A stretch of DNA of 64,000 nucleotides. It comes from Variovorax terrae (lineage in GTDB: Bacteria; Pseudomonadota; Gammaproteobacteria; Burkholderiales; Burkholderiaceae_C). Below, one piece after another: positions 1-64,000 of this stretch. The notes below the pieces were generated by a model, which did not search any database, was not told the origin of the DNA, and saw nothing but the letters and a program-made list of their open reading frames with translations. Positions within the stretch are counted from its first letter, which is position 1. The number at the start of each line of letters is the position of its first letter. The stretch covers positions 2,852,001 through 2,916,000 of the forward strand of contig NZ_JALGBI010000001.1 of assembly GCF_022809125.1 (NCBI RefSeq), read 5' to 3'. The translations under genes and the position numbers were made by a program.

Positions 1-341
1 CGCATCACCTCGTCGAAGTCCGGCACCGGGTAGTCCTCGACGCGATGCGCGCCGCCGGTGATGCCGGCATTGTTGAAGGCGACGTCGAGCCGGGCCTGTT
101 CGCGGTCGATGCGCGCAAGCAGTGCGGCAACCTCCTCTTCGCGGGAGACATCGGCCGCCGCAATGCGTGCCAGGCCGCCGGCGGCCTCGATCATCGCCTG
201 CGTCTGTGCCAGCTTCGCCTGCTGCCGCCCGGCGCAATAGACGAGCGCGCCGCGCGCGGCGAATAGCTGCGCCGCCGCGCGCCCGATGCCGGATCCTGCC
301 CCCGTGACCAGGACCACCTTGCCTTCGAATGGGGTGGGCAT
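1..341 (-). CDS. SDR family oxidoreductase (3' end beyond window)
   Basis: Short-chain dehydrogenase/reductase; only the first 113 codons lie in the window. The Rossmann motif TGAGSGIG is at residues 13-20 and the family NNAG motif at residues 90-93, so the NAD(P)-binding half is present; the catalytic Tyr-x3-Lys lies past the edge. The ATG at 341 is preceded by GGAG. It is the last visible gene of an operon with the oxidoreductase at 357-953 (15-bp gap) and the hydrolase at 950-1612. Substrate cannot be inferred. Confidence 0.85.
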   Translation of the reverse strand, partial: MPTPFEGKVVLVTGAGSGIGRAAAQLFAARGALVYCAGRQQAKLAQTQAMIEAAGGLARIAAADVSREEEVAALLARIDREQARLDVAFNNAGITGGAHRVEDYPVPDFDEVM

Positions 342-356
342 GTGCCTGCTCCGCCT

Positions 357-949
357 TCAGCCCAGCTTGACCAGATTCAAGGTGGGCAGCACGCCCCCCG
401 GAAACTGCTGAAGCGGGCTGCCACTGGCCAGGGTTCCGAGGTCGATGGTGGCGAAGCCGCAGCGGCCGAGGATCTCGCCGACGGCCTGTTTTGCCGCAAC
501 GTCGTCGCCACAGAGGAAGAGCACGCGGCGCCCGCCGGCCACCTGCGGGTCGGCAGCCAGCATGGCGCGCACCAGCGTATTGCCCGCTTTCACGACGCGC
601 GCGCCGGGCGCGTGCGAGGCGACGACCTCGCTCGAATTCTTGCCGCCCAGGTCCAGGGTGGAGAACCCCGGGCCGACGGCATTCGTCGCGTCGATCAGCA
701 CACGCCCGTTCCAGGCCGGCAGGCCGGCCAGGGCTTCCGGCACCTGCGGCCATTGCACCGCCAGGAACACCACGTCGGCCGCAGCGGCTTCCTCGCGCGT
801 GCCGGCCCGGGCGTTCGGCCCCATCTCGCGCGCGGCAGCGGCCAGCGATTCGGGGCCCCGGCTGTTGCTGAGGATCACCTCGTAGCCGGCCCTCGCGGCA
901 TGGCCCGCAAAGGCCTGTCCGATGCCGCCCGCCCCCATGACGCCGATCT

Positions 950-953
<4 letters not shown>
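357..953 (-). CDS. NADPH-dependent F420 reductase-like NAD(P)-binding oxidoreductase
   Basis: A 198-residue protein opening with MKIGVMGAGGIGQ, a GxGxxG dinucleotide site at residues 7-12, followed by the strand SNSRG after which NADP phosphate binders usually place Ser/Arg. Length and layout fit the family that contains F420-dependent NADP reductase (COG2085), whose bacterial members often do not use F420. Its start overlaps the upstream hydrolase stop as ATGA, so the two are translationally coupled. Longer reading through the hydrolase (to 1259) was not used because it would overlap a real gene and displace the Rossmann motif from the N-terminus. Confidence 0.82.
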
Positions 954-1612
<659 letters not shown>

Positions 1613-1662
1613 GGGCTTGTCTCCGTTGGGGGGTTGAGGTGAGGCCGAGAATGCGCCCTCGA

Positions 1663-1703
1663 TTCCATAGCCGGAAGCCGATATCATTCGATGGATTCCA
1701 TCG
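1663..1703. promoter_or_regulatory. Candidate LysR operator pair between divergent genes
   Basis: The 104-bp gap between the hydrolase and the LysR gene carries two dyads. TTCC-N6-GGAA at 1663-1676 contains the LysR-type T-N11-A arrangement (T1664, A1676). A 15-bp palindrome CGATGGATTCCATCG lies at 1689-1703, just upstream of the lysR start at 1717. Recognition and activation half-sites of LysR regulators usually sit this way; assignment is by inference. Confidence 0.5.
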
Positions 1704-1716
1704 TCAGGATTGATAG

Positions 1717-2643
1717 ATGCTCGACGGCCTCACCCTGGACCAGCTGCGCACTTTCATCGCCGCCGCCGAAGAAGGCAGCTTCTCCGCGGCCGGCCGCAAG
1801 CTCAGGCGGGCGCAGTCGGTGGTGAGCCACACGCTCGCGAACCTCGAGGCGCAGATCGGCGTGCCCCTGTTCGACCGGAGTTCGCGCTATCCGCGCCTGA
1901 CCGCGCAGGGCAAGGAGCTTCTGCTCGCGGCGCGCGGCGTGGCCGACCACATCGACACCTTCAAGGCGCGCGCCCGCACCATGCGCGAGGGACTGGAGCC
2001 GGAGCTTTCCGTGGTGGTCGATGTGGTCTATCCGATGGCCGCTCTCACCAGGGCCGTGGGCCGGTTCAGGGCCAGCTATCCGAACACGCCGCTGCGGCTC
2101 TATGTGCAGGCGCTGGGCGGCGTGGCGCAGCTCGTGCTCGACGGGCGCTGCCGCGTCGGCATCGTGGGCACGCTGCCGACCATCCCCGATCAGCTCCAGT
2201 CGGCGCCCTCGCTCGACATCCCGTTCGTGAGCGTCGTGGCGCCGACGCATCCGCTGTCGAGCTGGAAAGGGGTCGTGCCCGAGTCTGAAATCATCAAGCA
2301 TGTGCAGCTCGTCCTGACCGATCCCACGGAGCTGTCGCAGGGCCACAATTTCGGCGTGCTTTCCAAGAGGACCTGGCGCCTGTCCGACCTCGGGTCGAAG
2401 CACGCCTTCCTGAAGGCGGGGTTCGGCTGGGGGCAGATGCCGCGGCATCTCGTGGACAGCGACATCCGCCTGGGCAGCCTCGTGAAGATCCGGGTCGAAG
2501 GCGCGCCTGCGCGGATGCAGGTGCTGTCCATGCGCGCGGTCCACCGCAAGGACGCGCCGCCCGGCCCCGCGGGCTGCTCGCTGATCCAGTGGCTCAACGA
2601 GCCGGAGCGCCGGCCCGCGCCCCGCGCCAGCCGCGCGCCCTGA
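1717..2643 (+). CDS. LysR family transcriptional regulator
   Basis: A 308-residue LysR-type regulator. The N-terminal winged helix-turn-helix is clear (LDQLRTFIAAAEEGSFSAAG, then SVVSHTLANLEAQIGVPLF and the RLTAQG turn), followed by a substrate-binding domain from about residue 90. It is divergent from the hydrolase/oxidoreductase operon ending at 1612, the usual arrangement for a LysR activator and its target. The effector is unknown. No clear Shine-Dalgarno precedes the ATG. Confidence 0.93.
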   Translation: MLDGLTLDQLRTFIAAAEEGSFSAAGRKLRRAQSVVSHTLANLEAQIGVPLFDRSSRYPRLTAQGKELLLAARGVADHIDTFKARARTMREGLEPELSVVVDVVYPMAALTRAVGRFRASYPNTPLRLYVQALGGVAQLVLDGRCRVGIVGTLPTIPDQLQSAPSLDIPFVSVVAPTHPLSSWKGVVPESEIIKHVQLVLTDPTELSQGHNFGVLSKRTWRLSDLGSKHAFLKAGFGWGQMPRHLVDSDIRLGSLVKIRVEGAPARMQVLSMRAVHRKDAPPGPAGCSLIQWLNEPERRPAPRASRAP

Positions 2644-2732
2644 ACGCCGCAATGGAATGTGCCCCCATCGCCCTCGCAGACCTTGTGCGCGCCTCCCGGG
2701 CCAAGCACCTCAGTCCAGCGGCTTGCTCACAA

Positions 2733-2831
2733 GCCTGCAACCGTGTCGCAACGCCTATTTTCCAAGATTTTCGAAAAAAAACAGGCTGATGTCCTTGTCT
2801 CACGGTCATTTCTTGCTATCAAAACAAGAGC
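2733..2831 (+). repeat. Interspersed repeat copy A (99 bp)
   Basis: An AT-rich block in the 243-bp space between the convergent lysR and ydiJ genes. It aligns without gaps to 15039-15137 at about 80% identity and shares the core GTCC..GGTCATTT and the terminal GCTATCAAAACAAGAGC with other copies in the window. Nothing gene-like was seen in the rest of the gap. Confidence 0.8.
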
Positions 2832-2886
2832 AATGAACCGGCCGCTTCACGACGCGCGTGCCGCCCCAAGGCAGGCGCCCGCCAGC

Positions 2887-5800
2887 TCAGAGCGCCTCAT
2901 GCTGCGCCGTGCGCAGCGCCAACGCGGCGTGGGACGCTCTCAGTGGGGGCGGCTCGGACTTCACCGCACGAAGCAGGAGCTGCACGGGATGCATCAGGTC
3001 CAGCCCATCGACGATGGAGGCCTGGCAGCGGCACGAATACCCCGTCGCAACCGTGCGGCCGAGACGGCCACGCTCCGCCAGGATCGGTTTCCAGCTCTGG
3101 CCGTAGATCGCCTCCGAGGTGGCCCGGTGCGCCCGCTCGTGTCCATAGAGGCCCGCCATGCCACAGCATCCGCTCGCGACGACCTGCAGGTTCACCCCCA
3201 GATGCCGCGCCACCCGCACCCACTCGGAGGTCGCAGCCGGGGCATTGGTGCGCTCGGTGCAATGCGGAAGCAGTGACCATTCGGCCCCGTCCCCTGCGCG
3301 TCGCTGCGGGAGGTCGCGGAGTCTCCCGGCCAGCCACTCCTGGGGCAGCGCGACCTTCGGTGCCGCGTCCGCACCCAGTGCGGCCCGGTATTCGGCGCGA
3401 TACGCCAGCGTCATCGAGGGATCGATGCCCACGAGCTCCACGCCCGTCTCGGCCAACGCATTGAGCATGCCGGCGTTGCGGCGCGCAGTGCGCCCGAAGG
3501 TGCCCAGCATCCCCAGGACATGCTGCGGCTTGCCATTCGGCAAGAAAGGTGCGAGCCACGGCCGGAAGCCCAGGCGTTCCAGGAGCTCGAACCAATCGAG
3601 CACAACGCGCGTGTCGTAGTGCGTCGTGAACGCGTCCTGGACCACCACGACGCTCTTTCGGCGCTCGTCCCCGGAAAGTGCGCGCAGCGCTGCTGCCGTC
3701 GCAACCTGAACGCCACGCGCCTGCAGCGCCTGCCGCAAATCGCTCGTTCCAAGCGCCGGCAGCGCCACCAGTCCCAGACTCCGCGCCACGCGGTGGCCCA
3801 GGCGGCTGTGCGTGAGCGCATTGGCGAGCCGCGGGGTCTTCAGGGCCCAGGGCAGCATCGCCTCCAAGCCTCCGACCAGGTAGTCCCTCGCCGGCCGCAG
3901 GTAGCGGCCGTGATAGGCCTCGAGGAACCGGGACCGAAAGGCAGGGACGTCGACCTTGACAGGACACTGCCCCACACAGGACTTGCACGCGAGGCAGCCG
4001 TCCATGGCTTCCTTGACTTCATGGGAGAAGTCGCCGCCCGCTCGCCTCGCCTTCCACGTGTTCACTGCGCGCGCGGGCATCTCCAGCCATGTGCCACGTG
4101 ACGAGGATGCAGGGTCCACCCCGGCTTCGGCCAGGAGCCGCAGCCACTCCCGCATGAGGGAGGCCCGGCCCTTGGGCGAATGCCTGCGGTCTCGCGTGGC
4201 CTTCCACGAGGGGCACATCGCATCGTCAGGGTCGAAGTTGAAGCAGGCGCCGTTGCCATTGCAATGCAGGGAATCCTCGTTCGCGCGCCGCACGGCGATG
4301 GGAATCTGCCGGTCGAACCGGCCCCGGGTCGGCACCTCGTCGAGCCGCGTCAGCGCGAGGCCGGGCGGAGACGCGATCTTGCCGGGATTGAGCTGGTTGT
4401 GCGGATCGAATGCGGCCTTGATCTCCTGCATGCGCGGGTACAGCGGGCCAAAGAATTCCGCGGCGTACTCGGACCGGTAGCCCTTGCCGTGCTCTCCCCA
4501 GAGCACGCCTTTGTACTTCTGCGTGAGCGCGAAGACCTCGTCCGAGATCTCGCGCACGAGTTTTTCCTGCTCGGGGTCCTTCATGTCGAGCGCCGGCCGC
4601 ACATGCAGGCAGCCTGCATCCACGTGGCCGAACATCCCGTACACCAGCCCGCGGCGGTCCAGCGCCGCGCGAAACTCGAGAATGTAGTCCGCCAGGCATT
4701 CGGGGGGCACCACGGTGTCCTCCACAAACGGCATGGGTCGCCGCTCGCCCTGCATGTTGCCCAGAAGCCCCACCGATTTCTTGCGCATGGACCAGATCGC
4801 TGCCGCCGCGGCCGAGCCACGCGCGACGGTGTAGCCCCGGCGGCCCGCGCCGCCGCCGGCCAGCGCACGCTCGACGCGCGCCAGCTTGGCTTCGAGCTCC
4901 GCCTCGTCGGCCGCCACGAACTCCACGATGTTCACGCCCTCGGCCGGCCCCTCTGGATCTTCAGGGAAGAACTCGCGGACCTTCAGCCAGATGGCGTCCT
5001 GCCGCGCAAGGGCCAGAACGGTGGCGTCGACGGTCTCGCTGGACGCTGCCTCCAGCTTCATCAGCACGCCCGCATCGCGCAGCGCGGAGTCGAACGTCGC
5101 ATAGCGGATGTTGAGCAGGCCGGTAAAGCGCGGGACGGGCGTGAGCCGGACCTTCGCCTCCGTCACGAAGGCGAGGCTCCCCTCGGCGCCGCAGATGACC
5201 GAGCTCAGATCGAAGCGCCCGTTGCAATCGCAAAGGTGCACCAGGTCGTACCCGGTGACGCAGCGATTCAGCCTGGGAAAGCGCTGTGCAATGAGCTCGG
5301 CGTCGTCCTGGCGGATGCGGTCGAGCACCCGCAGCACGTGGCCCACGCGGTCGCTGCGGCCCTTGGCGGCTTCGAGCTCCGCGGCGTTCAGAGGGCGCGA
5401 CTGCCATTCAGTGCCGTCGATGAAAACCGCCCGCAGCTCCATCACGTGGTCGCGGGTCTTTCCGTACAGTACCGAGCCCTGCCCGGAGGCATCCGTCGCG
5501 ATCATGCCGCCGATGGTGGCGCGGTTCGAGGGCGACAGCTCGGGGGCGAAGAACAGGCCGCTGGCAGCCACCGCGGCGTTCAGCTGGTCCTTCACCACCC
5601 CGGCCTGGACGCGCGCCCAGCCTTCCTCCAGATTCAGCTCGAGGATGGCGTTCATGTAGCGCGACAGGTCGACTGAAAGACCCGCCGTGAGGGACTGGCC
5701 GTTGGTTCCCGTCCCGCCGCCGCGCGGTGTGAACTGCAGGGCGCGGAATCGGGATTCGCCCGCCAGCTTGGCGATGCGCACCACGTCCTGGTCGTGGCGC

Positions 5801-5973
5801 GGAAACAGGATCACCTGGGGCGGCACCTGGTAGATCGAGTTGTCGGTCGAGAAGACCGTGCGATCGGCGTGCGACGACGCCATGTCGCCTTCGAAGCCGC
5901 GCAGGCGCAGTTCGGCAAGGTACTCCGAGAGGATCGTTGGCGGGCTTTCGCCGGCGTGGAGCGCAGGAATCAC
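2887..5973 (-). CDS. ydiJ: YdiJ-like D-2-hydroxyglutarate/D-2-hydroxyacid dehydrogenase (FAD, Fe-S)
   Basis: A 1028-residue flavoprotein with the same architecture and length as E. coli YdiJ (1018 aa). An FAD-binding (PCMH type) domain with PRGGGTGTNGQ lies near residues 85-95, then an FAD-oxidase C-terminal domain, a ferredoxin-like cluster (CLACKSCVGQCPVK) near 660 and a cysteine-rich CCG domain (CCGMAGLYG) near 935. The family oxidises D-2-hydroxy acids and passes electrons to the membrane chain. The start is GTG at 5973, overlapping the upstream GntR stop as GTGA, so regulator and enzyme are one operon. Possible substrates are D-2-hydroxyglutarate or another D-2-hydroxy acid. Confidence 0.88.
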   Translation of the reverse strand: MIPALHAGESPPTILSEYLAELRLRGFEGDMASSHADRTVFSTDNSIYQVPPQVILFPRHDQDVVRIAKLAGESRFRALQFTPRGGGTGTNGQSLTAGLSVDLSRYMNAILELNLEEGWARVQAGVVKDQLNAAVAASGLFFAPELSPSNRATIGGMIATDASGQGSVLYGKTRDHVMELRAVFIDGTEWQSRPLNAAELEAAKGRSDRVGHVLRVLDRIRQDDAELIAQRFPRLNRCVTGYDLVHLCDCNGRFDLSSVICGAEGSLAFVTEAKVRLTPVPRFTGLLNIRYATFDSALRDAGVLMKLEAASSETVDATVLALARQDAIWLKVREFFPEDPEGPAEGVNIVEFVAADEAELEAKLARVERALAGGGAGRRGYTVARGSAAAAAIWSMRKKSVGLLGNMQGERRPMPFVEDTVVPPECLADYILEFRAALDRRGLVYGMFGHVDAGCLHVRPALDMKDPEQEKLVREISDEVFALTQKYKGVLWGEHGKGYRSEYAAEFFGPLYPRMQEIKAAFDPHNQLNPGKIASPPGLALTRLDEVPTRGRFDRQIPIAVRRANEDSLHCNGNGACFNFDPDDAMCPSWKATRDRRHSPKGRASLMREWLRLLAEAGVDPASSSRGTWLEMPARAVNTWKARRAGGDFSHEVKEAMDGCLACKSCVGQCPVKVDVPAFRSRFLEAYHGRYLRPARDYLVGGLEAMLPWALKTPRLANALTHSRLGHRVARSLGLVALPALGTSDLRQALQARGVQVATAAALRALSGDERRKSVVVVQDAFTTHYDTRVVLDWFELLERLGFRPWLAPFLPNGKPQHVLGMLGTFGRTARRNAGMLNALAETGVELVGIDPSMTLAYRAEYRAALGADAAPKVALPQEWLAGRLRDLPQRRAGDGAEWSLLPHCTERTNAPAATSEWVRVARHLGVNLQVVASGCCGMAGLYGHERAHRATSEAIYGQSWKPILAERGRLGRTVATGYSCRCQASIVDGLDLMHPVQLLLRAVKSEPPPLRASHAALALRTAQHEAL

Positions 5974-6647
5974 GAACGCCCCCCGCCGGCGCGCGATCCG
6001 CCGAACTCGATGCGCTGCCGCTTGAACCGATGGGCCGCCACGCGCAGATGCAGCTGCATCACCTGGCGGGCGAGCTCTCCATCGCCGGCACGGATCGCGG
6101 CGGCGAGGTCGCGGTGGTGCTGCATGCTTTGCAGCTTGTCCTGCCGCGTGCTGATGAAGTGCGACCGGATGACGATGGGCATGTCAATCAGGCTGGCCAG
6201 CATGCTGCGCAACCGCGGCGATCCGCTGCCTTCGAGAATGGCCCAGTGGAAGGCGGAGTTGATCTTCTGCAGCCGCTCCGCCAGCTCTGCCCCCCCTTTG
6301 GCGATCGCACGGCCCATCTCGTCGTTCAAGGCGTCGAGCCTGTCCGCCAGCGCCTCCTCGCCCCGCCGCGCCGCCAGTTCGGCCGCATGCGCTTCCAGCA
6401 GCCCTCGGAGGTCGAACGTCTCCTCGATGTCGAACTCCGTCCACTCGGCCACGCGAACCCCCCGGTTCGGGTCGGCCGTGGCCAACCCGTCGTCGACCAG
6501 GCGCTTGAGGGCCGCGCGCACCGGCGTGCGGCTGATGTTGAGTTCGCGGGCCAGGCGCTCTTCCTTGAGCTGTTCGCCGGGGGCGTAGGTCCCCCCGACC
6601 ACCCGCTGCTTCAGCGTCTCATAGGCCTTGTCGGATGCGGCAGCCAT
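5970..6647 (-). CDS. GntR family regulator, FadR/FCD subfamily
   Basis: A 225-residue regulator with an N-terminal winged helix (YAPGEQLKEERLARELNISR, TPVRAALKRLVDDGL) and an all-helical FCD effector domain from about residue 75. The start has AGGAG at good spacing. It is co-transcribed with ydiJ and divergent from the RraA/hydroxyacid dehydrogenase operon across a gap with three GTAC-centred sites. FCD regulators commonly respond to small carboxylic acids, so a hydroxy acid effector is likely but inferred. Confidence 0.93.
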   Translation of the reverse strand: MAAASDKAYETLKQRVVGGTYAPGEQLKEERLARELNISRTPVRAALKRLVDDGLATADPNRGVRVAEWTEFDIEETFDLRGLLEAHAAELAARRGEEALADRLDALNDEMGRAIAKGGAELAERLQKINSAFHWAILEGSGSPRLRSMLASLIDMPIVIRSHFISTRQDKLQSMQHHRDLAAAIRAGDGELARQVMQLHLRVAAHRFKRQRIEFGGSRAGGGRS

Positions 6648-6673
6648 GTTTGCTCCTGGTTTGTTCCTATTTT

Positions 6674-6763
6674 GTACGTTACCGATGAGATGCAGGGTTC
6701 ATTTTCCTCTGTACACAATAACCCTTGAAGCCCATTCTGGACCATTTTGTTTTTTTATTGTAC
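6674..6763. promoter_or_regulatory. Candidate GntR operators in divergent promoter
   Basis: Three GTAC-centred motifs (GTAC at 6674-6677, 6711-6714 and 6760-6763) occur in the AT-rich gap between the GntR gene and the RraA gene. The second and third read TGTACACAATAA and, inverted, TGTACAATAA, so they form an inverted pair. FadR-type regulators bind short GT/AC dyads, which makes this GntR protein the natural candidate. Confidence 0.5.
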
Positions 6764-6800
6764 ATTTCCTCCCTCCCATTACCAACCCTCCACTCCAGCC

Positions 6801-7478
6801 ATGGTCGGACTCCAGATTCTCAAGCGGCGCCGCGAAGTTTCGCCGCAACTCGTGCAGGCCTTCAAGGGCCTGCCCGTCGCCAACGTCAGCGACTGCATGG
6901 CGCGCATGACGTCCGCCGGCGCGCGCCTTCGCCCGATGCACAAGTCTGCCTATCTCGCCGGGCCGGCGCTCACGGTGAAGACACGCCCGGGCGACAACCT
7001 GATGATCCACAAGGCGCTGACGATGGCGCAACCGGGCGACGTGATCGTGGTCGACGCGGGCGGCGACCTGACCAATTCGCTTTTCGGCGAGATCATGACC
7101 GCCACGGCGGTGAAGATCGGCGTGGCCGGCGTGGTGCTGAACGGCGCGGTCCGCGACGCCGAAGAGATCGGCCAGGGCGAGTTTCCGCTGTATGCCGCGG
7201 GCGTCACGCACCGCGGACCCTACAAGGACGGCCCCGGGGAGATCAACGTCCCGATTTCGATCGACGGCATGGTGATTCATCCCGGCGACCTGATCCTCGG
7301 CGACGCCGACGGGCTTCTGTGCGTGCCGTTCGACGACGCCGAGGACATCCTGGCAGCCACGCATCGCAAGATGGAGGCCGAGAAGAAGATGCTGGCGGAC
7401 ATCGCGGCAGGCCAGCTCGATACGTCCTGGATCGACGCGGCGCTCCAGCGCCTCGGCTGCAACACGGAGCCGAAGTGA
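6801..7478 (+). CDS. RraA-like aldolase/decarboxylase (HMG/CHA aldolase family)
   Basis: A 225-residue member of the RraA fold family that includes 4-hydroxy-4-methyl-2-oxoglutarate and 4-carboxy-4-hydroxy-2-oxoadipate aldolases. The signature Arg-Asp pair is R118-D119 (GAVRDAEEI), preceded by the GGDL turn near residue 90. Such enzymes cleave 2-oxo-4-hydroxy acids or decarboxylate oxaloacetate with a divalent metal. The ATG at 6801 was preferred over the open frame to 6747, which runs through operator sequence. It overlaps the next start (TGATG). Confidence 0.85.
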   Translation: MVGLQILKRRREVSPQLVQAFKGLPVANVSDCMARMTSAGARLRPMHKSAYLAGPALTVKTRPGDNLMIHKALTMAQPGDVIVVDAGGDLTNSLFGEIMTATAVKIGVAGVVLNGAVRDAEEIGQGEFPLYAAGVTHRGPYKDGPGEINVPISIDGMVIHPGDLILGDADGLLCVPFDDAEDILAATHRKMEAEKKMLADIAAGQLDTSWIDAALQRLGCNTEPK

Positions 7479-8515
7479 TGGCTATCGAAAAACGAGTGGT
7501 CCGGTCGGACCTGTGGATCGATCGGGCGTTCGACGAACGGCTGGCTCGTGAACCCGGTGTGTCGCTGAGCGTCTTCACCGTGCAAGGCAATCCCTCTGTG
7601 GCGTGGGATGCGCTCGCCCAAGCGCATGTCTACCACGTGTCCGCCGCCAAGGACGAGCTGCCGAAGGAATGGTTCGTGCGCTCCGATCTGATCGCCCGCT
7701 GTCCCGACCTGCTTTGCGTCTCGGCCGGCGGTGCGGGCTACGACACCGTCGACGTGGCGGCCTGCACGGCGGCCGGCATCATCGTGGTGAACCAGTCGGG
7801 CGGCAACGCCGTCTCGGTCGCCGAGCACACCCTCGGCTTCATGCTGGGCATTTCCCGCAGGATGCTGGAGGGCGACCGCCGCATGCGCCGCGAGACCGGC
7901 TACGCGCGCGAGGACGTGATGGGCCACGAGATCCAGGGCAAGACGCTGGGCCTGGTCGGCATCGGGCACATCGGCACACGCGTTGCCGCGCTTGCGCGCG
8001 CTTTTGGCCTGGAAGTGATCGCCACGGACCCCTTGCTGTCAGCGGAGCAGATCGCCCAGCGCGGCGCCAGGGCCGTGCCGTTCGACGAGCTGCTCGCGGC
8101 GTCGGACTTCGTCTCCCTGCACTGCCCGCGTGACGCCACGACCCTCAGGATGATGAATGCCGAGACCTTCGGCCGCATGAAGAGGGGCGCCATCTTCATC
8201 ACCACCGCGCGCGGCGGCATCCACGACGAAAGCGCGCTCGTCGAGGCGCTGAAGGCGGGCCATCTCGCAGGCGCCGGCATCGACGTCTGGGACCAGGAGC
8301 CGCCCGCGCTCGACCACCCGCTGCTGGCCATGGACAACGTCTTTGCCACCTTCCACACCGCAGGCGTCACGCACGAAGGACGCCGCAACATCGCTGCCAT
8401 CAGCGCGGAACAGATCGCCGGCGTGCTGCGTGGCGAACGCCCGCCGCGCCTGATCAACCCGGAGGCCTGGCCCGCATTCGAGCAGCGGCGCGCCCGAATT
8501 CTCGGGCACGCCTGA
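7478..8515 (+). CDS. D-isomer-specific 2-hydroxyacid dehydrogenase (NAD)
   Basis: A 345-residue dehydrogenase. The NAD-binding motif GLVGIGHIGTR is near residue 157, the catalytic Arg lies in TTARGG near 243, and the catalytic His in FHTAGVTHEG near 291. It interconverts a 2-oxo and a D-2-hydroxy acid. Its ATG overlaps the RraA stop, so the two are translationally coupled; a Bug binding protein and an FMN hydroxyacid oxidase follow. Exact substrate unknown. Confidence 0.9.
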   Translation: MAIEKRVVRSDLWIDRAFDERLAREPGVSLSVFTVQGNPSVAWDALAQAHVYHVSAAKDELPKEWFVRSDLIARCPDLLCVSAGGAGYDTVDVAACTAAGIIVVNQSGGNAVSVAEHTLGFMLGISRRMLEGDRRMRRETGYAREDVMGHEIQGKTLGLVGIGHIGTRVAALARAFGLEVIATDPLLSAEQIAQRGARAVPFDELLAASDFVSLHCPRDATTLRMMNAETFGRMKRGAIFITTARGGIHDESALVEALKAGHLAGAGIDVWDQEPPALDHPLLAMDNVFATFHTAGVTHEGRRNIAAISAEQIAGVLRGERPPRLINPEAWPAFEQRRARILGHA

Positions 8516-8544
8516 CCACCCCATCCATTCAAGGAGACATTCCC

Positions 8545-9531
8545 ATGCATCGCCCCTCTTCGTTCCTTCGCAGGCTCCTGCCGGCGCTCGCCCTGTGCGC
8601 CGCGGCCATGGCGCCCGGACTGGCCAGTGCCGCCTACCCCGAAGCGCCGATCAAGATGATCGTCGCCTACGCCGCCGGAGGCGGTACGGACATCACCGCG
8701 CGCCTGCTGGCGCAGTACACGCAGAAGCACCTCGGCGGCGACGCCTCCATCGTGGTCATCAACCGCCCCGGCGCCGGCGGCGGCATCGGGTTCACCGAGT
8801 TGACGAATGCGAAGCCCGACGGCTACACGATCGGCTTCATCAACACGCCCAACGTGCTCACCATCCCGATCGAGCGCAAGTCCAGCTTCCATTGGCAGAA
8901 CTTCGACCTCATCGGCAACATCGTCGATGACCCGGGCAACTTCTCCGTGCATGCCGATACGCCCATCAAGAACCTGGCGGATCTCGTCGCCTACGCCAAG
9001 GCGAATCCCGGCAAGGTCACGTATGGCACGACGGGCATCGGCTCGGACGACCATCTTGCGGCCCTGATGTTCGAGCGGGCCGCGGGCGTGAAACTCACGC
9101 ACGTGCCGTTCAAGGGAGCGGCGGAGGTGCACAACGCCATCGCCAGCAAGCAGATCATGCTGGCCGCGATGAACATCGGCGAAGCGCTCCAGTACGAAAA
9201 GGGCGGCACGCCCCTGCGCCATCTGGGGCAGATGAGCGACAAGCGGTCCACGCTCGCACCGAACGTGCCCACGTTCAAGGAGCAGGGCTTCGATGTGATC
9301 ATGGCCTCCCTGCGCGGCGTCGCCGCCCCGAAGAACCTTCCGCCGGCCATCCGCGAGCAACTGGTGAACGCCGTGCACAAGGCCGTGAACGATCCCGAGT
9401 TCCGGCAGAAGGCCGCCGGCTACTTTGCGCCCATCCGGTACCTCGCTCCCACCGCCTACGCCACGGAACTGAAAGACGGCGAGGCGGAGTTCAAGAAGCT
9501 GTGGCAGGCCAACCCCTGGACCGACAAGTAA
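8545..9531 (+). CDS. Bug-type tripartite tricarboxylate transporter substrate-binding protein
   Basis: A 328-residue periplasmic binding protein with a signal peptide (twin-Arg-like start RRLLPALALCAAAM, cleavage near LASA-AYP at about 29) and the Bug family opening PIKMIVAYAAGGGTDITAR. AAGGAG precedes the ATG. Bug (TctC) proteins bind carboxylates or related small molecules, often without adjacent TctAB membrane subunits, and none is seen here. Its place between two hydroxyacid enzymes suggests it binds their substrate. Confidence 0.93.
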   Translation: MHRPSSFLRRLLPALALCAAAMAPGLASAAYPEAPIKMIVAYAAGGGTDITARLLAQYTQKHLGGDASIVVINRPGAGGGIGFTELTNAKPDGYTIGFINTPNVLTIPIERKSSFHWQNFDLIGNIVDDPGNFSVHADTPIKNLADLVAYAKANPGKVTYGTTGIGSDDHLAALMFERAAGVKLTHVPFKGAAEVHNAIASKQIMLAAMNIGEALQYEKGGTPLRHLGQMSDKRSTLAPNVPTFKEQGFDVIMASLRGVAAPKNLPPAIREQLVNAVHKAVNDPEFRQKAAGYFAPIRYLAPTAYATELKDGEAEFKKLWQANPWTDK

Positions 9532-9538
9532 GCTGCGG

Positions 9539-10711
9539 ATGAGCGGCGGATCCAAGGCTCGGCCTTCGCTGGGCCATTTTCTTTGTCTTGACGATTTCGA
9601 GGCGGCGGCGCGCCGGCACCTGCCGGCCCCCGTGTTTGCCTACGTCGCGGGAGGTGTGGAGCGCAATCAGTCGCTCCGGGCGAATGCCACGGCTTTCGAG
9701 AAGCACGAGTTCGTGACCCGGGTGCTCGTGGACACGTCGAAGCGTTCCACCGACACCACTCTATTGGGTAAAACGTGGTCCGCGCCTTTTGGCATCGCGC
9801 CGATGGGCATCTCGGCCCTGTCGGCCTACCGCGGCGACCTGGTGCTCACGAGCGCAGCAGCGAACGAGAACGTTCCGATGATCATGAGCGGCTCCTCGCT
9901 CATCCGGATGGAGGAGATCGCCCAGGCCAACCCCAACGCCTGGTTCCAGGCCTACCTGCCGGGCAGGAAGGAGGACATCGTGGCCCTGGTCAACCGAGTC
10001 AAGGCCGCGGGCTACGGCACGCTCGTTGTCACGCTCGACGCCTCCATCGCCGCGAACCGGGAGAACAACGTCCGCGCCGGGTTCTCCACCCCGCTGCGGC
10101 CCAGCGCACGCCTGGCATGGCAGGGCCTCACCCATCCTCGCTGGCTGTTGGGCACGTTCCTCAGGACGCTCGTGCGGCACGGCATGCCGCATTTCGAGAA
10201 CAACCATGCGCACCGCGGAGCACCGATCCTGTCGGCCAACGTGCTGCGCGACTTCTCGGACCGCGGGCACCTGGGCTGGGCTGACATCCGGATGATCCGG
10301 CAGATGTGGCCCGGCAAGATGATCCTCAAGGGCATTCTGGACGTACGCGACGCGCGGACGGCCGTAGCCGCCGGGGCGGACGGCATCATCGTGTCCAACC
10401 ACGGCGGCCGCCAGCTCGATGGCACCACATCGCCGATGCGTGTGCTTCCCGATATCGTGCAGGCCTGCCCCGAAGTGCCGGTGATGATCGACAGCGGCTT
10501 TCGCAGGGGGACGGACGTGCTCAAGGCCTTGGCTCTGGGCGCCAGATTCGTGTTTGTCGGCCGCCCGTTCAACTATGCAGCGGCGGTGGCCGGAGAAGCC
10601 GGGGTGCGCAGAGGCATCGCCTTGTTGCGAGACGAGGTGTCGCGGGACATGGCGATGCTGGGCGTCACCTCAACGGCACGCATCGGCCGCGACCTCCTGC
10701 TCGATGCGTAG
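9539..10711 (+). CDS. FMN-dependent alpha-hydroxy-acid oxidase/dehydrogenase
   Basis: A 390-residue member of the L-lactate dehydrogenase (LldD)/glycolate oxidase family. The catalytic His is in SNHGGRQLDG near residues 284-293, and the FMN phosphate site DSGFRRGTDVLKALALGA follows. It oxidises an L-2-hydroxy acid to the 2-oxo acid. It lies 7 bp after the Bug gene and ends the operon that begins at 6801. Together with YdiJ (D-acids) it would allow both stereoisomers to be used. Convergent with the Bug gene at 10732. Confidence 0.9.
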   Translation: MSGGSKARPSLGHFLCLDDFEAAARRHLPAPVFAYVAGGVERNQSLRANATAFEKHEFVTRVLVDTSKRSTDTTLLGKTWSAPFGIAPMGISALSAYRGDLVLTSAAANENVPMIMSGSSLIRMEEIAQANPNAWFQAYLPGRKEDIVALVNRVKAAGYGTLVVTLDASIAANRENNVRAGFSTPLRPSARLAWQGLTHPRWLLGTFLRTLVRHGMPHFENNHAHRGAPILSANVLRDFSDRGHLGWADIRMIRQMWPGKMILKGILDVRDARTAVAAGADGIIVSNHGGRQLDGTTSPMRVLPDIVQACPEVPVMIDSGFRRGTDVLKALALGARFVFVGRPFNYAAAVAGEAGVRRGIALLRDEVSRDMAMLGVTSTARIGRDLLLDA

Positions 10712-10731
10712 GTCGCGGTCGAGCTCCATCG

Positions 10732-11724
10732 CTACTTTGTTGTCGAAGGCGAGGCCCGCTTCGTGGCCTCGATCACCTTGCCGATGCGCGCGAGCTGCGA
10801 CTGTTTCAGCGCGGCCAGCGCGGCCGGCGAGGTGTCTGCCGCCGGCGTGATCGCCAGGTCCGCCAGCTTGGCCTTGACCTCGGGCGCCTGCAGCACGGCC
10901 ACCATCTGCCGCGCGATGGCCTGGCCCACGGCCGGGGGCGTGCCCGCCGGGGCGAACAGGCCATACCAGACCTTCATGTCCACGTCGTCGAGATAGCGGC
11001 TCTCGTTGAGCGTGGGCACCTCCGGGGCCGCGGCCGAGCGCACGTTGTCGCTGACGCCGAAGGCCTTGACCTTGCCGGCCTTGATCTGTGCCAGCACCGT
11101 GGGCAGCACCATCACCGCCAGGTCCACATGCCCGCCCACGAGGTCGGTGGCGATCTGCGCGCCGCTCTTGTAGGGCACATGCACCATGCCGAACGCGCCC
11201 ACCTGCTGGGTCAGCTCGCCCAGCAGGTGCAATTGCGTCCCCACGCCGGCCGAGGCGTAGCTGAGCGAGCCGGGGTGCTGCCGCAGGTGCTCGATCAGCT
11301 GGTCGGTGGTGTTGAAGGGCAGCGCGGCCTTGCCGACCAGCACCATCGGCTGCGTGCCGATCAGTCCCAGCGCCGCCAGCGGCGTCCACCGGCCCGGCAC
11401 GGCCGCGGGGTCGGTCAGGCGCGTGATCTCCAGCTCGCTGCCGCTGCCCACCAGCAGGGTGTAGCCGTCGGCGGGGGCGGCCATCGCCTTTTGCGTTCCG
11501 ATGACGCCGCCGGCGCCGGCCACGTTCTCCACCACGAACGACTGGTTCATGCGCGCCCCGAGCTCCTTGGCCACCAGCCGGGCCAGCGCGTCGGTGCCGC
11601 CGCCGGCGCCGTAGGGCACGATCACGGTGACGGGTTTGGCCAGCGGGTAGTCCTGCGCCAGCGCGCACACCGACAATCCCGCGGCGGCGGCCGCGAGCAC
11701 GGCCTTGAGGAAGATGCGTTTCAT
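10732..11724 (-). CDS. Bug-type tripartite tricarboxylate transporter substrate-binding protein
   Basis: A 330-residue periplasmic binding protein with a signal peptide (MKRIFLKAVLAAAAAGLSVC, cleavage near residue 23) and the Bug hallmark VTVIVPYGAGGGTDALAR. GGAG precedes the ATG at 11724. It ends the crp-bacA-like-amidase operon and probably delivers the amide or acid that the operon handles. It is not close in sequence to the Bug protein at 8545 beyond family motifs. Confidence 0.92.
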   Translation of the reverse strand: MKRIFLKAVLAAAAAGLSVCALAQDYPLAKPVTVIVPYGAGGGTDALARLVAKELGARMNQSFVVENVAGAGGVIGTQKAMAAPADGYTLLVGSGSELEITRLTDPAAVPGRWTPLAALGLIGTQPMVLVGKAALPFNTTDQLIEHLRQHPGSLSYASAGVGTQLHLLGELTQQVGAFGMVHVPYKSGAQIATDLVGGHVDLAVMVLPTVLAQIKAGKVKAFGVSDNVRSAAAPEVPTLNESRYLDDVDMKVWYGLFAPAGTPPAVGQAIARQMVAVLQAPEVKAKLADLAITPAADTSPAALAALKQSQLARIGKVIEATKRASPSTTK

Positions 11725-11752
11725 AGGTACTCCATGGACTCCATTGCGTCGA

Positions 11753-13144
11753 TCAGAAAGACGGCAGAGGTGGCGGCGGTGCGGCGCGCTCCAGCGCGAG
11801 CAGCGCGTCGAACAGCAGGGCTTCATCGCCCCGGCGCGCCACCAGCTGCACCCCGAGGGGCAGGCCGCCGCAGTCCAGCCCGATCGGGTACGACGCCGCG
11901 GGATGGCCGGCCAGGTTGAACGGGTAGGTGAAATAGCTCCAGCCCACCGCGCCGCAGGCCTCGCGGCCCGCCGGCGCATCGCGGCCGGTTTCGAAGGCGG
12001 CCACCGGCGTGGTGGGCATGAGCAGCAGGTCGAAGCGCTCGAAAGCCCGGTCGATGTCGGCGATGCAGCGCTGCCGGGCCTCGCTCGCCTCGCGCAGGCC
12101 CTGCCGGCCCCGCTCGCGCGTGAGCGCGATCTGCGCGGCCAGCGCGGGGTCGAGCTGCGCTTCGATGGCGCGGTCCGCGCCATCGGCCACGCCCACGCGC
12201 TGCGCGATGCCACGGTAGAACTCGGTGGACCACGCCTCGACCGGATCGTCGGCGAGGCCCTGCCAGCGGCTCGTCGCGGCGCCCAGTGCCGCGCCCAGAA
12301 CCCCGGCGGCGTGCCAGGCCGCGGCGCGCGCCTCGCCGCTGGCCCAGCCGTAGCTGAAATCCTCGCACCAGCCCAGGCGCAGCCCCGGCGTGGCATGCGC
12401 GCCCTCCTCCCAGCGCAGCGGCGCGAACCCCTCGGAGGACGGATCGCCGGGGTGCGGGCCGGCGACCACGCTGAACAGCAGCACGGCATCGCGCACGGTG
12501 CGGGCCAGCGGTGCCACATGCGCCAGGCCCGGCGTGGCCGACGCCGGCCACACCGGCACGCGGCCATACGAGCCCTTGATGCCCACCAGCCCGCAAAACG
12601 ATGCGGGGATGCGGATGGAGCCGCCGCCGTCCGTGCCCAGCGCCAGCGGCACGAGCCCGGCCGCCACGCCCGCCGCCGCCCCCGCGCTGGAGCCGCCCGG
12701 CGTGTGGGCCGGGCGCCAGGGGTTGACCGTGGTGCCGGTCAGGGGCGAACTGCCGACGGCCTTGGAGCCCAGCTCGCTGGTGGTGGTCTTGCCGACGATG
12801 CAGCCGCCGGCCTGCCGGATGCGCGCCACCGAGGGCGCGTCGTGCGCGGCCAGGCTGCCGGCGAACAGGCGCGAACCGAAGGCCTGCGGCAGGCCCTGCA
12901 CCGCGATCAGGTCTTTCACCGAAACGGGCACGCCGGCCAGCGGCCCCGGGTCTTCTCCGGCAGCGATGCGCCGGTCGATCTCGCGCGCGGCCGCCAGCGC
13001 CCCTTCGGCGTCCAGCGCCGCATAGGTGTTGAGCTGCGGCTCGTGCCGCGCGGTGCGGTCGAGGAAATGCGCCATCGTGCTCAGCGCGCTGATGCGGCGC
13101 TGCCGCACCTGGGCGGCGATCTCGCAGGCGGTCAGCCGGTGCAT
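11753..13144 (-). CDS. Amidase signature family hydrolase
   Basis: A 463-residue amidase with the complete Ser-cisSer-Lys triad: Lys77 (VSVKD), Ser152 (PGGSSAGAAAG) and Ser176 (TDGGGSIRIP). It hydrolyses a carboxamide to the acid and ammonia; the signature does not fix the substrate. A GatA role is unlikely because no gatB/gatC is nearby. It starts 9 bp after the BacA-like gene and is followed by a Bug binding protein. Confidence 0.92.
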   Translation of the reverse strand: MHRLTACEIAAQVRQRRISALSTMAHFLDRTARHEPQLNTYAALDAEGALAAAREIDRRIAAGEDPGPLAGVPVSVKDLIAVQGLPQAFGSRLFAGSLAAHDAPSVARIRQAGGCIVGKTTTSELGSKAVGSSPLTGTTVNPWRPAHTPGGSSAGAAAGVAAGLVPLALGTDGGGSIRIPASFCGLVGIKGSYGRVPVWPASATPGLAHVAPLARTVRDAVLLFSVVAGPHPGDPSSEGFAPLRWEEGAHATPGLRLGWCEDFSYGWASGEARAAAWHAAGVLGAALGAATSRWQGLADDPVEAWSTEFYRGIAQRVGVADGADRAIEAQLDPALAAQIALTRERGRQGLREASEARQRCIADIDRAFERFDLLLMPTTPVAAFETGRDAPAGREACGAVGWSYFTYPFNLAGHPAASYPIGLDCGGLPLGVQLVARRGDEALLFDALLALERAAPPPPLPSF

Positions 13145-13153
13145 GGCACGGCC

Positions 13154-13747
13154 TCAGGCCCGCAGCAGCCGGGCGGCGGGGGCGTCCTTCCAGGCCAGCA
13201 GCTCTTGCGTGCGCACACGCTGCATGCCGTAGACCAGCCACACCACGTCCACCTCGCCGATCACCTGGTCGATGCGGAATCGGTCGGGGTATTCCTGCGC
13301 CAGGTCGGTCGAGGTGAAGCCGGAGTCGTATTCGCCCGCGAGCAGCCCCTGCGCCACGCGCGAGTTGGAGATGACCTCGGTGCGCGTCTCCCACTGCCCG
13401 GGGTCGAAGTAGCCGCGCGTCGCGACCATGTAGCCCAGGCTGCGCGGCTTTTCCACGTCCTTGCGCGTGAGCACGCCCATCGGCCGGGTCGGGCCGATGA
13501 AACTGTCGATGAGGAAGATCTCGCGATGGTGCCGCTCGATGGTCAGCGCCACGTCGGGATGCGCGCAGACCTGGATGGTGAAGTCCACCACGCCCTCGCG
13601 CATCAAGCTCAGCGCGTCGAAGAAATGCTCGACGTAGCGGATGTCCGCGTCGAGGCCGTGGAAGCCGATGTAGCGCCGCGTGTTGAGGTCGTGGTTGCTG
13701 CCGGCCGGCCCCAGGGTGGCGAACACCTTGCGTTGATGGTGGGTCAT
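13154..13747 (-). CDS. BacA/prephenate dehydratase-like protein
   Basis: A 197-residue protein beginning MTHHQRKVFATLGPAGSN. The TLGPxGS opening, a central region rich in I/V with HPDVALTIERHHREIFLIDS, and SNSRVAQGLLAGEYDSGFTS match the layout of the prephenate dehydratase catalytic domain and Bacillus BacA (prephenate decarboxylase). No ACT domain is present, so it is not a normal PheA. An alternative start is ATGATG at 13759. In a Crp-amidase-Bug operon the role is unclear: it may act on, or bind, a dicarboxylic ring compound. Confidence 0.6.
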   Translation of the reverse strand: MTHHQRKVFATLGPAGSNHDLNTRRYIGFHGLDADIRYVEHFFDALSLMREGVVDFTIQVCAHPDVALTIERHHREIFLIDSFIGPTRPMGVLTRKDVEKPRSLGYMVATRGYFDPGQWETRTEVISNSRVAQGLLAGEYDSGFTSTDLAQEYPDRFRIDQVIGEVDVVWLVYGMQRVRTQELLAWKDAPAARLLRA

Positions 13748-13779
13748 GGCGCCCATCATGGCCCCGCCGGCACCGGCTG

Positions 13780-14442
13780 TCAGTATCTGGCGATACCAAG
13801 CAGCGCGCTGCCCGGCGGGATGTCGATGCGGCGCAGGCCGGTGACGACCAGGCCTTGCGCCGCGAGCTGGCGCAGCACCCGCGTCACGGTGACGCGCGAC
13901 AGCCCCGTCATGGCGCCGATCTCCTCGTGGGTCAGGTCGACGTGGCAGCCGCCGGCGCCGCGGCCCGGCATGCGCGCGATGCGCCGCAGCAGCTCGCAGA
14001 CCCGGTCGGCGGGAAGCGCCGCCGTCACCCCCGCCAGCTTCTGCGCCAGGGTGCGCTGCTTGGCGCTCATGATGCGGATCAGCTCCAGCGCCAGGGCCGG
14101 CTCGGCGGCCATGCGGCGCTGGATCGCGGGGGCCTCGTACACGCCGAGCTCGCACTCGGTGACGGCCGTGGTGGTCACATAGCGGCGCAGCCCGTCGAAG
14201 GCCGCGCCTTCGCCGAACAAGGTGCCGGGGCCGAAGATTTCAAGCAGCAGCGGCTGGCCGTCGGGCCGCTCGATGGAGGCCTGCACGAAGCCGCTGCGGA
14301 TGAGGTAGAACCGCGGGTCCACATCGCCCTGCGCATAGATCAGGGCGCCCGCGCCGGCCCGCATCGCCGCGCCCGGCCCGGCAGCGGCGGCCCAACCCGC
14401 AGCCAGGGCACTGCTGGCATCCCACGAGGCAAACTGGCTCAT
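13780..14442 (-). CDS. Crp/Fnr family transcriptional regulator
   Basis: A 220-residue regulator with an N-terminal cyclic-nucleotide-type beta-roll (YAQGDVDPRFYLIRSGFVQ, GPGTLFGEGAAF) and a C-terminal HTH (LTHEEIGAMTGLSRVTVTRV). There are no N-terminal Fnr cysteines, so it is not an oxygen sensor of that type. First gene of the operon 14442-10732 (33 bp before the BacA-like gene) and probably its local regulator. Divergent from the methyltransferase at 14551. Confidence 0.92.
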   Translation of the reverse strand: MSQFASWDASSALAAGWAAAAGPGAAMRAGAGALIYAQGDVDPRFYLIRSGFVQASIERPDGQPLLLEIFGPGTLFGEGAAFDGLRRYVTTTAVTECELGVYEAPAIQRRMAAEPALALELIRIMSAKQRTLAQKLAGVTAALPADRVCELLRRIARMPGRGAGGCHVDLTHEEIGAMTGLSRVTVTRVLRQLAAQGLVVTGLRRIDIPPGSALLGIARY

Positions 14443-14550
14443 CGTTCCAATGGTAGCGATGAAAACAGCACCGGAGGGCCTGGCCAGACGTTGACCCCGG
14501 CCGCCGCAGCCCGCTTCCACAGCCCGCAGTTCCCGGCGTACCATGCCCCC

Positions 14551-15012
14551 ATGGACCGCCTCGAACTCAAAATCCCGCCCCCGCTGGTGGCGCTGCTGCT
14601 GGCGCTGGCGATGGGGTGGGCGGCAAGGCATCTGCCGTCCGTGCCGCTGGGCTTCGAAGTGCGCCTGGGTGCCGCCCTGGCGGTGGCGCTCATCGGCGCG
14701 GTCTTCAGCGTCGGCGGCGCGATGGCCTTTCGCCGTGCGCACACGACCGTCAACCCGCTGGAGCCCCGCAAGGCCTCGGCGCTGGTCACCTCGGGCGTCT
14801 ACCGCGTCACGCGCAACCCGATGTACGTGGGCCTGCTGTTCGTGCTCATTGCCTGGAGCGTCTGGCTGGCGTCGCCTCTGGTGCTGGCGGGCCCGCTCGT
14901 CTTCGTCCCCTACATCACGCGGTTCCAGATACGGCCCGAGGAACGGGTGCTGGCCGAACTCTTTGGTGCGGACTACGCCGGGTACCTGCGCCGCGTGCGC
15001 CGCTGGCTCTGA
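14551..15012 (+). CDS. Isoprenylcysteine carboxyl methyltransferase family membrane protein
   Basis: A 153-residue integral membrane protein with about four hydrophobic segments and the family C-terminus: VYRVTRNPMYVGLLFVLIAW, then RPEERVLAELFGADYAGYLRRVRRWL spread over the last 40 residues. This NPMY...EE...YxxYxxxVxRW pattern is the ICMT/PEMT fold. Bacterial members methylate unknown small acceptors with SAM. A longer frame upstream runs antisense through the Crp gene and was rejected. Confidence 0.88.
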   Translation: MDRLELKIPPPLVALLLALAMGWAARHLPSVPLGFEVRLGAALAVALIGAVFSVGGAMAFRRAHTTVNPLEPRKASALVTSGVYRVTRNPMYVGLLFVLIAWSVWLASPLVLAGPLVFVPYITRFQIRPEERVLAELFGADYAGYLRRVRRWL

Positions 15013-15038
15013 ACACCGGGCCTCGCCTTCTCCCGAAG

Positions 15039-15137
15039 GCCTGCAGCCGCTTCGCAGCGCCCATTTTCTGAGAATTTCAAAAGAAATCCGGCCGATGTCC
15101 TTGTCGCACGGTCATTTCATGCTATCAAAACAAGAGC
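15039..15137 (+). repeat. Interspersed repeat copy B (99 bp)
   Basis: Ungapped partner of 2733-2831 (about 80% identical over 99 bp), ending GCTATCAAAACAAGAGC. It fills the gap between two convergent genes and ends 6 bp before the monooxygenase stop, the same setting as copy A. Confidence 0.8.
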
Positions 15138-15143
15138 GTCGGA

Positions 15144-16337
15144 TCAGCCGCTCCACGGTGCGCCCCGGTACAGCCAGGGCAGATCCAGCAGGCGCTCGCC
15201 GAGCGCGCGCATCGCCAGATCGCGGCCCCATGCCAGCGGGCCGGCGGCGTGGAAGATACGGCCATTGCGCTGCGAGCGCGCCTGCACGCGCGCGCAGCGC
15301 TGCCAGCGGTTGAGGCCGTAGCGGCGCAGCGCCGTCGGCACGTCCAGCGCCTCCATCGCCAGCAGGTGCGCCAGCTCGAAGGCATCTTCCAGCGCCATGC
15401 CCGCGCCCTGCGCGAGGTAGGGCCGCATCGGGTGCGCCGCATCGCCCAGCAGCACCACGCGGCCCCGCACCATCTGCTCGGGCCGCTGCAGCGGCGGCCG
15501 GTCGTTGAGCGCCCACAGGCGCCAGCCAGGCATGGCCTGCACCAGCTCGCGCAGCGGCGCGCACATCTCGCCCAGGGCGGCCAGCAGCTCGGCGGCCGTG
15601 CCCGCCTGGTCCCAGCTCTCGGCCGCCGCGGCGGCCTCGCCACCGGGCCGGCGCTCCACGATGGCGACGACGTTGAGCGCGTCGCCCTGGCGCACCGGGT
15701 AAGCCACCACATGCAGCTGCGGCCCGAGCCAGGCCGTGACCTGGGTGCTGCGCAAGGCAGCAGGCAGCGCCTGTTGCGACACGAGCGCGCGGTAGGCCAG
15801 GTGGCCGGTCGGCTGCGCGGGCCCGTCGCCCCAGACCACGCGGCGCACGGTGCTCCACAGGCCGTCGGCCCCGATCAGGGCTTCGCCCTCCACCTCCTTG
15901 TTGGCGGCGGTGCGCAAGACCACGGCATGCTCGGAGGCATTGACCCCGGCAATGCGGGTACCGGGGTTGAGGCTGACCACCGACCCGGCCGCCGCCAGCA
16001 GCAGGGCATGCAGGTCGGCGCGGTGCACCGTGGCATAGGGCGCGCCGTAGCGGGCGCGGATGGTTTCACCGAGCCGCAGGCGGCCCAGTTCGCGGCCATC
16101 GAGGGCGCTGCGCACGCGAAGCTGGTCGGGAAACGCCGCCACCTGCGCCAGCGCGCCGTCCAGGCCCCAGGCCTGCAGCAGCCGGGTGGCGTTGGGGCCG
16201 AGCTGCAGCCCGGCCCCGACCTCGCTGAACGCCTCGGCCTGCTCGAACAGCCGGCCCTGCCAACCCGCGCGCGTGCAGGCCAGCGCCGCCGCCAGCCCGC
16301 CGATGCCGCCACCCGCCACAAGAAACTGCTTTTGCAT
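15144..16337 (-). CDS. FAD-dependent aromatic monooxygenase (salicylate hydroxylase-like)
   Basis: A 397-residue group A flavoprotein monooxygenase. The FAD-binding GGGIGG is at residues 9-14, the DG-type segment (IGADGLWSTVRR) near 155, and GDAAHPMRPYLAQGAGMALED near 298. The last motif is typical of salicylate, 3-hydroxybenzoate and 6-hydroxynicotinate hydroxylases. It adds a hydroxyl group to an aromatic acid using NAD(P)H and O2. No ring-cleavage gene lies nearby, so the substrate is open. Confidence 0.9.
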   Translation of the reverse strand: MQKQFLVAGGGIGGLAAALACTRAGWQGRLFEQAEAFSEVGAGLQLGPNATRLLQAWGLDGALAQVAAFPDQLRVRSALDGRELGRLRLGETIRARYGAPYATVHRADLHALLLAAAGSVVSLNPGTRIAGVNASEHAVVLRTAANKEVEGEALIGADGLWSTVRRVVWGDGPAQPTGHLAYRALVSQQALPAALRSTQVTAWLGPQLHVVAYPVRQGDALNVVAIVERRPGGEAAAAAESWDQAGTAAELLAALGEMCAPLRELVQAMPGWRLWALNDRPPLQRPEQMVRGRVVLLGDAAHPMRPYLAQGAGMALEDAFELAHLLAMEALDVPTALRRYGLNRWQRCARVQARSQRNGRIFHAAGPLAWGRDLAMRALGERLLDLPWLYRGAPWSG

Positions 16338-16388
16338 TCACGCGATTGTGCCTTCGCGTGAACGCCTTTTTTTGCACGAAGGCGGGGG

Positions 16389-16682
16389 TCAGTGGCGCGG
16401 CCGGTGCGGCTGCGGCGGCTGCACGATGCGGGGCTCGCCCGGCGGCGCCGGCGGCGCGCCGGGCGTGGCGCAACTGCCGCAGCTGTCGCAGGCGCCGCAG
16501 CCGGGCGTGCTGCCCAGCGCGGCCGCCATGCGCTGCGCCTGCTCTTCCTGCACGCCCAGGCGGCGCGAGCCGCTGGCCAGCCGTGCGGCCAGTGCGCGGC
16601 GCCAGCGCGCCGGCATCCAGTGCCACAGCGCGTAAAGCGCGGCCGCCAGCACGATCAGGCCCACGGCGAGTTGCTGGCCCAT
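16389..16682 (-). CDS. Cys-rich single-pass membrane protein in the feo operon
   Basis: A 97-residue protein (MGQQLAVGLIVLAAALYALW) with one N-terminal transmembrane segment, a basic stretch, the cluster CGACDSCGSC (four Cys as CxxCxxCxxC) and a Pro-rich tail. It starts 2 bp after feoB. It occupies the place of FeoC but has no winged helix. I recall such proteins after feoB in Burkholderiales (DUF6587), function unknown. The Cys cluster could bind iron or an Fe-S cluster; this is inference. Confidence 0.8.
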   Translation of the reverse strand: MGQQLAVGLIVLAAALYALWHWMPARWRRALAARLASGSRRLGVQEEQAQRMAAALGSTPGCGACDSCGSCATPGAPPAPPGEPRIVQPPQPHRPRH

Positions 16683-16684
16683 GG

Positions 16685-18559
16685 TCAGCCCCCGCTCCAG
16701 GCCAGCGCCACGCGGTAGGTGACGAAGCTCGCGAGATAGGCCAGCGCAAACAGGTAGCCGGCCATGATGAGCGCGTAGCGCCAGGAATTGGTTTCGCGCT
16801 TGACCGTGGCCAGCGTGGAGATGCATTGCGGCGCGAACACATACCAGACCAGCAGCGACAGCGCGGTGGCCAGCGGCCAGCTGCCGCCGATCATCGGGCT
16901 CAGCTGCGCCGCCACGTCATCGCCCGTGGCCGACAGCGCGTACACCGTGCCCAAAGCGCCCACGGCCACCTCGCGCGCCGCCAGGCCGGGCACCAGTGCG
17001 ATGGAGATCTGCCAGTTGAAGCCGATCGGTGCGAACACCACCTCCAGCGCGCGCCCGATCATGCCGGCCAGGCTGTACTGGATGGCCGGGCCGGTGGCGC
17101 CTTCGGGCGGCGCGGGAAAGGTGGAGAGGAACCACAGCAGCACCATCAACGCCAGGATGATGGTGCCCACGCGCTTGAGGAAGATCATGGCGCGCTCGTA
17201 CAGGCCGAGCGCCAGGTTGCGCGGGTTGGGCCAGCGGTAGGTGGGCAGCTCCATCAGCAACGGCGTGGGGCCGGCGCCGCCGCGCCAGCGCTTGAACACC
17301 CAGGCCACGCCCATCGCGGACAGGATGCCCGCGAGGTAGAGCGCGAACAGCACCAGGCCCTGCAGGTTGAACACGCCGCCCACCGTGCGGGCCGGGATGA
17401 AGGCACCGATCAGCAGGGCATACACGGGCAGGCGCGCCGAGCAGGTCATCAGCGGCGCGATCATGATGGTGACCAGCCGGTCGCGCCAGTTGGTGATGGT
17501 GCGCGTGGCCATCACGCCGGGAATGGCGCAGGCGAAGCTCGACAGCAGCGGAATGAAGGAGCGGCCCGACAGGCCCACCGTGCCCATCACGCGGTCCAGC
17601 AGGAAGGCCGCGCGCGGCAGGTAGCCCGAATCCTCCAGCGCTAGGATGAACAGGAACAGGATCAGGATCTGCGGCAGGAACACCAGCACGCTGCCCGCGC
17701 CGGCGATGATGCCGTCCACCAGCAGGCTGCGCAGCAGGCCCTCGCCCATGTGGGCCTGCACCGCCTGCCCCAGCCAGTCCATGCCGCCCTTGATCGCGTC
17801 CATCGGCACCTCGGCCCAGCTGAACACGGCCTGGAACATCAGGAACAGCGTCACCGCCAGCACCGCCATGCCCCACAGCGGGTGCAGCACCACGCGGTCG
17901 ATGGCGTCGTCCACGTGCAGGTCCATCGCCGGCTCGTGCACTGCCAGCGCCAGGATGCGGCGCACCTCGGCCTGGGTGGCCAGCACGTCGTCGACGCCGG
18001 GTGCGCGCCAGGGCTGCAGCGCGGGAGGGCCCGGCGGCACATGGGCGTCCAGCGCCGCCAGCAGGCTGCGCGCGCCGTCGTGGCGCACCCCCACGGTCTC
18101 GATCACCGGCAGCCCGAGCTCGCGCGCCAGCACCGCGCGGTCGACGGCAATGCCCTGGCTGAGCGCCATGTCGCTCATGTTGAGCGCCATCACCATCGGC
18201 AGGCCGAGCTGGCGCGCCTCCAGCACCAGGCGCAGGTTGAGCCGGAGGTTGGTGGCATCGGTCACGCACACCAGCAGGTCGGGCAGCGGCTCGCCCGCGC
18301 GCTGGCCGGTGACCACGTCGCGCGTGATGGCTTCGTCGGCGCTGAGCGCATTCAGGCTGTAGGCGCCCGGCAGATCGAGCACCTGCACGCGGCGCCCGGC
18401 CGGCGTGCGCAGGCTGCCCTCCTTGCGCTCGACCGTCACGCCCGCGTAGTTGGCCACCTTCTGGCGGCTGCCCGTGAGCAGGTTGAACAGCGCCGTCTTG
18501 CCGCAGTTGGGGTTGCCGAGCAGGGCGATGCGCAGGGCCGGTGCCGATGCATTGTTCAT
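16685..18559 (-). CDS. feoB: Ferrous iron transport protein B
   Basis: A 624-residue Fe(II) transporter of the inner membrane. The cytosolic G domain is complete: G1 GNPNCGKT (residues 15-22), G3 DLPG near 63, G4 NMSD near 128. Two Gate-type membrane halves follow. It is shorter than E. coli FeoB (773 aa), mainly in loops. Start overlaps feoA as ATGA. A Fur box upstream of feoA indicates iron repression of the operon. Confidence 0.96.
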   Translation of the reverse strand: MNNASAPALRIALLGNPNCGKTALFNLLTGSRQKVANYAGVTVERKEGSLRTPAGRRVQVLDLPGAYSLNALSADEAITRDVVTGQRAGEPLPDLLVCVTDATNLRLNLRLVLEARQLGLPMVMALNMSDMALSQGIAVDRAVLARELGLPVIETVGVRHDGARSLLAALDAHVPPGPPALQPWRAPGVDDVLATQAEVRRILALAVHEPAMDLHVDDAIDRVVLHPLWGMAVLAVTLFLMFQAVFSWAEVPMDAIKGGMDWLGQAVQAHMGEGLLRSLLVDGIIAGAGSVLVFLPQILILFLFILALEDSGYLPRAAFLLDRVMGTVGLSGRSFIPLLSSFACAIPGVMATRTITNWRDRLVTIMIAPLMTCSARLPVYALLIGAFIPARTVGGVFNLQGLVLFALYLAGILSAMGVAWVFKRWRGGAGPTPLLMELPTYRWPNPRNLALGLYERAMIFLKRVGTIILALMVLLWFLSTFPAPPEGATGPAIQYSLAGMIGRALEVVFAPIGFNWQISIALVPGLAAREVAVGALGTVYALSATGDDVAAQLSPMIGGSWPLATALSLLVWYVFAPQCISTLATVKRETNSWRYALIMAGYLFALAYLASFVTYRVALAWSGG

Positions 18560-18849
18560 GCGGGCCGCCCTTCCGGCACCACGCGGATGAAGGCCGCCTC
18601 GTGGCGGCGCAGCGCAAAGGTGGTATGCCCCAGGCGCACCGCCACCGGCTCGCCGCCGGGGTAGCCATGCGCGATCACGCGCACGCGCTCGCCGGGCAGG
18701 AAGCCGATTTCCAGCAGCCGCAGCACGAGCTCGCGGTCATGCTCGGCGGCGGGCGCCTGCATGCCCACCACCGTGGCCACGGCGTGGCGCGCCAGCTGGT
18801 CCAGGCCCACCGAGGACGGGGCGCCGGGAACGGGAGGGGAAGCGGACAT
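18556..18849 (-). CDS. feoA: Ferrous iron transport protein A
   Basis: A 97-residue SH3-like FeoA. The core LLEIGFLPGERVRVIAHGYPGG and VRLGHTTFALRRHEA are typical; about 20 extra residues precede it. FeoA binds FeoB and is needed for Fe(II) uptake. Its stop overlaps the feoB start. First gene of the feo operon, 29 bp downstream of a Fur-type palindrome. Confidence 0.95.
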   Translation of the reverse strand: MSASPPVPGAPSSVGLDQLARHAVATVVGMQAPAAEHDRELVLRLLEIGFLPGERVRVIAHGYPGGEPVAVRLGHTTFALRRHEAAFIRVVPEGRPA

Positions 18850-18877
18850 GGGTTGCGAGGTTCGGCGATTTAGTAAT

Positions 18878-18890
18878 GAGAATTATTCTC
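18878..18890. promoter_or_regulatory. Fur box upstream of feoA
   Basis: Perfect dyad GAGAAT-T-ATTCTC within TAATGAGAATTATTCTCG, the 7-1-7 form of the Fur site. It sits in the only promoter space of feoA (transcribed leftwards). Confidence 0.8.
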
Positions 18891-18921
18891 GAAAAAGCCC
18901 CCTCCTGCCATGATGGGCATG

Positions 18922-18945
18922 AAAAAACCGGCTCGACGCCGGTTT
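18922..18945 (-). terminator. Intrinsic terminator of acnA
   Basis: Stem AAACCGGC / GCCGGTTT with a 5-nt loop, followed on the minus strand by six T. It lies 23 bp past the acnA stop. Confidence 0.85.
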
Positions 18946-18967
18946 CTTTACACGGGCTTGACCTGGG

Positions 18968-21790
<2,823 letters not shown>

Positions 21791-21847
21791 GGGGGACTCC
21801 TTGAATGGGTTCAACGAGGCCTATTCTGGCAGCGTCCCGCCAAATCT

Positions 21848-22252
21848 TCACCAGGCCGCGCGCGCAGCCCCTTTGCGCAGCCCGAAAAACTGCAGCTCGG
21901 CCAGCACCGCCACCGTGAGGGCCTGCACCACCACATACGCCTGGCCCAGCAGCGTCGGCGCCAGCCAGCCGCCGGCCAGCAGCCCCACACAGCCCGCGGC
22001 CCAGCCCAGGTTGCCGGCCACGATGGCCCAGACGGCCGCGCGCGGCACCGGCTTGCGCGTGGCCAGGTAGGCCACTGCGCCCGCATAGGCCAGCAGGAAC
22101 AGCCCGCTCCAGGCCAGCAAGGCCGCCGGCAGACCGAGCAATTGCGCCGCCGCGCCGGTGAACAGCACCTGCAGCAGGCCCGTGGCGAGGCAGGAAACGG
22201 CATCGGCCCACAGCACGTTGCGCAGGAAATGGGGGGAAGACAGCAGGGACAT
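21848..22252 (-). CDS. Small four-helix membrane protein, function unknown
   Basis: A 134-residue protein beginning MSLLSSPHFLRNVLWADAVS, with four hydrophobic helices and little between them. AAGGAG lies at good spacing before the ATG at 22252. I recall similar short membrane proteins in Burkholderiales but no function. It is divergent from an XRE/MmyB regulator across a strong palindrome, which suggests it is that regulator's target. Confidence 0.75.
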   Translation of the reverse strand: MSLLSSPHFLRNVLWADAVSCLATGLLQVLFTGAAAQLLGLPAALLAWSGLFLLAYAGAVAYLATRKPVPRAAVWAIVAGNLGWAAGCVGLLAGGWLAPTLLGQAYVVVQALTVAVLAELQFFGLRKGAARAAW

Positions 22253-22345
22253 GGAGAGCTCCTTGAACAAGGGGGAAGAAACACCGCCGCGGCACACAAC
22301 CGGGACAGCACCGCAGCCCATGATTCCCGCGCCCCGGCCGCCCGT

Positions 22346-22366
22346 CCATGACCTGCGAGGTCATGG
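22346..22366. promoter_or_regulatory. Palindromic operator candidate, CCATGACCT-GCG-AGGTCATGG
   Basis: Perfect 9-bp inverted repeat with a 3-nt spacer in the 146-bp gap between the divergent membrane protein and XRE genes. The size suits a dimeric HTH protein. It contains an upstream in-frame ATG (22348), one reason for starting the regulator at 22399. Confidence 0.6.
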
Positions 22367-22398
22367 GCAAGGGGCCGGAATGCCCCTACGATGCAGCC

Positions 22399-23232
22399 AT
22401 GATGGACCTTTCTTCCACCCCCTCGCGCACGCCGCGCGCCGCGGCGCAGCCCTTCGGCGAGCACCTGCGCCACTGGCGCCAGCACCGCCGCCTGAGCCAG
22501 CTGGCGCTGGCCGACGAGGCCGACATCTCGACGCGGCACCTGAGCTTCATGGAAACCGGCCGCTCCGTGCCCAGCCGCGAGATGGTGCTGCGCCTGACCG
22601 AGCGGCTGGACATCCCGCTGCGCGAGCGCAACACCCTGCTGGTGGCGGCCGGCTATGCGCCCATGTACCGCGAGCGGCCGCTGGACGACCCGGCGCTGGC
22701 CTCGGCCCGCCAGGCCGTGGAGCTGATCCTCAAGAGCCACGAACCCTTTCCGGCGCTGGCGCTGGACCGGCACTGGAACGTGGTGGCCGGCAATGCCGCC
22801 CTGCCCTACCTGCTGGCCGGCGCCGACCCCGAACTGCTGAAGCCGCCCGTGAACGTGCTGCGGCTGAGCCTGCATCCGCGCGGCCTGGTCGGGAAGATCG
22901 CCAACCTGGCTCAGTGGCGCAACCACCTGTTCGAGCGCCTGCGCCAGCAGATCGCCGCCACCGCCGACCCGGTGCTGGCCGATCTGCTGGAAGAGCTGCG
23001 CAGCTATCCCCTGCCCGAGGGCGCGGACGAGCTGCACCTGCAGGGCGAGCACCTGGGCGTGGCCATGCCCTTCCTGTTTCGCACCGAGCATGGCGTGCTG
23101 AGCTTCATCAGCACCACCACGATCTTCGGCACGCCGGTGGACGTGACGCTGCAGGAGCTGATGCTGGAGACCTTCTTCCCCGGCGACGCCTTCACCGGCG
23201 AGGTGCTGCGCCGGCTGCTGTCGCCCGCGTGA
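22399..23232 (+). CDS. XRE family regulator with MmyB-like ligand-binding domain
   Basis: A 277-residue regulator. The HTH (LRHWRQHRRLSQLALADEAD, then ISTRHLSFMETGRSVPSREM) is followed by the MmyB-type domain with the conserved FPALALDRHWNVVAGN. In studied members this PAS-like domain binds a fatty acid or similar ligand. It is divergent from a small membrane protein, and a molybdopterin oxidoreductase follows 54 bp downstream. Confidence 0.92.
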   Translation: MMDLSSTPSRTPRAAAQPFGEHLRHWRQHRRLSQLALADEADISTRHLSFMETGRSVPSREMVLRLTERLDIPLRERNTLLVAAGYAPMYRERPLDDPALASARQAVELILKSHEPFPALALDRHWNVVAGNAALPYLLAGADPELLKPPVNVLRLSLHPRGLVGKIANLAQWRNHLFERLRQQIAATADPVLADLLEELRSYPLPEGADELHLQGEHLGVAMPFLFRTEHGVLSFISTTTIFGTPVDVTLQELMLETFFPGDAFTGEVLRRLLSPA

Positions 23233-23286
23233 TCGCGCGGCCCCGGTATTTCGCTCAGCATGCAGAGCCCAGGAGACCTATACGCC

Positions 23287-25497
23287 ATGACCGACACCGT
23301 CCACCACCGCATCTGCCCCCTGTGCGAGGCCTGCTGCGGGCTCGAACTGAAGGTGCGCGACGGCCGGGTCGTGAGCATCCGCGGCCATGAGGCCGACGTC
23401 TTCAGCGCCGGCTACCTCTGCCCCAAGGGCGTGGCACTGAAGGACCTGCACGAAGACCCCGACCGGCTGCGCACGCCGCTGATCAAGCGCAACGGCGAGT
23501 TCGTCGAGGCGAGCTGGGACGAGGCCTTTGCCGAAATCGAGCGCCGCCTGCCGCCGATCCTGGCCGCGCACGGCCGCGACGCGGCGGCCATCAGCGTGGG
23601 CAATCCCTCGGCGCACAAGATCGGCCTGCTGCTGTACTTCTCGCGCCTGGCCAAGGCCCTGGGCTCGCGCAACGTATTCTCAGCCTCCACGCTGGACCAG
23701 ATGCCCAAGCAGCTGTCCAGCGGCCTGATGTTCGGCCACTGGCTCAGCATTGCCGTGCCCGACATCGCGCGCTGCGACTTCCTGCTGATGCTGGGCGCCA
23801 ACCCGCTGGCCAGCAACGGCAGCCTCTGGACCGTGCCCGACTTCAAGGGCAAGGCCCGGGCCATGCAGGCGCGCGGCGGCAAGCTGGTAGTGATCGACCC
23901 GCGCCGCACCGAGACGGCCGCGATGGCCGATGCGCACCACTTCATCCGCCCCGGCGGCGACGTCTTCCTGCTGCTGGGGCTGGTGCACACGCTGTTCGAC
24001 GAGCAGCTCGTGCGGCTCGGCCGCCTGGCGGAATTCACCAGCGGCGTGGCGCAGCTGCAGGCCGCCGTGCAGCCCTTCGCCGCCGAAGCCGTGGCGCTGC
24101 GCTGCGGCATCGAGGCCGCCACGCTGCGCGACCTGGCGCGCCAACTGGCGCGGGCGCCGCGCGCCGCGGTCTACGGCCGCCTGGGCACCTGCACGCAGGC
24201 CTACGGCACGCTGGCGAGCTGGCTGGTCGACGTGCTCAACGTGCTGACCGGCCACCTCGACGAGCCGGGCGGCGCCATGTTCCCCCGGGCCGCCGCGTTC
24301 GCGCACAACACGGCCGGCCCGCCGGGCCGCGGCCGCGGCATCGCGACCGGGCGCCACCACAGCCGCGTCAGCGGCGCACCCGAGGTGTTCGGCGAGCTGC
24401 CCATGACCTGCCTGGCCGAGGAGATCGAAACGCCAGGCCAGGGCCAGGTGCGCGCGCTGGTCACCATCGCCAGCAACCCGGTGCTGTCCTCGCCCAACGG
24501 CGCGCGGCTGGCCCGCGCGCTCGACCGCCTGGACTTCATGGTCAGCATGGACATCTACCTCAACGAGACCACGCGCCACGCCGACGTGATCCTGCCCGGC
24601 CTGTCGCCGCTGGAAGACATGCACTACGACATGGCGTTTCCGCAGCTCTCGTGGCGCAACCATGCGCGCTACAGCGCGCCGGTGTTCGAGGCGCCGGCAG
24701 GCCAGCTTCAGGAATGGGAAACCCTGCTCAAGCTCGCAGCCATCGTGCAGGGCAGAGGCGCGGCGGCAGATGCCCGGGAGATCGACGGCGAGAATTTCGC
24801 CGAGGATGCGAGGAAGCTGTTCGGCGAGCACGCGCCGGCCATGGTTGCCGCCACGCAGGGCCTGAGCGGGCCGGACCGTTGGCTCGAGCTCGCGCTGCGC
24901 ACCGGCCCCTACGGCGACCAGTTCGGCCGCAAGGCACAAGGCCTGACGCTGGCCCAGGTGAAGGCCGCGCCCGGCGGCATCGACCTGGGCGAACTGGGCC
25001 CGCGCATCCCCGAGCTGCTGCGCACGCCCTCGGGCAGGATCGAGCTCGCACCGCCCTCGCTGCTGCAGGACCTGCAGCGCGCCGCCGCCGACCTCGCGCA
25101 GCCGGTGCCCGACATGGTGATCGTCGGCCGGCGCGACGTGCGCTCCAACAACAGCTGGATGCACAACCTGCCGGTGCTCGCCAAGGGGCCGATGCGCTGC
25201 ACGGCACTGGTGAACCCCGCCGATGCGCGGCGCCTGGGCCTGGCCGACGGCGCCCCCGCGCGCATCAGCCGCCAAGGCCGCAGCATCGAGGCCCAGGTGC
25301 AGTTCAGCGACGAGATGATGCCCGGCGTGGTGAGCCTGCCGCACGGCTGGGGCCACAGCCTGCCCGGTACCCGCCTCTCGCTGGCGGCCGCGCGCCCCGG
25401 CGTGAACCTCAACGCCCTGCTCGACGAGGACTGGCGCGACCCGCTCTCGGGCAACGCCGTGCTCAGCGGCGTGCCGGTGCAGCTCGCGCCGGCCTGA
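23287..25497 (+). CDS. Molybdopterin-dependent oxidoreductase
   Basis: A 736-residue enzyme of the DMSO reductase superfamily. The N-terminal [4Fe-4S] site is CPLCEACCGLEL plus YLCPKG; domains for bis-MGD binding follow (GANPLASNG, VIDPRRTETA, SNPVLSSPN) and a C-terminal cap (RRDVRSNNSWMHNLP). Where formate dehydrogenases carry the Cys/Sec metal ligand, this protein reads SASTLDQMPK, so the ligand is not a clear Cys. No Fe-S or membrane subunit gene is adjacent, pointing to a soluble single-subunit oxidoreductase. AGGAG precedes the ATG at 23287; an alternative start is 23260. Confidence 0.85.
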   Translation: MTDTVHHRICPLCEACCGLELKVRDGRVVSIRGHEADVFSAGYLCPKGVALKDLHEDPDRLRTPLIKRNGEFVEASWDEAFAEIERRLPPILAAHGRDAAAISVGNPSAHKIGLLLYFSRLAKALGSRNVFSASTLDQMPKQLSSGLMFGHWLSIAVPDIARCDFLLMLGANPLASNGSLWTVPDFKGKARAMQARGGKLVVIDPRRTETAAMADAHHFIRPGGDVFLLLGLVHTLFDEQLVRLGRLAEFTSGVAQLQAAVQPFAAEAVALRCGIEAATLRDLARQLARAPRAAVYGRLGTCTQAYGTLASWLVDVLNVLTGHLDEPGGAMFPRAAAFAHNTAGPPGRGRGIATGRHHSRVSGAPEVFGELPMTCLAEEIETPGQGQVRALVTIASNPVLSSPNGARLARALDRLDFMVSMDIYLNETTRHADVILPGLSPLEDMHYDMAFPQLSWRNHARYSAPVFEAPAGQLQEWETLLKLAAIVQGRGAAADAREIDGENFAEDARKLFGEHAPAMVAATQGLSGPDRWLELALRTGPYGDQFGRKAQGLTLAQVKAAPGGIDLGELGPRIPELLRTPSGRIELAPPSLLQDLQRAAADLAQPVPDMVIVGRRDVRSNNSWMHNLPVLAKGPMRCTALVNPADARRLGLADGAPARISRQGRSIEAQVQFSDEMMPGVVSLPHGWGHSLPGTRLSLAAARPGVNLNALLDEDWRDPLSGNAVLSGVPVQLAPA

Positions 25498-25509
25498 TTG
25501 AGCTTCCAG

Positions 25510-25535
25510 AAAAAAAGCGGCCCGAAGGCCGCTTT
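25510..25535 (-). terminator. Intrinsic terminator of acnB
   Basis: Stem AAAGCGGCC / GGCCGCTTT with a CGAA loop and seven T on the minus strand, 21 bp past the acnB stop. It may also weakly stop the convergent molybdoenzyme transcript. Confidence 0.85.
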
Positions 25536-25556
25536 GCGCGAGATGGCTTACCGGGA

Positions 25557-28142
25557 TCAGACGGCCACGGCGTCTGCCACGTCCTTGAATTCCTCGATCT
25601 GGTCGAAGTTCATGTACTGGTAGATCTTGCCGCTGTTGGCATTGATCACGCCGATGTCGCTCAGGTACTCCTCGCGCGTCGGGATGCGGCCCAGCTTGGA
25701 GCAGATCGCGGCGAGCTCGGCCGAACCCAGGTACACGTTGGTGTTCTTGCCCAGGCGGTTGGGGAAGTTGCGGGTGCTGGTGGACATCACCGTCGCGCCT
25801 TCCTTGACCTGTGCCTGGTTGCCCATGCACAGCGAGCAGCCGGGCATTTCCATGCGGGCGCCGGCCGAGCCGAACACGCCGTAGTGGCCTTCCTCGGTGA
25901 GCTGCTGCGCATCCATCTTGGTGGGCGGCGCCATCCACAGCTTGACCGGAATGTCGCGCTTGCCTTCGAGCAGCTTGGAGGCTGCGCGGAAGTGGCCGAT
26001 GTTGGTCATGCAGGAGCCGATGAAGACTTCGTCGATCTTGCCGCCGGCCACGTCGGACAGCGTCTTGGCATCGTCCGGGTCGTTCGGGCAGCAGACGATG
26101 GGCTCGGTGATCTCGTTCAGGTCGATCTCGATCACGGCCGCGTACTCGGCGTCCTTGTCGGCCTCCAGCAATTGCGGATTGGCCAGCCAGGCTTCCATGG
26201 CCTTGATGCGGCGGCCGATGGTGCGCTTGTCGGCATAGCCCTGGGCGATCATGTTCTTCAGCAGCACGATGTTGCTGTTGATGTACTCGATGATCGGCTC
26301 CTTGTTGAGCTTGATCGTGCAGCCAGCGGCAGAGCGCTCGGCCGAAGCGTCGGACAGCTCGAAGGCCTGTTCGGCTTTCAGATCAGGCAGGCCTTCGATT
26401 TCCAGGATGCGGCCCGAGAAGATGTTCTTCTTGCCCTTCTTCTCGACGGTCAGCAGGCCGGCCTTGATGGCGTACAGCGGGATCGCGTGCACCAAGTCGC
26501 GCAACGTGACGCCGGGCTGCATGGTGCCCTTGAAGCGCACCAGCACCGATTCCGGCATGTCCAGCGGCATCACGCCGGTGGCGGCGGCGAAGGCCACCAG
26601 GCCCGAACCGGCGGGAAAGCTGATGCCGATCGGGAAGCGGGTGTGGCTGTCGCCGCCCGTGCCCACGGTGTCGGGCAGCAGCATGCGGTTGAGCCAGCTG
26701 TGGATGATGCCGTCGCCGGGCTTGAGCGAGATGCCGCCGCGGTTGCTGATGAACTCGGGCAGCTCGTGGTGCATCTTCACGTCCACCGGCTTCGGGTAGG
26801 CCGCGGTGTGGCAGAACGACTGCATCACGAGGTCGGCGCTGAAGCCCAGGCAAGCCAAGTCCTTGAGCTCGTCGCGCGTCATCGGACCGGTGGTGTCCTG
26901 CGAGCCGACCGAGGTCATCTTGGGTTCGCAGTAGGTGCCGGGCAGCACGCCCTGGCCTTCGGGCAGGCCGCAGGCGCGGCCGACCATCTTCTGCGCCAGC
27001 GTGAAGCCCTTGCCCGTGGCTTTGGGGTTCTGCGGCAGGCGGAACAGCGTGGACACCGGCAGGCCCAGCGCCTCGCGCGCCTTGGCCGTGAGGCCGCGGC
27101 CGACGATCAGCGGAATGCGGCCGCCGGCGCGCACTTCGTCGAACAGCACATCGCTCTTGACGGTGAACTCGGCGATCACCTTGCCGTCCTTCAGGGCCTT
27201 GCCTTCGTAGGGGCGCAGCTCGACGGTGTCGCCCATGTTCATCTGGCTCACGTCGAGCTCGATCGGCAGCGCGCCCGCGTCTTCCATGGTGTTGTAGAAG
27301 ATCGGGGCGATCTTGGCGCCCAGGCAGACGCCGCCGAAGCGCTTGTTCGGCACGAAGGGGATGTCTTCACCGGTGAACCACAGCACCGAGTTGGTGGCCG
27401 ACTTGCGGCTCGAGCCCGTGCCCACCACGTCGCCCACGTAGGCCACGAGGTTGCCCTTGGCGCGCAGGTCCTCGATGAACTTGATCGGGCCGCGCTTGCC
27501 GTCTTCCTCGGGCGTGATGCCGTCGCGCTTGTTCTTGAGCATGGCCAGCGCATGCAGCGGGATGTCGGGGCGGCTCCAGGCGTCGGGCGCGGGCGACAGG
27601 TCGTCGGTGTTGGTCTCGCCGGTGACCTTGAGCACGGTGAGCTGGATGCTCTGCGGCACTTCGGGGCGGCTGGTGAACCACTCGGCATCGGCCCAGCTCT
27701 GCAGCACGGCCTTGGCGTTGGCATTGCCCTTGTCGGCCTTGTCCTTGACGTCGTGGAACTGGTCGAACATCAGCAGGGTTTTCTTGAGGCCATCGGCGGC
27801 CACTGCGCCGACTTCGGCGTCGTCCAGCAGATCGACCATCGGGCTGATGTTGTAGCCGCCGAGCATGGTGCCCAGCAGTTCGGTGGCCTTGGCGCGGCTG
27901 ATCAGCGCGCACTTCTCGGTGCCATGCGCCACGGCGGCGAGGTAGGAAGCCTTGACCTTGGCCGCATCGTCCACGCCGGCGGGCACGCGGTGCGTGATCA
28001 TCTCCACCAGGGCTGCCTCTTCACCTGCGGGCGGGCTCTTCAGCAGTTCGATCAGCTCGCCGGTCTGCTTGGCCGACAGCGGCAGGGGCGGGATACCGAG
28101 CGCGGCGCGTTCAGCCACATGGTCACGGTAGGCTTTCAACAT
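25557..28142 (-). CDS. acnB: Aconitate hydratase B / 2-methylisocitrate dehydratase
   Basis: An 861-residue AcnB, close to the usual 865, the main TCA-cycle aconitase. It starts [13 protein letters not shown]; an AcnB HEAT-like domain comes first, then the swivel and the Fe-S domains with [12 protein letters not shown] and CSLCMGNQ ligands. GGAG precedes the ATG at 28142; the frame extends 7 codons upstream without a better site. Last gene of a leftward cluster with mdh, tam, a citE-like gene and a secreted protein. Confidence 0.96.
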
Positions 28143-28191
28143 CTTTTTTCTCCTGTCATTCAAAAATCGTGGGCAATCGGGGGGTGCGCGG

Positions 28192-28767
28192 TCACTGCGC
28201 GGCCGAGGCAGCCGGCGCGGCGGCCGCAGCCGCGGGCGCCGACGGCAGCGGCTCGAGCACGCTGGGCGCGGGGTTCTTCTTCAGGGCTTCGGCCACGACC
28301 ACCTGGGCCGGGCTCATGCACTCGTCTGCCAGCCGCTGGCCCAGCTTGTGGTTCATCAGCATGGACTTGTTGGCGATCTGCAGCCACACGGCGCCGGCCT
28401 GCGGGTCCTCCAGGCGGATGGCGCCGGTCTTGGTCTCGACCGGGAACATGCGATATTTGAGGTTCTTGGTCTGCACGTCGAAATACCCGGGCGACTTGGG
28501 GTCGGGCGTCAGCGTCACCGAGGCGCCCAGCTCGCAAGGCATGCGCCCCACGTAGACGCGCTCGGCGATCGCCAGTTCGGCCGGCGTCAGCGCGGCTTCG
28601 GCGGCCTGGATGCCGGCCGCCATGTTCTTGGCCGTGCTCTTGATCTCGACGCGGCTGGCGCTGGGCTTGGGCTTTTTCTTGGCCGGGGCCTTGGCGGGCG
28701 CGTCGGTCTGCGCCATGAGCAGGCTGGACACCAGCAGGGCCAGGGTGGCGGTGAGGATGCGTTTCAT
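28192..28767 (-). CDS. Secreted protein of unknown function between citE and acnB
   Basis: A 191-residue protein with a signal peptide ([20 protein letters not shown], cleavage near residue 20), a Lys/Pro/Ala linker, a compact domain with two Cys ([15 protein letters not shown]) that could pair in the periplasm, and an Ala/Pro-rich tail. No family was recognised. Its start overlaps the citE-like stop as ATGA and acnB follows 49 bp on, so it is embedded in the TCA operon. Confidence 0.8.
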
Positions 28768-29801
28768 GGGGTGATGGTCTCCGTGAGGGATGGGCGGCGG
28801 TACGCCTGAAGGAAGTAGGCCTGCATCTCGTCGGGCAGGGCCCGTCCGGTCTGGTGCGCACGCTCCAGCACCTGCCAGAAATAGCGGTAGCTGGCGCGGT
28901 CGTGCAATTGGCCTTCGAAACTGATGGGTGCCCAGTCGGCCTGGGCCGCGGCGGCGATGATGCGGGAAGCCACTTCGATCTCGCGCGGCGGCGGCGCGAA
29001 GGCCTCCAGGATGGGGCGGATCTGGCTCGGGTGGATGCTCCACATGCGGGTGTAGCCGAACTCGCGGGCCGCCTTGCCGGCCGCTGCCTGCATGGCTGCC
29101 GCATCGCTGAATTCCGTGACCACGCAGTGCGAGGGCACCTTGCCCGCGGCATGGCAGGCCGCGGCGATTTCAAGCTTGGCACGCACCACCAGCGGGTGGG
29201 TGAACTGGCCCGCGGCGCTCATGCCGTCGGCGGGAATCGCGCCGCCATGGGCCGACACGAAATCCATCAGGCCGAAGCTCAGCGACTGCACCCGCGGATG
29301 GGCCGCGATGTCGAAGGCGCGCTGCACCGCGGCCGGCGATTCAATCAAAACTTGTAGCGGCAAATGACCAGCCGACGCGGACTCCAGGGCTTTTTCGGCC
29401 CGAATCACGTCGTCGACCGACTCCACCTTGGGAATCATGACGTGCGCCAGCCGGTGCCCGGCCTTGCCGGCGATGGTGGCGATGTCCTGCTCGAACGCCG
29501 GATGGTCGACCGGGTGCACCCGCACCGCGACGCGGGCTTTCTCGTCGGCCAGCAGCGCCAGCGTCATGACCAGCGCCGCATGGTCGGCCTCGCCGCCCAC
29601 GGGCGCGCCGTCCTCGCAGTCGAGCGTCACGTCGAACATGCAGGTGCCGAACTCCTCGGTCATCTCGGCCTGCAGCTGCAGGCTCTTGCGCATGCGCACC
29701 TCGACGCCGCTGTAGTGGTCACACACCGGCAGCACCACGGCGCCGGCCTGGGCGCCCAGCAGGGCTTCGCGCGGGTGGCGGGGAGCCGCGGCGAGACTCA
29801 T
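28764..29801 (-). CDS. HpcH/HpaI aldolase / CitE-like CoA ester lyase
   Basis: A 345-residue TIM-barrel lyase of the CitE/malyl-CoA lyase family. The metal and substrate site LDCEDGAP is at residues 60-67, IPKVES near 133, IESPAAV near 162 and the C-terminal SIHPSQI near 282. It probably cleaves or forms a malyl-CoA-type thioester. No citrate lyase D/F subunits are adjacent, so it is not classical citrate lyase. Both ends overlap neighbours as ATGA. An AT-rich stretch at 29341-29375 resembles the interspersed repeat. Confidence 0.85.
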   Translation of the reverse strand: MSLAAAPRHPREALLGAQAGAVVLPVCDHYSGVEVRMRKSLQLQAEMTEEFGTCMFDVTLDCEDGAPVGGEADHAALVMTLALLADEKARVAVRVHPVDHPAFEQDIATIAGKAGHRLAHVMIPKVESVDDVIRAEKALESASAGHLPLQVLIESPAAVQRAFDIAAHPRVQSLSFGLMDFVSAHGGAIPADGMSAAGQFTHPLVVRAKLEIAAACHAAGKVPSHCVVTEFSDAAAMQAAAGKAAREFGYTRMWSIHPSQIRPILEAFAPPPREIEVASRIIAAAAQADWAPISFEGQLHDRASYRYFWQVLERAHQTGRALPDEMQAYFLQAYRRPSLTETITP

Positions 29802-30574
29802 GCCTTGCGCCGCGCCACGATGAACAGGCGCGGAAACGCCAGCAGCCGCCGGCCGTCGGCCCGCGGCGCATAGGCGCCGTCGATGCGGCGCTCGTACTCG
29901 GCCAGGAATGCCGGCTGCAGTTCGGCCGGCAGGCGCTCGACGAAGGGCTTGAGGCCGGTGCCGCGCACCCATTCGACGATGGCGGCGGCCGAGGCCATCG
30001 GGTGCTGGTAGATGCTGTGCCAGACGTCGATGGCGGCCGCCTGCGGCGCCAGCAGGTCGTAGTAGCCGGCCAGCGGCAGGATGGCGGTGCGCATGGCGCG
30101 CGCATCGGCGATGTGGGACGAGAACGGTGCCTCGGACGCCACCTCGCGCATCAGCCGGTGCGAAGGCTCCTCGCGGTTGTCCGGCATCTGGATGGCCAGC
30201 ACGCCGCCGGGCGCCAGCGCGGCCAACAGGCGCGGGATCAGCGCCTCGTGCCCACCCACCCATTGCAGCGCGGCATTGGCGTAGATCAGGTCGGGCGCCT
30301 CGGCCGGCTGCCAGGTGGCGATGTCGCTCAGCTCGAACGCCACGCCGGGCAGGCGCTCGCGCGCGCTGGCCAGCATGGGCTCGGAATTGTCGGTGCCGGT
30401 GACTTGCGCCTGCGGGAAGCGCTGCACCAGCAGCTCGGTGGAGTTGCCCGGGCCGCAGCCCAGATCCACGATCCGGCGCGGCGCATCCAGCGCCACCTGC
30501 GCCAGCAGGTCACGCGCCGGGCGCGTGCGCTCGTCCTCATAGCGCCGGTAGAGATCGGGATTCCAGTCAGCCAT
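29798..30574 (-). CDS. tam: Trans-aconitate 2-methyltransferase
   Basis: A 258-residue SAM methyltransferase beginning [20 protein letters not shown], the typical Tam opening; SAM motif [11 protein letters not shown] is at residues 36-45 and [10 protein letters not shown] near 100. Tam esterifies trans-aconitate, an inhibitor formed spontaneously from cis-aconitate. Its place in one cluster with acnB and mdh fits that role. The stop overlaps the citE-like start. Confidence 0.93.
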
Positions 30575-30608
30575 GGAGAGGATGGAGCGAGGCGCCGGTT
30601 GCGTGGAC

Positions 30609-31595
30609 TCAGAGCAGGTGGGCGACGCCGGCTTGCTCGTCGGTCAGTTCCTTGAGCGTCTTGTCGATGCGTTCCTGGCTGAAGGCGTCGATGGCCAGGC
30701 CTTCGACCAGCTTGTATTCACCGTTCTCGCAGGTCACGGGGAAGCCGAACATCACGTCCTTGGGAATGCCGTACTGGCCGTCCGACGGGATGCCCATGGT
30801 GACCCACTTGCCGTTGGTGCCCAGGGCCCAGTCGCGCATGTGGTCGATCGCGGCGTTGGCGGCCGAGGCGGCCGACGACAGGCCGCGCGCATCGATGATG
30901 GCGGCGCCGCGCTTGCCCACGGTGGGCAGGAACACGTTGGCGTTCCATTCCTGGTCGTTGATCATCTTGGCCACGCTTTCGCCGTTGATGGTGGCGAAGC
31001 GGTAGTCGGCGTACATCGTGGGCGAGTGGTTGCCCCAGACGGTGAGCTTCTCGATGTCGGCCACCGGCTTGCCGGTCTTGGCGGCGAGCTGGCTGGCGGC
31101 ACGGTTGTGGTCCAGGCGCAGCATGGCGGTGAAGTTCTTGCGCGGCAGATCGGGCGCGCTCTTCATGGCGATGTAGGCGTTGGTGTTGGCCGGGTTGCCG
31201 ACCACCAGCACCTTGACGTTGCGGCTGGCAACGGCGTTCAGGGCCTTGCCCTGGGCGGTGAAGATGGCGCCGTTGACGGCCAGCAGCTCGGCACGCTCCA
31301 TGCCGGGGCCGCGCGGACGCGAGCCGACCAGCAGCGCGTAGTCGGCGTCCTTGAAGGCGGTCATCGGGTCGCCGTGGGCCTCCATGCCGGCCAGCAGCGG
31401 GAAGGCGCAGTCGTCCAGCTCCATCATCACGCCCTTGAGCGCCTTCTGGGCCTTCTCGTCGGGGATTTCAAGCAGTTGCAGGATGACCGGCTGGTCCTTG
31501 CCGAGCATTTCGCCCGAGGCAATGCGGAACAGCAGGGCGTAACCAATTTGACCTGCGGCGCCGGTGACGGCAACGCGGACGGGCTTTTTGCTCAT
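30609..31595 (-). CDS. mdh: Malate dehydrogenase
   Basis: A 328-residue NAD-dependent malate dehydrogenase of the cytosolic (MDH type 2) group. NAD site TGAAGQIGY at residues 11-19, substrate Arg in RPRGPGMER near 92-100, catalytic His in [10 protein letters not shown] near 188. It oxidises malate to oxaloacetate in the TCA cycle. GGAG precedes the ATG. First gene of the leftward TCA cluster (34 bp before tam), divergent from the GntR-sdh unit. Confidence 0.97.
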
Positions 31596-31709
31596 GGAAA
31601 AATCTCCGAAGAAGTGATGTAAAACCGAGGGTGCGGTAGGCTCCGCACGGGAGCCCGAACACTGCGAAACAGCCTTCGAGTTTACTCTCGAAACCCGGGG
31701 GCCGTCAAC

Positions 31710-31737
31710 TTGTCTTATGTCTTATATAAGATATGAT
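31710..31737 (+). promoter_or_regulatory. Promoter of gntR with nested operator
   Basis: Sigma70-like -35 TTGTCT (31710-31715), 16-bp spacer, -10 TATGAT (31732-31737). The spacer contains the perfect palindrome TCTTATATAAGA (31720-31731), preceded by a half-copy GTCTTAT. A repressor bound there would block polymerase. The in-frame ATG at 31733 falls inside the -10 box and so cannot be the start of this transcript. Confidence 0.65.
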
Positions 31738-31774
31738 CGAAGCAGTTTTCACCTCCTCCCACGCCCACCCGCCC

Positions 31775-32569
31775 ATGCCCTCGCCCCAGCCCCTTCCCGC
31801 CGCCAGCGTCGACCGGGCGCCGCCCGCGGCCGGCGCGTCGCCGACGCCGGCCTTCAGCCCGCTGTACCAGCAGATCAAGGGGCTGATCCTGCAAAGCCTG
31901 CAGGCCGGCGAATGGAAGCCCGGCGAAGCCATTCCAAGCGAGATGGAGCTGGCCGCGCGCTTTCGCGTGAGCCAGGGCACGGTGCGCAAGGCGATCGACG
32001 AGCTGGCGGCCGAGAACCTGGTGGTGCGCCGCCAGGGCAAGGGCACCTTCGTCGCCACCCATGCCGAGCAGCATGTGCAGTACCGCTTCCTGAAGCTGGT
32101 GCCCGACAGCGGCGACCTCGACAGCGAAGGCCCGGCGCAGCGCCACATCATCGAGTGCCGGCGCGTGCGCGCCAGCGCCGACGTGGCCCGCGCGCTCGCC
32201 ATGCGGCCGGGCGACGCCGTGCTGCAGGTGCGCCGCGTGCTGTCGTTCGGCGGCACCCCCGCGATCCTGGAAGACCTCTGGCTGCCGGGCAACGCCTTCA
32301 AGGGGCTGACGGCCGAGCAGATGGCCGACTACCACGGCCCGACCTATGCGATGTTCGAGCTCGACTTCGGCGTGCGCATGGTCCGCGCCGAGGAGAAAAT
32401 CCGCGCGGTGTCCGCAGACAGCGGGCAAAGCCTGCTATTGAAAACAGAGCAAGGCACGCCACTGCTGAGCGTGGAGCGCGTCGCCTACACCTACAACGAC
32501 GTGCCCATGGAGCTGCGCCGCGGCCTCTACCGCACCGACACGCACCACTACCGCAACGAGCTCAGCTGA
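31775..32569 (+). CDS. GntR family regulator, HutC/UTRA subfamily
   Basis: A 264-residue regulator with a winged helix (PLYQQIKGLILQSLQAGEWK, SQGTVRKAIDELAAENLVVR) and a UTRA effector domain from about residue 95. I chose ATG 31775 (MPSPQPL) because the earlier ATG at 31733 overlaps the predicted -10. It is divergent from mdh and directly upstream of sdhCDAB-gltA, so it probably tunes TCA genes and itself through the TCTTATATAAGA site. An AT-rich patch at 32427-32446 resembles the interspersed repeat. Confidence 0.92.
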   Translation: MPSPQPLPAASVDRAPPAAGASPTPAFSPLYQQIKGLILQSLQAGEWKPGEAIPSEMELAARFRVSQGTVRKAIDELAAENLVVRRQGKGTFVATHAEQHVQYRFLKLVPDSGDLDSEGPAQRHIIECRRVRASADVARALAMRPGDAVLQVRRVLSFGGTPAILEDLWLPGNAFKGLTAEQMADYHGPTYAMFELDFGVRMVRAEEKIRAVSADSGQSLLLKTEQGTPLLSVERVAYTYNDVPMELRRGLYRTDTHHYRNELS

Positions 32570-32723
32570 GCGGCCATGCGCGGCGCGCCGGGCTCGCGTG
32601 CCTTGACCTGTTTGCTCGGATAAGTAGCATCCGCCGCGCCGATCTGCTGCGTTGCAATAGAATTTTGGGTTGTTTGCATTTTTCGAATTACAAAGCGGTT
32701 ACCTCCTTCCAAGAAAGCCCCCC

Positions 32724-33158
32724 ATGACCGAGCTTGCCAAAAAGCGGCCTGAGTTCCGCAACATCAACGCCTTCAAGGATCTGACCACCTACCGCATGGC
32801 CCCGGCCGCCTGGGTGTCCATCCTGCACCGCGCCAGCGGGGCCGTCATGTTCCTGCTGATGCCCTTCATCATCTGGATGTTCGACACCTCCGTCTCCTCC
32901 GAAATCTCGTTCGCCAAGTTCAGAGCCGCCTTCAACAGCGGCCTTGGCTTTTTGCCGGGCTGGTTCCTGAAGCTGGTGGCGCTGGCGCTGATCTGGGCCT
33001 ACCTGCACCATTTCATCGCCGGCCTGCGCCACCTGTGGATGGACGTGAGCCACGCCGCGGTGAGCAAGGAATTCGGCAAGTCCTCGGCCATCGTCACGCT
33101 GGTGCTGAGCCTGGGCCTGACCGTGGTGCTGGGCGCCAAGCTGTTCGGCCTGTACTAA
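32724..33158 (+). CDS. sdhC: Succinate dehydrogenase cytochrome b556 subunit
   Basis: A 144-residue membrane anchor with three transmembrane helices. HxxxGLRHLWMD (HHFIAGLRHLWMDVSH) holds the heme b His, and SILHRASG near residue 30 is the quinone-site signature. Start MTELAKKRPEF at 32724; upstream in-frame ATG 32670 is in the AT-rich leader. The 154-bp gap after gntR is AT-rich near 32650-32700 and could hold an sdh promoter, though no good -35/-10 pair was found. Confidence 0.95.
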   Translation: MTELAKKRPEFRNINAFKDLTTYRMAPAAWVSILHRASGAVMFLLMPFIIWMFDTSVSSEISFAKFRAAFNSGLGFLPGWFLKLVALALIWAYLHHFIAGLRHLWMDVSHAAVSKEFGKSSAIVTLVLSLGLTVVLGAKLFGLY

Positions 33159-33178
33159 AAATCGAAGGAGCAAGAAAC

Positions 33179-33544
33179 ATGTCCGTGAACTACGGCTCCA
33201 AGCGCACCGTCGTCGGTGCCCACTACGGCCTGCGCGACTGGCTGGCCCAGCGCGCCACCGGTGCCCTGATGGCGCTCTTCACCGTGATCGTGCTGGCCCA
33301 GGTGATCTTCACCAGCGGCCCGATCGGCTACGACAAGTGGGCCGGCATCTTCGCCGCCCAGTGGATGAAGGTGCTGACCTTCACGGTCATCCTGGCCCTG
33401 CTCTACCACGTGTGGGTCGGCATGCGCGACATCTGGATGGACTATGTCCAGCCCGTCGCCGTGCGCCTGGCCCTGCAAATCGTCACCATCGTCTGGCTCG
33501 TGGGTTGCGCGGGCTGGGCGATCCAAGTTCTGTGGCGTCTTTGA
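33179..33544 (+). CDS. sdhD: Succinate dehydrogenase membrane anchor subunit
   Basis: A 121-residue anchor with three helices: LRDWLAQRATG near the N-terminus, then LLYHVWVGMRDIWMDYV, which carries the second heme b His and the quinone-side Asp/Tyr. GAAGGAG precedes the ATG, 20 bp after sdhC. Forms complex II with SdhC, SdhA and SdhB. Confidence 0.95.
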   Translation: MSVNYGSKRTVVGAHYGLRDWLAQRATGALMALFTVIVLAQVIFTSGPIGYDKWAGIFAAQWMKVLTFTVILALLYHVWVGMRDIWMDYVQPVAVRLALQIVTIVWLVGCAGWAIQVLWRL

Positions 33545-33574
33545 TGCTGCGTCCGAATTCCTGAGGCAGTCAAC

Positions 33575-35383
33575 ATGAGCTACACCAACGCCAACATCAC
33601 CACGCGCAAGTTCGACGTCGTCATCGTCGGGGCCGGCGGTTCCGGCATGCGCGCCGCGCTGGAACTCTCCCGCGCTGGCCTCAACGTGGCCTCGCTCTCC
33701 AAGGTGTTCCCCACCCGCTCGCACACCGTGGCCGCGCAGGGCGGCGTGAGCGCTTCGCTGGGCAACATGTCCGAGGACAACTGGCACTACCATTTCTACG
33801 ACACCATCAAGGGCTCCGACTGGCTCGGCGACCAGGATGCGATCGAGTTCATGTGCCGCGAGGCGCCCAAGGTCGTGTACGAGCTGGAGCACTTCGGCAT
33901 GCCGTTCGATCGCAACCCCGACGGCACGATCTACCAGCGCCCGTTCGGCGGCCACACCGCCAACTACGGCGAGAAGCCGGTGCAGCGCGCCTGCGCCGCG
34001 GCCGACCGCACCGGCCACGCCATGCTGCACACGCTGTACCAGCAGAACGTCAAGGCCAAGACCAACTTCTTCGTCGAGTGGATGGCGCTGGACCTGATCC
34101 GCGACGCCGACGGCGACGTGGTCGGCGTGACCGCGCTGGAGATGGAAACCGGCGACCTGTACGTGCTGCAGGCCAAGACCGTGCTGCTGGCCACCGGCGG
34201 CGCCGGGCGCATCTTCGCGGCCTCCACCAACGCCTTCATCAACACCGGCGACGGCCTGGGCATGGCCGCGCGCGCCGGCATCGCGCTGCAGGACATGGAG
34301 TTCTGGCAGTTCCACCCGACCGGCGTGGCCGGCGCCGGCGTGCTGCTGACCGAAGGCTGCCGCGGCGAAGGCGCCATCCTGCTCAACAGCAACGGCGAGC
34401 GCTTCATGGAGCGCTATGCGCCCACGCTGAAGGACCTGGCGCCGCGCGACTTCGTCTCGCGCTCGATGGACCAGGAGATCAAGGAAGGCCGCGGCTGCGG
34501 CCCGAACAAGGACTACGTGCTGCTCAAGCTCGACCACCTGGGCGCCGAAACCATCCACAAGCGCCTGCCCTCGGTGTACGAGATCGGCGTCAACTTCGCC
34601 AACGTCGACATCACCAAGGAGCCGATTCCCGTGGTGCCGACCATCCACTACCAGATGGGCGGCGTGCCGACCAACATCCATGGCCAGGTCGTCTCGCAGC
34701 AGGGCGGCAACAACAGCGCCGTGGTCAACGGCCTGTACGCGGTGGGCGAATGCTCCTGCGTGAGCGTGCACGGCGCCAACCGCCTGGGCACCAACTCGCT
34801 GCTCGACCTGCTGGTGTTCGGCAAGGCCGCCGGCCGCCACATCGTGGAGTTCAACGAGAAGAACCGCGAGCACAAGCCCCTGCCCAAGGACGCCGCCGAG
34901 CGCACGCTGGCCCGCCTGAACCAGCTCGAGCAGTCCAGCGAAGGCACCTATTCGCAGTCCCTGGCGGCCGACATCCGCGCCACCATGCAGCAGCATGCCG
35001 GCGTGTTCCGCACCCAGGCCAGCATGGACGAGGGCGTGCAGAAGATCGCCGCCATCCGCGAGCGCGTGGGCAGCGTCACGCTGCAGGACAAGTCCAAGGT
35101 GTTCAACACGGCCCGCATCGAGGCGCTGGAAGTGGACAACCTGATCGAGGTGGCCCAGGCCACCATGGTGTCGGCGGCCGCCCGCACCGAATGCCGCGGC
35201 GCCCACACGGTGTACGACTACGAGCACCCGGCCGACCACGCCGAGTTCCCGCTGGGCCGCAACGACAAGGAATGGCTCAAGCACACGCTGTGGTACAGCG
35301 AGGGCAACCGCCTGGACTACAAGCCGGTCAACCTCAAGCCCCTGACGGTGGACAGCGTCCCCCCGAAGGTCCGTACGTTCTGA
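33575..35383 (+). CDS. sdhA: Succinate dehydrogenase flavoprotein subunit
   Basis: A 602-residue flavoprotein. FAD motif GAGGSG at residues 19-24, flavinylated His50 in RSHTVAAQGG, HPTG near 247 and GANRLGTNSLLDL near 400. It oxidises succinate to fumarate; SdhE, encoded downstream, inserts FAD. Long antisense frames over this gene are shadows. Confidence 0.97.
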   Translation: MSYTNANITTRKFDVVIVGAGGSGMRAALELSRAGLNVASLSKVFPTRSHTVAAQGGVSASLGNMSEDNWHYHFYDTIKGSDWLGDQDAIEFMCREAPKVVYELEHFGMPFDRNPDGTIYQRPFGGHTANYGEKPVQRACAAADRTGHAMLHTLYQQNVKAKTNFFVEWMALDLIRDADGDVVGVTALEMETGDLYVLQAKTVLLATGGAGRIFAASTNAFINTGDGLGMAARAGIALQDMEFWQFHPTGVAGAGVLLTEGCRGEGAILLNSNGERFMERYAPTLKDLAPRDFVSRSMDQEIKEGRGCGPNKDYVLLKLDHLGAETIHKRLPSVYEIGVNFANVDITKEPIPVVPTIHYQMGGVPTNIHGQVVSQQGGNNSAVVNGLYAVGECSCVSVHGANRLGTNSLLDLLVFGKAAGRHIVEFNEKNREHKPLPKDAAERTLARLNQLEQSSEGTYSQSLAADIRATMQQHAGVFRTQASMDEGVQKIAAIRERVGSVTLQDKSKVFNTARIEALEVDNLIEVAQATMVSAAARTECRGAHTVYDYEHPADHAEFPLGRNDKEWLKHTLWYSEGNRLDYKPVNLKPLTVDSVPPKVRTF

Positions 35384-35414
35384 TTCAGACCAGTAGCCTC
35401 ACGAGAGAAGAAAC

Positions 35415-36119
35415 ATGCAAAAACGCACATTCCAGATCTACCGCTACGATCCGGACAAGGACGCCAAGCCCTACATGCAGACCATCGAGATCGAACTCGA
35501 CGGCCACGAGCGCATGCTGCTGGACGCGCTGGTCAAGCTCAAGGAACAGGACCCGTCGATCTCGTTCCGCCGCTCCTGCCGCGAAGGCGTGTGCGGCTCC
35601 GACGCGATGAACATCAACGGCAAGAACGGCCTGGCGTGCCTCACCAACATGAACACGCTCAAGGGCACCATCGTGCTCAAGCCGCTGCCCGGCCTGCCGG
35701 TGATCCGCGACCTGATCGTGGACATGACGCAGTTCTTCAACCAGTACAACTCGATCAAGCCCTACCTGATCACCGAGACCCCGGCGCCGGAGCGCGAGCG
35801 CCTGCAGTCGCCCGAGGAGCGCGAGGAGCTCAACGGCCTGTACGAGTGCATCCTGTGCGCGAGCTGCTCCACGAGCTGCCCGAGCTTCTGGTGGAACCCC
35901 GACAAGTTCGTCGGCCCGGCCGGCCTGCTGCAGGCCTACCGCTTCATCGCCGACAGCCGCGACGAAGGCACGGCCGAGCGCCTGGACAACCTCGAGGACC
36001 CGTACCGCCTGTTCCGCTGCCACACCATCATGAACTGCGTGGACGTGTGCCCCAAGGGATTGAACCCGACCAAGGCCATCGGCAAAATCAAGGAACTGAT
36101 GGTCCGCCGGGCCGTTTGA
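35415..36119 (+). CDS. sdhB: Succinate dehydrogenase iron-sulfur subunit
   Basis: A 234-residue Fe-S protein. [2Fe-2S] ligands C55, C60, D63 and C75 ([10 protein letters not shown]); [4Fe-4S] and [3Fe-4S] sites from [12 protein letters not shown] and [14 protein letters not shown]. Asp as third ligand is as in E. coli. Transfers electrons from SdhA to ubiquinone. Confidence 0.97.
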
Positions 36120-36137
36120 CCGGCCAGGGCAACGAAC

Positions 36138-36401
36138 ATGGCTGAAGAACGCCTGGGTGAACGGGAACTGAGCAAGCTCAAGTGGCGCTGCCGCCGCGGC
36201 CTGCTGGAAAACGACCTGTTCATCGAGAAGTTCTTCGCACGCCATGAGTCCGCCCTGACGGTCAGGCAGGCACAAGGCTTGAATGCTTTAATGGATTTGG
36301 CAGACAACGACCTGCTGGACCTGCTGCTTCGGCGCCAGGAACCGCAGGGCGACATGAATACACACGACGTACGTGAAGTGCTGGGGATGTTGCGGGCCTG
36401 A
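36138..36401 (+). CDS. sdhE: FAD assembly factor SdhE
   Basis: An 87-residue SdhE/CptB. The RGxxE motif is R20-G21-L-L-E24, followed by the helical core. It promotes covalent attachment of FAD to SdhA; located directly after sdhB, consistent with that. Confidence 0.93.
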   Translation: MAEERLGERELSKLKWRCRRGLLENDLFIEKFFARHESALTVRQAQGLNALMDLADNDLLDLLLRRQEPQGDMNTHDVREVLGMLRA

Positions 36402-36466
36402 CGCGCCAGGCGCCGAAGAAGCCGCAAGCCACCGGATGATGGGCAAATCACTCAAGGAAAGTAGAA

Positions 36467-37777
36467 ATGAAACTTGCTGACAACAAAGCCACCCTGTCGT
36501 TCAGTAACGGCAGCCCCAGCGTCGAGCTGCCGGTCTACCAGGGCAGCATCGGTCCGGATGTGATCGACATCCGCAAGCTGTACGCCCAGACCGGCATGTT
36601 CACCTACGACCCGGGCTTCCTGTCCACGGCGTCCTGCCAGTCGGCCATCACCTACATCGACGGCGACAAGGGCGAGCTGCTGTACCGCGGCTACCCGATC
36701 GAGCAGCTCGCGGTGAACTGCGACTTCCTCGAAACCTGCCACCTGCTGCTGTACGGCGAGCTGCCCAACGCGACGCAGAAGGCCGACTTCACCAAGCTCG
36801 TGACCAACCACACCATGGTCAACGAGCAGATGCAGTTCTTCCTGCGCGGCTTCCGCCGCGATGCGCACCCGATGGCCGTGATGACGGGCCTGGTGGGCGG
36901 CCTGTCGGCCTTCTACCATGACAGCACCGACATCAACAATCCCGAGCACCGCGAGATCGCCGCGATCCGCCTGATCGCCAAGATGCCCACGCTCGTGGCC
37001 ATGGCCTACAAGTACAGCATCGGCCAGCCCTTCATGTACCCGAAGAACTCGCTGTCCTACGCCGGCAACTTCACGCACATGATGTTCGGCACGCCCTGCG
37101 AGGAATACAAGGTCAGCCCGGTGATCGAGAAGGCCCTCGACCGCATCTTCATCCTGCACGCCGACCACGAGCAGAACGCCTCCACCTCCACCGTGCGCCT
37201 GTGCGGCTCCTCCGGCACCAACCCGTTCGCCGCCATCGCGGCCGGCGTGGCCTGCCTGTGGGGCCCGGCCCACGGCGGCGCCAACGAGGCGGCGCTCAAC
37301 ATGCTGGAAGACATCCAGCGCAACGGCGGCATCGAGAAGATCGGCGAGTTCATCAAGCAGGTCAAGGACAAGAACTCCAACGTCAAGCTGATGGGCTTCG
37401 GCCACCGCGTGTACAAGAACTACGATCCGCGCGCCAAGCTGATGCAGCAGACCTGCAACGAGGTGCTCGACGAGCTGGGCCTGGGCAACGACCCGCTGTT
37501 CAAGCTGGCCAAGACGCTTGAGAAGATCGCCCTGGAAGACGACTACTTCGTGCAGCGCAAGCTCTACCCGAACGTGGACTTCTACTCCGGCATCGTGCAG
37601 CGCGCCATCGGCATCCCGGTGAGCCTGTTCACCGCGATCTTCGCGCTGGCCCGCACCGTCGGCTGGATCGCCCAGCTCAACGAGATGATCGGCGACCCCG
37701 AGTACAAGATCGGCCGCCCGCGCCAGCTCTTCACCGGCTCGGTCAAGCGCGACGTCAAGCCCCTCGCAGAACGCTGA
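36467..37777 (+). CDS. gltA: Citrate synthase
   Basis: A 436-residue type II (hexameric, Gram-negative) citrate synthase. Signatures: [15 protein letters not shown], the catalytic [13 protein letters not shown] near residue 310 and VDFYSG near 370. Condenses acetyl-CoA with oxaloacetate. Last gene of the rightward TCA unit, followed by a terminator. Confidence 0.97.
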
Positions 37778-37801
37778 TCCGTCCCGACGGCACCGCAAGA
37801 C

Positions 37802-37834
37802 GCCCGCCTGGCAGCCCTGCCGGCGGGCTTTTTT
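37802..37834 (+). terminator. Intrinsic terminator after gltA
   Basis: Stem GCCCGCCTGGC / GCCGGCGGGC (one bulged T) followed by six T, 25 bp after the gltA stop; ends the sdh-gltA transcript. Confidence 0.88.
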
Positions 37835-37850
37835 CATCAAGGCCCGCCCC

Positions 37851-38231
37851 ATGAAACTGATCCAGAGCGCCGATGAACTGCGGCAGACCGCCGCCGACGG
37901 CCCGCCGCCGCAGGCCTGCCGCTGCAGCCTCGGCCCCTGCCCCGGCTGGGAGAGCGTGACCGACGAGCGCTGGCCCGCCGCGCAGATGGCCCGGCTCGCC
38001 ACGCTGCGCGACCCCGCCCTCGACGAGCCCAGCTTCGAAGAGCACCATCCCGGCGGCACCCGCTACGACTCGCCCGCCGCCCCGGTGGCCGTCTCGTTCT
38101 TCCCCTACAACCGCTGCGACCTGTGGCGCTGCGGCCAGTGCCACCGCCACCTGCTGCGCTACACCGAGTTCGGCGGCTACTACGTCGATCACCGGGTGCG
38201 CGCGCTCGACCCGGCCTTGATCGCCGATTGA
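37851..38231 (+). CDS. Conserved hypothetical protein with Cys motifs
   Basis: A 126-residue protein, no family recognised. Two Cys groups, CRCSLGPCPGW near residue 22 and CDLWRCGQCHRHLLRYTE near 89, suggest zinc or another metal. It has Gly/Tyr-rich YTEFGGYYVDHRVR near the C-terminus. Coding potential is good (no long competing frame, full-length motif spacing). It starts 17 bp after the gltA terminator with no clear Shine-Dalgarno, so its promoter is not evident. Confidence 0.7.
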   Translation: MKLIQSADELRQTAADGPPPQACRCSLGPCPGWESVTDERWPAAQMARLATLRDPALDEPSFEEHHPGGTRYDSPAAPVAVSFFPYNRCDLWRCGQCHRHLLRYTEFGGYYVDHRVRALDPALIAD

Positions 38232-38237
38232 TCGCAC

Positions 38238-38302
38238 TGCTCCTTTTTTCATAGCATCAAACGACTGCTGCACCTGGACCTTGGCCCTAAAAGGCTCTCA
38301 AA
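38238..38302 (-). repeat. Interspersed repeat copy, minus orientation
   Basis: Read on the minus strand: GGTCCAGGTG core, then GATGCTATGAAAAAAGGAGCA, matching the core and GCTATCAAAA end of the other copies. It lies between the hypothetical gene and the LysR upstream region. Confidence 0.6.
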
Positions 38303-38402
38303 AAGCCCGTTGGCGCACGGCTGGAGCGTGTTTCCCCCTTCGGCAAGCCCATCATCTCGGTTTGCGATGACAAGAAGGCTTTATAAGGGCGAAAATACCG
38401 AT

Positions 38403-38440
38403 GCATCGTGAAACGCGATGCCCAGGGCCTGAAGCCCTGG
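38403..38440. promoter_or_regulatory. LysR box and second dyad upstream of lysR/leuC
   Basis: GCATCG-N7-CGATGC at 38403-38421 contains a perfect T-N11-A LysR box (T38406, A38418). A second dyad CCAGGGC / GCCCTGG with 5-nt loop follows at 38422-38440. Both end 15 bp before the lysR ATG at 38455, consistent with autoregulation. Confidence 0.5.
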
Positions 38441-38454
38441 ATTCCCGCCCCACC

Positions 38455-39384
38455 ATGAAAAGCTCCGAACGCAACTTCGCCCGCCGGATCGACCTCACCT
38501 CGCTGCAACTGTTCGTGGCGGTGTGCGAGCTCGGCAGCATCGGCCGTGCGGCCGAGCGCGAGTTCATCGCGGCCTCGGCCGTGAGCAAGCGCCTGAGTGA
38601 TCTCGAAGCCGCGCTCGACACCCCGCTGCTGTACCGCCACACCCGCGGCGTGGACCTCACGCCGGCCGGCGAGAGCCTGCTGCACCATGCGCGCTCGGTG
38701 CTGTTCAGCCTGGAGAAGATGCAGGGCGAGCTCAGCGAATACGCCGACGGCGTGCGCGGCCATGTGCGCGTGCACGCCAGCATCTCGGCCATCGTGCAGT
38801 TCCTGCCCGAGGACCTGGGCGCCTTCATCCGCGAGCACGCCCAGGTCAAGATCGACCTGGAGGAGCACCTTTCCACCGAGGTGGTTCGCGCCGTGCAGGA
38901 GGGCGCGGCCGACCTCGGCATCTGCAACACGGCAGTCGGCATCGGCGAGCTGCAGGCCCTGCCCTACCGCGAAGACCGGCTGGTGCTGATCGTGCCGCGC
39001 GGCCACGCGCTGGCCGCCGAAGCCGCCGTCCCTTTTGCCGCCAGCCTGGAGTTCGACCAGGTCGGCCTGCACGCCAACAGCTCGATCTACCTGGCCATGC
39101 GCGCCGCTGCCGCCGAAGCAGGCCGCACCATCCGGCTGCGCATCCACGTCACCGGCCTGGACGCCATGTGCCGCATGATCCACAACGGCCTGGGCGTCGG
39201 CGTCATGCCGCAGCGCGCCTTCGAGCTCATGCATGGCGTGGGCGACCTCGAATCCGTGGCGCTCACCGACGCCTGGGCGCTGCGCCAGCTCCAGCTGGTG
39301 GCGCGCGACTTCTCCACCCTGCCCGTGACCGCCCGCCTGCTGGTCGATCACCTCGCAGCCAACAGTTCCTCCCCACCCACCTAA
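38455..39384 (+). CDS. LysR family transcriptional regulator upstream of leuC
   Basis: A 309-residue LysR regulator: HTH from about residue 12 ([40 protein letters not shown]) and a PBP2-type effector domain. It is on the same strand as leuC, 25 bp upstream, so may be co-transcribed rather than divergent. The start at 38455 avoids the dyads at 38403-38440, which the longer frame from 38401 would cover. Effector unknown. Confidence 0.93.
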
Positions 39385-39409
39385 AATCACAGAGCCACGA
39401 AGGACCACC

Positions 39410-40831
39410 ATGGGACGCACCCTCTACGACAAGATCTGGGACGAACACGTCGTCCACACCGAGGAAGACGGCACCGCCATCCTCTACATCGACCGCCACC
39501 TGGTGCACGAAGTCACCAGCCCGCAGGCCTACGAAGGCCTGCGCCAGGCCGGCCGCAAGGTCTGGCGCATCAGCTCGGTGGTCGCCACGGCCGACCACAA
39601 CACGCCCACCACCGGCTGGGAGCGCGGCTACGACGGCATCACCGACCCGATCAGCAAGGAACAGGTCACCACGCTGGACAGCAACATCGCCGAGTTCGGC
39701 GCGGCGGCATTCTTCCCGTTCCTGTCCAAGCGCCAGGGCATCGTGCACGTGATCGGCCCGGAACAGGGCGCCACCCTGCCCGGCATGACCGTGGTCTGCG
39801 GCGACTCGCACACCTCCACCCACGGCGCCTTCGGCGCGCTGGCGCACGGCATCGGCACCAGCGAGGTCGAGCATGTGCTGGCCACGCAGACGCTGCTGGC
39901 CAAGAAGGCCAAGAACATGCTGGTCAGGGTTGACGGCGCGCTCGCCAGGGGCGTCACCGCCAAGGACGTGGTGCTGGCCATCATCGGCAAGATCGGCACC
40001 GCCGGCGGCACCGGCTACACCATCGAGTTCGCGGGCTCGGCGATCCGCTCGCTCTCGATGGAAGGCCGCATGACGGTCTGCAACATGGCCATCGAGGCCG
40101 GCGCGCGCGCCGGCCTGGTGGCGGTGGACGAGAAGACCATCGAGTACGTCAAGGGCCGCCCATTGGCGCCCACCGGCGTCGAATGGGACCTGGCCGCCGC
40201 CTACTGGAAGACCCTGCAGTCCGATGCCGACGCCACGTTCGACACCGTGGTGCAGCTCGACGCCGCGCAGATCATCCCGCAGGTCACCTGGGGCACCTCG
40301 CCCGAGATGGTGCTCGGCGTGGACGGCCACGTGCCCGACCCCGACAAGGAAAAGGACGCCAGCAAGCGCGGCGCGATCGAGCGCGCGCTCACCTACATGG
40401 GCCTGCAGCCCGGCAAGGCGCTGGAAGACATCACCATCGACAAGGTGTTCATCGGCTCCTGCACCAACAGCCGCATCGAGGACATGCGCGAGGCCGCGGC
40501 CATGGTGCGCAAGCTCGGCCAGAAGGTGTCGAGGAACGTCAAGCTCGCGATGGTCGTGCCCGGCTCGGGCGTGGTCAAGGAACAGGCCGAGCGCGAAGGC
40601 CTGCACGAGATCTTCAAGGCCGCCGGCTTCGAGTGGCGCGAGCCCGGCTGCTCGATGTGCCTGGCCATGAACGCCGACCGCCTCGAGCCCGGCGAGCGCT
40701 GCGCCTCCACCAGCAACCGCAACTTCGAGGGCCGCCAGGGCGCCGGCGGGCGCACCCACCTCGTGAGTCCGGCCATGGCTGCCGCTGCGGCAGTGCACGG
40801 CCACTTTGTAGACATTCGAAAATTCGCCTGA
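39410..40831 (+). CDS. leuC: 3-isopropylmalate dehydratase large subunit
   Basis: A 473-residue LeuC of the aconitase family. Opening [28 protein letters not shown] near 130, Fe-S ligands in GSCTNSR near 345 and PGCSMC near 411. With LeuD it isomerises 2- to 3-isopropylmalate. AAGGA precedes the ATG; leuD follows after 7 bp. Confidence 0.97.
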
Positions 40832-40838
40832 GAACGCC

Positions 40839-41489
40839 ATGCAGAAATTCACCGTGCACAAGGGCCTCGTCGCCCCCATGGACCGCGAGAACGTCGACAC
40901 CGACGCCATCATCCCCAAGCAGTTCCTCAAGTCGATCCGCAAGACCGGCTTCGGCCAGAACCTGTTCGACGAATGGCGCTACCTGGACCACGGCGAGCCC
41001 GGCCAGGACCCGGCCAGCCGCAAGCCCAACCCCGACTTCGTGCTGAACCAGCCGCGCTACCAGGGCGCCTCGGTGCTGCTGGCGCGCAAGAACTTCGGCT
41101 GCGGCTCCAGCCGCGAACACGCGCCCTGGGCGCTGGACCAGTACGGCTTTCGCGCCCTGATCGCGCCCAGCTACGCCGACATCTTCTTCAACAACTGCTT
41201 CAAGAACGGCCTGCTGCCCATCGTGCTGCCCGAGGCCACGGTGTCGCAGCTGTTCGACGAGGCAGCCGCGTTTCCCGGCTATGCGCTCACCATCGACCTC
41301 GAACGCCAGGTGGTGGTCAAGCCCCAGGGCGAGGAGATTCCGTTCGAGGTGCAGGCCTTCCGCAAGTACTGCCTGCTCAACGGCTTCGACGACATCGGCC
41401 TGACGCTGCGCCAGAGCGACAAGATCCGGGCCTTCGAGGCCGAGCGCCTGGTGCAGAAGCCCTGGCTGGCCCACACGCTGGCCGGCTGA
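40839..41489 (+). CDS. leuD: 3-isopropylmalate dehydratase small subunit
   Basis: A 216-residue Leu[18 protein letters not shown] near the start, [15 protein letters not shown] near residue 86, [17 protein letters not shown] near 110. It forms the swivel half of the enzyme with LeuC. Followed by an interspersed repeat and leuB. Confidence 0.96.
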
Positions 41490-41492
41490 GCC

Positions 41493-41560
41493 ATTTTTCA
41501 GATCAAAACGCCTCCAGGTCCAGGTGGCGCGGTCATTTCTAGCTATCAAAAAAAGAGCAA
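41493..41560 (+). repeat. Interspersed repeat copy C between leuD and leuB
   Basis: ATTTTTCAGATC..., core GGTCCAGGTGGCGCGGTCATTT and end GCTATCAAAAAAAGAGCAA. It fills the leuD-leuB gap and its final AAAGAG lies 4-9 bp before the leuB ATG, acting as the only plausible ribosome binding site. Confidence 0.75.
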
Positions 41561-41562
41561 CC

Positions 41563-42633
41563 ATGAAAATCGCAGTTCTTCCCGGTGACGGCATCGGCAC
41601 CGAAATCGTGGCCGAGGCCGTCAAGGTCCTCAAGGCGCTGGGCCTCTCCTTCGAGATGGAAAGCGCATTGGTCGGCGGCGCCGCCTACGAGGCCCACGGC
41701 CATCCGCTGCCCGAGTTCACCCTCAAGCTGGCCCAGGCCGCCGACGCCGTGCTGTTCGGCGCCGTCGGCGACTGGAAATACGACAAGCTCGACCGCCCGC
41801 TGCGCCCCGAGCAGGCCATCCTGGGCCTGCGCAAGCACCTGGGCCTGTTCGCCAACTTCCGCCCCGCGATCTGCTACGAGCAGCTGGTGGGCGCCTCCAG
41901 CCTCAAGCCCGAACTCGTGGCCGGGCTGGACATCCTGATCATCCGCGAGCTGACCGGCGACATCTACTTCGGCCAGCCGCGCGGCCGCCGCACGGCGGTG
42001 GACGGCCACTTCCCCGGCGCCGAGGAAGCCTTCGACACCATGCGCTACTCGCGCCCCGAGATCGAGCGCATCGCGCGCGTCGCCTTCGAGGCGGCCCGCA
42101 AGCGCAGCAAGAAGGTCACCAGCGTGGACAAGGCCAACGTGCTCGAAACCTTCCAGTTCTGGAAGGACGTGGTCACCGAGGTCGGCAAGGAGTACCCCGA
42201 CGTCGCGCTCGACCACATGTACGTGGACAACGCCGCCATGCAGCTCGTGAAGGCGCCCAAGAAGTTCGACGTGGTGGTCACCGGCAACATGTTCGGCGAC
42301 ATCCTCTCGGACGAGGCCTCCATGCTCACCGGCTCCATCGGCATGCTGCCCTCGGCCAGCCTGAACGACAAGAAGCAGGGCCTGTACGAGCCCAGCCATG
42401 GCAGCGCGCCCGACATCGCCGGCAAGGGCGTGGCCAACCCGCTGGCCACCATCCTCAGCGCCGCGATGATGCTGCGCTTCAGCCTGAACCAGGAAGAAGC
42501 CGCCGCCCGCATCGAGACCGCCGTGCAGAAGGTGCTGGCCCAAGGCCTGCGCACCCCCGACATTTACAGCGAAGGCACCACCCAGGTGGGCACAGCGCAG
42601 ATGGGGGATGCGGTGGTGAAGGCGCTGGGGTGA
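41563..42633 (+). CDS. leuB: 3-isopropylmalate dehydrogenase
   Basis: A 356-residue Leu[17 protein letters not shown] at the N-terminus, substrate Arg in [23 protein letters not shown] near 125, and [14 protein letters not shown] near 245 with the metal Asp. Oxidises and decarboxylates 3-isopropylmalate in leucine synthesis. The longer frame from 41524 runs through repeat sequence; the ATG at 41563 gives the conserved start. Confidence 0.97.
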
Positions 42634-42667
42634 TGCCGGCGGCGCTGCAAAGCGCCGCCTCGGCAGG

Positions 42668-42696
42668 AAAAAAGCAGTCCGCGGGGCTGCTTTTTT
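42668..42696 (+). terminator. Intrinsic terminator after leuB
   Basis: Symmetrical stem AAAAAAGCAG / CTGCTTTTTT around a GC-rich loop, with six T at the end, 35 bp past leuB. The A-tract could make it bidirectional. Between it and 42804 nothing was recognised. Confidence 0.88.
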
Positions 42697-42804
42697 CATG
42701 GGGCGTTTCATGCCAGGGTGACTGCGGACGGCCGGCACGCTCGGTCCGCGGGACGCCTTGCTGGCGGCCTTCTTCCGCGCAAACCCCGGCAAACCCGCAT
42801 CCGC

Positions 42805-42810
42805 TACAAT
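42805..42810 (+). promoter_or_regulatory. -10 box TACAAT of the asd leader transcript
   Basis: TACAAT lies 8 bp before the leader ATG; transcription would begin about 42816-42819, at or next to the ATG, giving a leaderless message. The -35 region is poor. Confidence 0.5.
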
Positions 42811-42818
42811 ATCCGCCT

Positions 42819-42920
42819 ATGTTTGCCGCCCGCCCGTTCGCCCCGAACACCGCCGCTGCCCCTTTGGCAGGCGTGGCCGCGCGCGCAACCATCACCAAAA
42901 CCACGACCATTAAGGGCTGA
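42819..42920 (+). CDS. Candidate leader peptide of asd
   Basis: A 33-codon [13 protein letters not shown] at the start and [10 protein letters not shown] at the end. Residues 24-32 contain five Thr, two Ile and two Lys in nine positions. Thr, Ile and Lys are made from aspartate semialdehyde, the product of the next gene asd, so this is the composition expected of an attenuator leader (compare E. coli thrL). There is no Shine-Dalgarno, but the predicted transcript start is at the ATG. The stop lies 4 nt before a 12-bp hairpin. It is too short for family matching; support is composition and context. Confidence 0.6.
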
Positions 42921-42924
42921 TCCA

Positions 42925-42991
42925 GCCTGGTTCGTCGTGCGCCCCTCCTGGCCAGACGAGCCAGGCGAGCAGTCCGGTCGGATACTGTTTT
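42925..42991 (+). promoter_or_regulatory. Candidate attenuator hairpins upstream of asd
   Basis: Arm GCCTGGTTCGTC (42925-42936) pairs with GACGAGCCAGGC (42955-42966): 12 pairs with one G-U. A competing stem CCTGGC (42947-42952) / GCCAGG (42960-42965) uses the same 3' arm, so the two exclude each other. A weaker stem CAGTCC / GG-AT-ACTG (42970-42987) is followed by four T. A ribosome near the leader stop would mask the first arm. Confidence 0.55.
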
Positions 42992-43011
42992 CACATCGAA
43001 AGGGCGTTGAA

Positions 43012-44151
43012 ATGAGCAAGTTGGTAGGGTTGGTCGGCTGGCGCGGCATGGTCGGCTCGGTGTTGATGGACCGCATGCAGGCGGAAGGCGACTTCGGCCT
43101 GATCGAGCCGGTGTTCTTCTCCACCTCCAATGCTGGCGGCAAGGCCCCGGCGCAGGCCAGGAACGAAACCACGCTCAAGGACGCCTACGACGTCGACGCG
43201 CTCAGGAAGTGCGACATCGTCATCACGGCCCAGGGCGGCGACTACACCACCGAAGTCTTCCCCAAGCTGCGCGCCGCCGGCTGGAACGGCCACTGGATCG
43301 ACGCGGCCTCCACGCTGCGCATGAAGGACGACGCCGTCATCGTGCTCGACCCGGTCAACCTGCCCGTGATCCAGAAGGCGCTGAAGGACGGCGGCCGCAA
43401 CTGGATCGGCGGCAACTGCACCGTGAGCTGCATGCTCATGGGCGTGGGCGCGCTCTACAAGGCCGGCCTGGTCGAGTGGATGAGCACCCAGACCTACCAA
43501 GCTGCCAGCGGCGGCGGCGCCCAGCACATGCGCGAGCTGCTCACGCAGTACGGCACGCTGAACGCCGAGGTCCGGTCCCTGCTGGACGACCCCAAGAGCG
43601 CCATTCTCGAAATCGACCGCAAGGTGATCGCCAAGCAGCGCGCCCTCTCTGCCGCCGAAACCGCCAACTTCGGCGTGCCGCTGGGCGGCAGCCTGATCCC
43701 CTGGATCGACAAGGACCTGGGCAACGGCATGTCCAAGGAAGAATGGAAGGGCATGGCCGAGACCAACAAGATCCTCGGCTTTGGCGAAGGCTTCGGCAAG
43801 AACTCGCCGCAGGCGGTGCCGGTGGACGGCTTCTGCGTGCGCGTGGGCGCCATGCGCTGCCACAGCCAGGCCCTCACCTTCAAGCTGAAGAAGGACGTGC
43901 CGGTGGCCGACATCGAGGCCATGATCGCGGCCGACAACGCCTGGGTGCAGGTCGTGCCCAACACCAAGGAAGCCACGCTCAAGGACCTGACGCCCGTGGC
44001 CGTGACCGGCACCATGACGATCCCGGTGGGCCGCATCCGCAAGCTGGCCATGGGCCCCGAGTACGTCGGCGCCTTCACCATCGGCGACCAGTTGCTCTGG
44101 GGTGCCGCCGAACCGCTGCGCCGCATGCTGCGCATCCTGCTCGACGCCTGA
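43012..44151 (+). CDS. asd: Aspartate-semialdehyde dehydrogenase
   Basis: A 379-residue Asd of the E. coli type. NADP motif [10 protein letters not shown] near residue 9, catalytic Cys in GGNCTVSCM near 138, His in CHSQALT near 286. It makes aspartate semialdehyde, the branch point for Lys, Thr, Met and Ile. AAAGGG precedes the ATG at 43012; earlier frame to 42718 overlaps the leader in another phase. Confidence 0.97.
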
Positions 44152-44172
44152 GCCACGCCGGATGCATTCGAT

Positions 44173-44203
44173 AACGGCCTGTAACCCAGGGTTACAGGCC
44201 GTT
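44173..44203. other. 14-bp perfect hairpin after asd
   Basis: AACGGCCTGTAACC / GGTTACAGGCCGTT with a 3-nt loop, 22 bp past the asd stop. No T-tract on either side, so it is not a standard terminator; may block 3' decay or pause polymerase. The rest of the gap to 44341 holds a small CTTAGC / GCTAAG dyad (44271-44289) and AT-rich sequence likely to be the fimV promoter. Confidence 0.7.
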
Positions 44204-44341
44204 GTCGTCAGGCAACAGAGAAGAACGCGCAAACACCCGCCTCGGCAAGGCCCGGGAAGTTAAGAGCTTCCTTAGCTTGTCAGGCTAAGACATTGATGTT
44301 ATGTTCGTTTTTCAAAATTCAGCGTCGAGGCGCTTGTCCGC

Positions 44342-47059
44342 ATGATGAGAAAAAATTTGCCCGCCGCCCGCGCATTGGAGGCTCATAAATTGATGGGGAA
44401 AACACCACGTTGGCAGGCATCCGCTCTGGCGGTCGCGGCAACGGTTGTGCTGGGCCTCCACGGTTCTGACGCCAACGCGCTGGCATTGGGCCGCATCACG
44501 ATCCAGTCCATGCTGGGTGAGCCCCTGCGCGCCGAGATCGACATCCCCGAGATCAACGCGGACGAAGCCGGCAGCCTCAAGGCCACGGTGGCCCCGCCCA
44601 GCGCCTACCGCGCTGCCGGGCTGGAGTACAACTCATCGGTCGCCAATCTCCAGATCTCGCTGCAGCGCCGCGCCGACGGCACCATGTACCTGAGCCTGAG
44701 CAGCCCGCGCGCCGTCAACGACCCCTTCATCGATCTGGTCCTCGAGGCCAACTGGGCTTCCGGCCGCATCGTGCGCGACTACACGATGCTGTTCGACCCG
44801 CCCAGCATGCGGCAGCCCGCCAGCCCCACCGCGCCGATGGTGTCGGCCGCCCCGGCGCCTGCGCCCCTGCCGGCGCCTGCCGTGGCTGTGCGGCCTGCGG
44901 CACCGGTTACCGCGCCCGCCAGCCCGGCCCCGGCGCGCCAGGCAGTTCCGGCGCGCCCCGCTCCCGTGGCGGCCAAGCCGGCCTCCGCGGCCGGCGGCCA
45001 GCAGGTGACCGTGCATGCCGGCGACACGGCCGGCAGGATCGCAGCGGCCAACAAGCCCGCCAGCGTGTCGCTGGACCAGATGCTGGTGGCCCTGCTGCGC
45101 GCCAACCCCGAAGCCTTCATCGGCGGCAACGTGAACCGGCTGAAATCCGGCGCCGTGCTGGACATTCCCAGCGCCGAACAGGCCTCGGCCATCGGCGCCG
45201 GCGAAGCCACGCAGACCGTGGTGGCACAGAGCAAGGATTTCAACGAATTCCGCCGCAAGCTGGCCGAAGGCGCGCCCGCCACCCAGCTCGCGGCCGCCGA
45301 CCGGCAGGCCGCCGGCAAGCTGCAGGCCCGGGTCGAGGACAAGAAGCCATCGACCGCGACACCCGACAAGCTGACCCTGTCCAAGGGCGCCGTGCAGGCC
45401 AAGGCCTCGGAAGACAAGATCGCCAAGGACCGCCAGGCCAAGGAAGCCTCCGACCGCGTGGCCGAGCTATCCAAGAACATCACCGAACTGAACAAGCTCG
45501 GCACCGCTTCCACCGGCAGCAGCGCGGCACCGGCCAGCCCCGCCAGCGCGGCGCCGGGCAGTGTCACGGTGCCGGCCGGTGCGCTGGCGTCGGCCGCTGT
45601 CGCCAGCGCAGCCAAGCCGGCAGCCGCCGCCTCCGCGGCGGCAACCGCTCCTGTTGCGGCCACGGCGACCGTCGCGGCTGCCTCGGCCGCCACCGCTGCG
45701 GCCGCGCCTTCGATGGCCGCTTCAGCCGCAGCCGACCCGTTGGCAGCGGCTTCCTCCCCTGCCTCGGCTGCCGCCGTGGCGGAGCCGGTGGCTGCGGCCA
45801 GTGCCGCGCCGGCCTCGGCGCCCAAGCCTGCCGTCGTCGCCAAGCCGGCCGCCGCCCCGCTGCCGGAGCCCAGCTTCGTCGACGACCTGATCGAGAACCC
45901 GGTCATCCCGGCCGCCGCCGTCGGCCTGCTCGCGCTGCTGGGCGGCTTCGGCTTCTATCGCCTGCGCCAGCGCAAGAAGGCCACCCAGGTCGACAGCTCG
46001 TTCCTCGAAAGCCGGCTGCAGCCCGACTCCTTCTTCGGCGCCAGCGGCGGCCAGCACATCGACACCAACGACGCCGGTGCCGCCACGGGCTCGTCCATGG
46101 TCTATTCCCCCAGCCAGCTCGACGCGGCGGGTGATGTGGACCCGGTGGCCGAGGCCGACGTCTACCTGGCCTACGGCCGCGACCTGCAGGCCGAGGAAAT
46201 CCTCAAGGAGGCCATGCGCACCAACCCGTCGCGCGTGGCCATCCACGGCAAGTTGCTCGAAATCTATGCCAAGCGGCGCGATGCCAAGGCCTTCGAGCTG
46301 GTCGCCACCGAAGCCTACGGCCTGACCCGGGGCGAAGGCCCGGAGTGGGAGCGCATCTGCGAACTCGGGCACGAGCTCGATGCCGCCAACCCGATGTACC
46401 GGCCCGGCGGCCAGCCCAGCGGCGCCATCGGACTGGCGACCGTCGGTACGGCCGCAGCCGGCTTCGCCGTGAGCACCATCCCCCAGCTGGCCCACCCGGA
46501 AACCGCGCCAGCGCCCGCCTCTGCCGACCTGGACCTCGACCTGGACTTCTCGCTCGGCGACGAGCCGGTGACCACCCCTCCAGTGGCCAGCCTGTCCGCC
46601 AGCGCCTCCGGGGCCGCCCCGGAACCCACGATCGCGTTCCGGACTCCACCGCCGATGCCCGACCTGGACATGGACTTCGACCTGCCGCTGCCCGCCGTGG
46701 AGACTCCGTCCCATGCCGACAACGGCCTGAGCTTCACGCCCGAGCCCGAACCCATCATCATCGCCTCTGCGCCTGCCATGGCCCCCGCGGCAGACCCCGG
46801 CATGCTCGAATTCGATCTCGATTCCCTGTCGCTGGATCTCGGCCCCACCACGGAGTCCCCGGACACGGAGTCCCCGAATACGGCCGGTGCGGCGCTCGAC
46901 TCCACCGACGACCCGCTGGCCACCAAGCTCGCGCTGGCGCAGGAATTCCACGCCATCGGCGATGCCGACGGCGCGCGCAGCCTGGTGCAGGAAGTCGTTG
47001 CCGAGGCCTCTGGCAGCCTGAAGGCCAAGGCGCAGCGCTTCCTGTCCGAGCTCGGCTGA
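44342..47059 (+). CDS. fimV: FimV-like pilus/polar assembly protein
   Basis: A 905-residue FimV/HubP-type protein. Signal region (SALAVAATVVLGLHGSDANA, cleavage near residue 46), the FimV N-terminal domain LGRITIQSMLGEPLRAEIDI, a LysM-like peptidoglycan-binding segment near 220-275, a short coiled coil near 355-385, an Ala-rich linker 390-510, one transmembrane helix near 519-540, a TPR-like acidic cytoplasmic part from about 600, and the C-terminal FimV motif (ATKLALAQEFHAIGDADGAR). It organises type IV pili at the pole. Position between asd and truA is conserved in betaproteobacteria. Confidence 0.94.
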   Translation: MMRKNLPAARALEAHKLMGKTPRWQASALAVAATVVLGLHGSDANALALGRITIQSMLGEPLRAEIDIPEINADEAGSLKATVAPPSAYRAAGLEYNSSVANLQISLQRRADGTMYLSLSSPRAVNDPFIDLVLEANWASGRIVRDYTMLFDPPSMRQPASPTAPMVSAAPAPAPLPAPAVAVRPAAPVTAPASPAPARQAVPARPAPVAAKPASAAGGQQVTVHAGDTAGRIAAANKPASVSLDQMLVALLRANPEAFIGGNVNRLKSGAVLDIPSAEQASAIGAGEATQTVVAQSKDFNEFRRKLAEGAPATQLAAADRQAAGKLQARVEDKKPSTATPDKLTLSKGAVQAKASEDKIAKDRQAKEASDRVAELSKNITELNKLGTASTGSSAAPASPASAAPGSVTVPAGALASAAVASAAKPAAAASAAATAPVAATATVAAASAATAAAAPSMAASAAADPLAAASSPASAAAVAEPVAAASAAPASAPKPAVVAKPAAAPLPEPSFVDDLIENPVIPAAAVGLLALLGGFGFYRLRQRKKATQVDSSFLESRLQPDSFFGASGGQHIDTNDAGAATGSSMVYSPSQLDAAGDVDPVAEADVYLAYGRDLQAEEILKEAMRTNPSRVAIHGKLLEIYAKRRDAKAFELVATEAYGLTRGEGPEWERICELGHELDAANPMYRPGGQPSGAIGLATVGTAAAGFAVSTIPQLAHPETAPAPASADLDLDLDFSLGDEPVTTPPVASLSASASGAAPEPTIAFRTPPPMPDLDMDFDLPLPAVETPSHADNGLSFTPEPEPIIIASAPAMAPAADPGMLEFDLDSLSLDLGPTTESPDTESPNTAGAALDSTDDPLATKLALAQEFHAIGDADGARSLVQEVVAEASGSLKAKAQRFLSELG

Positions 47060-47103
47060 GCCCCGGCCCGCACGCCGGCCGCCTCATTTCCTCTGGTTCT
47101 GCA

Positions 47104-47886
47104 GTGAGGTTGGCGCTCGGCATCAGCTACAACGGGCAGGCTTATGACGGCTGGCAGAGCCAGCCGTCGGGCCGCACGGTGCAGGATCACCTGGAAAGCG
47201 CGCTGGCGCAGTTCACCACCGCTCCCGTCTCGACGCTGTGCGCCGGCCGCACCGATGCCGGCGTGCACGGCCTGATGCAGGTCGTCCATTTCGATACGCC
47301 GCTGCGGCGCGAGCCCTTTTCCTGGATTCGCGGCACCAACCGCTTCCTGCCACCCGACATCGCCGTGCAGTGGGCGCACGAGGTTCCCGAGGCCTTCCAT
47401 GCACGCGCCAGCGCCACCGCGCGCCGCTACGCCTATGTGCTGCGGGAGTCGCCGGTGCGGCCCAGCGTGGATGCCGGGCGCGTCGGCTGGGTGTTCCGCC
47501 CGCTGGACGAAAACGCCATGCGCGAAGCGGCGGCCCATCTGATCGGCGAGCACGATTTCACCTCGTTCCGGGCCTCCGAGTGCCAGGCCCGCACGCCGGT
47601 CAAGACCCTGCACCGGCTCGACCTGCACCGGCGCGGCGCCTACTGGCGCTTCGAATTCGAGGCCAATGCCTTCCTGCACCACATGATCCGCAACATCATG
47701 GGCTGCCTGGTGGCCATCGGCCAGGGACAGCAGGCCCCCGGCTGGATGGCGCAGGTGCTGGCCGCGCGCCGCCGCGACGCCGCGGCGCCCACGTTTTCGC
47801 CGGACGGCCTGTACTTCCTCGGGCCGGTGTATGACGCCCACTGGGGCCTGCCCGAGCGCACGGCTGCGTATGATTGGATTCCATGA
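47104..47886 (+). CDS. truA: tRNA pseudouridine(38-40) synthase
   Basis: A 260-residue TruA starting at GTG 47104 (VRLALGISYNG). Catalytic Asp51 in GRTDAGVHG; further motifs NFLP-type NRFLPPDIAV and HHMIRNIMG. Converts U38-U40 in the anticodon arm. Earlier frame extends into fimV and is not used. Confidence 0.95.
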   Translation: MRLALGISYNGQAYDGWQSQPSGRTVQDHLESALAQFTTAPVSTLCAGRTDAGVHGLMQVVHFDTPLRREPFSWIRGTNRFLPPDIAVQWAHEVPEAFHARASATARRYAYVLRESPVRPSVDAGRVGWVFRPLDENAMREAAAHLIGEHDFTSFRASECQARTPVKTLHRLDLHRRGAYWRFEFEANAFLHHMIRNIMGCLVAIGQGQQAPGWMAQVLAARRRDAAAPTFSPDGLYFLGPVYDAHWGLPERTAAYDWIP

Positions 47887-47978
47887 CCCTCACCCCCAGG
47901 CTTCGCTTCGCTGCGCCTCCCCCGACCGGGGGCAACACCTGCGGCCCGGCAGAGCCGGTCCCGCGGTGTTCCTGGCCC
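47887..47978 (+). repeat. GC-rich interspersed repeat (Comamonadaceae type)
   Basis: The gap between truA and trpF starts CTCACCCCCAGGCTTCGC and contains GGGGGCAACACC...CCGGCAGAGCCGG...CCGCGGTGTTCC, which folds into a long hairpin (AACACC-T-GCGG with CCGC-GGTGTT, inner CCGGC/GCCGG). I recall near-identical GC-rich elements in many Comamonadaceae intergenic regions; only this copy was noted here. Confidence 0.6.
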
Positions 47979-47995
47979 ATGCAACGTGAAATGAA

Positions 47996-48701
47996 ATGAA
48001 TTCGGCTTCCCGCACCCGCATCAAGATCTGCGGCCTGACGCGCGAGCAGGACGTGGACGCGGCCGTGGCCGCCGGCGCCGACGCCGTGGGTTTCGTGCTC
48101 TACGAGAAAAGCCCGCGCCACGTGACGCCCAAGCGCGCCGGCGAACTGGCGCGCCGCCTGCCGCCGTTCGTGACGCCGGTGCTGCTGTTCGTCAATGAGG
48201 ATGCAGCCAGAATCGCCGCTGCCAGCGCCCACATCCCCGGGGCCTTGCTGCAGTTCCATGGCGAAGAAACGCCCGAGGACTGCGAGACCGCCGCCCGGGC
48301 CGCGCAGCGCCGCTACCTGCGCGCCGCACGCATTCCGCTGGGCGACGGGGCCGCGCCGTTCGACTTGGTAAAATTCGCTTCGGACTATTCAAGTGCCCAG
48401 GCCATCCTGCTCGACGCCCACGTCGAGGGTTACGGCGGCGGCGGAAAAGCATTCAATTGGTCACGTCTTCCACCAAGCGTCAACTGTCATCTCGTTTTGT
48501 CTGGTGGACTCACGCCTGCAAACGTGACCGATGGCATCCTGCAAGTGCGGCCGCGTTGCACCACGCTGGCCGTTGATGTGAGCTCCGGCGTCGAGGTGTC
48601 CAGCGGAGGGACGACCCTCAAGGGCATCAAGGACGCGGAAAAGATCCATCGGTTCGTCGCGGCCGTGCGGGCCGCCGACCCCCAACTTGCAGAGAACCAT
48701 C

Positions 48702-48724
<23 letters not shown>
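47996..48724 (+). CDS. trpF: Phosphoribosylanthranilate isomerase
   Basis: A 242-residue TrpF barrel: KICGLT with catalytic Cys12, [13 protein letters not shown] with the catalytic Asp near 139, [11 protein letters not shown] near 165 and AVDVSSGVE near 192. About 30 residues longer than usual at the C-terminus. Its end overlaps the trpB start by 23 bp, so translation is coupled. Confidence 0.95.
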
Positions 48725-49948
<1,224 letters not shown>

Positions 49949-49952
<4 letters not shown>

Positions 49953-50758
49953 GCCGGATCCAATCCACCCTCTCCGCCCTCCAGGCGCGCAACCGCAAGG
50001 CCCTGATTCCCTACGTCACGGCCGGCTTCCCGTTCGCCGACATCACGCCGGAGCTGATGCACGGCATGGTCGAGGCCGGTGCCGACATCATCGAGCTCGG
50101 CGTGCCCTTCTCCGATCCGATGGCCGACGGCCCGGTGATCCAGAAGGCCGGCGACAGGGCGCTGGCTCTGGGCATCGGCACCGCGCAGGTGCTGGCCATG
50201 GTGCGCGAATTCCGCCAGCGCAACAGCACCACGCCCGTGGTGCTGATGGGCTACGCCAATCCGGTGGAGCGCTACGACCTGGTCCATGGCAGCAACGCCT
50301 TCATCCGCGACGCGGCTGCCGCCGGCGTGGACGGTGTGCTGGTCGTCGACTACCCGCCCGAGGAATGCGAGGACTTCGCCGCCCAGCTCAAAAGCCACGG
50401 CCTCGACCTGATCTTCCTGCTGGCCCCCACCAGCACCGACGAGCGCATGCAGCAGGTGGCGCGCGTGGCCAGCGGCTACGTCTACTACGTTTCGCTCAAG
50501 GGCGTGACCGGCGCCGGCACGCTCGATACCGGCGCGGTGGAAGCCATGCTGCCGCGCATCCGCCGCCACGTGAGCGTGCCGGTGGGCGTGGGCTTCGGCA
50601 TCCGCGACGCGGCCACGGCCCGGGCCATCGGCCGGGTGGCCGATGCGGTGGTGATCGGCAGCAAGATCATCCAGCTGATCGAGAACCAGCCGCGCGGCCA
50701 GGTGGTGGCCGCGGCCGCCGCCTTCCTGCGGGAAATCCGCGCCGCGCTCGACGCATAA
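49949..50758 (+). CDS. trpA: Tryptophan synthase alpha subunit
   Basis: A 269-residue TrpA with catalytic E49 ([11 protein letters not shown]) and D60 (PMADGP), matching the E. coli numbering exactly. Cleaves indoleglycerol phosphate and channels indole to TrpB. ATGA overlap with trpB. Confidence 0.97.
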
Positions 50759-50816
50759 TGTGACCCATCCCGTGGCGGGCCCGGCCCGCCATGGCCCCGA
50801 TTCCAAGGAGCACCCC

Positions 50817-51689
50817 ATGTCCTGGCTAGAAAAACTGCTTCCCCCGAAGATCCAGCAAACCGACCCGACCGAGCGCCGCAGCATTCCCGAAGGCCTGTGG
50901 GTCAAATGCCCGAGCTGCGACACCGTGCTGTACAAGACCGACCTGGAGCAGAACCAGAACGTCTGCCCGACCTGCAGCCACCACCACCGCATCGGCGCGC
51001 GTGCGCGCCTGAACGCGTTCCTCGACGCCGAGGGCCGCTACGAGATCGGCCAGGAAGTGCTGCCGGTCGACGCGCTCAAGTTCAAGGACAGCCGCAAGTA
51101 CCCCGAACGCCTCAAGGAAGCGCTGGAGAACACCGGCGAGACCGACGCGCTCGTGGTGATGGGCGGCGCGGTGCACAGCATCAGCCTGGTGGCCGCCTGC
51201 TTCGAGTTCGACTTCATGGGCGGCAGCATGGGCTCGGTCGTCGGTGAGCGCTTCGTGCGCGGCGTGGAAGCCGCCATCGAGCAGAAGGTGCCCTTCGTCT
51301 GCTTCACCGCCACCGGCGGCGCGCGCATGCAGGAAGGCCTGCTGTCGCTGATGCAGATGGCCAAGACCAACGCCGCGCTCACGCGCCTGGCCAAGAAGGG
51401 CCTGCCCTACATCAGCGTGCTGACCGACCCGACCATGGGCGGCGTGAGCGCCGGCTTCGCGTTCGTGGGCGACGTGGTGATTGCCGAGCCCAAGGCGTTG
51501 ATCGGCTTCGCCGGCCCGCGCGTGATTGAGTCGACAGTGCGCGTGACCCTGCCCGAAGGCTTCCAGCGTGCGGAGTTCCTGCAAACCAAGGGCGCCATCG
51601 ATTTCATCTGCGATCGCCGTGAGTTGCGCAAGACGGTGGCCAGCACGCTCGCCATGCTGCAGCGCCAGCCCGCCGACGCGGTGGACTGA
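50817..51689 (+). CDS. accD: Acetyl-CoA carboxylase carboxyltransferase beta subunit
   Basis: A 290-residue AccD. N-terminal zinc ribbon C31, C34, C50, C53 and the crotonase-like domain with [14 protein letters not shown] and [13 protein letters not shown]. Transfers carboxyl from carboxybiotin to acetyl-CoA. AAGGAG precedes the ATG at 50817; the frame from 50760 lacks one. Conserved position after trpA. Confidence 0.97.
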
Positions 51690-51697
51690 CCGTCGTC

Positions 51698-51770
51698 ACT
51701 ATAAAATCAATAGCAAACAATGACCACCCGATGCGGACATCGGGGTCATTTGACTGAAAATTCAGCGCCC
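51698..51770. repeat. Interspersed repeat copy E after accD
   Basis: AATCAATAGCAAACAATGAC, then the hairpin CCCGATG-CGGA-CATCGGG flanked by TGAC/GTCA, then TTTGACTGAAAATTCAGCGC. It shares TTTGACTGAAAA-TCAGCGC and the GC dyad with 53041-53110. It may act as a transcript end for accD, but has no T-tract. Confidence 0.7.
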
Positions 51771-51787
51771 CGGGGCCAAAAACCGCG

Positions 51788-52336
51788 CTAGCGCAGCAGC
51801 GCCGACTGCAGCGAGCCGAGCACGATGGCCGCCACCTGCAGCAGCACCAGCAGAGCCAGCGGCGACAGGTCCACCCCGCCCACCAGCGGGATGATGCGGC
51901 GGATCGGCCGCAGCGGCGGCTCGCACAGGCGATCGATCACCCCCGTCAGCGGCGAAGACGTCTGCACCCACGACAGCACGGCATACACGATCAGCAGCCC
52001 GGTCAGCCCTGAAATGGCCAGCCGCACGAGGCCGAAGGCTGCCAGCACCGGCAGCATCGTCCAGCCGGCGCCAGCACCGGTCAGCAGCCACAGCAGGACG
52101 AACTGCGCGAGCTGCACCAGAAAGGCCGCCAGCAGGCTCGCCGTGTCCCAGCGCCCGGCCGCCGGCACGATGCGGCGCAGCGGCAGCACCAGCCAGTTGG
52201 TCAGCGCGAACACCAGGCGACCCAGCGGGTTGCCGAAAGGCACGCGCTGGTGCTGCATGTACAGCCGCAGCAGGCAGGCGCCGCCCAGCAGGCCGGCCGC
52301 CACGTCGAGCAGAAAGGAAATGATTTGGTAGAGCAT
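51788..52336 (-). CDS. YggT family membrane protein
   Basis: A 182-residue integral membrane protein made of two YggT repeats, each with the pattern of a hydrophobic hairpin and the signature NPLGRLVFALTNWLVLPLRR or CEPPLRPIRRIIPLVGGVD. E. coli YggT takes part in osmotic/potassium homeostasis; role here inferred from family. Divergent from the LON-domain gene. Confidence 0.9.
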   Translation of the reverse strand: MLYQIISFLLDVAAGLLGGACLLRLYMQHQRVPFGNPLGRLVFALTNWLVLPLRRIVPAAGRWDTASLLAAFLVQLAQFVLLWLLTGAGAGWTMLPVLAAFGLVRLAISGLTGLLIVYAVLSWVQTSSPLTGVIDRLCEPPLRPIRRIIPLVGGVDLSPLALLVLLQVAAIVLGSLQSALLR

Positions 52337-52387
52337 GGGTGCGGGTCAAGCGTGTCGTGGGATGATAGCGGGCAGACGCCTTTTTTC

Positions 52388-53032
52388 ATGCGCCCGAACC
52401 CCCTTACCCTTTCTTCCCTCCCCCTCTTTCCGCTGGGGACCGTGCTTTTTCCGGGCGGGCTGCTGCCGCTGCGGATCTTCGAGGTGCGCTACCTCGACAT
52501 GATCGGCAAATGCCACAAGGCCGGGGCGCCGTTCGGCGTGGTCACGCTCAAAAAGGGGGCCGAAGTGCGCCTGCCGGGCGCGGGCGCCGAGTCCTTCAGC
52601 GCCGTCGGCACGCTCGCCACCATCACGGCCCTGGAAACACCCCAGCCCGGCCTGATGATGATCCGCTGCAGCGGCGCGCAGCGCTTTCGCATCGCCGCCA
52701 GCGAGCAGTTGCGGCATGGCCTGTGGGTGGCGGAGGTCGAGCGCATCGAGGACGACCGCCACGTGCCCATCCCGGCCGACCTGCAGGGTGCCGCCGACGC
52801 CCTGCGCAAGCTCATCGAGTCGCTGCAGGCCCGCCAGCAGCCCGAAGACCAGATGCCGCTGGCCGGCCCCTACCGGCTCGACGACAGCGGCTGGGTGGCC
52901 AACCGCTGGTGCGAGCTGCTGCCGCTGCCGGCCGAGCTCAAGCAGCGGCTGATGGAGCTGGAGAACCCGCTGGTGCGGCTCGAGCTGGTCAATGATGTGC
53001 TGGGGCGCACCGGTATCGCGGGCGCCGGCTGA
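52388..53032 (+). CDS. LON substrate-binding domain protein
   Basis: A 214-residue protein consisting only of the LON N-terminal domain: LSSLPLFPLGTVLFPGGLLP, LRIFEVRYLDM and FGVVTLKKGAEV. No ATPase or Ser-Lys protease follows, so it is a stand-alone domain as in many proteobacteria. Function unknown; may bind unfolded proteins. Confidence 0.9.
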   Translation: MRPNPLTLSSLPLFPLGTVLFPGGLLPLRIFEVRYLDMIGKCHKAGAPFGVVTLKKGAEVRLPGAGAESFSAVGTLATITALETPQPGLMMIRCSGAQRFRIAASEQLRHGLWVAEVERIEDDRHVPIPADLQGAADALRKLIESLQARQQPEDQMPLAGPYRLDDSGWVANRWCELLPLPAELKQRLMELENPLVRLELVNDVLGRTGIAGAG

Positions 53033-53040
53033 ACCCGGGC

Positions 53041-53110
53041 GCTATCAAAAGCAGAGCAACCTTCGACCACCCGGCCTGGACCTCCGGGCTGTTTGACTGA
53101 AAAATCAGCG
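53041..53110. repeat. Interspersed repeat copy F at the wbpM end
   Basis: GCTATCAAAAGCAGAGCAACC, a CCCGG/CCGGG dyad, then TTTGACTGAAAAATCAGCGC. Sister of 51698-51770. The wbpM stop codon (53105-53107) lies inside it. Confidence 0.75.
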
Positions 53111-54910
53111 CGCCACGTACTCGGGGACCTGGGCACGCAGCCAGGCGCGCAGCTCGGTGCCCGAGGGCGCAGGGCCGGCTTCGGCGATCCAGTGCACGAG
53201 GGCCGCCATCTCGACCGCCTGCTGGCCGTTCGTCTTCGCGACCCGCAGCTTGGGATGAGGCGTCGGCTCGGTGGTCTCGTCGTTGGCCAGCAACTCCTCG
53301 AACAGCTTCTCGCCGGGCCGCAGGCCGCTGTAGGTGATCGGCACATCCTGCTCGGTCTTGCCGCTCAGCCGGATCAGCATGCGCGCCAGCTCCACGATCT
53401 TCACGGGCTCGCCCATGTCCAGCACGAAGATCTGGCCCGACTGCCCCATCAGCCCGGCTTGCAGCACCAGTTGCGCGGCTTCGGGAATGGTCATGAAGTA
53501 GCGCACGATGTCGGGGTGCGTGACCGTCACCGGCCCGCCGCGCGCGATCTGGTTTGTGAACAGCGGCACCACCGAACCGCTGGACCCCAGCACATTGCCG
53601 AAGCGCACCGAGACATACTGCGTTGCCGCGAATTCGCGCGCCACGCCCTGTACCACCAGCTCGGCAAGCCGCTTGCTCGCGCCCATGACGTTGGTCGGAT
53701 TGACGGCCTTGTCTGTGGACACCTGCACGAAGCGGCTGGCACCGCACTCCCCCGCCATGCGCGCCACGTTCATCGTGCCCAGCACATTGGTGCGCAGCGC
53801 CTCGATCTCGTTGAGGTCCTCCATCAGCGGCACGTGCTTGTACGCGGCGGCATGGAACACCACGGCCGGCCGGTGCCGCTGGGCGATCGCCCCCAGCCGC
53901 GCCGCTTCGCGCACGTTGGCGGTGTAGTAGAGGCCCTGCATCTGCGGATGCGCCGCGCGCAGCTCCTGCTCCAGCTGGTAGATCGCGAATTCCGACACAT
54001 CGACGCAAACCAGCCGCCCCACACCGAAGCGGGCGATCTGGCGGCACAGTTCCGAGCCGATGGAACCGCCGGCGCCGGTCACCAGCACTGTCTGGCCCGA
54101 GAACAGATCCGCCAGGCCGGCCACGTCGAGCTGCACCGGCAGGCGGCCCAGGAGGTCCTCCAGCTCGACCTTGCGGGGCTCGGTGGAGCCCTGTGCATGC
54201 AGCCATTCGTCGGGGCGTGGCAAGGTCAGCAACGAAACGCCGAGGTCGCTTGCGCGCATCAGGGCCTCGCGCCGCGCGGCGGATCCGGGCGCCGCCGCCA
54301 CCACGGCCGTGGTGGCCATGGTCTTGCGCATCGCATCGCCCAGATCCTGCAGACGGGACAGGACCGGCAGCCCCTGGAGCGACCGGCCCGTCTCCAGCGG
54401 ATCGGGCGACACGATGCCGACCAGCGCCCATTGGCGGGAGGCCCGCAAGGTCCCCAAGGTCGCGGCGACATCCGCGATGGAGCCGATGACGACCAGAGGC
54501 TTGCCATCGGCGGCCGCCTGGTTGCCGCGGTCATTCCAGGTCCGCCAGCCCGCGCGCGCCGCGCCCAGCAGCAGCGCCACCAGCAGCGGGTGCAGCAGCA
54601 GCACCGAGCGCGGAAACGAGGGGTAGCGCATCATCAGGATCGCCGCCGCCGTGAAGAGCGCGGCCGAGGAGATCGCGAATGCCAGCCGGTTCAGATCGGT
54701 CACGCTGGTGTAGCGCCAGATCTGGCGATGAACGCGAAAGGCCGCGAGGCCGACGCCATAGGCGCCGACCGGCCAGTAGATCGTGGCCAGCAGCAGGTCG
54801 AGGAATTCCTCCGGGATATCCAGGTTGAACCGGAACCAGAACGCCAGCAGCCAGGCCCATGCCACGAGCAGCAGGTCCAGGGCGGGCAAAATTAACGGTC
54901 GGGAACGCAT
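53105..54910 (-). CDS. WbpM/CapD-type nucleotide-sugar 4,6-dehydratase, membrane bound
   Basis: A 601-residue protein with four N-terminal transmembrane helices, a CoA-binding-like Rossmann domain and a C-terminal SDR domain: VLVTGAGGSIGSELCRQ near residue 275 and STDKAVNPTNVMGASKR, where Met replaces the usual catalytic Tyr as in WbpM. It converts UDP-GlcNAc to a 4-keto-6-deoxy sugar for O-antigen or capsule. Divergent from the pseB operon, so both dehydratases feed surface sugar synthesis. Confidence 0.92.
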   Translation of the reverse strand: MRSRPLILPALDLLLVAWAWLLAFWFRFNLDIPEEFLDLLLATIYWPVGAYGVGLAAFRVHRQIWRYTSVTDLNRLAFAISSAALFTAAAILMMRYPSFPRSVLLLHPLLVALLLGAARAGWRTWNDRGNQAAADGKPLVVIGSIADVAATLGTLRASRQWALVGIVSPDPLETGRSLQGLPVLSRLQDLGDAMRKTMATTAVVAAAPGSAARREALMRASDLGVSLLTLPRPDEWLHAQGSTEPRKVELEDLLGRLPVQLDVAGLADLFSGQTVLVTGAGGSIGSELCRQIARFGVGRLVCVDVSEFAIYQLEQELRAAHPQMQGLYYTANVREAARLGAIAQRHRPAVVFHAAAYKHVPLMEDLNEIEALRTNVLGTMNVARMAGECGASRFVQVSTDKAVNPTNVMGASKRLAELVVQGVAREFAATQYVSVRFGNVLGSSGSVVPLFTNQIARGGPVTVTHPDIVRYFMTIPEAAQLVLQAGLMGQSGQIFVLDMGEPVKIVELARMLIRLSGKTEQDVPITYSGLRPGEKLFEELLANDETTEPTPHPKLRVAKTNGQQAVEMAALVHWIAEAGPAPSGTELRAWLRAQVPEYVAR

Positions 54911-55001
54911 CGAAAGTCTTGTTCTGAGGAACCAGAGGGGAAAACGTCCTCGGTCATTGATAATACCTGCGCAAGGGCGGTTGCCTGTGCTACTTCACAC
55001 C

Positions 55002-56006
55002 ATGATAGACAAGTCCATCCTCATCACCGGCGGCACCGGCTCATTCGGAAAAGCCTTTGTCCGGACCGTTCTGGCCCGGTACCCGGGCATCAAGCGCCTC
55101 GTGATCTACTCCCGCGATGAACTCAAGCAGTTCGAAATGGCCCAGACCTTCTCGGAGCGCGAACACCCGGGGCTGCGCTATTTCATTGGCGACATCCGGG
55201 ATGAAGCCCGCCTGCGCCGGGCGCTCGAAGGCATCGACATCGTGATCCATGCCGCCGCGCTCAAGCAGGTGCCCGCGGCCGAGTACAACCCCTTCGAATG
55301 CATCAAGACCAATGTCCTGGGTGCGCAGAATCTGATCGAAGCCTGCCTGAGCAACGGCGTGAAACGCGTGGTGGCGCTCTCCACGGACAAGGCCGCCGCG
55401 CCCATCAACCTGTACGGCGCCACCAAGCTCTGCTCGGACAAGCTGTTCATCGCGGCCAACAACATCAAGGGCGACCGCGACATCCGCTTCAGCGTGGTGC
55501 GCTACGGCAACGTCATGGGCAGCCGGGGTTCGGTGATTCCGTTTTTCCTTGACAGGCGCAAGACCGGCGTGCTGCCCATCACCGATGCGCGCATGACGCG
55601 CTTCAACATCTCGCTTCAGGAAGGCGTTGACATGGTCCTGTGGTCGCTCGAAAGCGCCTGGGGCGGCGAAGTGCTGGTGCCCAAGATCCCGTCGTACCGC
55701 ATCACCGACGTGGCCACAGCGATCGCGCCGGAGTGCCGCCAGGAAATCATCGGCATCCGTCCTGGTGAAAAAATCCACGAGGAAATGATCACCTCCAGCG
55801 ACAGTCCGAACACCGTCGACCTCGGCGGCTACTACGCGATCCTGCCTTCCGCCGGCGCGTTCACGCTCGGGGAGTACTGCGAAGCGTTCAATGCACGCGT
55901 GGTGGAGCCGGGCTTCGCCTACAACAGCGGCAGCAACCCCGACTACCTCAGCATCGATCAGCTCAAGCGGCTGATCGGCGAGCAAGTGGGACAGATCGAG
56001 GTATGA
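55002..56006 (+). CDS. pseB: UDP-GlcNAc 4,6-dehydratase (inverting), PseB family
   Basis: A 334-residue soluble SDR of the PseB/FlaA1 type. NAD motif TGGTGSFG at residues 9-16, VVYSRDE-like VIYSRDELKQFEM near 35, and Y-x3-K in LYGATK near 137-141. Forms the 4-keto-6-deoxy-L-arabino sugar that begins pseudaminic acid synthesis. First gene of a tight nine-gene operon; its stop overlaps pseF as ATGA. Confidence 0.92.
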   Translation: MIDKSILITGGTGSFGKAFVRTVLARYPGIKRLVIYSRDELKQFEMAQTFSEREHPGLRYFIGDIRDEARLRRALEGIDIVIHAAALKQVPAAEYNPFECIKTNVLGAQNLIEACLSNGVKRVVALSTDKAAAPINLYGATKLCSDKLFIAANNIKGDRDIRFSVVRYGNVMGSRGSVIPFFLDRRKTGVLPITDARMTRFNISLQEGVDMVLWSLESAWGGEVLVPKIPSYRITDVATAIAPECRQEIIGIRPGEKIHEEMITSSDSPNTVDLGGYYAILPSAGAFTLGEYCEAFNARVVEPGFAYNSGSNPDYLSIDQLKRLIGEQVGQIEV

Positions 56007-56698
56007 GGATCGCCGTCATTCCCGCGCGCGGCGGCAGCAAACGCATCCCGCGCAAGAATATCAAACCCTTCTACGGCGTTCCGATGATCGCACGCACGAT
56101 CGCCTCGGCGCTGCAGAGCGGCCTGTTCGAGCACGTGGTGGTTTCGACCGACGACACCGAAATCCTCGAAACCGCGCGCGAGGCCGGCGCCGAGACGCCG
56201 TTCGTCCGGCCGGCCCACCTCGCCGACGATCTCACGCCAACCGTGCCGGTGATCGCTCACGCGGTGCAGGCCTGCCGCGACCTCGGCTGGCCAGTCGAAC
56301 ATGCGTGCTGCATCTATCCTTGCGTGCCACTGCTCAGCGGCGACGACATGGAGCGCGCGCTGCGGCTATGCCTGGAGCGGGATGCCGACTTCGTCTACCC
56401 GGTCACCGAATATGCACATCCGATCCAGCGTGCAATGCGTCGCCTCGACAGCGGTCAGATGGCATTTTTCAGCCCTGAGCACGAGATGACGCGAACGCAG
56501 GACCTCGAAAAGAGTTATCACGACGCCGGCCAGTTCTACTGGGGCAAGGCCTCAGCGTGGCTTGCGCACAAGAAAATGCATACGGCCGGCCTCGGCCTGC
56601 CGATCCCGCACTGGCGCGTCGTCGACATCGACTCTGAAGACGATTGGCGCCGCGCAGAACTGATCTACCAGGCACTCGGCTCCGGCGCGCCACGTTGA
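56003..56698 (+). CDS. pseF: CMP-nonulosonate cytidylyltransferase, PseF family
   Basis: A 231-residue cytidylyltransferase: IPARGGSKRIPRKNI at residues 6-20, the CTP loop, then VVVSTDDTEI and PVTEYAHPIQRA. It activates a nine-carbon sugar acid with CMP. The sequence fits PseF better than NeuA by recall. Which acid is activated depends on the pathway below. Confidence 0.88.
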   Translation: MRIAVIPARGGSKRIPRKNIKPFYGVPMIARTIASALQSGLFEHVVVSTDDTEILETAREAGAETPFVRPAHLADDLTPTVPVIAHAVQACRDLGWPVEHACCIYPCVPLLSGDDMERALRLCLERDADFVYPVTEYAHPIQRAMRRLDSGQMAFFSPEHEMTRTQDLEKSYHDAGQFYWGKASAWLAHKKMHTAGLGLPIPHWRVVDIDSEDDWRRAELIYQALGSGAPR

Positions 56699-56700
56699 CG

Positions 56701-57561
56701 ATGAAGATTCTGGTACTTGGTGCAAGCGGCATGCTAGGTGCTAGCCTGGTGCCGCATCTCACAGCGTGCGGCCATCAAGTCGCTAGCCACGGCCGGCGTG
56801 GTGAGTGGGCTGCCGACCTCGGCAACGCGGGCGAGACCCTGATGTTGCTGCGCCGGGTTTCTCCTGAAGCGGTCATCAACCTGGTCGGACTGACCGATGT
56901 CGACCGCTGCGAGTCCCATCCCAAGGAAGCCTGGCTGACCAACGTTCTGACAGCCGAGAACGCGGCAACCGCCAGCGCGGCCGTTGGTGCGCACCTGATC
57001 CAGATCTCGACGGACCAGGTCTACGACCAGGCTCCCTCGAACAACGAGAGCCAGGCCTGTCCCGGCAACCACTATGCAATGAGTAAGTACGCCGGCGAAT
57101 TGGCCGCACTCGGCGCTGGTGCGACCGTGTTGCGCAGCAACTTTTTCGGTTTGAGCCGGCACCCGACGCGGCGCAGCCTGACCGACTGGCTGTTCAACGC
57201 ACTCACCAAAGGCCAGCCGTTGCAGGTCTTCGACGATGTGCGTTTTTCACCATTGTCGATGGCCACGCTCTGCGAGATGATAGAAGCCGTCGCGCTGCGG
57301 CGCCAGCACGGCATCTTCAATCTCGGTTCGTGCGGCGGCATGAGCAAGGCGGATTTCGCATTCACGTTCGCAGGCACGCTCGGGCTCGCGACAACGACCA
57401 TGAGCCGGGGCCTGGCTGCCAACGCGACCTTTCTGAAAGCCTGGCGGCCCAAGGCCATGTGCATGGACAGCCACCGCTTCGAGCAAGTCTTTGGCCAGAC
57501 CCTGCCCGACCTCGAAGCCGAGATTGAACGCGCCGCAAAGGACTACCGTGAGCTCCATTGA
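56701..57561 (+). CDS. RmlD-like sugar-nucleotide reductase
   Basis: A 286-residue SDR of the dTDP-4-dehydrorhamnose reductase family: LVLGASGMLGASLV at residues 4-17, LVGLTDVDRCE near 60, ISTDQVYD near 101 and Y-x3-K in HYAMSKYAGE near 124. It probably reduces a 4-keto sugar intermediate. Such a reductase is not part of the standard pseudaminic pathway. Begins 2 bp after pseF. Confidence 0.85.
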   Translation: MKILVLGASGMLGASLVPHLTACGHQVASHGRRGEWAADLGNAGETLMLLRRVSPEAVINLVGLTDVDRCESHPKEAWLTNVLTAENAATASAAVGAHLIQISTDQVYDQAPSNNESQACPGNHYAMSKYAGELAALGAGATVLRSNFFGLSRHPTRRSLTDWLFNALTKGQPLQVFDDVRFSPLSMATLCEMIEAVALRRQHGIFNLGSCGGMSKADFAFTFAGTLGLATTTMSRGLAANATFLKAWRPKAMCMDSHRFEQVFGQTLPDLEAEIERAAKDYRELH

Positions 57562-58627
57562 AAACACCCTCCACATCAACGGCAAGGCCATCGGCAAGGG
57601 CTTCCCGACCTACTTCATCGCCGACATCGCGGCCAACCATGACAGCGACCTCGGGCGCGCGAAGGAACTGATCCATCTGTGCGCCGAGGCCGGCGCCGAC
57701 GCAGCCAAGTTTCAGCACTTTACGGCGTCGACCATCGTCAGCGACCACGGCTTTCGCAGCCTTGGTGGTGACCAATCGCATCAGGCCAGCTGGAAAAAAT
57801 CCGTGTTCGAGGTCTACAAGGACGCCAGCATCAGCCTCGACTGGACCGAGACACTCAAGGAGACCTGCGACCAGGCCGGCATCGCATTTTTCACGAGCCC
57901 GTATTCGATGGCGTTGGTCGAGCATATCGACCCCTTCGTGCCAGCCTACAAGATCGGCTCGGGCGACATCACCTGGACCGCGATGATCGAATACATCGCG
58001 CGCAAGGGCAAGCCCTATATCCTGGCCAGTGGCGCCTCGACCTTCGACGACGTGCATCGCGCGGTATCGGCCGGACTGGCTGTCAACCCGCAAATGTGCC
58101 TGATGCAATGCAACACCAACTACACCGCGAGCCTTGAGAACTTTCATTACATCAAGCTCAATGTGCTCAACACCTACCGCTCGATGTACCCGGATCTCGT
58201 GCTCGGCCTCAGCGACCACACGCCGGGCCACGCGACAGTGCTGGGTGCGGTCGCGCTCGGCGCGCGCATGATCGAAAAGCACTTCACCGACGATGTCGAC
58301 CGTGTCGGCCCCGACCACAAGTTCTCGATGGATCCGCGCACTTGGCGCGAGATGGTCGAGCGCACGCGCGAACTCGAAAACGCTCTCGGCAACGGCGTCA
58401 AGCTGGTCGAACCCAACGAACGCCAGACCGTGGTGCTGCAACGCCGTGCGATCCGGGCAAAAACTGCGCTCAGCGCTGGCGCATTGATTGAGGAAACCGA
58501 CCTCGAGGTGCTGCGCCCGTGCCCAGCCGACGCGATCCCGCCTTACCTCTTGCCCGAAGTCGTCGGACGCAAGCTGCGTCACGACGTGGTCACTGGAAGC
58601 CACCTCAAATGGACCGATCTCGAATAG
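57548..58627 (+). CDS. NeuB/PseI-family nonulosonate synthase with SAF domain
   Basis: A 359-residue PEP-dependent aldol synthase. N-terminal barrel with FIADIAANHDSDLGRAKEL, AKFQHF and KIGSGDITW; LSDHTPG near 219; C-terminal antifreeze-like SAF domain from about 295. It condenses a six-carbon amino sugar with PEP to a nonulosonic acid. The start is GTG at 57548, overlapping the RmlD-like gene by 14 bp. Assignment to PseI, LegI or another acid is open. Confidence 0.88.
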   Translation: MSSIENTLHINGKAIGKGFPTYFIADIAANHDSDLGRAKELIHLCAEAGADAAKFQHFTASTIVSDHGFRSLGGDQSHQASWKKSVFEVYKDASISLDWTETLKETCDQAGIAFFTSPYSMALVEHIDPFVPAYKIGSGDITWTAMIEYIARKGKPYILASGASTFDDVHRAVSAGLAVNPQMCLMQCNTNYTASLENFHYIKLNVLNTYRSMYPDLVLGLSDHTPGHATVLGAVALGARMIEKHFTDDVDRVGPDHKFSMDPRTWREMVERTRELENALGNGVKLVEPNERQTVVLQRRAIRAKTALSAGALIEETDLEVLRPCPADAIPPYLLPEVVGRKLRHDVVTGSHLKWTDLE

Positions 58628-59241
58628 CCTTGGTGATCCCTGCGCTCAACGAGGCCGCGAGCATTGCCGGTGTCGTCGCCGCCGCGTGCGCCTATGGTCG
58701 GTGCATCGTGGTTGACGACGGCTCGAGCGACGGCACCGCCGAGGCCGCGCGCGCGGCCGGTGCGCTGGTCGTCAGCCACCCCGCCAACCGCGGCTATGAC
58801 GCGGCGCTCGATAGCGGCTTTCGCGAGGCCGACCGCATGGACTGCGAGGTCGTCATCACCCTCGACGCTGACGGCCAGCACACCCCTGAACTGCTCGTCG
58901 AATTCGTTGCCAAGCTAAAAGCCGGCGCCGCCGTCGTGCTCGGCGTGCGCGACCGCAAAGCGCGGCTGGCCGAGCATGTGTTCGCCTGGTATACGCGGCG
59001 CTTCGGCATCGCCGACCCGCTCTGCGGCATGAAGGCCTATCGCATCGACGTCTATCGCGCGCTTGGGCACTTCGATGCCTATCGATCGATAGGGTCCGAG
59101 CTCGCGCTGTTCGCCGCGCGCAACGGCTATCGGCTCGCAAGCGTGCCGGTCAAGGTGCGCGATCGCGTCGGCGAGCCGCGCTTCGGCCGCAAGCTCTCGG
59201 CCAACCTCAAGATTTTCCGCGCGCTCGCGCTCTCCCTATGA
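58609..59241 (+). CDS. Family 2 glycosyltransferase
   Basis: A 210-residue GT2 with VIPALNEA, the DDGSSDGT nucleotide site near residue 36 and LDADGQH as the DxD-like metal site. Small, soluble, related to dolichyl-phosphate mannose synthase-like enzymes; may transfer a sugar to a lipid carrier or the pathway product. Overlaps both neighbours. Confidence 0.88.
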   Translation: MDRSRIALVIPALNEAASIAGVVAAACAYGRCIVVDDGSSDGTAEAARAAGALVVSHPANRGYDAALDSGFREADRMDCEVVITLDADGQHTPELLVEFVAKLKAGAAVVLGVRDRKARLAEHVFAWYTRRFGIADPLCGMKAYRIDVYRALGHFDAYRSIGSELALFAARNGYRLASVPVKVRDRVGEPRFGRKLSANLKIFRALALSL

Positions 59242-60260
59242 GTTCCGCCACGGCAAAACTCAAAGTACTGCTGATCGGCTGCGGCAATATTGCCGGAGGC
59301 TTCGACACAGACGCCGCCCCGGGCACGCCGCCGCGCACACACGCAGGGGCCTACCTCGCGCATGGCGGTTTCAGCCTGGAGGCTTGCATCGAGCCCGACA
59401 CGGCGAAACGCGAGGCCTTCATGCAGCGCTGGAACGTGGCGCGAGGCCATGCGGACATCGCCGGGGCCATCGGCACGGAGTTCGACGTGATCAGCATCTG
59501 CTCACCGACCACGGCCCACCATCACGACACGCTGGCCGCGCTCGCGCTACGGCCGCGACTGGTGTTCTGCGAAAAGCCGATCTGTGCCAACCTCGCGCAG
59601 GCCGAAGACCTTGTGCAGCGATGCACCGCGCAGGACGTACTGCTCGCGGTCAACCACAACCGCCGCTGGGACCCCGAAATCGTGCGCCTGCGCGAAGAAC
59701 TCGCGAGCGGCGCTTGGGGCGCATTGCGTTCGGTCAGTTGCCACTACAACAAGGGGGTTCTCAACAACGGCAGCCACATGATCGACCTGCTGCACGATCT
59801 GCTCGGTTCGCTTGAACTGCAGCATGTCGGCGCGCCGCTGGCTGACTATTGGCGCGACGACCCGACCGTACCAGCGCTGCTGCGCACGCGCGACGGCGCC
59901 GAGGTCAGTCTCAATGCCGGCCACGCCGCCGATTATTCGCTGTTCGAGATACAGCTCGTGACCGAGCACGCGGTCATTGCGATGGAGGACGGTGGCATGC
60001 GCTGGCGCCTGCGGCTGGCCGCGCCGAGTCCGCACTTCCCGGGCTATCGCGCGCTTCCCGAGGGCAGCATTCGCCCCGGCGGCTATTTGCACACGATGTC
60101 AAACGCGGTCGCGAACCTGCACGGCGCGCTGCACGCTGGCGCGGCGCTCGCAAGCACCGGTGACAGTGCACTCGCGGCGCAGCGCGTTTGCGAACGCCTG
60201 CGTTCCGCATCACTAGAATCAGCATCGCTCCACACCTCCCGAGGCACCGGGACATCTTGA
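59238..60260 (+). CDS. Gfo/Idh/MocA family oxidoreductase
   Basis: A 340-residue NAD(P)-dependent sugar oxidoreductase: LLIGCGNIAGGFD near residue 10, the family EKP motif (FCEKPICAN near 113) and NHNRRWDP near 138. It likely oxidises a sugar hydroxyl to a ketone for the following aminotransferase. Starts ATGA over the GT2 stop. Confidence 0.88.
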   Translation: MSSATAKLKVLLIGCGNIAGGFDTDAAPGTPPRTHAGAYLAHGGFSLEACIEPDTAKREAFMQRWNVARGHADIAGAIGTEFDVISICSPTTAHHHDTLAALALRPRLVFCEKPICANLAQAEDLVQRCTAQDVLLAVNHNRRWDPEIVRLREELASGAWGALRSVSCHYNKGVLNNGSHMIDLLHDLLGSLELQHVGAPLADYWRDDPTVPALLRTRDGAEVSLNAGHAADYSLFEIQLVTEHAVIAMEDGGMRWRLRLAAPSPHFPGYRALPEGSIRPGGYLHTMSNAVANLHGALHAGAALASTGDSALAAQRVCERLRSASLESASLHTSRGTGTS

Positions 60261-60270
60261 GGCTTACCGA

Positions 60271-61560
60271 ATGAACCAACAAACCCTGGCACTGCTCGGC
60301 GGCACCCCTGTGGTGCAGACCGAATTCAAGCCGTTCAACACCATTGGCGATGAAGAGATCGCGGCCGCAACATCCGTCATTCGCAGCGGCGTACTATCGG
60401 CCTATATTGGCGCGCCGGGCGCGGCGTTCATGGGCGGCCCCAGGGTACGTGCGTTCGAAGATGCCGCGGCGAAGCATTTCAGCGTCAGACATGCAATCGC
60501 CGTCAACTCGTGGACCTCAGGCCTGATCGCGGCAGTCGGCGCGATTGGCCTTGAACCCGGCGACGAGGTCATCACAAGCCCCTGGACCATGGTCGCGACG
60601 GCCACGGCCGTGCTGCATTGGAACGGCATCCCGGTGTTCGCCGACATCGACCCGCAAACCTTCAACATCGATCCAGCCAGCGTCGAGAAGCTCATCACGC
60701 CGCGCACGCGCGCGATCATGGCGGTCGACATCTTCGGCCAGTCCTGCGACATACGTGCGCTGCGCGACATCGCCACGCGCCACAAGCTCAAGCTGCTCTG
60801 CGACACCGCGCAGTCGCCCGGCGCGACCTACTATGGCAAGGCCACCGGCACCTTGGCCGACATCGGCGGCTTCAGCCTCAATTACCACAAGCACATCCAC
60901 TGCGGCGAAGGCGGTATCCTGGTCACAGAAGACGATCGTTACGCCGAGCGCCTGCGATTGATCCGCAATCACGCGGAAGCGGTGATCGACAGCAACGATC
61001 CGCACGAGCTCTCGAACATGCTCGGCTACAACTTCCGGCTCGGCGAGATTGAGGCCGCGATCGCGACCGAGCAGCTCAAGAAGCTCGGCCCCAATATCGA
61101 AGGCCGCCAACGCGTCGCAGCGCAGTTCAATGCCGGGCTGGCGGCCCTGCCCGGCCTCACGACGCCGCGCGTCGCAGACGGCTGCACCCATGTCTATTAC
61201 GTCTACGGCATGACGCTCGACACGGCCGCACTCGGCGTGCCGCGCGAAAAGATCGTCGCGGCGCTGCGCGCCGAAGGCCTGCCGGGCATCATGAGCGGCT
61301 ACCAGAACGTCCACCTCTATCCGCTGTTCCAGAACCGCATCGCCTATGGCAGCCAAGGCTTCCCATGGAACTCTCCGTATTGCGAGCGCGAGATCAGCTA
61401 CGCGCGCGGCATCTGCCCGGTCGCTGAAAGGCTGCACGCCGAGACCTTCATGGGTATCAACATCTGCCTCAATGACTACTCGGCCGACGACGTCAGGATC
61501 GTGATCAGTGCGTTCGAGAAGGTCTGGAACAATCTCGACGCACTGCGCGCGGCGGCCTGA
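60271..61560 (+). CDS. DegT/DnrJ/EryC1/StrS aminotransferase
   Basis: A 429-residue PLP sugar aminotransferase. N-terminal LALLGGTPVV, PLP Lys in NYHKHIHCGEGG near residue 209, and C-terminal PVAERLHAETFMGINICLN. It is longer than PseC (about 380) and its LxxLGGTPV start resembles sugar aminotransferases of secondary pathways. It could supply the 4-amino or another amino group. 10 bp after the Gfo/Idh gene. Confidence 0.9.
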   Translation: MNQQTLALLGGTPVVQTEFKPFNTIGDEEIAAATSVIRSGVLSAYIGAPGAAFMGGPRVRAFEDAAAKHFSVRHAIAVNSWTSGLIAAVGAIGLEPGDEVITSPWTMVATATAVLHWNGIPVFADIDPQTFNIDPASVEKLITPRTRAIMAVDIFGQSCDIRALRDIATRHKLKLLCDTAQSPGATYYGKATGTLADIGGFSLNYHKHIHCGEGGILVTEDDRYAERLRLIRNHAEAVIDSNDPHELSNMLGYNFRLGEIEAAIATEQLKKLGPNIEGRQRVAAQFNAGLAALPGLTTPRVADGCTHVYYVYGMTLDTAALGVPREKIVAALRAEGLPGIMSGYQNVHLYPLFQNRIAYGSQGFPWNSPYCEREISYARGICPVAERLHAETFMGINICLNDYSADDVRIVISAFEKVWNNLDALRAAA

Positions 61561-61568
61561 GTTCGTCC

Positions 61569-62096
61569 ATGCCCGAGCTTTTGATCGAAGGCGCAAAGGT
61601 TGCCCTGCGGCGCTTCAGCGCTGGCGACATCGGCGACGATTACCTCGGCTGGCTCAACGACCCGCTGCTGATGCGCTACAGCAACCAGCGCTTCGCGCAC
61701 CACAACCGGCAAAGCAGCCTGCGCTACCTTGCGTCATTCGAAGACTCTCCGAATTTCTTCTTGAGCGTGCGCGACCGCGCCAACGACCGACTGCTCGGCA
61801 CCATGACCGCCTATGTTTCGCCGCACCACGGCACGGCCGACATGGGCATCCTGATCGGTGCAGCAGAAGCACGCGGCCGCGGCGTCGGGCTTGACGCATG
61901 GTGCACCCTGATGGCCTGGCTACTCGCCAAACAGGGCCTGCGCAAGGTCACGGCCGGCACCCTGGCCTGCAATACCTCGATGCTCAGGCTTGTCCACGAC
62001 TCAGGCATGGAGGCCGAGGGTGTGCGCCGACAGCAGGAAATCGTCAATGGCGCACCGCAGGACATCCTGTACTTCGCGCGGTTCCGCGATGCTTGA
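61569..62096 (+). CDS. GNAT family N-acetyltransferase
   Basis: A 175-residue RimJ/RimL-type acetyltransferase: LRRFSAGDIGDDYLGWLNDP, the acetyl-CoA loop ARGRGVGLDAW near 100 and CNTSMLRLVHDSGMEAEGV near 137. It could be the PseH-like step that acetylates the amino sugar. Stop overlaps the next start by 8 bp. Confidence 0.85.
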   Translation: MPELLIEGAKVALRRFSAGDIGDDYLGWLNDPLLMRYSNQRFAHHNRQSSLRYLASFEDSPNFFLSVRDRANDRLLGTMTAYVSPHHGTADMGILIGAAEARGRGVGLDAWCTLMAWLLAKQGLRKVTAGTLACNTSMLRLVHDSGMEAEGVRRQQEIVNGAPQDILYFARFRDA

Positions 62097-62976
62097 ACTG
62101 GCTGAACCGGTCGCCGTGGTCTGTCACGATGCCGGTGCGGCCAACATCATCCTGGCCACGCTGCGCGCCGAGCCGGACCGGTTGTATCTGCCGGTAATGC
62201 AGGGGCCGGCAGCCGCGCTCTGGCAAGCCAGCGGTTTGGCACCAGCGTGCACGCTGCCACTCAAGACCGCGCTGGCCGGCGCCGGCTCATTGCTCAGCGG
62301 TACCGGATGGGCCAGCGATCTCGAACACGAGGCCAGACGCTGTGCCAAAGCCAGCGGGCTGCCCAGCGTTGCGGTCATCGACCATTGGGTCAATTACGCC
62401 GAGCGTTTCGAACGCGCAGGCGAACAGGTGCTGCCCGACGAGATCTGGGTCGGCGATGCCGATGCACTCGCTATCGCCGCGCGTACCTTCGCTGGCACGC
62501 GCCTGCGGCAGATTCCGAACCTCTACCTCAGCCAGCAGATCGCCGCGATCGCCGCGCCTGCCCCCAGCCAAGCCGGCCACATCCTTTATGTGCTGGAACC
62601 GATACGCTACAGCTGGCGCGGCGCGACCCAGGCCGGGGAGTTCGAGGCACTCGATTATTTTCTCGCTAACCTCGACCGGCTCGGCGAACGGCGCGATTGG
62701 TCGATACGTCTGCGCCCGCACCCGTCCGACAGGGCTGGAAAATACGATGATTGGCTGAGCCGGCAGCCAGGCTTCGATATCGCGCTCGACGATTCGCCGA
62801 ATCTGGCTGCGGCGATAGGCTGGGCAGAATGGGTGGCGGGCTGCGAAACCACGGCGTTGGTGATCGCGCTCGGCGCCGGGCGCAAGACCCTCTCGACCTT
62901 GCCGCCGGCGGCGCCGCCGTGCCGCCTGCCGCAGGCCGGCCTGCGGCATCTGCGCGAACTCTCGGCGCCGCCCTAA
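62089..62976 (+). CDS. Unrecognised protein at the end of the nonulosonate operon
   Basis: A 295-residue protein, family not recognised. It starts LAEPVAVVCHDAGAANIILA, has VIDHWVNYAERF near residue 104, LRPHPSDRAGKYDDW near 215 and a C-terminal GCETTALVIALGAGRKTL. The RPHP motif and the Gly-rich end are reminiscent of GT-B fold transferases and the PseG hydrolase; this is a weak resemblance. It ends tail-to-tail with the amidase. Confidence 0.7.
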   Translation: MLELAEPVAVVCHDAGAANIILATLRAEPDRLYLPVMQGPAAALWQASGLAPACTLPLKTALAGAGSLLSGTGWASDLEHEARRCAKASGLPSVAVIDHWVNYAERFERAGEQVLPDEIWVGDADALAIAARTFAGTRLRQIPNLYLSQQIAAIAAPAPSQAGHILYVLEPIRYSWRGATQAGEFEALDYFLANLDRLGERRDWSIRLRPHPSDRAGKYDDWLSRQPGFDIALDDSPNLAAAIGWAEWVAGCETTALVIALGAGRKTLSTLPPAAPPCRLPQAGLRHLRELSAPP

Positions 62977-64000
62977 ACCGGCGCGGTCGGCGTCATCAGC
63001 CCGTGCGCGCCAGCCTCGGCGATAAACCGGAACAGCAGCGGATCGTTGTACCGGCGCGCCACCAGCTGCAGACCGAATGGTAGGCCGGCCGGCGACGAGA
63101 ATACCGGCGCGCTGACGGCTGCCAGTTGCGTCAATGTCCACATGAGCGCCGAGTCGGGCGCCTCCTCCTGCTCTCGTGGCGGCGCCTCACCGGCCGTGCT
63201 CAGGGTCACAACGATATCGGCATCGGCAAAAAAATCGTCCATGTCGCGCACCATCGCGACCTGCTCGGCAAGCGCGGCCTGGTACTCGGCCGGTGTCACA
63301 AGCTGGCCGGCCGTGATGAGCCGGTTCATGACCGGCGAGATCAGCTCGGCACGCTTGAACTCCTCTTGAAAATAATAGGCCAGCGCCTTGTTGTAGATGG
63401 TCTCGTGCACGACATGCGAACGCGCCATCGAGGCGGGCAGCGCTGCCTCGCGCAGTTCGAAGCGCGGATGCGCGGCAAGCCGCGCACACCAAGCGTCGAA
63501 GGCCTCGGTCGCGTAAGCCGGCGCATGGCGCCACACATGCGGCCGGACCAGCGCGACCTTCCAAGGCCGGCCCTCAGGCGCGGCCTGACGCGCCGCGTCG
63601 CCGAGCGCCGCGTCGCTGATCGGGAAGTTGCGACCATGCACGCGCAGAGCGTCGAACACCGGTTCGAGGTCGGCCGCGTGATTCACAAAAAACCCGACGC
63701 TGTCGAGGCTGTCGGTGGTCTTCAGGATCCCCGTGCGCGGCACCAGGCCGAACGAGGGCTTGCAACCCCAGATCCCGCAAAAACTCGCGGGCCGGATAAT
63801 CGAGCCGGCGGTCTGCGTCCCGAGCGCGACCGGCGCCATGCCCGAGGCCACTGCAACGGCCGAACCGCTCGACGAAGTGCCCGGCGTGCGGTCGGCCGCG
63901 TGCGGGTTGATCGTCTTGCCAAGCGAGTGCACGGCAAACTCGGCCGTCACCGTCTTGCCCGGCACGATTGCACCGAGACGCTTGATGTCGTAGAGCACGC
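62973..64000 (-). CDS. Amidase signature family protein (5' end beyond window)
   Basis: The C-terminal two-thirds of an amidase. The visible part begins in frame at the edge with the Ser-cisSer region (TPGTSSSGSAVAVASG, GTQTAGSIIRPASFCG), ends with FGLQLVARRYNDPLLFRF. The catalytic Lys and N-terminus lie outside. The first Met at 63998 is internal, not the start. It is a different subtype from the amidase at 11753 (GTQTAG rather than GTDGGG). Its stop overlaps that of the gene at 62089. Confidence 0.9.
   Translation of the reverse strand, partial: VLYDIKRLGAIVPGKTVTAEFAVHSLGKTINPHAADRTPGTSSSGSAVAVASGMAPVALGTQTAGSIIRPASFCGIWGCKPSFGLVPRTGILKTTDSLDSVGFFVNHAADLEPVFDALRVHGRNFPISDAALGDAARQAAPEGRPWKVALVRPHVWRHAPAYATEAFDAWCARLAAHPRFELREAALPASMARSHVVHETIYNKALAYYFQEEFKRAELISPVMNRLITAGQLVTPAEYQAALAEQVAMVRDMDDFFADADIVVTLSTAGEAPPREQEEAPDSALMWTLTQLAAVSAPVFSSPAGLPFGLQLVARRYNDPLLFRFIAEAGAHGLMTPTAPV

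Follow-up and report, generated by a model that had tools for sequence, protein, structure and literature searches.

The enzyme encoded by asd, aspartate-semialdehyde dehydrogenase, stands at the branch point leading to lysine, threonine, methionine and isoleucine. Just ahead of this gene in Variovorax terrae lies a short open reading frame (ORF) that ends in a run of threonine, isoleucine and lysine (T/I/K) codons, and the question that the locus raises is whether a ribosome translating this frame could decide whether asd is expressed and, if so, at what level the decision would be taken. The analysis covers a stretch of 64,000 nucleotides (the window, to which all coordinates refer), in which NCBIfam models give the gene order leuC, leuD, leuB, asd, fimV; by our reading, ORFs beyond fimV look truA-like and trpF-like. 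The genes and the terminator-like site that frame the leader are as follows.

41560..42633, plus strand: leuB, 3-isopropylmalate dehydrogenase, here without a T/I/K tail (TIGR00169, 504.6 bits against a cutoff of 353.2)
42668..42696, plus strand: terminator-like hairpin AAAAAAGCAG/CTGCTTTTTT on the 3' side of leuB (from sequence; scan with loops up to 12)
43012..44151, plus strand: asd, aspartate-semialdehyde dehydrogenase, the putatively regulated gene (TIGR01745, 592.5 bits against a cutoff of 402.9)

The hairpin after leuB suggests that in this genome asd is probably a transcription unit of its own, apart from the leu operon. A scan of 42500-43100 for consensus promoters and terminators with loops up to 8 found nothing and missed this hairpin because of its loop limit; the region was therefore rescanned with loops up to 12. 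Of the named loci that were fetched, Paracidovorax wautersii has the asd closest to that of the window (92% identity), and the other best relatives belong mostly to Comamonadaceae and neighbouring Burkholderiales.

The leader itself consists of three features.

42805..42810, plus strand: -10 box TACAAT, 8 nt before the leader ATG, without a -35 consensus (from sequence)
42819..42920, plus strand: leader peptide ORF of 33 amino acids, probably leaderless (from sequence and comparison with relatives)
42888..42914, plus strand: putative regulatory codons TITKTTTIK (from sequence; a T/I/K run precedes asd in 74 of 81 loci)

The frame comprises 33 codons and a TGA stop, and the nine residues ahead of its final glycine are five Thr, two Ile and two Lys. 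A sequence-only reading of this DNA had singled out the 33-codon ORF for its Thr/Ile/Lys-rich end, and the sequence bears this out beyond chance: across its six reading frames the window contains 1507 stop-proximal 9-mers, and only that of the leader has at least six T/I/K residues (it has eight, the next best five).

Relatives carry the same kind of tail ahead of asd. A scan with asd in which each GTDB species was represented by one genome gave at least 595 confirmed relatives; the best 80 of them and the window make up 81 loci, in each of which the call went to the peptide with the most T/I/K/M in its last nine residues, with a threshold of five and a stop 50-180 nt before asd. By this rule 50 loci have a stand-alone leader, in 24 the tail is the C-terminus of LeuB (the LeuB-tail form), and 7 have neither; pathway codons near the leader stop, as in an attenuator of the thr/trp type, are thus found in 74 loci. 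Over tail residues -2 to -10 of these 74, 310 of 666 are T, 148 K and 126 I, and residues -32 to -12 of the stand-alone leaders hold 6.3% T, 2.0% I and 1.0% K. The final leader codon is GGC or AGC in 71 of the 74, which fits its placement inside a hairpin over the stop codon (hairpin 0, below). Some tails also contain methionine codons (TTKTMTMKD, TTTMTKTIKG and ATMTKTIKG, in L062 and in L193, L224, L226 and L228), and a fourth amino acid of the aspartate family may therefore be sensed there.

Because the call rule picks the best tail, an independent test was needed. A covariance model was built from 44 picked sequences over 58 positions of the RNA around and after the stop codon; the ORF contributed no more than its final two codons. 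At E up to 0.001 the model has a match in 196 of 250 genomes from the window's family, one each except for a single genome with two (197 in all). Ninety of these matches were inspected, 30 fetched by search and 60 weaker ones by hand, in genomes some of which may share a species with the loci that built the model: all 90 lie before asd and behind a T/I/K run (at least five of nine residues, stop 40-200 nt before asd), 52 of them in stand-alone leaders, the window among them, and 38 in LeuB tails. Twenty of the 54 genomes without a match were looked at; 18 have asd, 16 with its start in view, and among these 16 the tail is absent in 13 and a weak LeuB tail is present in 3 (L240, L242, L244). 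An order-wide draw of 399 genomes gave 12 matches, all from the window's family. Conservation of the ORF and stems among relatives, set beforehand as a test of the sequence-only reading, thus held, and its central proposal of a leader peptide bearing Thr/Ile/Lys codons before asd is backed by the comparison. That a regulatory leader exists before asd is, in our judgement, very highly probable, and that it senses Thr, Ile and Lys scarcely less so.

The position of the -10 box bears on how the leader is translated. In the first set of loci a -10-like hexamer, mostly TACAAT, lies 4-9 nt ahead of the start codon in all 50 stand-alone leaders, and in the second set 6-11 nt ahead in 50 of 51, the choice of start codon having itself been guided by the box; no -35 consensus was seen in the stand-alone leaders. 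As a control, a box with at least five of six consensus positions at 5-9 nt distance precedes 2 of the 868 ATGs on the plus strand of the window, and the window leader is expected among these. A -10 box so close to the start codon points to an mRNA that starts at the leader ATG or nearly so, and the stand-alone leaders are probably leaderless; the TACAAT at 42805-42810 thereby lends indirect support to the transcript start at or near the ATG that had been suggested from the sequence. Between leuB and the leader, a terminator-like site (loops up to 12) occurs in 8 of the 24 stand-alone loci with a visible leuB end. In six loci (L013, L045, L046, L057, L063 and L075) the leader promoter overlaps the end of leuB, the leuB stop lying between the -35 position and the -10 box, and this arrangement is possibly a halfway form between a stand-alone leader and a LeuB tail.

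In a third to two fifths of the loci that bear the element (24 of 74; 38 of 90), the sensor codons are the C-terminus of LeuB, with ends such as ...MGDAVVAAITKTTIKG, ...AITKTITKG, ...AITGKTITKS, ...AIVKTITKKS, ...LKATTTMTKTIKG and ...VQSGTAAGATSTTKTTKTIKS. The order and length of the residues vary among tails and their content much less so, as would be expected if the amino acids themselves are selected. These tails are part of the full-length LeuB ORF (five were read through), which raises the alternative that in such species the extension serves the LeuB protein, its stability or localisation for example, rather than the regulation of asd. Judged on LeuB genes that lie ahead of asd, we consider this very improbable. 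In the 24 stand-alone loci where the end of leuB is visible, the enzyme has no tail; matches of the RNA model by themselves led to 38 LeuB tails; tails and stand-alone leaders are made up of the same residues; and the alignment of a tailed LeuB of 362 residues with the best-matching solved LeuB sequence runs to residue 355, where the solved sequence ends. Among the 81 loci and the inspected model matches, none was seen to combine a LeuB tail with a separate leader. Two further LeuB ends, ...ALRGKALTRS in L238 and ...AITGKTIPSTRR in L245, have no model match and are possible decaying tails.

On an asd protein tree of 137 rows (FastTree, with 54 of 132 inner branches open), the LeuB-tail label requires 13 changes, at least five of which are forced by well-supported branches, and these repeated changes indicate that the stand-alone and LeuB-tail forms have interchanged repeatedly. 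We think it likely that in many members of the family leuB ends in some 7 to 20 codons that act as Thr/Ile/Lys sensors for asd through a conserved RNA switch, a form that has interchanged several times with a stand-alone leaderless leader with its own promoter, and that asd is thus tied to aminoacyl-tRNA supply across the family, with a related arrangement in part of Burkholderiaceae.

The latter statement concerns the family coded f32 in the source, which gives codes only and which we take to be Burkholderiaceae. Of 30 f32 loci, 17 clearly show a T/I/K-rich leader, at 81-89 nt before asd, in 1 the leader is weak, 11 have none and 1 is unreadable; in L086, also of this family, ATTIKTITKTIP lies 90 nt before asd. 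Leaders such as ITTKTTITKTITIR are found in L111-L115, L117-L127, L133 and L086, with a TG-preceded -10 box just before the ATG in all but L133: 17 of the 18 clear leaders have TATATT, TAGACT or TACACT (four or five of six positions) 6-8 nt before the ATG. Past the stop codon, CGTCGTGC is shared in several f32 leaders, the whole scheme is not, and the RNA there differs from that of the window's family. Folds of 12 f32 leaders gave no common scheme, and so only a similar leader is claimed there; it may plausibly have a common origin with the leaders of the window's family.

What the ribosome could act upon is the RNA between the last sensor codons and asd, which in the window contains the following elements.

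42914..42928, plus strand: stop-codon hairpin 0 (42914-42919/42923-42928), 6 bp over the final Gly codon and the stop
42925..42936, plus strand: 5' arm of stem I, the putative anti-sequestor (from sequence and pair counts)
42939..42944, plus strand: putative anti-Shine-Dalgarno GCGCCC, in the loop of stem I and free beside hairpin II (from the fold with the ribosome at the stop)
42947..42965, plus strand: hairpin II (42947-42952/42960-42965), whose 3' arm is common with stem I (from pair counts)
42955..42966, plus strand: 3' arm of stem I (from sequence and pair counts)
42970..42991, plus strand: weak hairpin III (42970-42973/42984-42987) with TTTT (42988-42991), not a convincing terminator (from sequence)
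43002..43007, plus strand: asd Shine-Dalgarno region GGGCGT, predicted partner of GCGCCC (from the fold)

Pair counts over 94 distinct sequences favour both of the competing structures. Stem I (12 bp) has 87.3% of its cells paired and 18 changed on both sides (shuffle mean 6.8, 0 of 500 as high), a pair count that leans its way as the alignment was fitted to stem I. Hairpin II has 95.7% of cells paired and 15 changed on both sides, and hairpin 0 has 81.9% paired, with at least one cell changed on both sides in four of its six pairs; together hairpins 0 and II have 88.8% of cells paired and 22 changed on both sides (shuffle mean 10.8, none as high), and slid controls give 23-57% paired. Two other counts are weaker: pairs with double changes are about as numerous in stem I as in shuffles (238 of 500 reach its number; 29 of 500 for the hairpins), and further pair types are few in stem I (499 of 500 as high; 55 of 500 for the hairpins). 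The structure shuffles ignore relatedness, and these results are read as indications. The sequence-only reading had described the 12-bp stem 42925-42936/42955-42966 and the competing 6-bp stem 42947-42952/42960-42965; both are present, and prediction backs them as mutually exclusive folds. The stop-codon hairpin, the GCGCCC/GGGCGT pairing, the leuB terminator and the LeuB-tail form had no part in it. Two further pairings were noticed among the relatives: arm 3 of L021, L026, L027, L029 and L033 can form 7 bp with a GTCTGGC further downstream that is shortly followed by a T-rich stretch, which resembles a classical 3:4 hairpin, and in the LeuB-tail loci L004, L036, L048, L066 and L077 the GGACCCC that precedes hairpin II has another possible partner in GGGGTCC downstream, which suggests a further alternative helix in this group.

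An RNA core so well conserved might also be a leader that binds a protein or a ligand, in the manner of a riboswitch, with the ORF incidental. This is the least probable of the explanations weighed here, a shade less likely even than a tail serving LeuB: Rfam has no match in the whole window at the gathering score and none for 42780-43060 at E up to 5, the amino-acid content of the tail is conserved, and the predicted switch follows the position of the ribosome. A search of phage records gave no match.

We hypothesize instead, with a probability of about 0.62, a ribosome-controlled attenuator of asd that would act mainly on translation initiation and be switched on when ribosomes stall at the Thr/Ile/Lys codons. 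Computation supports the conservation of the peptide tail, the RNA element, the -10 box and the gene context, as well as the alternative folds; we infer that the leader is translated, that ribosomes stall in it, and that regulation runs in the direction and at the level described here. On a probably leaderless mRNA, translation of the leader would begin immediately. When Thr, Ile and Lys are in good supply, the ribosome would reach the stop codon and cover the start of arm 1, so that hairpin II forms, and the freed GCGCCC would pair with the asd Shine-Dalgarno region and turn asd off. If any of the aminoacyl-tRNAs for Thr, Ile or Lys were scarce, the ribosome would stall in TITKTTTIK, leaving arm 1 free; stem I would then form first and block both hairpin II and the sequestering helix, and asd would be on. 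In the LeuB-tail form the sensor would be the final codons of leuB, presumably within an mRNA that also carries the leu genes.

To follow the predicted folds along this path, the RNA downstream of the ribosome, whose edge was set 12 nt beyond the first A-site base, was folded at 73 loci (50 stand-alone and 23 LeuB-tail, L076 being left out). With six bases of asd included, stem I in the stand-alone loci averages 0.86 with the ribosome on the last Thr codon or on Ile and 0.81 on the last Lys, then drops to 0.39 on Gly and to 0.04 at the stop, and the Shine-Dalgarno helix averages 0.14, 0.19, 0.61 and 0.96 at the same positions; in the window, stem I falls from 1.00 to 0.00 and the helix rises from 0.00 to 1.00 between the last Lys and the stop. 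The helix gains more than 0.3 in 45 of 50 stand-alone loci and in only 8 of 23 LeuB-tail loci, in which the equilibrium fold favours hairpin II throughout and stem I exceeds 0.5 with a stalled ribosome in 6 of 23. Since the LeuB-tail fold is thus mostly off even when the ribosome stalls, an on state there would have to be kinetic. RNA left free from 18 nt before the end of the stop codon folds into hairpins 0 and II in the LeuB-tail loci (0.85 and 0.88), which would be the off fold, and mostly into stem I in the stand-alone loci (0.85).

The sharpness of the predicted switch depends on how much of asd is folded. Fifteen asd bases give much the same result at the stop as six. With 30, stem I in the stand-alone loci goes from 0.92 on Lys to 0.30 at the stop and the helix from 0.08 to 0.57, and in the window stem I is kept at the stop (0.98) and at +12 (0.95), the switch occurring only at +15 (0.06); the helix exceeds 0.5 at the stop in 48 of 50 stand-alone and 19 of 23 LeuB-tail loci with six bases, and in 28 of 50 and 15 of 23 with 30. 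Folding only RNA upstream of the asd start gives stem I in 50 of 50 stand-alone and 23 of 23 LeuB-tail loci when the ribosome is on Ile; with the ribosome at the stop the stem persists in 44 and 15 of these, and at +12 it remains in only 6 and 1. Given this persistence at the stop, the off state can form only if the Shine-Dalgarno strand takes part or if the ribosome covers slightly more RNA. As a prediction, then, the position of the ribosome sets alternative folds clearly in stand-alone loci and weakly in LeuB-tail loci. By comparison and prediction, this placement of the folds agrees with the proposal that arm 1 is covered by a ribosome at the stop codon but left exposed by one that has stalled.

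Evidence on the predicted output is mixed. The longest contiguous pairing of anti-Shine-Dalgarno and Shine-Dalgarno averages 6.09 bp against 4.39 in shuffles over 101 stand-alone loci, and 5.15 against 4.42 over 61 LeuB-tail loci; 5% of the shuffles at most are as long in 34 of the 101 and 9 of the 61. Partners are exchanged with the helix kept (GCGCCC/GGGCGT, ACGCCC/GGGCGT, TCGCCC/GGGCGA, and GCCT/AGGC in L078), and the duplex with a locus's own site beats shuffled sites in 50 of 52. Own and permuted duplexes differ little (-11.86 against -11.60; 371 of 5000 permutations as good, not significant), and for 15 of the 52 (two groups, TCTCGCCC and TCGCGCCC, together with two single sequences) the own site is a poorer partner than the sites of other loci. 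Mean accessibility of the Shine-Dalgarno region changes from 0.44 to 0.27 in stand-alone and from 0.33 to 0.36 in LeuB-tail loci; changes as large occur in 3 of 200 shuffles for the window, 30 for L018 and 32 for L052, and in 196 for L034, where the direction is opposite. This mean is a poor measure, as the site pairs locally in the on state. Given these mixed duplex, permutation and accessibility results, we favour Shine-Dalgarno sequestration as the main output by a modest degree only; it is better supported in stand-alone than in LeuB-tail loci.

The same leader logic would serve classical transcription attenuation of the thr/trp type, in which the off state ends transcription through hairpin III, through a hairpin of arm 3 with a T-rich stretch, or through Rho acting where the RNA is left untranslated. 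Such a mechanism would gain from the 7-bp pairing of arm 3 with a downstream segment in some stand-alone loci and from a Shine-Dalgarno helix that is not firmly supported in every locus, and a lenient scan (loops up to 12) places a terminator-like hairpin past the leader stop and ahead of asd in 15 of the 50 stand-alone and 2 of the 24 LeuB-tail loci. By the same scan, however, 57 of the 74 loci have no terminator between leader and asd; in several of the candidates the T-rich stretch starts a few nucleotides after the stem or the stem is A/T-rich; and the window has no intrinsic terminator by either scan (loops up to 8 or up to 12). The weak stem followed by TTTT at 42970-42991, which the sequence-only reading had pointed out, is there, but is not a convincing terminator. 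We regard transcription attenuation as unlikely, if far less so than a protein-serving tail or a riboswitch-like leader. The earlier idea of an attenuator of asd stands as regards the leader and the exclusive folds; as its output, sequestration of the asd Shine-Dalgarno region is better supported than a terminator.

In the open-licence PMC literature, as represented by titles and the opening parts of abstracts, we found no asd attenuator, no LeuB-tail sensor and no enzyme C-terminus serving as a leader, and the main text of PMC2965389 does not mention asd. If true, the reading of the asd leader as a ribosome-controlled attenuator describes a system that integrates three end products at a branch point on a leaderless start, and one that is probably translational rather than dependent on an intrinsic terminator. 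The LeuB-tail form, if true, means that sensor codons can be appended to an enzyme gene and that a regulatory leader can do without a small ORF of its own; searches for attenuators that are limited to short ORFs or to terminators would miss such leaders, and the two forms offer a testable case of attenuators moving between genes.

Among known systems, the thr operon attenuator of enterobacteria comprises the thrL leader, with pathway codons near its stop, and alternative hairpins. The asd leader is like it in having a short leader with pathway codons by the stop and alternative hairpins between which the position of the ribosome would decide; it differs in standing before asd alone, in adding Lys codons, in having no clear intrinsic terminator in the window and no Rfam match, in the predicted sequestration of a Shine-Dalgarno region, and in probably being leaderless. 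In translational attenuators of the erm type, a stall in the leader frees the ribosome-binding site of the next gene, and the cue is an antibiotic. The same release is predicted for asd, but the cue would be amino-acid supply, and in the on state the RNA would form a stem in competition with the sequestering fold. Ribosome-mediated transcription attenuators are treated as a general class in PMC1183508 (in the part available). One of them, trpL of Sinorhizobium meliloti, has an RNA that starts at the leader ATG, as is predicted for the asd leader, and is a transcription attenuator of trpE(G) (PMC7298713, in the part available). In translational coupling, ribosomes on an upstream gene alter the fold at the next start, which a review likens to attenuation (PMC12548453, in the part available); the LeuB-tail form of the asd leader differs in that the end of the enzyme gene carries amino-acid-specific codons and in that termination there is predicted to repress the next gene, not to promote it.
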